Shown in pieces: positions 1 to 23,032 of a stretch of 23,032 nucleotides of DNA. The notes beneath the pieces are model-generated. The model had not been told where the DNA came from, searched no databases, and saw nothing but the letters and a program-made list of their open reading frames with translations. Position numbers and translations under genes: made by a program. The DNA comes from a virus: the IMG/VR virus record IMGVR_UViG_3300032053_000552, positions 1 to 23,032 of that record; one strand, written 5' to 3'. Numbering within the stretch: the stretch's first letter is position 1; each line of letters starts with the position of its first letter.

Positions 1-4
1 GCAA

Positions 5-652
5 GTGACCTTCCTGCAAGGAACCGTCCCGGTAATCACCATGGACTGTTCCATTTCGGAGACCCACGATAGGGATAGCACCCCCACCGAGTTTGAAATA
101 GAGAACGGCCAAACGGTCTCAGACCATATCGTGCTCAAGCCTTTCTCTCTGAAAATCCAAGGGGTGATAAGTGACGCGCCGCTGTTCGGCGTGACCAGTC
201 TTTTGAAATCGGCGGCCACCACGGCGGTAACGGCGAAAGCGAATAACCCCGGGGTTCTCGGGGCCAAGGCGGCGGCCATTGCGGCGCTCCCGCTTTTTTC
301 AGGGCTGTTCAGTCCGTCCTCTACGTCTTACCAAACACTACTAAACTACCAGGCGGCGCGGTTCCCGCTGAACGTCGTTACGTCGCTGCACCTTTACCCA
401 AATATGTGGATAAAGAAAATATCCGTTCCACGTGACGCGAAATCGGGCGGCGCCCTGGTGGTGACACTGGACCTGGTGCAGCTTACCCTCGTGCTCCCGA
501 CGTCAGTTAACATTGCTCAATTCGCGGTGGCAGACCTGGCCGCCAGCGCTGCGAATAAAGGCGCTCAGCAAGCCACCGCTGCCAGCGAGGGCGCCGCCAT
601 AGTCAAGGCGGGCTTTATCGCTGGTGGCGCTGTAGTTGGAGGGGGCGAGTAA
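5..652 (+). CDS. Dit-like phage baseplate/tail protein
   Basis: The product (215 residues from the first available GTG) probably forms the ring connecting the tail tube to the baseplate. The N-terminal third has the pattern of the Dit-like phage tail protein domain: a polar acidic segment (SISETHDRDSTPTEFEIENG, residues about 17-36), then 'VSDHI.LKPFSLKIQGVISDAPL'-type strands. This matches the 'E.TVEDGA.ISDHV..KP..L.L.G..SD.P' signature known for the family. The middle is Ala-rich, and the end returns to beta-type sequence followed by an Ala/Gly-rich tail. Only four bases precede the start, so the true start may lie outside the window. The stop overlaps the next ATG by one base (TAATG), suggesting translational coupling. 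Its place just before the plug, hub and spike genes supports the role. The family assignment is by pattern recognition, not a search. Confidence 0.75.
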   Translation: MTFLQGTVPVITMDCSISETHDRDSTPTEFEIENGQTVSDHIVLKPFSLKIQGVISDAPLFGVTSLLKSAATTAVTAKANNPGVLGAKAAAIAALPLFSGLFSPSSTSYQTLLNYQAARFPLNVVTSLHLYPNMWIKKISVPRDAKSGGALVVTLDLVQLTLVLPTSVNIAQFAVADLAASAANKGAQQATAASEGAAIVKAGFIAGGAVVGGGE

Positions 653-1023
653 TGGCCGGACCAAATGTGAACCTGCCGGACGGCACGGAGCTGGTGACTA
701 TCCCGGTGGGGAATGACGTGCCCTGGTATTTCTTTACCATTGGGCTCTCAGGCGTTCAGTATTTGCTGACGTTCCGCTTTAACGTCCGTATGCAGCGCTG
801 GCTCCTGGACATTGCGGACGCTCTTGGCGTCCCTATCCTGTCATCGCTGCCGTTACTGCTCGGGCAAAGCCTGACGGGCCGCTTTAAAGGTCTGGCGGGC
901 GTGCCGGTGGGGGACTTTTACGTGTTTGACGATACGAGCCCGGGTCAGGGAAACCAGCCGACGCGCTACAGTTTCGGCACCACCCACTCCCTTTGGTATA
1001 GTGACCCTCTAGCCGTCACTTAA
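652..1023 (+). CDS. baseplate plug protein (Pam3 gp18-like)
   Basis: This 123-residue protein resembles the 'cyanophage baseplate Pam3 plug gp18' domain family. Seen in the sequence are an N-terminal strand segment (ELVTIPVGNDVPWYFFTIGL), a FRFNVRMQRWLLDIADALGVPI core typical of the family (hydrophobic, aromatic strand followed by 'W.LDI.D..G.PI'), and a 'G.PVGDFYVFDDTSPG' strand near residues 80-96. In the family the protein sits in the baseplate centre near the hub. Start: ATG overlapping the upstream TAA by one base. An 11-nt gap with a GCGAGG ribosome site separates it from the hub gene. Size matches usual members (roughly 100-130 residues). Confidence 0.72.
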   Translation: MAGPNVNLPDGTELVTIPVGNDVPWYFFTIGLSGVQYLLTFRFNVRMQRWLLDIADALGVPILSSLPLLLGQSLTGRFKGLAGVPVGDFYVFDDTSPGQGNQPTRYSFGTTHSLWYSDPLAVT

Positions 1024-1034
1024 AGCGAGGCACC

Positions 1035-1979
1035 TTGGCCGGTTTCGACGTATTGACGCAAGGAATTACCCCGGTCCCGGACCTGGTGGAAGTGGGCTTG
1101 CCTCCGCCGGACACCGTGGGGCTGGGCTACCTTGCGGGCATTCTCGCCGGCACCGCCAACTGGAACCGGACGTGGGTGGTGTCCATTGCCGGCGCCTCCC
1201 CGGGTCCACCGCTGCCGCCGTTCAATTCCCTACGGACAGTCTTTGATATTGAAAAGACCCCTTACCCGCTGGCGAATAAAGCAAAAATACAGCTCTACAA
1301 TTTGAGTGACCTGTCACGGGCTCGCTACTTTAAAGGCAACCTCATAAGCCTGGCCGTGGGTTATTCGGTGCCTATTCCGGTTTTCACCAACGGGGCTATC
1401 CGGCGCGTCTCGCACGAGCGCAAAGGGCCAGACATTATCACCACCTTTGAATGTGCGGAGGGGGAGCGGGAGCTACGCAATAGCGTGTGTAACCTCGCCT
1501 ATCCTGCCGGCACCAACGTAGCCACGGTGGTGGCCCAAATGATTCTGCTCATGGGCTTAGTGCAAGGGCCGACTATCGGTTTACTCCCGCTGGTCTACAG
1601 TAGCGGCGTAGTGTTTGCCGGCAAATGTAGCGATATTCTTACCAAGCTGCTTAAGACGCAAAATCTGACCTGGTCCGTTCAGAATGGTTTCTTTGTGCAG
1701 ATTGCCCCACCCGGAACGCCAACCAACCCAACACCGATTCTAGTCACGGCGGGAACCGGTCTGATTGGCGCTCCAAACCTGGGTCTAGGTGGCGGCGGGG
1801 ATAACGTGCTGACATTTACCAGTCTGATCCGGCCGGGGCTCGTGCCCGGTGCTATTGTTTCGGTGGTGAGCCGGTTCCTAACTATGGGCGGCACCTTAAA
1901 AACCGTCAAGCTGGACGGGGACACCCACGGCAGCAAGTGGACCGCGAAATGCGAATGCGTTCCGGTCTCGCCAGCATAG
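1035..1979 (+). CDS. putative baseplate hub protein
   Basis: A 314-residue protein placed between the plug and the spike genes, where the gp27/gpD-type hub is expected. The sequence alternates hydrophobic beta segments: W..TWVVSIAG, a 'FDIEKTPYPLANKAKIQLYN' strand at about residues 68-88 (common in hub proteins: '..F.I.K......N.A.I.IYNL'), and then 'VGY.....VFTNGAIRRVSHERKGPDIITTFEC' near 110-140. This is the 'G....F.G.I.......G.D..T..E..D' pattern of hub domains. The 'PNLGLGGGGDNVLTFTSLI.PGLVPGAIVSV' region near 245-280 fits the hub C-terminal barrel. Start chosen: TTG at 1035, five bases after a GCGAGG ribosome site, since no ATG lies upstream in frame. No frameshift seen. Inferred from position and pattern. 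Confidence 0.65.
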   Translation: MAGFDVLTQGITPVPDLVEVGLPPPDTVGLGYLAGILAGTANWNRTWVVSIAGASPGPPLPPFNSLRTVFDIEKTPYPLANKAKIQLYNLSDLSRARYFKGNLISLAVGYSVPIPVFTNGAIRRVSHERKGPDIITTFECAEGERELRNSVCNLAYPAGTNVATVVAQMILLMGLVQGPTIGLLPLVYSSGVVFAGKCSDILTKLLKTQNLTWSVQNGFFVQIAPPGTPTNPTPILVTAGTGLIGAPNLGLGGGGDNVLTFTSLIRPGLVPGAIVSVVSRFLTMGGTLKTVKLDGDTHGSKWTAKCECVPVSPA

Positions 1980-1988
1980 AGAGCAACC

Positions 1989-2735
1989 ATGGTCCAAGGC
2001 GTCTTTGATAACGATTATACCCCCACACTCCTGTCCGAGGACGGGCAGACGCCGACGCTATCCACCGTCATCATGAAAGCGATAGAGGCGGCGCTGCTCG
2101 AAACCCATACCTGGCTGCCAGCGCTGGTGGTGGCGGTGCGACCTACCGGCCAGGTGGACCTGCAACCGCTCTTGCTCCGCCGCTACAAAACGCTGCCGGC
2201 GCCCGTGCCGCTGCCGATTATCCAAAACTGTCTGGTGGTCCAGCCACGCGGCACGCTCTACGGAATAAAGCTGCCGGTCCAAATCGGGGACACGGGCGTG
2301 GCGCTTTTCTGTGAGCGGAGCCTGGACAAATGGAGCCTTTCGGGTGGTGCCGTGGACCCCATGGACGTCCGCCACCATGACCTGTCAGACGCGGTTTTTG
2401 TCCCCGGGCTCTACCCGCTGAGCCAGCCCGTCCCGCCGCCTGTCGGCGCTGATCCGACCACGCTGGTGGTCTATAACGGCGTGGCCCAGCTTTGGTTGGG
2501 GGCTCAGGGCGGCTTTAAGATGACCAACGGTCCGGCCGAGCTAATGACGCTGCTCGGTCAGCTCACGGCTCAGCTCACCACCCTGGTCACCACCCTGGTC
2601 ACCGCTCCGCTCCAGCTCACCACCACGCCGGGAAATCCGACGTCCCCCAACCCGGCCAACGTCGCGCTGTTTGCGCCCGTGCTGACCCAGCTTACGCTGA
2701 TTCAAACCGCCCTAACGACACTGACGGGAGTATAG
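1989..2735 (+). CDS. baseplate central spike, Gp138 N-terminal domain-like
   Basis: This 248-residue protein looks like the membrane-piercing spike. Residues about 40-150 follow the Gp138 N-terminal (OB-fold) pattern: 'LPALVVAVRPTGQVDLQPLL', then 'IQNCLVVQPRGTLYGIKLPV..GDTGVALFCERSLDKW', and 'VDPMDVRHHDLSDAVFVPGLYP'. The last segment is very typical of the family ('..RRHDLSDAVFVPG..P'). The C-terminal part is Thr/Leu-rich (LTTLVTTLVTAPLQLTTTP), probably a thin trimeric region. It lacks an obvious His-rich metal-binding apex. Start ATG at 1989, nine bases after the hub stop; a GTG two bases after the stop begins the wedge gene. Confidence 0.8.
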   Translation: MVQGVFDNDYTPTLLSEDGQTPTLSTVIMKAIEAALLETHTWLPALVVAVRPTGQVDLQPLLLRRYKTLPAPVPLPIIQNCLVVQPRGTLYGIKLPVQIGDTGVALFCERSLDKWSLSGGAVDPMDVRHHDLSDAVFVPGLYPLSQPVPPPVGADPTTLVVYNGVAQLWLGAQGGFKMTNGPAELMTLLGQLTAQLTTLVTTLVTAPLQLTTTPGNPTSPNPANVALFAPVLTQLTLIQTALTTLTGV

Positions 2736-2737
2736 CC

Positions 2738-3124
2738 GTGACCGATATAGCCCTGGACCTTAACCCGCTATCCCCCACCTACCGGGACGTCCTGATTGCC
2801 AACGGTGACCTGGTGCTAGTCGATAAAGGGCCAGCGATACTCCAGCACATACTCCAGCGGCTCAGCACGTTCCTTGGGGAGTGGTTCCTAGATAACACCA
2901 TAGGCATTCCATACTTTCAACAGGTGTTGGTAAAAACGCCTAACCAGGCTACTATTGACGCTATCTTTATCAATGCCATTTTGAACGTCCCCGGTGTTAC
3001 TCAGCTTACAAAATATGGGTTCAAGGCGGAATTTACGTCACGGACTTTAAGGCTGTCTTTCACAGCTCAGACCACAGCCGGAATTGTCAACTACGCGGGA
3101 CTGATTGAACCGTTAAAGGGGTAG
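2738..3124 (+). CDS. baseplate wedge protein, gp25/gpW/XkdS-like (DUF2634-type)
   Basis: A 128-residue protein with the lysozyme-like gp25 wedge fold pattern. It has 'YRDVLIANGDLVLVDKGPAI' (residues 15-34), then 'LQHILQRLSTFLGEWFLDN' (35-53) and 'GIPYFQQVLVK' (55-65). The helix-turn 'A..Q...RL.TFLGEWFLD...G.PYFQ' is the hallmark of the phage baseplate W/XkdS family. In contractile tails this protein joins the J-like subunit to form the wedge. The start is GTG at 2738, three bases after the spike stop; no better start exists. The family length (110-140 residues) fits. Immediately followed by the J-like gene, as is standard. Confidence 0.82.
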   Translation: MTDIALDLNPLSPTYRDVLIANGDLVLVDKGPAILQHILQRLSTFLGEWFLDNTIGIPYFQQVLVKTPNQATIDAIFINAILNVPGVTQLTKYGFKAEFTSRTLRLSFTAQTTAGIVNYAGLIEPLKG

Positions 3125-3128
3125 AGAC

Positions 3129-5798
3129 GTGGCAACACAATACGGTATCACCACCACCGGCTTTGTCGTTAAGCAGCAAGCGGTCATCAAAGACGAGACC
3201 CAAATAGCGTTGCAAGGCGCCCTTGGTTTCAATATCAACCTGCTCCCCGAGGCGGTTTTCGGCCAGCTCGTGGGCGTGTTCTCTGAGCGGGAGGCGCTAC
3301 TGTGGCAGCTTGCGGAGGCGGTTTACACGTCGCAATATCCGTCCGGCGCCGAAGGCGCCTCGGTGGACAATATCCTGGCGCTGAACAATCTTCGGCGTCT
3401 CCCCGCCCGCGCCACCGCCACGGCGCCCACGAGCACCGTAGGGACGCCCGGCTTGGTGCTCAAGGGCACCCCCGGGACGGTGATTCTGGCTGGCGCCATT
3501 ATTTCCGTGAGTGGTAACACCTCGCTACAGTTTACGCTGGACGAGGACGTAACGATTCTACCCGCTGTAAACGCGGTGCAGCTCGTCTCCCTCTTCGGGG
3601 GCTCCCCGTCACAGGGTGCCTTTACGCTCCAAATCGTAGACCCGGCCGGGAACGCGCTCACCACCCCCACGATTCAGTGGAACGCCACGGCTACCACCAC
3701 TTTGATTTCCTGGGCTACCACCCCCTCGTCCGGCGCCTTTGTGCTGGGTATCGGCGGCTTGCTCACCGCGTCCCTGGCCTCTAACGCCAGCGCCGCAGCG
3801 GTCCAGACAGCCATTCAGGCGCTCGCCGGCTACGGCGCCGTGACGGTGACCGGCAGCATTGCGGCCGGGCTCGTCATCAATTGGGGCGCCGTCTCCCAGC
3901 CGGTGGTCACCATGAACGCCACTAAGGTGGCGTTTAGCGCGGACCCGACAGGTAGCACCTTTCAGATTTCTCTCAATGGCACCAACGCCGCAGCGGTGGC
4001 CTATAACGCCAGCGCGGCCACCCTCCAGGCGGCGCTCAGGGTCATCGCCGGCTATGAGTATGTAGTGGTGACCGGCGCCGCGACACTCGCCAGCGGGTTC
4101 TTTATCAATTGGGGGTGGGCCACCCCCGCCACCGTGGCGATTGTCGCCAACCCAAGCGGCGCCACGCTGTCCGTGGTCCAGACCAATACACTTAACCACC
4201 CGGTGACGCTGCTTAACTCGATTCAAGCGGCGGTCAATACCCTTTACGACAAATTCACCGGGTTCTATCCCTATACGGATGTGGTGGTGGGCGGCTCGCT
4301 GGCCGCCGCGCTGCTCACCGTCACCTTTGGGTCCGGGACGGTGGTGGCGGGTCAACCGGTGAGCGCCGCACAGCCGCAGGCGCTTTTTACCGCGCCCACC
4401 AATACGCTCCAAAACGGCACCGTGGTCATCAATTTGAACGCGTCCACGTCGGCAGTGGGTGCGCCCGCCGAGGGCGTCGGTTCGGCCACCGCGACGGTCA
4501 CCGGGCCGAACTATGTCCCGGCCGGGTTCCTGTCGGTCATCGGCTCCCCGCAAGCCGGGTGGACGTCGGTGACCAACCCGCTGGACTGTATCACCGGCGC
4601 CCTCGTGGAGACGGACCAGCAAGCGCTGACGCGGCGTTCTACGCTGCTCGCGGCGGCGGCTAACGGGCCGCTGCAAGCTATCGCGGAAAAGGTGGGCAAG
4701 GTCACCAACGTGGTCCAGGCTATCGGCTTTGAAAACGTCTCACTGGCCGCTGACCAAACGGTGTCTTTTGCTCCGGTGCCCACCGCCGGCTCTTTCACCA
4801 TGACCTTTATCGGCCCGTCCGGGGCGCCGCTGACCACCGCCGCGATTCTTTGGAACGCGTTGGCTAACATTCAGGTGGTGACCTTTAGTGCCGTGCCGCC
4901 GTCTGGGACGTTCACGCTGACTTTCGGCGCCTACACCACCGGGGCTATCGCCTATAACACTACGGCGTCCGGGGTCCAGGCGGCGGTCCGGCTACTTCCG
5001 GGCTATGAAACGACTATCGTCACCGGGTCCTTTACCCTCGGATTCAATATCGCGGTGGGGCACCACCCCCACCTCCCGGTGAGCGCGACTAACAGCCTGG
5101 GCGGCGGCGTCACTATCGCCACTATCCCGTCCGTCCAGTCCCGTATCAATGAGCTGACCCCGTATTACCTGGCCACGGTCATCGGCAGTTTCGGCGCCGG
5201 ATTTCAGGTGGCCTTTAACGGCTCGGCGGGTAGTCAGCCGCAAACGCTTATCACCACCGTTAACGGACTGACCACCACCCTGACGATTACCACCACCTTT
5301 GGCCGGCCGGGTAAATCGTTTGAAATCATCGTAAACGATAACAACGGCCAAGCCGATGACGCGGCTATAGCCCAGGCTATCTTTGACGCCAAGCCGGCGG
5401 GCATTCAGTCTTACGGCAACGTCACCGTGATTATCACGGACAGCTTTGGCAATCCCCACTCCATTTCATTCTCGCGGCCGGCACAGGTCACTATCTACAT
5501 GGTGGTCACGCTGACCACCGACCTGACCACGGCAGCGGCGCCGAGTTTCAACCCCGCCTCTATCATTACGATTCAAGAGGAATTGGTGGCAATCGGGGAC
5601 GCGTTCCTCATTGGCGGAACCATTATCGGGTTCGGCTCCGGTGGTCTGATTGGTGCCTTTAACAACGTGCCGGGTATCAATACTTACACGCTGTCTTTCG
5701 GCACGGCGCCCAACCCCACCGGCAACACCAATATCCAATTGCTCCCGGAACAGGTGGCTGATTTTCAGACATTCAATATTATCGTCAGCTACACTTAA
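3129..5798 (+). CDS. baseplate J-like (gp47-type) wedge protein with repeat insertions
   Basis: The product (889 residues, GTG start at 3129) is the main wedge protein. It is over twice the usual 350-450 residues of J-like proteins. The N-terminus is typical: 'YGITTTGFVVK' and then 'YPSGAEGASVDNILALNNLR' near 70-90, which matches the J family 'P..A.G..LD.LA.L.GI.R' motif. J-type sequence also returns at 485-530 ('ETDQQALTRRSTLL', 'GPLQAIAEKVGKVTNV') and at the C-terminus. Between these lie inserted beta-sandwich-type repeats. One copy set lies at about 3612-4110 and a second at about 4786-5040, each opening with 'F.......G..LTT..I.WNA' and followed by 'SG.F.L.....T..IAYN..A..VQAA...L.GY...VTG'. 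This motif recurs in large surface proteins. The insertions probably extend outward and may bind host surfaces or stabilise fibres. Confidence 0.85.
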   Translation: MATQYGITTTGFVVKQQAVIKDETQIALQGALGFNINLLPEAVFGQLVGVFSEREALLWQLAEAVYTSQYPSGAEGASVDNILALNNLRRLPARATATAPTSTVGTPGLVLKGTPGTVILAGAIISVSGNTSLQFTLDEDVTILPAVNAVQLVSLFGGSPSQGAFTLQIVDPAGNALTTPTIQWNATATTTLISWATTPSSGAFVLGIGGLLTASLASNASAAAVQTAIQALAGYGAVTVTGSIAAGLVINWGAVSQPVVTMNATKVAFSADPTGSTFQISLNGTNAAAVAYNASAATLQAALRVIAGYEYVVVTGAATLASGFFINWGWATPATVAIVANPSGATLSVVQTNTLNHPVTLLNSIQAAVNTLYDKFTGFYPYTDVVVGGSLAAALLTVTFGSGTVVAGQPVSAAQPQALFTAPTNTLQNGTVVINLNASTSAVGAPAEGVGSATATVTGPNYVPAGFLSVIGSPQAGWTSVTNPLDCITGALVETDQQALTRRSTLLAAAANGPLQAIAEKVGKVTNVVQAIGFENVSLAADQTVSFAPVPTAGSFTMTFIGPSGAPLTTAAILWNALANIQVVTFSAVPPSGTFTLTFGAYTTGAIAYNTTASGVQAAVRLLPGYETTIVTGSFTLGFNIAVGHHPHLPVSATNSLGGGVTIATIPSVQSRINELTPYYLATVIGSFGAGFQVAFNGSAGSQPQTLITTVNGLTTTLTITTTFGRPGKSFEIIVNDNNGQADDAAIAQAIFDAKPAGIQSYGNVTVIITDSFGNPHSISFSRPAQVTIYMVVTLTTDLTTAAAPSFNPASIITIQEELVAIGDAFLIGGTIIGFGSGGLIGAFNNVPGINTYTLSFGTAPNPTGNTNIQLLPEQVADFQTFNIIVSYT

Positions 5799-5812
5799 GC
5801 GAGGGCCGCCGC

Positions 5813-6502
5813 GTGTTAGCCACCAGGATTAATGACCACGTCAGCGCCGCGCTTGAGCGGTTTATGCAGCAATATGAAGACGTGGCCCTGACCTATACGC
5901 TGACCCTCCATGACGGGTCAACGTTGGCGGTTTCGGCTATCGGCGCCATTCTCGCCACGCAGGTGGACGAGGCACAAGAGCTAGAGGACGCTATCTACGC
6001 GCTGGACCATGGGCGCCAGTTTTTCGATGGCGTCACGTTCCCCGCCAGCGGTGCCCAGCTTGACGGCATTGGCGAGCTGGTGGGTATCGCCCGCAACGGG
6101 CTTACCGACGCTGAATATCTGATTTTCATTCTCGGCACCATTGCCGAGAACAATTCGGATACCACCGTGGCGGCTATCGTCAATATTGCAAGCCTACTAT
6201 TTCAAGTGACGGTGGGTCTACTCGCCTACGAAATGCCGCCCGCTGAGTTTAACCTACAGTTCCCGGACACCACGCCGTTGCAGGCTTACCTATGGCCGGT
6301 AGCTGCCAATATCATACATAACGCGCTCGGTGCGGGAATCAGCCTCGGGTTCATTTCGCTTTACCCGGCGGCCACCCCCACCAGTCCGTTCCGCTTTTCG
6401 TCCGTCAGCACGCCGTCACCTGGTGGCGGCTTTAGCAGCATAGCCCAACCAACGGTGGGCGGCGGCTTTGCCCGAAATATTTACCACAGCGTGGGAGTGT
6501 AA
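5813..6502 (+). CDS. DUF2612-like tail protein
   Basis: A 229-residue protein directly after the J-like wedge. This is where gpI/DUF2612 proteins that link baseplate to fibre are found. The N-terminal half is helical and acidic ('ILATQVDEAQELEDAIYALD'), followed by 'GAQLDGIGELVGIARNGLTD', 'AEYLIFILGTIAENNSDTTV' and 'AAIVNIASLLF'. The 'A.G.QLD.IG..VG..R.G..D..Y...I...I..N.S..T....I' run is the diagnostic DUF2612 pattern. The C-terminus is Gly/Ser/Pro-rich with 'FRFSSVSTPSPGGGF' and 'GGGFARNIY'. Start GTG at 5813, after a GCGAGG ribosome site and 14 bases past the J stop. Family function is not proven; a structural adaptor role is inferred. Confidence 0.75.
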   Translation: MLATRINDHVSAALERFMQQYEDVALTYTLTLHDGSTLAVSAIGAILATQVDEAQELEDAIYALDHGRQFFDGVTFPASGAQLDGIGELVGIARNGLTDAEYLIFILGTIAENNSDTTVAAIVNIASLLFQVTVGLLAYEMPPAEFNLQFPDTTPLQAYLWPVAANIIHNALGAGISLGFISLYPAATPTSPFRFSSVSTPSPGGGFSSIAQPTVGGGFARNIYHSVGV

Positions 6503-6504
6503 TC

Positions 6505-7395
6505 ATGGTGGCGAAACCGGGGAACCATTTGGATTGGGTGCCATCAGGGCTCTCCACATATATCCAACCGCCGACAGTGGGTCAGCAAGCAACGGGTTGG
6601 GTGTTCGGCCAGGCGCCGCCGTTTGAGTATATGAATTGGCTCTTTTATTACACGGACCAGTGGATACAATATTTTGACCAGGTGTTGACGCCCGGCGCTG
6701 CCGGTCTTACCGCTAACCCGGTGGTGCTTATCACCACGGGTACTATCACACTTAACTCAGACCAGGTCACGGGTCTGGCGGCCACCACCGATATCCAACC
6801 GGGGCAGGTGGTGACGGGCACCGGCATTGCAGCCAATACGCTGGTCCAGGCTATCAATGGGACCACGGTGCAGCTTTCAAAAGTAGCCACCGCTACGCTT
6901 GCCGTGGACCCGCTGACGTTCTCTCACCAGTTTGCTACCGGCGGGAACATTCAGCGCCAGCTAGACCAGCTTGACGCGGCTATTAACATCAATCGCGCCT
7001 ATGACATTGTGGTGGGTAGCGGTCCCGGCTCTACTCACACCACCTTGGCGGAGGCGGTGGCAGACGCCAACTACGGCACCAACCAGCGCGTCCTGATTAC
7101 GGCGAGCGCCACGCCCGCCTCCACCATTGTCCTATCCAAAGCCGGCTGGCGTATCACCATGGCGCCGGGTGTGTCGTATACGGCGGGTGCGGCCACGGGT
7201 ATCCAAATCAGCGCCAACGCCGTGGAGCTATATAACTGGCGCATGGTGGGCTACACCACCGCCGTCCAGTTTTTGATTGGTGGCACCTACGGACGGGTCA
7301 TGACCACCTGGTTTAACACCTGCACCACGGAAATTGACGATTCAGCGGCGCCGGCCGGTAAAAAGCCCGTGACACTGGCAAACATAACCGAGTAA
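6505..7395 (+). CDS. tail fibre / tailspike-type protein
   Basis: This 296-residue protein starts two bases after the DUF2612 gene (ATG at 6505; GGGAG ribosome site at about 6493). Residues 35-60 'VFGQAPPFEYMNWLFYYTDQ' followed by WIQYFDQVL match the N-terminal anchor found in many phage fibres ('G...PP.EYFNW......WIQYLD'). A middle Thr/Val-rich part (75-140) looks like a small beta domain ('DIQPGQVVTGTGIAANTLVQ'). From about 175 the sequence has 'HTTLAEAVADANYGTNQRVLI' and alternating beta segments ('GWRITMAPGVSYTAGAATGI') like short pectin-lyase-type beta-helix rungs. It likely binds the host surface or anchors a larger fibre. No catalytic residues were identified. Confidence 0.65.
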   Translation: MVAKPGNHLDWVPSGLSTYIQPPTVGQQATGWVFGQAPPFEYMNWLFYYTDQWIQYFDQVLTPGAAGLTANPVVLITTGTITLNSDQVTGLAATTDIQPGQVVTGTGIAANTLVQAINGTTVQLSKVATATLAVDPLTFSHQFATGGNIQRQLDQLDAAININRAYDIVVGSGPGSTHTTLAEAVADANYGTNQRVLITASATPASTIVLSKAGWRITMAPGVSYTAGAATGIQISANAVELYNWRMVGYTTAVQFLIGGTYGRVMTTWFNTCTTEIDDSAAPAGKKPVTLANITE

Positions 7396-7407
7396 GAAAG
7401 GGGTTCT

Positions 7408-8382
7408 ATGCAAAAGGGTTTGAAAAAATGGACGTTGGTGGCCCTCGCTACGGGGCTCGCGGCGGGCGTAGCCTTTTCCGCCGCGTCCTCTGACCGGCTT
7501 AAAGACACCGTCATCATTGGTCAGGGGAACGCCACCAATAAAACGGTGACCTTTGACATTGGCGCGGGTGCCTCCAACCCCAACCTGTCTATCCTGGCAG
7601 GCACCAGCGTCATGAGCCTGATTCCGCCCTCGGGCGGTAGTATCGGCATGGGGTCCACCGCCCCCGCGTCTTTCCTTGACGTTAAAGGCGGTCCGATCAC
7701 CGTAGGCATTACGTCGGCCATTCTGGGGGAAACCTACCTACTCGGGCGGACGCCCACCGCTGGCGAGGCGTTGCCTACTTTTTTCGCCAAGGTGACGGAC
7801 GGCTCGCCGGTTATCGGTTTCGGACTTAAAGCGGGAACGTCTGGGGGCTCGCCGTACCTGTCGTCCACCGCGCAAAACTTAGTCCGGTCCTACCTGGAAA
7901 TAACGGCGGCGGGGAATCTAAGGTTTGGTAGCGCGATTGCCCAGACCACCGCTATCGGTGCCGCCGTCACCAACACGGTCAACCTAATGTCCATGGGGGC
8001 TGGCGGTCTCAGCATTATTGGCCCGATTTCTCAAGCGGCCAGTGGTAGCAGCGGCGGCGCATTTCTAGCGGGGACCGGCGGCAATACCCCTTTTGCTTGC
8101 ACCTCCCGGGTTGGCCAAAACGTCAATAGCGGGTGCTCCACCGCCGCTATCGGTTGCACCACCTCGGGTATTGCTATTTCGGGTGGCTGCCGAATTGCTG
8201 GCGCCGCTAACTTGACTCAGGGATACCCCGCCACCAGCGTGGGGACGTCCACCGCTGCGAATTGCACCAACGCCGGGGGCTCGTCCCCGCTGACCACTGG
8301 TGGCACCGCTCAAGGTTGGGTCTGCAATGCCTCTAGCGGCGCGGTGGACGTATTCGCTTATGTAACGTGCTGTAGCCTTTAA
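7408..8382 (+). CDS. fibre-like protein with signal peptide and Cys-rich C-terminus
   Basis: A 324-residue protein with an ATG after a strong AAGGGG ribosome site. The N-terminus 'MQKGLKKWTLVALATGLAAG' continuing VAFSAAS has a basic start, hydrophobic core and small residues near 22-28, as in a Sec signal peptide. The body is Gly/Thr/Ser-rich beta sequence ('GNATNKTVTFDIGAGASNPN', 'GGSIGMGSTAPASFLDVKGG') as in fibres of the 'TF.....G.GT..P...LD' kind. The last 100 residues contain ten Cys, in 'FACTSRVGQNVNSGCSTAAI', 'GCTTSG', 'GGCRIAG', 'AANCTNAGG', 'GWVCNASSG' and a terminal CC. This suggests disulphides, which would fit export to an oxidising compartment. Its position among tail genes suggests a fibre or receptor-binding role, but a secreted or host-surface role is possible. 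Family not recognised. Confidence 0.6.
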   Translation: MQKGLKKWTLVALATGLAAGVAFSAASSDRLKDTVIIGQGNATNKTVTFDIGAGASNPNLSILAGTSVMSLIPPSGGSIGMGSTAPASFLDVKGGPITVGITSAILGETYLLGRTPTAGEALPTFFAKVTDGSPVIGFGLKAGTSGGSPYLSSTAQNLVRSYLEITAAGNLRFGSAIAQTTAIGAAVTNTVNLMSMGAGGLSIIGPISQAASGSSGGAFLAGTGGNTPFACTSRVGQNVNSGCSTAAIGCTTSGIAISGGCRIAGAANLTQGYPATSVGTSTAANCTNAGGSSPLTTGGTAQGWVCNASSGAVDVFAYVTCCSL

Positions 8383-8397
8383 CGGAGACTTTAGAGC

Positions 8398-8574
8398 ATG
8401 GTGAGCAAGGTAGCTGGCGAAAAAGCGGAGAGTAATTCCTACTCCAACGCGATTCCGTTGGCGGCGGACACGCGGGTGGCGCTCGTGGACCCAAAGAGTT
8501 ACCACGGGAATCACCAGCGCTGGCTCCAGTCCCTTAACGCCAAATTCAAGCCGGGCGCGTACCGTGGAAAGTAA
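8398..8574 (+). CDS. small hypothetical protein (58 aa)
   Basis: A short reading frame of 58 codons, 15 bases after the fibre-like gene. The start ATG is preceded by GGAGAC at 8384-8389, a fitting ribosome site, and codon choice resembles neighbours (many GCG, GTG, CTC, CAG). The product begins MVSKVAGEKAESNS and ends QSLNAKFKPGAYRGK; it is basic, lacks Cys and shows no membrane segment. The stop overlaps the next start (GTG at 8564) by 11 bases, as is usual in this region. I do not recognise a family. A small structural or chaperone role in tail assembly is possible, but nothing in the sequence proves it. Confidence 0.6.
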   Translation: MVSKVAGEKAESNSYSNAIPLAADTRVALVDPKSYHGNHQRWLQSLNAKFKPGAYRGK

Positions 8575-8845
8575 CACCCTTATCCCCTTTAAGCGGGACT
8601 GGCTCACCGAGGCGGTGCAAATCGCCGAAGGGTCCAGCGGCATGAAGCCTAAAAAAGAGCACCTGGTGGCGCTCTATACGGCGTTTCGAGGGCTATCCGG
8701 CGAGCACGCTATAATGCAAACGCTACTCCAAAACGTGCTGAAAGAGGCGCAAAAGAAACGGGCGGAGCAAGGGCTGCCCAATCCCCCCGTCCCCGGGCGT
8801 CTGGCCGCCGCGCTTGGACAGCCGACACTGGACCAGTCCAAATGA
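8564..8845 (+). CDS. hypothetical helical protein (93 aa)
   Basis: A 93-residue protein from a GTG start that overlaps the previous stop by 11 bases. It is rich in Ala, Leu, Lys and Glu, with predicted amphipathic helices at about 12-25 (WLTEAVQIAEG) and 33-70 (HLVALYTAFRGLSGEHAIMQ, LLQNVLKEAQKKRAEQ). A Pro-rich turn (GLPNPPVPG) and a short tail follow. No signal peptide, TM segment or metal motif. The stop TGA overlaps the ATG of the next gene (ATGATG), indicating coupling. It lies between tail and lysis genes, where small assembly or regulator proteins often occur. Family not recognised. Confidence 0.65.
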   Translation: MESNTLIPFKRDWLTEAVQIAEGSSGMKPKKEHLVALYTAFRGLSGEHAIMQTLLQNVLKEAQKKRAEQGLPNPPVPGRLAAALGQPTLDQSK

Positions 8846-9174
8846 TGCTAGAGCACGTCCTGACCATGATTAAGTGGGAATCGGTCGAACAGGAAAAAGC
8901 GTTCCGCAGCCTGGCCACTTACTTAAAGACGTGCCACCCCGAGGGTCCGGACCTAGATTGGCGCCTGGCCCACGTCTGTGCCTACCTGTTCCAAAAGGAC
9001 CACGAGGCTAAGACGTGGTGGGTGTCTACCATTGGTGACCAGGTCACCCGGTTGCAGCAAGATATAAAGACCGTCACCGCCGAATCAGACGCCAAGCTGG
9101 CTCAGCTCCGGACCAACTACGCGCTGGAAATCGCGGCGCTCCGAGAAGAGTGGGAGCGCCTTAAGGGCCGGTGA
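8842..9174 (+). CDS. hypothetical coiled-coil protein (110 aa)
   Basis: A 110-residue protein whose ATG overlaps the preceding TGA. A second ATG directly follows the first, so either may serve. The N-terminal half has aromatic and Cys residues ('FRSLATYLKTCHPEGPDLDW', 'RLAHVCAYLF'), resembling a small helical domain. Residues about 68-110 form a clear amphipathic heptad-type helix ('VTRLQQDIKTVTAESDAKLA', then QLRTNYALEIAALREEWERL) and likely a coiled coil. There is no TM segment, so an inner-membrane spanin role is not supported. It may be the partner of the 93-residue protein just upstream. Function unknown. Confidence 0.65.
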   Translation: MMLEHVLTMIKWESVEQEKAFRSLATYLKTCHPEGPDLDWRLAHVCAYLFQKDHEAKTWWVSTIGDQVTRLQQDIKTVTAESDAKLAQLRTNYALEIAALREEWERLKGR

Positions 9175-9189
9175 TTTGCTCCCGCTCGC

Positions 9190-9216
9190 GGGGTGTGCCA
9201 AAATAGGGCATACCCC
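9190..9216 (+). promoter_or_regulatory. hairpin in the leader of the lysis cassette
   Basis: The two arms GGGGTGTGCC (9190-9199) and GGCATACCCC (9207-9216) pair over 10 bp with one G-T wobble, around a 7-base A-rich loop. No T run follows, so it is not a classical terminator. It lies in the 62-base gap after the coiled-coil gene, ten bases before a CGGAG ribosome site and 20 bases before the first lysis gene. It could slow or insulate translation of that gene, or stabilise the processed mRNA. Confidence 0.5.
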
Positions 9217-9236
9217 AAATAGCCCGGAGCCCACCC

Positions 9237-9593
9237 ATGGCCATGGAGTTAGCAGACCTAGCCACCCACGGCGCGTCCGCCCTCGGTGGTAGCGTCACTA
9301 TTGGGCTCGTGGCCAAAATCCTTATCCAAAATTGGATAAAGAGTAAGGACGAGCAGACGGCCAAAAACGGCGCGGACCTGCAAGAGCACACCGACAAAAC
9401 CGGCACCACGCTAACTGCCGTGGTGGTGGAGCTGGCGAAAATCGGTGTGCGTCTGGACGGGCTCCAGCGCACCGCCGACGCGTCCACCAAATACGGCGAA
9501 TCAATCGCCGTGCTCCAGAGCAAACTAGAGGACACCAACCGTTGCTTAAATGGCTTAGGTCAAAAGGTCCGCAACCTGGGGAACGGCGCATGA
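9237..9593 (+). CDS. single-TM protein with coiled coil, lysis cassette (holin/antiholin candidate)
   Basis: A 118-residue protein immediately upstream of, and overlapping, the endolysin gene. Residues about 12-30 ('HGASALGGSVTIGLVAKILI') form one weakly hydrophobic, Gly/Ala-rich membrane-like segment. The rest is charged and helical ('KSKDEQTAKNGADLQEHTDK', 'LAKIGVRLDGLQRT', 'SIAVLQSKLEDTNRCLNGLG'), consistent with a coiled coil facing the cytoplasm. The start is MAM: two in-frame ATGs two codons apart, as in phages that make holin and antiholin from one gene. That parallel is only suggestive. The stop overlaps the endolysin ATG (ATGA). Alternatives: a spanin-like or regulatory membrane protein. 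The CGGAG ribosome site sits at 9224-9228. Confidence 0.6.
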   Translation: MAMELADLATHGASALGGSVTIGLVAKILIQNWIKSKDEQTAKNGADLQEHTDKTGTTLTAVVVELAKIGVRLDGLQRTADASTKYGESIAVLQSKLEDTNRCLNGLGQKVRNLGNGA

Positions 9594-10117
9594 CCAAATT
9601 TGAAACGGCTATTAAAGTATTGCTGCACCACGAGGGCGGCTATTCCAACCGGGTGCATGACCGGGGTGGGCCGACCAATTTTGGTATTACCCTTGCCGCC
9701 CTGACGGAATATCAGGGGCGCCCCGCGACGGTGGAACAAATCAAAGCGCTGGACGCGGACAAAGCCGCGCAAATATACCAGCGGCTTTTCTGGGACCGCA
9801 TGGCGCTGGACCACGTCGAATCAGATTTGGTGGCTACCGTGCTACTGGACCAGGGCGTGCTCACCGGTCCAGGGACGGCGCTGGGGCGTCTCCAGCTCTT
9901 GCTCGGGCTCCACCCGGACGGGCTCCCCGGGCCGCTGACGACGGTAGCGATAAACCGCGAGAACCCCGAGGCGCTGGCGTTCCGTTTCGTCCGCGCCAGC
10001 TCCCACCACTACACGGCGGTGGTGGCGGCGGACCCAACCCAGCTCGAATTTTTCGCGGGTTGGTCGGACCGGCTCTACAGCTTGCTTGATTTCGTTTTCC
10101 TCGGAGACTTTACATAA
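9590..10117 (+). CDS. endolysin, GH108 N-acetylmuramidase with PG-binding-type C-terminus
   Basis: A 175-residue lysin that cleaves peptidoglycan. The N-terminus has 'HHEGGYSNRVHDRGGPTNFG' at residues 13-32, the GH108 signature; E15 is the predicted catalytic acid. A helical stretch follows. 'LLDQGVLTGPGTALGRLQLL' and 'HPDGLPGPLTTVAI' match the conserved 'D..VN.G...A...LQ...G...DG..G..T' segment, although the usual Asn is replaced. The C-terminal 'FRFVRASSHHYTAVV' and 'FFAGWSDRLYSLL' fit the PG_binding_3-type region ('R..YY......F..GW..R'). I chose the ATG at 9590, which overlaps the preceding TGA. A TTG at 9542 in the same frame would lie inside the preceding gene. There is no signal peptide, so release depends on a holin. 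Confidence 0.9.
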   Translation: MTKFETAIKVLLHHEGGYSNRVHDRGGPTNFGITLAALTEYQGRPATVEQIKALDADKAAQIYQRLFWDRMALDHVESDLVATVLLDQGVLTGPGTALGRLQLLLGLHPDGLPGPLTTVAINRENPEALAFRFVRASSHHYTAVVAADPTQLEFFAGWSDRLYSLLDFVFLGDFT

Positions 10118-10128
10118 AGGGGACGACC

Positions 10129-10329
10129 ATGGACGTATCGGCGGCACCGGTGACGAAACCAATTTGGCAATCCAAAACCTTTTGGGTTGCGGCGGTGACG
10201 ACGTTTGCACCGTTCTTTCCGCCTGTCGCGGTGTTCATTGCCGCCAACCCGTGGGTGGTGACGTCCGGTCTCGGGACGGTGTTTTTTGCCCTACGACTGG
10301 TGAGCCACGGTAAGGTGACGATTTCGTGA
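10129..10329 (+). CDS. small membrane protein, likely holin
   Basis: A 66-residue protein starting 12 bases after the endolysin, with an AAAGGGG ribosome site. Two hydrophobic segments are visible: about residues 17-35 ('TFWVAAVTTFAPFFPPVAVF') and 42-58 ('VVTSGLGTVFFALRLV'), with a Pro-rich break between them. Short size, two TM segments, a polar N-terminus with Lys and a basic tail (SHGKVTIS) agree with class II holins that permeabilise the inner membrane at lysis. Being last in the plus-strand late block, its mRNA is closed by a strong terminator at 10371-10406. Class assignment is inferred. Confidence 0.7.
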   Translation: MDVSAAPVTKPIWQSKTFWVAAVTTFAPFFPPVAVFIAANPWVVTSGLGTVFFALRLVSHGKVTIS

Positions 10330-10370
10330 GCGCGTGCTAGGCTGGAGTTTTCGCCAGTTAGTACCGTGGT

Positions 10371-10406
10371 GCCGGCCGCCCCTTACAGGGTGGCCGGTTC
10401 TTTTTT
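10371..10406 (+). terminator. intrinsic terminator after lysis cassette
   Basis: CCGGCCGCCC (from 10372) and GGGTGGCCGG (10388-10397) form a GC-rich stem with one G-T wobble around a short loop. A run of T follows at 10401-10406. It lies 42 bases after the holin stop. Confidence 0.85.
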
Positions 10407-10424
10407 GCCTGCTCGGCGGCGTTC

Positions 10425-10464
10425 GACGGTGGGGGCGCTAGGCTTCACCGTCCGCGCCCCCACC
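10425..10464 (+). promoter_or_regulatory. two mutually exclusive hairpins
   Basis: A perfect 11-bp inverted repeat GGTGGGGGCGC (10428-10438) / GCGCCCCCACC (10454-10464) has a 15-base loop. The alternative 7-bp pair GACGGTG (10425-10431) / CACCGTC (10446-10452) uses part of the same 5' arm, so only one can form at a time. No T run follows either. Such exclusive pairing is typical of attenuator- or switch-type RNA, but no known class is recognised and chance in GC-rich DNA is possible. Confidence 0.4.
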
Positions 10465-10593
10465 TGAGAAACAGCCTACCCGCCCTGAGCAGACGTCACC
10501 GCCTCCAGCATACCGAAAAAGAACACGCGGCGCTCAGGTTCGGCCCGGAGCTGCCGACAGGCTACTTACCATTGTAGTTACTCCCACGGTTTG

Positions 10594-10640
10594 GGCGCCC
10601 CGTCTGCCGGTAACACGGCCAGGCGGGGCGCCGTCTTTTT
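10594..10640 (+). terminator. long hairpin with T run (intrinsic terminator)
   Basis: GGCGCCCCGTCTG (10594-10606) pairs with CAGGCGGGGCGCC (10620-10632) through 13 bp including one wobble. The stem continues inward as CCG/CGG around a 6-base loop. GTCTTTTT follows (T run 10636-10640). Very stable, in a region with no gene directly upstream. Confidence 0.8.
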
Positions 10641-10718
10641 GCGTCCACCCAGGACGGGCTCCCACGGTCCCGGCTCCCAGGTCACGGAATAGGTGCCACG
10701 CGCTCAGAATCCAACGCT

Positions 10719-10754
10719 GGCGGCCGGCTCTCCAGAGCTGGGGCGCCTCTTTTT
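10719..10754 (+). terminator. third hairpin with T run
   Basis: The core GCTC-TCCA-GAGC (10727-10738) is extended by a few pairs (CCG/TGG) and an imperfect outer GGCG/CGCC arm. A CTCTTTTT run ends at 10754. Weaker than the two upstream, but the same architecture. Confidence 0.55.
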
Positions 10755-10833
10755 GACGTGTAAAGGGTTGGTCACCGTCTGCCGCCTTGACGAATTGGCA
10801 ACCGTCTGAAGTAGGGCAGCTTTACCCCGTTAT

Positions 10834-10859
10834 AGCGCTAACCTATTGATAGGGGCGCT
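10834..10859. promoter_or_regulatory. palindrome upstream of early promoter (possible operator)
   Basis: CCTAT-TG-ATAGG (10842-10853) is a perfect 12-bp palindrome except for the central TG. It is flanked by the outer arms AGCGC (10834-10838) and GCGCT (10855-10859). It lies about 50 bases before the TTGACA box and is not followed by T residues, so a protein-binding operator is more likely than a terminator. The ribbon-helix-helix protein encoded downstream could be the ligand; this is inference. Confidence 0.35.
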
Positions 10860-10906
10860 CAATCCTTAGCCGGTCCAGAAATCCCAAGCCCCTAATACCG
10901 CAGGAC

Positions 10907-10938
10907 TTGACAGTGGCACTCCGCCTGCAATATCTAAT
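10907..10938 (+). promoter_or_regulatory. sigma70-type promoter for early plus-strand genes
   Basis: A perfect TTGACA lies at 10907-10912. About 18-20 bases later is TATCTAAT (10931-10938), giving either TATCTA (18-base spacing) or TCTAAT (5 of 6 matches, 20-base spacing). It sits 40 bases before the first start codon of the block (10979), whose GGAG site is at 10966-10969. The -10 box is not ideal, so strength is uncertain. Confidence 0.5.
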
Positions 10939-10978
10939 GCGTCCCCGATAACGTCACTACAAAACGGAGCCCGTCCAA

Positions 10979-11098
10979 ATGCCTGACCCCTGCGACCTGT
11001 GCAAGCGCCCGGCTACCGGTAAATACGAAACGCTCCACACCTGTGACCGCTGCCATAAGGTCATGGCGCGGCGCAAAGAGAAAACGGAGACGAAATGA
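10979..11098 (+). CDS. small zinc-ribbon protein (39 aa)
   Basis: A 39-codon frame beginning nine bases after a GGAG ribosome site. The product MPDPCDLCKRPATGKYETLH continues with TCDRCHKVMARRKEK and a basic end. Four cysteines in two CxxC pairs (C5/C8 and C22/C25) form a treble-clef or zinc-ribbon knuckle. The stop overlaps the ATG of the next gene (ATGA). Size, four Cys and a basic tail suggest binding to nucleic acid or to host polymerase; this is inferred. Tiny zinc proteins of this kind are frequent in phage early regions. Confidence 0.7.
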   Translation: MPDPCDLCKRPATGKYETLHTCDRCHKVMARRKEKTETK

Positions 11099-11325
11099 AA
11101 TACGTTTCAACCAAAGAGTTAAAGGCGCTCGGGTGGACCACCGGAATGATAAAGCTACTCGGACACCCGGCCACCACTCTGACTGTAGGGATTCGCAACC
11201 TCGGGGACGGCTATAAGGCTCGGGTCTTTACCAACGCCTGGTGTCAGCGCCAAGTGGACACTGTGAAAGAATCGGACGCTTGGAAAAAACTAGCAGCTCG
11301 GAAAGCCAAGCGGGAGGCGTCATGA
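11095..11325 (+). CDS. hypothetical small protein with 'LGWT..MI..LLG' motif
   Basis: A 76-residue basic protein. The N-terminus 'VSTKELKALGWTTGMIKLLG' resembles a small helical motif known from many short phage and bacterial proteins ('KKELK..GWT..MI..LLG.P'), where it precedes a variable tail. Here the middle is 'TTLTVGIRNLGDGYKARVFT', probably beta strands, and the C-terminus is a charged helix (SDAWKKLAARKAKREAS). The start ATG overlaps the zinc-ribbon stop, and its stop overlaps the next ATG, so all three are likely translated from one mRNA. A nucleic-acid-binding role is plausible but not shown. Confidence 0.7.
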   Translation: MKYVSTKELKALGWTTGMIKLLGHPATTLTVGIRNLGDGYKARVFTNAWCQRQVDTVKESDAWKKLAARKAKREAS

Positions 11326-11516
11326 CGCGGCCTAAACTCGGATCGTCCCCCACGGTGTATCGGCAATTCAAACTCCCTAAGGATATGGCAGACGCTTTTG
11401 CCGAGCGCTGCGGTGAAATGGACGTCACCCAATCGGACCAGCTCCGGTCCCTGGTGGACCGGTGGCTAAAACAGACGGACGCACCAGCATTATGGGTAAA
11501 AAGCACGCGGAGCTAA
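11322..11516 (+). CDS. ribbon-helix-helix-type DNA-binding protein
   Basis: A 64-residue protein. Residues 10-50 ('PTVYRQFKLPKDMADAFAER', then CGEMDVTQSDQLRSLVDRWL) have the ribbon-helix-helix layout. A short polar strand (YRQFKLP) precedes helix 1 (KDMADAFAERCGEM), a turn, then helix 2 starting with a Ser cap (SDQLRSLVDRWL), as in CopG/Arc-like repressors. I chose ATG 11322, which overlaps the upstream TGA; an in-frame GTG at 11241 would lie deep in the upstream gene. It is the only clear DNA-binding regulator in this block and may act on the palindrome at 10834-10859 (inference). Confidence 0.65.
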   Translation: MTRPKLGSSPTVYRQFKLPKDMADAFAERCGEMDVTQSDQLRSLVDRWLKQTDAPALWVKSTRS

Positions 11517-11610
11517 TGGCTAAGAGGGCGTCCCAAAACTAATCCCAACCACAAACTGAGAAGATAGAGCCGTGAGACAGTACGAAAAACAACTCAACTA
11601 GGAGGATGAC

Positions 11611-11891
11611 ATGGAAGGCAAGTTTGTAATCGTTCGGACGTATTCAGCCGGTGTCCATTGTGGCGTTTTGTCGTCGCTGAAAGACAAAGCCGCCGTACTC
11701 ACCGACGCCAGGCGCATTTGGCGTTGGCGCGGCGCTAACTCTCTGCATGAGGTTGCCTTGCACGGAGCCGCCGAAGACTACACCCGGATCAGTGAGCCGG
11801 TGCCGGAGATCCTTCTTACGGAAGCGGTCGAAGTAATTCCGTGCGTGGCGACGGCGCAGGAGAATCTGACCCGTAGTCGGTGGGGTACGTG

Positions 11892-11892
<1 letters not shown>
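11611..11892 (+). CDS. DUF6948 family protein
   Basis: A 93-residue protein with a perfect AGGAGG ribosome site at 11600-11605. The sequence 'KFVIVRTYSAGVHCGVLSSL' (4-23), 'VLTDARRIWRWRGANSLHEV' (30-49), 'ALHGAAEDYTRIS' and 'EILLTEAVEVIPCVATAQEN' fits the DUF6948 pattern: 'Y.IVR...AGVH.G.L', '.V.L...RR.WRW..A..L.E.A..G', 'I.LTDA.EIIPCT..A'. These small proteins occur widely in phages and prophages, with unknown function. The stop overlaps the ATG of the first glycine-rich gene by one base. The last codons (TGGGGTACGTGA) equal the end of the glycine-rich genes, which suggests a shared duplication junction. Confidence 0.75.
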
Positions 11893-12721
<829 letters not shown>

Positions 12722-12727
12722 CGTAAG

Positions 12728-13009
12728 ATGAGCCCACCAGTTAAAGGTGCCGGCTACGCCACCCAAATCCTAATCGTCGGGCTGGTGGTGGCGTTTGCCG
12801 CCGGCTACCTGGTGGGCAACCGGGGCGCCACGGTGGTGACCATGCCCGCGCCTCCGCCCCTCCCGGTCAACTACGATCCGGCGCGGGCGCTGGCGTCGGA
12901 CGTCATTCGGGAATTGCAGGCGTCCGAGGCTCGCTGTTATCAAGCGATGATTTCAGAGCTGCATACCCGGCTTGAGAAATCGGATAAATTACGACGGTGC
13001 CGTGAGTGA
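12728..13009 (+). CDS. single-TM hypothetical protein
   Basis: A 93-residue protein following the glycine-rich array, with a membrane segment at residues 12-32 ('TQILIVGLVVAFAAGYLVGN'), short N-terminal part and a longer C-terminal domain. After the TM come a Pro-rich linker ('MPAPPPLPVNYDP') and a helical region ('ALASDVIRELQASEARCYQA', 'HTRLEKSDKLRRCRE'). This layout resembles inner-membrane spanin-like proteins, but it is not in the lysis cassette and lacks an adjacent lipoprotein, so it is left as hypothetical. The minus-strand gene 12903-13172 overlaps its 3' end convergently. A terminator follows ten bases after the stop. Confidence 0.6.
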   Translation: MSPPVKGAGYATQILIVGLVVAFAAGYLVGNRGATVVTMPAPPPLPVNYDPARALASDVIRELQASEARCYQAMISELHTRLEKSDKLRRCRE

Positions 13010-13172
13010 CGTCACCGTAGACCCGGGCAACCTCGCCCGGGTCTTTCTTTATCAGCGCCCGAGGCGGCCACCAGGTGGCGGCCGGCGCCACGAGGGACAG
13101 CGTCTCGCCGGCTTTCATGCGCCGAATCAGGTCCGCGTTCTCGCGGGCGCGGCGGTCTTTATCCGTCGTCAC
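12903..13172 (-). CDS. hypothetical protein overlapping the convergent gene
   Basis: From GTG at 13172 this gives 89 residues; the start overlaps the end of the upstream gene by 14 bases. A further ATG in the same frame lies at 13115. The product contains 'RRMKAGETLSLVAPAATWWP', 'ARVYGDVTHGTVVIYPIS' and a Ser/Pro-rich tail. The pattern 'VYGDVT.GTV.IYP' looks like a compact beta domain, and codon use is GC3-rich like real genes here. It overlaps the plus-strand gene by 107 bases and spans the plus-strand terminator hairpin. Such overlaps are rare, so it may instead be a shadow of that gene. I favour a genuine gene slightly because it follows the 71-residue gene with proper coupling. Confidence 0.4.
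   Translation of the reverse strand: MTTDKDRRARENADLIRRMKAGETLSLVAPAATWWPPRALIKKDPGEVARVYGDVTHGTVVIYPISQAGYAALKSSLDNSEPRTPAIPE
13019..13046 (+). terminator. intrinsic terminator ending plus-strand transcription
   Basis: AGACCCGGGC (13019-13028) and GCCCGGGTCT (13035-13044) form a perfect 10-bp stem with a 6-base loop, followed by TTCTTTA. It closes the plus-strand block where the opposite-strand genes converge. The same DNA is coding for the minus-strand ORF 12903-13172. Confidence 0.85.
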
Positions 13173-13374
13173 GTTTGGCGCCCCAGGTCCAGAGCGTGAA
13201 AAGGGCGCCGGCAATGAGCAGGGTAATACCTAGCTTGATTCCCTTGGCGTCACCCTCGGGCGGCAGCGGCGCCGGGTCCGGGTTGCCCCACTCGTCTATC
13301 AGCTCGGGGTGGAGCTGTGCCACCAGCGGCTCAGAGGACGAGAGCCAAATAACAAAAAGAACGGCGGCATTCAT
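13159..13374 (-). CDS. small protein with N-terminal signal-like and C-terminal TM segments
   Basis: A 71-residue protein from ATG 13374 (a TTG at 13392 would add six residues). The N-terminus MNAAVLFVIWLSSSEPLVAQ looks like a weak signal or TM segment. The middle is Pro-rich and acidic ('DEWGNPDPAPLPPEGDAKG'), and the end 'IKLGITLLIAGALFTLWTWG' is a clear TM segment with a basic tail (AKRDDG). Two membrane spans with a short periplasmic link would be compatible with a holin/antiholin-type protein, but it is not next to an endolysin. It lies downstream of the tail-fibre terminator, so it needs its own promoter or read-through. Family not recognised. Confidence 0.55.
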   Translation of the reverse strand: MNAAVLFVIWLSSSEPLVAQLHPELIDEWGNPDPAPLPPEGDAKGIKLGITLLIAGALFTLWTWGAKRDDG

Positions 13375-13470
13375 GGCGGTGTTTCCGTGCAAGGTTGGTG
13401 CTCAAGGGGGTTATAGCAGAAGGGAGCCAGGCTGGAAACCCTCCCCATTGGGGTACGTCAGCCGGGCGGT

Positions 13471-13499
13471 AAAAGCCGGAGGGTGTGGAGCCCTCCGGC
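13471..13499 (-). terminator. intrinsic terminator of the tail fibre gene
   Basis: On the minus strand GCCGGAGGG and CCCTCCGGC form a perfect 9-bp stem around a 7-base loop, followed directly by TTTTA (13474-13470). It starts 11 bases after the tail-fibre stop. Confidence 0.9.
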
Positions 13500-13509
13500 G
13501 CTTACGCTT

Positions 13510-15909
13510 TTAGTCTTTCAGGTAGCGGACCACCAGTTTATTCCCGGCAATCAGAACACCGTCCAAGCCGAGCGTGTCCCAATTCAGCCGCCGAATATCC
13601 GAGCCGTTGGTGATAACCGTGTAGTCATCGGTATACACCTGGGGGCCGGAGCCTTTGACGAAAAGAGAGACGTTGCCAGCGATTTTCGGCACAGCGGCCA
13701 GGTCAATATACTTATTGGTAATGTCCGTGCCGCTCAGCGTCAGGATTTCCACCGCCTCTACCAGCACGTTGTCCAGCGACACGTTCCGGTCCGGCATGGC
13801 CAGCGTCCGGGTGGTAGCGGTGGCAACCGCCGAGGAATCAAACGCCGTCTTTTTGGTGTGGTCCGTGCCGTCCCGGAAATTCGGCGCGTCCAGGTAAGCC
13901 GGGGAAAGCGTCGTAAGGAACGGCGCAAAGGACATTCCGGTGGTGCCTACCGTGGTCACGTCCGCCGCGAGACAGAGCACCGCGCCGCCCAATGCCAGAC
14001 CGGCAGCCACCCGAAAAGCGGTGTTCGCTTTCATCTCCGAAGGGCTGTCAAAGTCTGTGGAGCGGGTCAGGATAAACGGGGCGCCGCCGCTACCCGCCTG
14101 GGTCACCACGTAGAGGCCACGGTTGGCGCTCGTGGATTCATTCTGGACCAGGAACAGGTCACCGTTGGACAGCGCCGCGCCGTCCGAGGTAGCGCTCGGA
14201 ATCGCGCCATTGCTGTTACCGGTCAACGTTGCGCCCACGCCGGCGGTGCCGTTGTTATAGGTGCAGGCGGGGAGCGCCGCCACAGACGCGTAGGTGACCC
14301 CGAGCGTCCGAGTAGCGGGGAGCACCAGTCCTAGGTCCACGTCATAGTCCGGCATGGTGATAGTGCGGGTCTGGCCCGTAGCAATGCCGCTGGTGTCGAA
14401 CGTCAGGGCCTTGGTGGGGTCCGCCCCGTCTCGCAGGGTAAAGTAGTTGGTAAAGAAAGAAATCAGTGTCCCGAAAGTGATAGCATCGGCACCAATCGTG
14501 GTTACCGGGTTGACCGACAGCCAAATGGTCTGAGAGTAGATATTTCCCGAGCCGATAAACACCGGGGTGCCGACCGTTAGAGAGGCGGGGGTGTTCATAC
14601 CGGTGGCGCGGGTAAGGATATAGGGGTTACTACCGTCGCCTACCTGAGTAAGCGTATAAAGCCCGTTCTGATAGCTCGTGGACTGAGCGGTGAGCAAAAC
14701 CCGGAGACCGACCACGGCGGGGACGCCGTCGGTAGTCGGGAAAGCGCCGTTACCTGTCGCGGTAATCGTCGCGCCGACGCCTGCCGCGCCGTTAGCGTAG
14801 GTGCCAGAGACGTTGCTACTGGCTAGTGCCTCCCCCGTATTAACGGAACCGGTGCCGAGGGCGCCCAAGTCCACGTCATAGTCCGGCATGGTCAGGGTGC
14901 GGGTGTTGCTCGGGGAAACCCCGCTGACGTTCATACGGAACAGTTTCGACGGGTCCGAGGTGTCCCGCACACCGAACGCGGTGGACAGGAACATGCCGAG
15001 AGGCAGGAACGTAACGCCGGTGGTGCCCACCGTCGTTACGTTGCTCTGGAGCACCCAAATGCTGGTGCCGTAAAAGGTGCCGGCGGCTACGAAAATCGGC
15101 GTGCCGGCTTTCATAAGGGCCGGGCTGTTCATGAACGGAACGCGGGTCAGAATGTATGGCGTGCTGCCGTCACCCGGCTGGGTGAGCTGGTAGAGACCGT
15201 TTTGAAAACTAGAGGACTGATTGACTAGCGCGATATACTCGTCACCGGCGAGCACCACGCCGTCCGTGGTGGGGAAAAGTCCGTTAGAGCCAGCCGTGAT
15301 AGTCGCGCCGACGCCTGCCGCGCCGTTAGCGTAGGTGCCGGCAACGTTGGCATAGGCCAGGACGTTGGCAAAATTGGCGCGGGTGGTGGTGAGCAGCGCC
15401 GCCGCGCTGGTGGCATCAATGACCCCGCCGATTCCGTCCTCGATAAACGCGGACACCGGCACCGCGTAAAGGTCGAAAATTTCGACAAAGAAAAAGTCAA
15501 TCGACGTGGCGCCGCCAAACGTGAAAGACGAGCCGTCAGCTTTCTTATAGGTCAGGGTGTAGACCCCGGCCGCCTCAGACAGAACGCCGTAAATGTCCTT
15601 ACCGGTGCCGTCGTCAATGCCGTCCGACGTGCCGGCGGCGCGGATAAGGACCCGCTTGGCGTCGGTGGCGCCGGAGACCGTGCCGGTGTAGATACCAAGG
15701 GCGGTCAGCGACGTCTGGGGCGTCGGCGTAATGGCCACGGCGGTGACCTGGGTGGTGACCACCTGAGCGGAGCTGGTGGCGCTGAACGCCGCCACGGCGT
15801 CCCGCTCAGCAATCAGCTTGGACTGGAGCACCCCTTGCTTAGCGCCCGCTGTCAGGTGGTTATTAGCGATAGTATTATCGGTGATAAATTGGCCTAGCTG
15901 CTTTGACAT
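13510..15909 (-). CDS. modular tail fibre with three long repeats
   Basis: A 799-residue fibre. Residues 1-150 are a variable N-terminal part ('FITDNTIANNHLTAGAKQGV', followed by a beta domain). Three repeats of about 180 residues begin with (Y)ANG/YNNG-type 'YANGAAGVGATIT' at 193, 371 and 551. Each contains 'G.FPTTDG......L..Q.....NGLY.LTQ.GDG..PYILTR' and 'T.IG...ITF'. Each repeat ends with '..RD..DP.K...........TRT..MPD..V.L'. This module is common in phage fibres. The C-terminus (715-799) 'VEAVEILTLSGTDITNKYID' continuing to 'LDGVLIAGNKLVVRYLKD' matches a widespread fibre tip domain. ATG 15909 follows a GGAG site. The gene is on the strand opposite to the other tail genes and is transcribed as a separate unit. 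Confidence 0.85.
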   Translation of the reverse strand: MSKQLGQFITDNTIANNHLTAGAKQGVLQSKLIAERDAVAAFSATSSAQVVTTQVTAVAITPTPQTSLTALGIYTGTVSGATDAKRVLIRAAGTSDGIDDGTGKDIYGVLSEAAGVYTLTYKKADGSSFTFGGATSIDFFFVEIFDLYAVPVSAFIEDGIGGVIDATSAAALLTTTRANFANVLAYANVAGTYANGAAGVGATITAGSNGLFPTTDGVVLAGDEYIALVNQSSSFQNGLYQLTQPGDGSTPYILTRVPFMNSPALMKAGTPIFVAAGTFYGTSIWVLQSNVTTVGTTGVTFLPLGMFLSTAFGVRDTSDPSKLFRMNVSGVSPSNTRTLTMPDYDVDLGALGTGSVNTGEALASSNVSGTYANGAAGVGATITATGNGAFPTTDGVPAVVGLRVLLTAQSTSYQNGLYTLTQVGDGSNPYILTRATGMNTPASLTVGTPVFIGSGNIYSQTIWLSVNPVTTIGADAITFGTLISFFTNYFTLRDGADPTKALTFDTSGIATGQTRTITMPDYDVDLGLVLPATRTLGVTYASVAALPACTYNNGTAGVGATLTGNSNGAIPSATSDGAALSNGDLFLVQNESTSANRGLYVVTQAGSGGAPFILTRSTDFDSPSEMKANTAFRVAAGLALGGAVLCLAADVTTVGTTGMSFAPFLTTLSPAYLDAPNFRDGTDHTKKTAFDSSAVATATTRTLAMPDRNVSLDNVLVEAVEILTLSGTDITNKYIDLAAVPKIAGNVSLFVKGSGPQVYTDDYTVITNGSDIRRLNWDTLGLDGVLIAGNKLVVRYLKD

Positions 15910-15933
15910 ACGCTCAGGTCTCCGAAAATTTTG

Positions 15934-15992
15934 GGTGGATTTCGCAGGCTTGGGATACAGGTATGTTACCCGATCCGGTGATTAAATCCACC
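15934..15992 (-). repeat. inverted repeat in the leader of the tail fibre gene
   Basis: GGTGGATTT (15934-15942) and AAATCCACC (15984-15992) are a perfect 9-bp inverted repeat, 41 bases apart. The segment lies between the terminator at 16045-16069 and the fibre start at 15909. It may fold the leader or be an operator pair. No promoter box was clearly recognised in the 135-base gap (15910-16044). Confidence 0.45.
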
Positions 15993-16044
15993 AGGTCGGG
16001 CGTCCACGGGCGGTTGGTCGGCGGGGAGGGGAGAGACTTGAGGG

Positions 16045-16069
16045 AAAAACCGGGCTAGTTTGCTAACCC
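16045..16069 (-). terminator. intrinsic terminator at the end of the replication operon
   Basis: On the minus strand GGGTTAG-CAAA-CTAGCCC is a 7-bp stem with one wobble and a four-base loop, followed by GGTTTTT. It overlaps the end of the small ORF at 16055-16174, whose stop lies in the stem. It separates the replication genes from the tail fibre. Confidence 0.7.
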
Positions 16070-16174
16070 CTTAGCCATTTTAGGATAAATTTCGGGGCTG
16101 GTGGCCGCAGCGGAACGCGGTACGCGCCACTCTCCGCCGAGCATGACGCGTTCCTGAGTGGTCGGCCGGGTCAT
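16055..16174 (-). CDS. small hypothetical protein (39 aa)
   Basis: A short ORF from ATG 16174, which overlaps the preceding stop (ATGA). The product begins MTRPTTQERVMLGGEWRVPR and ends in PEIYPKMAKGLAN; it is basic and without Cys or hydrophobic stretches. Its stop codon is inside the terminator stem at 16052-16069, which is unusual but common enough at operon ends. Translation is supported by the tight coupling with the gene before it and codon use. The function is unknown and it may be an unimportant read-through product. Confidence 0.5.
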   Translation of the reverse strand: MTRPTTQERVMLGGEWRVPRSAAATSPEIYPKMAKGLAN

Positions 16175-16503
16175 TGCACCACCAGCTTAGGCGTCGGCTT
16201 TGCCTCCAATGCCTTTTGACGAATATAGGCGCATTTCTCGCTGATTCGCTGAATCATAAGCGCCTCCATTTCAGTGGGCATGGACGGGTCCATGTAGGTG
16301 CCGAAAATTTGGACGAGCAAGCCAACGCTGGCGTCTAGGAAATAGTCGAGCTGGACCGCCCTGTATTTCGGCTCGTCCGCCGGTAGGTACTTTAACGACG
16401 TCTTAAGCCCGTGTTGAATATTGGACTGAACAGCGGCCACATACTGCATAGCCTCGTTTCTCACTTTATCCTCCCACGGGGCATTCGGCGGTAGCTCAAT
16501 CAT
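16171..16503 (-). CDS. hypothetical helical protein (110 aa)
   Basis: A 110-residue protein whose ATG overlaps the upstream TGA. It appears mostly alpha-helical: 'PWEDKVRNEAMQYVAAVQSN', then 'VQLDYFLDASVGLLVQIFGT' and 'EMEALMIQRISEKCAYIRQK'. No signal peptide or transmembrane span is obvious; the hydrophobic stretch near 55-68 is amphipathic. The next small ORF is coupled at its 3' end. It sits in the short-gene cluster downstream of the polymerase. No family recognised. Confidence 0.65.
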   Translation of the reverse strand: MIELPPNAPWEDKVRNEAMQYVAAVQSNIQHGLKTSLKYLPADEPKYRAVQLDYFLDASVGLLVQIFGTYMDPSMPTEMEALMIQRISEKCAYIRQKALEAKPTPKLVVQ

Positions 16504-16754
16504 GGCGCGGTTCCTTTCGTCTCAGGGGTGGTTTCCAGACGGTTCTTTTCGTACCAACGGACCGCCATGCAAAAGCCGTGAGCGCAAGCGTTCATGGCTA
16601 TGGTTTGGTCAGTCAGCGGCGCGTCTTTGTATTTCGTCTTTATGTAGTAGCTGCCGGCGTCCAGGCTTTGCTTTATCATTTCCGCCTCGGGCATAGGCTC
16701 CCCGGACGTCCGCCACAGGTTCTCCAGCTCTTGCACTAACTCCGGCTTTTCCAT
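16500..16754 (-). CDS. hypothetical protein (84 aa)
   Basis: An 84-residue protein with a GGAG ribosome site about six bases before ATG 16754. It is helical: 'PELVQELENLWRTSGEPMPE', then 'QTIAMNACAHGFCMAVRWYE' with two Cys. A C-terminal Thr/Pro-rich end follows. Its 5' end overlaps the zinc-ribbon ORF at 16609-16869 in another frame by 146 bases. Because it has a good ribosome site, typical codon use and overlaps the following gene's ATG by four bases (ATGA), I regard it as real. Function unknown. Confidence 0.65.
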   Translation of the reverse strand: MEKPELVQELENLWRTSGEPMPEAEMIKQSLDAGSYYIKTKYKDAPLTDQTIAMNACAHGFCMAVRWYEKNRLETTPETKGTAP

Positions 16755-16869
16755 AGGGTCTCCGAATCGGGCCGCTCTCCAGCCCCAGGTTTACGTTACA
16801 GTCCCGGCACACGCCCGGCAAATCCCCGGCGCCTAGTGGCGTTTCACATTGGTGGCAAAGCGGCGTCAT
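16609..16869 (-). CDS. zinc-ribbon protein overlapping the next gene
   Basis: An ORF of 86 residues starting with ATG 16869, which overlaps the stop of the MazG-like gene (ATGA). The first 30 residues, MTPLCHQCETPLGAGDLPGV then CRDCNV, have two CxxC pairs (C5/C8, C21/C24) typical of a zinc ribbon. The remaining 50 residues are Gly/Arg/Ala-rich without clear structure ('PYGKAGVSARAGEPVADVRG', 'AYARGGNDKAKPGRRQLLHK') and are read from the same DNA as the start of the 84-residue gene. The N-terminal part is convincing; the C-terminal part may be translated only because no earlier stop exists in frame. Role unknown. Confidence 0.5.
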   Translation of the reverse strand: MTPLCHQCETPLGAGDLPGVCRDCNVNLGLESGPIRRPYGKAGVSARAGEPVADVRGAYARGGNDKAKPGRRQLLHKDEIQRRAAD

Positions 16870-17165
16870 GCGGGGGTGTGGGTGCAATGCACCAGCGCGA
16901 TACGCTGAGCCAGCCGCCGCATTTTCAGGTCCACTTGGTCGGCCACCGCCGTGGGTCCGTAGATAATGGCGAGCTGTTCCACCATGATTGCCACGTCGGC
17001 TATTTCGGTGATTATGTGCGGCGGCGCCACCGGCCGGTCTTTGCGCTTGAGGCGCTGGAGAATCAGCGCCAGCTCCAGGCATTCCTCTATCGCCTGGTCC
17101 GTCTGGGCGTCGGCGCCGTAGTGGTGGACCGCAGCGCGGCAGGTGTCTTTGTGCTCGGGGGTCAT
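16866..17165 (-). CDS. MazG-like nucleotide pyrophosphohydrolase
   Basis: A 99-residue all-alpha protein. Residues E27, E28, E31 (IEECLEL) and E54, D57 (EIADVAIMVEQL) form the ExxE(x12-28)ExxD type metal-binding signature of the MazG/dUTPase-like all-alpha NTP pyrophosphatases. Family members hydrolyse (d)NTPs to monophosphates and adjust nucleotide pools, or reduce ppGpp signalling. 'GADAQTDQAIEECLELALIL' and 'HIITEIADVAIMVEQLAIIY' fit the usual MazG-like phage proteins. It follows the DNA polymerase with a 4-base gap, which suits a role in supplying or cleaning nucleotides for replication. Exact substrate cannot be told. Confidence 0.75.
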   Translation of the reverse strand: MTPEHKDTCRAAVHHYGADAQTDQAIEECLELALILQRLKRKDRPVAPPHIITEIADVAIMVEQLAIIYGPTAVADQVDLKMRRLAQRIALVHCTHTPA

Positions 17166-17169
17166 GGTG

Positions 17170-19206
17170 CTATTTCCGGTAACGGGTTGCTTGGTAGCTG
17201 TCCACTTTAACGGGGAGCCCAGCGGCCCACGACGGCAGCTCTTTCATAAGTCCCTCAAATTCTGCAAGCGTCCCGTAGCTGGCGTCCGCCTCCGCTACAA
17301 TCTCATCGTGGACGGTTAAAATAACGTCATAGCCACCGTGGGCGTCAATCCGGAGCATGGCGGCGGCCATCAAATCCCGGGCGGTGGCTTGGGTCACGTT
17401 GGCCGTCAGCTTGCCGCCGTAGGTGGCGCTCCGCTCCCACTGGCGGGTGACCGGGTTGGTTTCGTAGTGGTATATAACGGGACGCTTTTCCTCCCCGCCC
17501 CAACGCGGGATTTCATACCTAACTTCGGGGTCCGCGTAGGCGAGACGCCGTCCGCTCGGGAGCTGGCAGAATAGAAAACGGCGCTCCAGCCACCAGGTGG
17601 TGCGGTTAATGGCGTAGCGTTTCCCCCGGTTTTCAATGGCCGCAATGGCGGCCCGCTGGAGGTTGGCCCAAAGCTGCACCACCGGGTAATGATGGGACCG
17701 GTATGCTTTAATCGCCAGCTCAGCGGTGTTCTCGTCCATATCAATGCCCTGTTTGACCTGGCAATGCTCCCGGAATTTTTTGGCACCTAGCTGGAAACCG
17801 GCGCCCAAAACCGCCGCTTTGCCAACCTGCCGCTGTTCCTTGGTGACGTCGTCCCGGTTTTTACCGTAGATGACCGCCGCCATATCTTCATAGATAGGCT
17901 CACCCATGGCAAGGGACTGGAGCCCGTCCAGGTGTTTCGCTAACCAAAAGAGGACGCGCACCTCAATGGTGGAGTAGTCACCGCTATAGAGCTGGCGGCC
18001 CTTAGGTGCGACAATGACGCCACGGAGGCACGAGGCAAAGGCGCTGAGCGGGTTCCCGTAGATGAAGCGCACCAGCTCCAAATCCCCAAGCGCGATAATG
18101 GAGGCGAGCTGGGCGCTGTCCTTGACGTCACCACGGGGGAAATTGTGGGGCTGGACCCCGGCGCCACCCCACCGCCCTGTGGACGCGCCGTGGTAGAGCA
18201 GGTTATCCCGCAGCCGCCCGTCGTAGCGGCTCCGGTGCTCAAAAGCCTCGTATTTCGCGGTGGACGTCTTACCGATGGCTTGGCGGATTTCGAGCATACG
18301 CCGGGCGTCTCCGTCCACCACGCCGGCCGCCAGCGCGTCCGCCACCGTTTTGGCTTGCAGGTTCGGGAGAAAGACGCGCTCCGCCGCCAGCCACTCCAGC
18401 ACGCCGTCCCGTTGGGTGGTGGAGACCAGCATACCCAGCGTCATTTCGTCCGTCTCTTTATTGAGCTGACGCGTTTCCTCGTCAATCATATCGAGGACGG
18501 TAATGGCCAGCTTGCGGTCCACCTGGAACCCGCGCAAATTAATCCGCTGGTCCAGCTCCCAAACCTTGCGCTCGGTGGGGTGGAGCGGCGGCAGCGCCAA
18601 AAATAGGTCGGTCTCCACCTCCACGTCTTTTTTACAGTATTCCATGAGCCGCTGAATCTGTGGCGGGCTCTCGTGCCATTTGTCCGTGTTCTTTTTCGTC
18701 GCCTTGCGCGGCTTGCACATTTGCAGTAGTAGCTTGCGGCCCTCCATATCCTTTTGGACGGGGAGCCCCGCCGCCTTGGCGGCGCCCTCCAGCGCCCGGG
18801 GGAGCGCCAACGCCGCCGCCAGTGACGCGGTGCAGAGCCACCGCGACGGTGACGCGGTGGCCGCCTCCAGCAAACGGTGGTCACCGAGCAGACGCCGAGC
18901 CACCACAAATTTAGTGATAACCTGCTCAAATAGGGCGTTATGGGCGCAAAGAATTACACTGGTGTCCAGTAGCGTGGTGATAAAGGTACGCCACATGAGG
19001 TTATCAAAATCGTGGACGAGCGGAGACCAACACCGAATCGGCGCGGTCTTTAGCGTCTCACGGGTGCCTATCCTATACGCTACGCAAATCAGCTCCGTGG
19101 ATTTGTCGGCGGCGTATTCAAACGAGCCGGTACGCTTGAGATTCGCACAGCTTCGGGTCTCAAAGTCTATAACAGCGTACACCGTGTCTTTGGTAAACGT
19201 CGTCAC
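17170..19206 (-). CDS. family A DNA polymerase with 3'-5' exonuclease domain
   Basis: A 678-residue phage DNA polymerase. The N-terminus has an exonuclease domain: D14-F-E16 (AVIDFETRS), 'CAHNALFEQVI' around 95 (Exo II-like, usual Asp replaced by Glu as in many phage homologues) and Y190-C-K-K-D194 (Exo III). Polymerase motifs: A 'SGDYSTIEVRVLF' with D410 and E415; B 'RQVGKAAVLGAGFQLG' with K463; C 'VHDEIVAE' with H633, D634 and E635. No 5'-3' exonuclease domain. It copies the phage genome in concert with the ssDNA-binding and nuclease genes upstream. Start GTG at 19206 overlaps the previous stop by four bases; no ATG is in a better position. No frameshift seen. Confidence 0.95.
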   Translation of the reverse strand: MTTFTKDTVYAVIDFETRSCANLKRTGSFEYAADKSTELICVAYRIGTRETLKTAPIRCWSPLVHDFDNLMWRTFITTLLDTSVILCAHNALFEQVITKFVVARRLLGDHRLLEAATASPSRWLCTASLAAALALPRALEGAAKAAGLPVQKDMEGRKLLLQMCKPRKATKKNTDKWHESPPQIQRLMEYCKKDVEVETDLFLALPPLHPTERKVWELDQRINLRGFQVDRKLAITVLDMIDEETRQLNKETDEMTLGMLVSTTQRDGVLEWLAAERVFLPNLQAKTVADALAAGVVDGDARRMLEIRQAIGKTSTAKYEAFEHRSRYDGRLRDNLLYHGASTGRWGGAGVQPHNFPRGDVKDSAQLASIIALGDLELVRFIYGNPLSAFASCLRGVIVAPKGRQLYSGDYSTIEVRVLFWLAKHLDGLQSLAMGEPIYEDMAAVIYGKNRDDVTKEQRQVGKAAVLGAGFQLGAKKFREHCQVKQGIDMDENTAELAIKAYRSHHYPVVQLWANLQRAAIAAIENRGKRYAINRTTWWLERRFLFCQLPSGRRLAYADPEVRYEIPRWGGEEKRPVIYHYETNPVTRQWERSATYGGKLTANVTQATARDLMAAAMLRIDAHGGYDVILTVHDEIVAEADASYGTLAEFEGLMKELPSWAAGLPVKVDSYQATRYRK

Positions 19207-19406
19207 CCTTTACCTCGCTGGTGCCAGAGTGGTGCAAGGCAGACGGTCCAGAGCTGGCTCGGAATTTTCCATTTGCAGAACGCCACCTGGGCGCCGCCGA
19301 TAGCCGCGAGACCCAGGAACAGCCCGAGCATGATTAAAGTGAGCTGGCCGCCCTGGCTCTTGACGCGGGGAACGCGGATTTTGGCCACCGTCTTAAAGTG
19401 TTTCAA
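19203..19406 (-). CDS. small single-TM protein (67 aa)
   Basis: I place the start at TTG 19406, which overlaps the upstream TGA (TTGA); a longer frame upstream is part of the broken receiver gene. The product has a basic N-terminus (LKHFKTVAKIRVPRVKSQGG), one TM segment at about 22-42 ('QLTLIMLGLFLGLAAIGGAQ'), and a short tail with Cys/Trp ('CKWKIPSQLWTVCLAPLWHQ'). The stop overlaps the GTG of the polymerase. Position suggests a membrane-associated accessory of the replication genes, but the family is not recognised. Confidence 0.55.
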   Translation of the reverse strand: MKHFKTVAKIRVPRVKSQGGQLTLIMLGLFLGLAAIGGAQVAFCKWKIPSQLWTVCLAPLWHQRGKG

Positions 19407-19735
19407 TGTAGCGCCGCCCGGACCGACGCCGCCAGCTCGGACATTCCTAAGGGCTTGGTGATATAGATATTGCACCCGAATTTCAACGCCTCGTCCCGGT
19501 GGGCCCTTTCGGAGCAAGCCGGCCAGGGCCAAGCCGTCCAGGTCTGGCAAGCCCGATATCCACTAACACTATATCGTAGTGGCGTATTTGGACGTGGTGG
19601 AGAGACCGTCCATGGCTGTCTCCACGCAATCGACCGAGGCGCCGGCCATGCTTTGTCCGTGTGGGCGCTGTAGGCGGCAATCCGTCCGGTATAACCGCTC
19701 GCCAGGATAGTGCGGCCGGTCAGCTCCCGTCTCAT
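19403..19735 (-). pseudogene. response-regulator receiver domain split over three frames
   Basis: The open frame from ATG 19735 to TGA 19403 (110 codons) starts as 'MRRELTGRTILASGYTGRIA' and ends in 'GCNIYITKPLGMSELAASVR' then AALH. That end is the last strand and helix of a CheY-like receiver, with the conserved Lys. Between these, receiver sequence is seen only in other frames: 'GASVDCVETAMDGL' (about 19650-19606), 'YDIVLVDIGL' (about 19583-19551) with the phospho-acceptor-type Asp, and 'PDLDGLALAGLLRKG' (about 19550-19504). At least four single-base shifts, net zero, would be needed to join them. Start and stop overlap both neighbours perfectly. Either a decayed or compensated gene or local sequencing indels. 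The usual acidic pair after strand 1 is absent. Confidence 0.6.
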
Positions 19736-20088
19736 TGCCGCGCCCCGGGTGGCGGCGGGAAAATGTCATTTTTGGCCACGGTGATTCTCTGGCTAAAAAA
19801 CCCTGCCATGTAGTCCTGGGTGAAATGCTCCATGACCCGCTCTTTCCACCGCTCGGCGTCACGGCCACGGATTTCGGCCGAGCCCAGCGCTAGGCAAAGC
19901 TGGTCAAGGTATTCCTCGGTGGTAAAGGGCTCCACCCCGGTGCGCTGGGCATACACCTGGTAGTGGCTCCAGTAGTTCAAGGCTTTCTTAAAGGCGGGGG
20001 TGACGAAATCGGGACATACGTAAAACGGTAACGCCACGGTGTCGATAGACACCCGGCCGGTGACCGCGTCTACGTTAACTCTTTGCAT
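19732..20088 (-). CDS. hypothetical protein (118 aa)
   Basis: A 118-residue protein whose start (ATG 20088) overlaps the previous gene by 19 bases and whose stop overlaps the following ATG. The N-terminus has a beta-type segment 'NVDAVTGRVSIDTVALPFYV' and the rest appears helical: 'PAFKKALNYWSHYQVYAQRT', 'EEYLDQLCLALGSAEIRGRD', 'AERWKERVMEHFTQDYMAGF'. It ends with a Pro-rich tail 'DIFPPPPGARQ'. No metal motif, signal peptide or TM. It is in the replication operon, so a DNA-metabolism accessory role is possible, but the family is not recognised. Confidence 0.65.
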   Translation of the reverse strand: MQRVNVDAVTGRVSIDTVALPFYVCPDFVTPAFKKALNYWSHYQVYAQRTGVEPFTTEEYLDQLCLALGSAEIRGRDAERWKERVMEHFTQDYMAGFFSQRITVAKNDIFPPPPGARQ

Positions 20089-20312
20089 GGGGATTTGCCT
20101 CGGAAATGGTGTTTACGGCGGGTCTCGTCACCAAGGCAACCGCAGGACTTGGTGGTGCCGTTCTTTAAGCTGATAGGGTGTGACGTGGTGACCAGCCCGC
20201 AGGTGCAGCGGCAGCGCCACCGGATAGTGTTATCAATACGGCTACGGGTCATTTCAAGGACGGTCAGGCGGCCAAACGTCTGACCCACCAGGTTGGCAAT
20301 ACGCGGGTTCAT
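20070..20312 (-). CDS. zinc-finger protein of the AP2/HNH-associated type (80 aa)
   Basis: An 80-residue protein from ATG 20312 (GAGG site upstream). 'LVGQTFGRLTVLEMTR' and 'WRCRCTCG', then 'SLKNGTTKSCGCL', form a familiar pattern: 'G..FGRLTV', then 'W.C.C.CG', a beta hairpin, and 'SCGCL'. It is the N-terminal zinc module of many phage AP2- or HNH-type homing endonucleases and also occurs alone as here. C34, C36, C57 and C59 (approximate) would bind zinc. The catalytic HNH part is absent, so it is a stand-alone DNA-binding module or a remnant. Basic C-terminus (RRKHHFRGKS). Confidence 0.7.
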   Translation of the reverse strand: MNPRIANLVGQTFGRLTVLEMTRSRIDNTIRWRCRCTCGLVTTSHPISLKNGTTKSCGCLGDETRRKHHFRGKSPCKELT

Positions 20313-20339
20313 TTGGTGCCCTCGGTGGTGTCAGGGAAA

Positions 20340-20405
20340 GGTGGGAGACGGTTTTAGACGCTGAGTAACTGGCAAGCGGCCCACCGCCGTTTTGCGTCTC
20401 CCACC
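20340..20405 (-). promoter_or_regulatory. structured intergenic element with 11-bp inverted repeat
   Basis: GGTGGGAGACG (20340-20350) and CGTCTCCCACC (20395-20405) are a perfect 11-bp inverted repeat. The inside contains a second possible stem (CGCT at 20360, AGCG about 12 bases further). It lies in the 136-base gap before the zinc-finger gene, on the minus-strand mRNA. No T run follows on either strand, so it is not an intrinsic terminator. A TACAAT box upstream (about 20448-20443 on the minus strand) might be a -10, but no good -35 was found. Possible leader RNA, processing site or operator. Confidence 0.5.
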
Positions 20406-20448
20406 CTAACCCCTATATCCTGCCCGTCCGTGGACAGAATATTGTAGG

Positions 20449-21063
20449 TCACATTCCTAAGCCGTCGTCCTCTTCCATGCCGGTGCCGTCCATGCCGCCC
20501 AGCCCGTCATCGTCACCGCTGTCCACGGCGTCAAACTCGTCCGACGCCTTGCGGCGCCCGCTGAATGATTTGCCGTCACGGATTTTCTGGACGTTTTGCA
20601 GCGAGAACGAAACGCCCTTATTCCCCTTTTGGTCGTAGGCGAATGCAATCAGCGTGGCGCGGGCGTAGCACCCGGGGTAAAATTCCGCCTCGCTGATAAT
20701 TTCCTCCACCGCTTTGTTGACGAGCCCCGGCTGCTGCTTGGACGTGGCGCTAACAAAGGTGGTGTCTTTGTAGCCCTCCATATCGGCTTTCTCGTTTCCG
20801 TCGCGGAACGGCAGGCGGAGGTTTTTCGGCCATTTGTCCTTGGTGCCCCACTTTTCCACCGCCGCGTTAAAGGCGGCCCGTTTCAGCTCTTTCAGGTCGG
20901 TGGTCTTAGGGAAAAGCATGGTAAGACCAAACTTCGCCTCTTGACCCTCGAAAGCCTTGGGCTTGAACATGGACGGAAAGCTGACGCGAAATTCTGGCGT
21001 CATGCAACGTTTAGTGGCAATGGCGCTGTCTTTGGTCTTACCTGCGGGAGCTGTAGCTGTCAT
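20449..21063 (-). CDS. DUF2815 ssDNA-binding-type protein
   Basis: A 204-residue protein. It has 'TPEFRVSFPSMFKPKAFEGQ', 'AKFGLTMLFPKTTDLKELKR' and 'KNLRLPFRDGNEK', then 'EAEFYPGCYARATLIAFAYD' and 'KGVSFSLQNVQKIRDGKSF'. This is the DUF2815 layout ('F.A....G...KY...LLF', 'P.RDG', 'YPG...RA....Y......KGV...L..VQ...DG..F'). Family members are thought to be phage ssDNA-binding proteins with an OB-like fold. The end is strongly acidic ('DEFDAVDSGDDDGLGGMDGT', then GMEEDDGLGM), like SSB tails that recruit replication partners. ATG 21063 follows GGAG. It lies with nuclease and polymerase genes, as usual. Confidence 0.85.
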   Translation of the reverse strand: MTATAPAGKTKDSAIATKRCMTPEFRVSFPSMFKPKAFEGQEAKFGLTMLFPKTTDLKELKRAAFNAAVEKWGTKDKWPKNLRLPFRDGNEKADMEGYKDTTFVSATSKQQPGLVNKAVEEIISEAEFYPGCYARATLIAFAYDQKGNKGVSFSLQNVQKIRDGKSFSGRRKASDEFDAVDSGDDDGLGGMDGTGMEEDDGLGM

Positions 21064-21076
21064 TCTCTGTCTCCGT

Positions 21077-21196
21077 TTAACTCGTTTTGATAGTTGCTAA
21101 TCGCCTCTGATAAACCGCGCCGTGCCGCTTTGTGGTGCCTTTCTTTTTTCGCTGGTAGTCGTATTTACACATGCGGCAGACACGGCTGCCGCACAT
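21077..21196 (-). CDS. small Cys/Arg/Lys-rich protein (39 aa)
   Basis: A 39-codon frame in the 157-base gap between the nuclease gene and the DUF2815 gene, starting 24 bases after the nuclease stop. Product MCGSRVCRMCKYDYQRKKKG, then TTKRHGAVYQRRLATIKTS. It has three Cys in an N-terminal CxxxxCxxC and a strongly basic tail, suggesting a metal-binding nucleic-acid-contacting peptide. The ribosome site is poor, so translation may depend on coupling to the upstream gene. No family recognised. The stop lies 13 bases before the DUF2815 start. Confidence 0.45.
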   Translation of the reverse strand: MCGSRVCRMCKYDYQRKKKGTTKRHGAVYQRRLATIKTS

Positions 21197-21220
21197 GCTT
21201 AAAGAATCGGTCTAGTGGTA

Positions 21221-22555
21221 TCACCGCTTGCGAGCCTTAGCCTTTACTTTGGCTTTTGCTTTCTCCTTAGCGGCACGTTTCGGGGCGGCAGTAGCTTTAG
21301 ACCTAGCATTGGCGACGATTTTTGGCAAAGGCTTTACCTTCATTTCAGTGGCCACCACGTCGATGACGTCAGGAATCGCCACCGTCGCGGGGTCCGCGAA
21401 ATCCCGCCTGAGCTGGTCCACGGCCGGGCGCTTATCGCTTTCCGGAACCATGGTGGTTCCGGTGCTCTGACGGTCCGTGTAAAGCGTCACCCAATCCTTA
21501 CATTTGAATTTCTTTTCGAGCTGGGCCGGGCTCAGTAGCTCGGGCTCGGTGTAGACGTCCTGCCCGTAAAGCTTGATAGCGTCCCGCTCGGCTTTGGCCG
21601 GGTCTTTCCAGGTCCGCCGGGCCAGCTTCGCCACCAGCTTGAAACCCTCCACCTGGTGGCCGCTTTCGAGCTGGTGGATAGCGTGGAGGCGCACCCCCTC
21701 AATCCACGTCTCTAGCAGGTCGCAGGCGGTGAGCACATGCCCGAGGTTTTTGAGCGCTCCCGGCGCGGGCAGAGCGGGGAGCGCGACGACGGCGCCGCCT
21801 TTCAGCATATCAATAGGCGCAAATTCCACTTGGGCTTGCTTGAGCGCCAAATCGCCAACGCTCGGGCAGATAGGCTTGGCCGGGCAAAAGCGGCACCACT
21901 TGCCGGGGTTGAGTGGCGCCAGCAAATCCTCGCAGGCGGCCACCCCGTCCTTAAAGGTTTTGGTCCAGGCCACCAGCTCGTCCATGGTGATAACCCACTC
22001 GCGGGTGGTGTTCCCACTAAAGTGTTCGGCGCGAGGCTGAATGACCACCATGGAAACGCGGCTGAAATTGTAATCGTATTTGTGCGCCACCCCGAGCGCG
22101 TAATACGCAAGCTGGCTGTTATCATCTACCTCTACGGCAATCCCGGCGCCGTATTTCAGGTCAAAGACTTGGAGCAAGCCGAAGTCCTCGACAATGACTG
22201 CATCGGCGGTGCCGAACATGCCCGGTGCCACAAAGGATAGATCACACTTGGTCTCCGCCAGTAGCTCCGCGCCGGGCGGCACCCGGTCCCAAATCGTCTC
22301 GGCCGCCGCCAGCGTGTGCTGCACCATTTCAATCGGGTTGGACGCGAGCAGCATAGCCTTTACCTGGGCTTTTTTCTCGGGTGGGTTCTTTAGGAATTGC
22401 TCCAGGCAAGAGTGGGCTTGTGTTCCCTCCAGCGCGTAGACGCTATCCTTTTGCGGCGGGGCGCGAAAGGATAGCTCAATGGAGCCCGCACAGCGGAGCC
22501 AACGTTCTGAGCCGGACGCGCTGTAGACGGCGTGGGCAGTAGTATCCGTGGTCAT
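21221..22555 (-). CDS. DUF2800 PD-(D/E)XK nuclease with Cas4-like Cys set
   Basis: A 444-residue protein. Nuclease residues include E43-GTQAH48 (EGTxxH...E52), D118 (GTADAVIV), D132-x-K134 (VFDLKYG) and Q148 with YY at 151-152 (QLAYYAL), the PD-(D/E)XK layout of Cas4/RecB-like DUF2800 proteins. C22 (RWLRCAGS), and C222, C225 and C231 ('KWCRFCPAKPICPS') match the four-Cys set that holds an iron-sulphur cluster in this clade. Probably a phage recombination/replication nuclease processing DNA ends. The C-terminal 90 residues are Lys/Ala-rich and likely a flexible basic tail ('KAAKEKAKAKVKAKARKR'-like). ATG 22555 is 36 bases after the upstream gene. Confidence 0.85.
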   Translation of the reverse strand: MTTDTTAHAVYSASGSERWLRCAGSIELSFRAPPQKDSVYALEGTQAHSCLEQFLKNPPEKKAQVKAMLLASNPIEMVQHTLAAAETIWDRVPPGAELLAETKCDLSFVAPGMFGTADAVIVEDFGLLQVFDLKYGAGIAVEVDDNSQLAYYALGVAHKYDYNFSRVSMVVIQPRAEHFSGNTTREWVITMDELVAWTKTFKDGVAACEDLLAPLNPGKWCRFCPAKPICPSVGDLALKQAQVEFAPIDMLKGGAVVALPALPAPGALKNLGHVLTACDLLETWIEGVRLHAIHQLESGHQVEGFKLVAKLARRTWKDPAKAERDAIKLYGQDVYTEPELLSPAQLEKKFKCKDWVTLYTDRQSTGTTMVPESDKRPAVDQLRRDFADPATVAIPDVIDVVATEMKVKPLPKIVANARSKATAAPKRAAKEKAKAKVKAKARKR

Positions 22556-22591
22556 GCTTTACCCTCTATAGCGGTCCGGTTGGTGGACGTG

Positions 22592-23029
22592 TCAGGTGTT
22601 GAACGCGGCGTGTGCCAGCGCGAATTGAGCGGGTTTCAGGTCACGGACGGATTTCACGCCAAAGCGCTGGAGCACCTTACCCGCCGCCTCCCGGCCGTTG
22701 GTCAGCGCGTAAGCCTTACCCGCGTCAATGACTTGCTCCAGGGTGAGCGTCGGCGCGTCCGCCTCCAGCCCGTCCCCGCCGTCCAGACCGTCATCAGCCA
22801 CGCCCAGACCGTCATCGGCGCCGGCCGCCGCTGCCGCCTCCGCCACCCGCCGCGCCTCCATTTCGGCAGCGGTGGCCCGCTTGCGCGGCTCTTTCGCGGT
22901 GGCGCCATTGGCCGCCGTGGCGACGGGCGCCGCTGCGGTGGTGGCCTTGCCGGCGGCCGACGCCCCGGCTTTGCCGTCCATACGGTCCGCAAATTGGCGG
23001 AGCTGACCGGCGATCACGTCATAACCCAA
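22592..23029 (-). CDS. Ala-rich protein with small C-terminal helical domain (5' end not seen)
   Basis: The frame is open to the window edge, so the 145 residues shown (from a TTG at 23029) may be only the C-terminal part. An Ala/Thr-rich linker ('GKATTAAAPVATAANGATAK') is followed by a charged helix ('KRATAAEMEARRVAEAAAAA'), an acidic segment ('DDGLGVADDGLDGGDGLEAD') and a small domain ('LEQVIDAGKAYALTNGREAA', then GKVLQRFGVKSVRDLKPAQF). The last fits a C-terminal module seen in phage recombination-type proteins ('..A..YA...G...A..VL..FG...V.D....'). It precedes the DUF2800 nuclease, so a single-strand-annealing or accessory protein is possible. Not recognised with certainty. Confidence 0.6.
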   Translation of the reverse strand: MGYDVIAGQLRQFADRMDGKAGASAAGKATTAAAPVATAANGATAKEPRKRATAAEMEARRVAEAAAAAGADDGLGVADDGLDGGDGLEADAPTLTLEQVIDAGKAYALTNGREAAGKVLQRFGVKSVRDLKPAQFALAHAAFNT

Positions 23030-23032
23030 TGC

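Follow-up and report, generated by a model that had tools for sequence, protein, structure and literature searches.

Gene Organization of the Locus

The IMG/VR record IMGVR_UViG_3300032053_000552 is a complete virus record of 23,032 bases, the contig of an uncultured virus, and its whole length is referred to below as the window. Its minus strand harbors an operon composed of an exonuclease, a single-strand binding protein (ssb), small genes, and a family A DNA polymerase. The exonuclease (phrog_69, 444 aa, positions 21221–22555), the Gp2.5-like single-strand binding/annealing protein (20449–21063), and the polymerase (678 aa, 17170–19206) are all intact. The same holds for a 118-aa gene (19732–20088), which has no family match and lies directly upstream of the gene considered here.

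The window combines this replication module with contractile-tail type genes (baseplate hub, wedge). Its polymerase is closest to those of phages such as Janthinobacterium phage Donnerlittchen and Stenotrophomonas phage DLP4, both of which are filed under Mesyanzhinovviridae. On the plus strand, 11880–12721 has the appearance of a glycine-rich repeat gene that is tandemly repeated and whose units vary: two to three successive open reading frames open with a near-identical KNDG(R/S)GNANG and continue into long Gly-Asn/Asp/Tyr/Ser stretches, and a degenerate unit of 6 bases (consensus CGGGTA, 11927–12676), present in about 123 copies, encodes the Gly-rich stretches. Also on the plus strand, some 700 bases nearly devoid of open frames (10330–11090) separate the lysis genes from a series of small genes; by eye, they contain GC-rich inverted stretches followed by T runs.

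The gene under study occupies positions 19735–19403 of the minus strand and consists of five receiver-type coding stretches in the successive frames 1, 0, 2, 0, and 1. Piece A/C (19649–19735, frame 1, MRRELTGRTILASGYTGRIAAYSAHTDKA) carries the start codon and contains TGRIAAYSAHTDKA, which fits strand 4 of a receiver but lies upstream of strand 2. Piece B1 (19581–19649, frame 0, MAGASVDCVETAMDGLSTTSKYA) covers the end of helix 1, strand 2, and helix 2, and is followed by piece B2 (19549–19578, frame 2, YDIVLVDIGL), which harbors strand 3 with the phospho-acceptor aspartate. Piece B3 (19503–19547, frame 0, PDLDGLALAGLLRKG) supplies the post-Asp loop and helix 3, and piece D (19406–19501, frame 1, HRDEALKFGCNIYITKPLGMSELAASVRAALH) supplies helix 4, strand 5 with its Lys-Pro, and helix 5. 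The four frame changes are of one base each, two in each direction, such that they sum to zero, and at least three of them sit in or beside short homopolymers. Repeats at the breakpoints amount to just two short direct pairs within the block, and no inverted repeats were found at the breakpoints of the receiver gene.

When frame 1 is read from ATG to TGA (19735–19403, minus strand), it is open over 110 codons (110 aa). The ATG overlaps the stop of the upstream 118-aa gene (ATGA), and the TGA overlaps the TTG of a small downstream gene (TTGA). The first-pass annotation had described ordered minus-strand fragments in different frames, joined by four one-base shifts of net zero, within a stop-free 110-residue frame coupled to its neighbors at both ends, and all of these elements are present. 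The small downstream gene (19203–19406, minus strand) has this coupled TTG as its only start and ends at the polymerase start. It encodes one hydrophobic segment and has no family match, and its usage is coding-like (13 bits over its length). The GTG start of the polymerase is preceded by a GAGG of its own that resembles a ribosome-binding site, and this gene need not depend on coupling.

Homology to Classical Receivers

Frame picking by eye can always look good; therefore, the choice of frames was repeated mechanically, by frameshift-tolerant local alignment with automatic frame choice against a profile made from receivers of bacterial genomes. The receiver gene scores 44.7, while the runner-up site in the window scores 17.2, and the highest score on either strand of 2.46 Mb of other phage DNA is 25.5. 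The score is far above chance, and the gene is homologous by descent to the receiver family PF00072 once frame changes are allowed. The earlier identification of a CheY-like receiver homologue is, in this respect, borne out. Against Pfam Response_reg, whose cut-off is 30.2 bits, the joined pieces score 34, whereas the open 110-codon frame alone stays below the cut-off at 12.4 bits; a PF00072 family search of the record gives no match, no single reading frame passing the cut-off. The original frames had been chosen by eye, which leaves room for the likeness to be a chance artifact of that selection. However, automatic choice on the control DNA yields nothing close, and codon usage agrees with the chosen frames, such that an artifact of this kind deserves practically no credence; chance homology was ruled out by the control.

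Compared with PF00072 receivers of known structure (PleD, PmrA, KdpE, and CovR/VicR-like proteins in the PDB), the gene matches strands 2 and 3, the phospho-acceptor aspartate (VDIGLPDLDG), helices 3 and 4, strand 5 with Lys-Pro, and helix 5. The aspartate at the end of strand 3 is present in YDIVLVDIGL followed by PDLDG, split over two frames, and the conserved lysine at the end of strand 5 is found in NIYITKPL in frame 1. In contrast to these receivers, the gene lacks the acidic pair, the first strand and helix, and an in-place strand 4, and its pieces lie in three frames. The Asp-Asp or Glu-Asp pair that follows strand 1 was sought in the N-terminal piece and is absent; the first strand and first helix were not found in the joined pieces; and strand 4 with its Thr/Ser is absent from its place between helix 3 and helix 4, i.e., between KGP and HRDEALK, even with the frames joined. 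The pieces match the classical PF00072, and the family search reports no other family for them.

Codon Usage and the 110-Residue Open Frame

Codon usage was learned from the intact genes of the window and holds no receiver information. It independently prefers the frames 1, 0, 2, 0, and 1 over the five pieces, which are free of internal stops and have a mean of 0.18 bits per codon; the intact genes range from 0.06 to 0.47. Taken together, homology and codon usage identify the pieces as parts of a once-continuous coding sequence in the phage's own usage. When codon usage was scanned for frame switches in other places, noise made the result unusable: many shifts were called in antisense stretches, and one doubtful switch, at 20247, fell within a gene whose family match is unbroken.

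The middle of the 110-codon open frame (19648–19502) is off the receiver's frame and anti-coding in usage. Its 49 codons average −0.61 bits per codon, outside the range of the intact genes (+0.06 to +0.47). The corresponding part of the product is rich in Trp, Pro, and Arg and has no family match. An AlphaFold2 prediction of the 110-residue product from the single sequence gives a mean pLDDT of 33; this is weak evidence by itself, as no alignment was used, yet it agrees with the codon usage. The 110-residue protein with a scrambled middle that was originally predicted is probably not real: such a product is unlikely to be made, and a functional protein would not be expected.

The absence of stops between the coupled start and the coupled stop is a point in favor of a real new small protein, for which compensating frameshifts would have overprinted the middle of the old receiver. 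A further point is that an out-of-frame stretch of 50 codons is open in only about 14% of places in intact genes, and a net-zero sum adds a factor of about 1/3; with these values, chance is a moderate explanation of the net-zero open frame. Since the middle resembles no intact gene in its usage, and its composition, family search, and predicted structure all point the same way, a new protein is improbable. Programmed ribosomal frameshifting could in principle join the pieces into one protein, each being coding-like in its own frame. Within 330 bases, however, the ribosome would have to shift four separate times, in both directions, and the product would still be without the acidic pair and without strand 4 in place. 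This mechanism is considered highly improbable and was dropped as uneconomical.

The N-Terminal Piece and a Probable Displaced Strand 4

The N-terminal piece does not behave as a normal first strand and helix, and this assignment was rejected: its 29 residues score 44.2 in place, no better than shuffles (mean 45.5), of which 1965 of 2000 equal or exceed the real score. The expectation that restoring one frame would yield a normal receiver fails on this result and on the absence of the Asp-Asp pair and of strand 4.

A different position suits part of this piece better. The Pfam score, 34.8 bits for the joined pieces, climbs to 55.0 bits once TGRIAAYSAHTDKA is placed between KGP and HRDEALK, while fourteen X residues in the same gap give 37.4 bits and three shuffles of the segment give 40.7 to 41.9 bits. 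With a broad local profile, this 14-mer ranks first among the gene's 244 windows for the strand-4 slot; 100 of the 30289 stop-free 14-mers of the window and 5 of 3000 shuffles are as good. An earlier local profile, which was biased by its search pattern, gave weaker support (218 of 30289), and the broader one was used thereafter. When the whole 29-residue piece is considered with a free cut point, the real score is attained by 11 of 1500 natural 29-mers from phages and by 2 of 500 shuffles. Under the most permissive null, in which any sub-window of a 29-mer may serve as the moved strand 4, 11 of 163 do so (p about 0.07). In addition, the piece that bears the segment shares frame 1 with piece D, which should come after strand 4. 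At a level of about 1%, these comparisons make it probable, although not proven, that the strand-4 block was moved ahead of the block spanning strand 2 to helix 3. A strand-4-like stretch upstream of the block that it should follow implies that frame errors alone would be insufficient to explain the gene.

Relatives and Related Phage Domains

An alignment search of IMG/VR with the polymerase gave 80 loci at 31–51% identity. The exonuclease and ssb are widely conserved upstream of the polymerase among these loci, and none of the 80 fetched neighborhoods has a receiver near the polymerase. The gap between ssb and polymerase contains different small genes in each of the five relatives inspected in detail. 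The receiver is therefore regarded as lineage-specific cargo. In another observation, the polymerase gene of one relative (L060) seems to be split (4316–6037 onward): an N-terminal portion of 114 aa ends at 4660 and is followed by four unrelated small open reading frames, one of them methyltransferase-like by eye; from 6001 on, similarity to the polymerase picks up again at about residue 102, a possible insertion or intron-like interruption.

Single-sequence scans of IMG/VR with the 118-aa neighbor, the polymerase, the exonuclease, and the receiver gave no usable close relative; the 118-aa neighbor had one weak 16-residue match. An alignment of the receiver against IMG/VR returned four remote receivers (29–31% identity), and tblastn of phage records with the receiver returned weak, generic receivers only. 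Bacterial genomes likewise contain generic receivers at 30–47% identity, and the donor was not found among them.

The best phage family for the joined pieces is PHROG family 731 (E 2.5e-10, profile positions 24–117 of 227), which comprises phage proteins with a receiver-like N-terminal region and is without functional annotation. Its profile is 227 positions long, whereas the gene described here is only a broken single domain. The cRec domains of jumbo phages are likewise receiver-related (PMC7824862, PMC9503650). Their reported gene partners are NAD+/ADP-ribose or RNA-repair genes, and kinases are never among them (PMC7824862, PMC9503650); in contrast, the present gene adjoins replication genes. 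The first-pass annotation had called a phage receiver in a replication operon unusual. This applies to the position beside ssb and polymerase, which is shared by none of the 80 relatives, but not to the receiver itself, as phage receivers are known from PHROG 731.

Proposed Origin of the Gene Fragments

Our favored reading, to which we assign an even chance, is that a tailed phage carries, as cargo specific to its lineage, a recently inactivated receiver gene of the classical (CheY) type between its ssb and polymerase genes. The ancestor, judged from its fold family only, would probably have been a single-domain receiver that obtained its phosphoryl group from a host kinase. Small insertions and deletions would then have broken the gene, and a local rearrangement probably both eliminated the first strand and helix and placed the strand-4 segment in front of the block from strand 2 to helix 3. 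The homology, the frame changes, and the codon usage are observed, and we infer that the inactivation was recent. With no acidic pair, a misplaced strand 4, and three frames, the locus is predicted to be incapable of making a working receiver. A broken gene of this kind would not be expected to yield a protein that takes phosphate from a histidine kinase or histidine phosphotransfer protein. The remaining open frame would at most hand ribosomes on to the small downstream gene. Such passage may be why a net-zero, stop-free frame has survived, and selection may possibly have kept it open, as this would avoid a block to translation ahead of the small gene that is coupled to it.

It is less probable, though still a serious alternative, that the virus has an intact receiver gene and that this stretch of the uncultured virus contig is wrong: a local consensus of low quality, or strain variants joined into a chimera, would have produced the indels and the displaced block. 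Each of the pieces is clean coding sequence that follows the codon usage of the phage itself. Substitutions appear to be almost lacking, and none is clear, whereas decay under neutrality should produce them more often than indels. The changes are of one base and mostly beside short homopolymers, which are the usual site of long-read errors; this placement and the scarcity of substitutions count against real inactivation. However, the neighboring genes, which start within a few bases, are unbroken. Family searches also find the tail (889 and 799 aa), baseplate, and endolysin genes elsewhere in the window unbroken, and the damage is therefore local. Four indels in a 333-base gene, with none recognized in the other major genes, are unlike a uniform error rate, and neither the displaced block nor the missing first strand is a base-calling error. 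Real recent inactivation is favored because only one gene of the operon is damaged and because base calling does not displace a block. A single complex event such as template switching, which would have reordered the blocks and scattered compensating shifts while selection for coupling kept a ribosome-passing frame as the sole function, is quite improbable.

Biological Implications

Most likely, the stretch represents either a commonplace cargo gene that has been broken or an error of local assembly, rather than a new kind of protein. Its rearrangement is mildly curious. Gene callers will report here a 110-residue "hypothetical protein" whose middle has no coding signature. If the inactivation is real, a phage lineage gained a host-type signaling receiver in its replication operon and has only just lost it, and the frame coupled to the neighboring genes stayed open after the loss. 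Rather than a new system, the locus represents a small example of cargo turnover between the ssb and polymerase genes.
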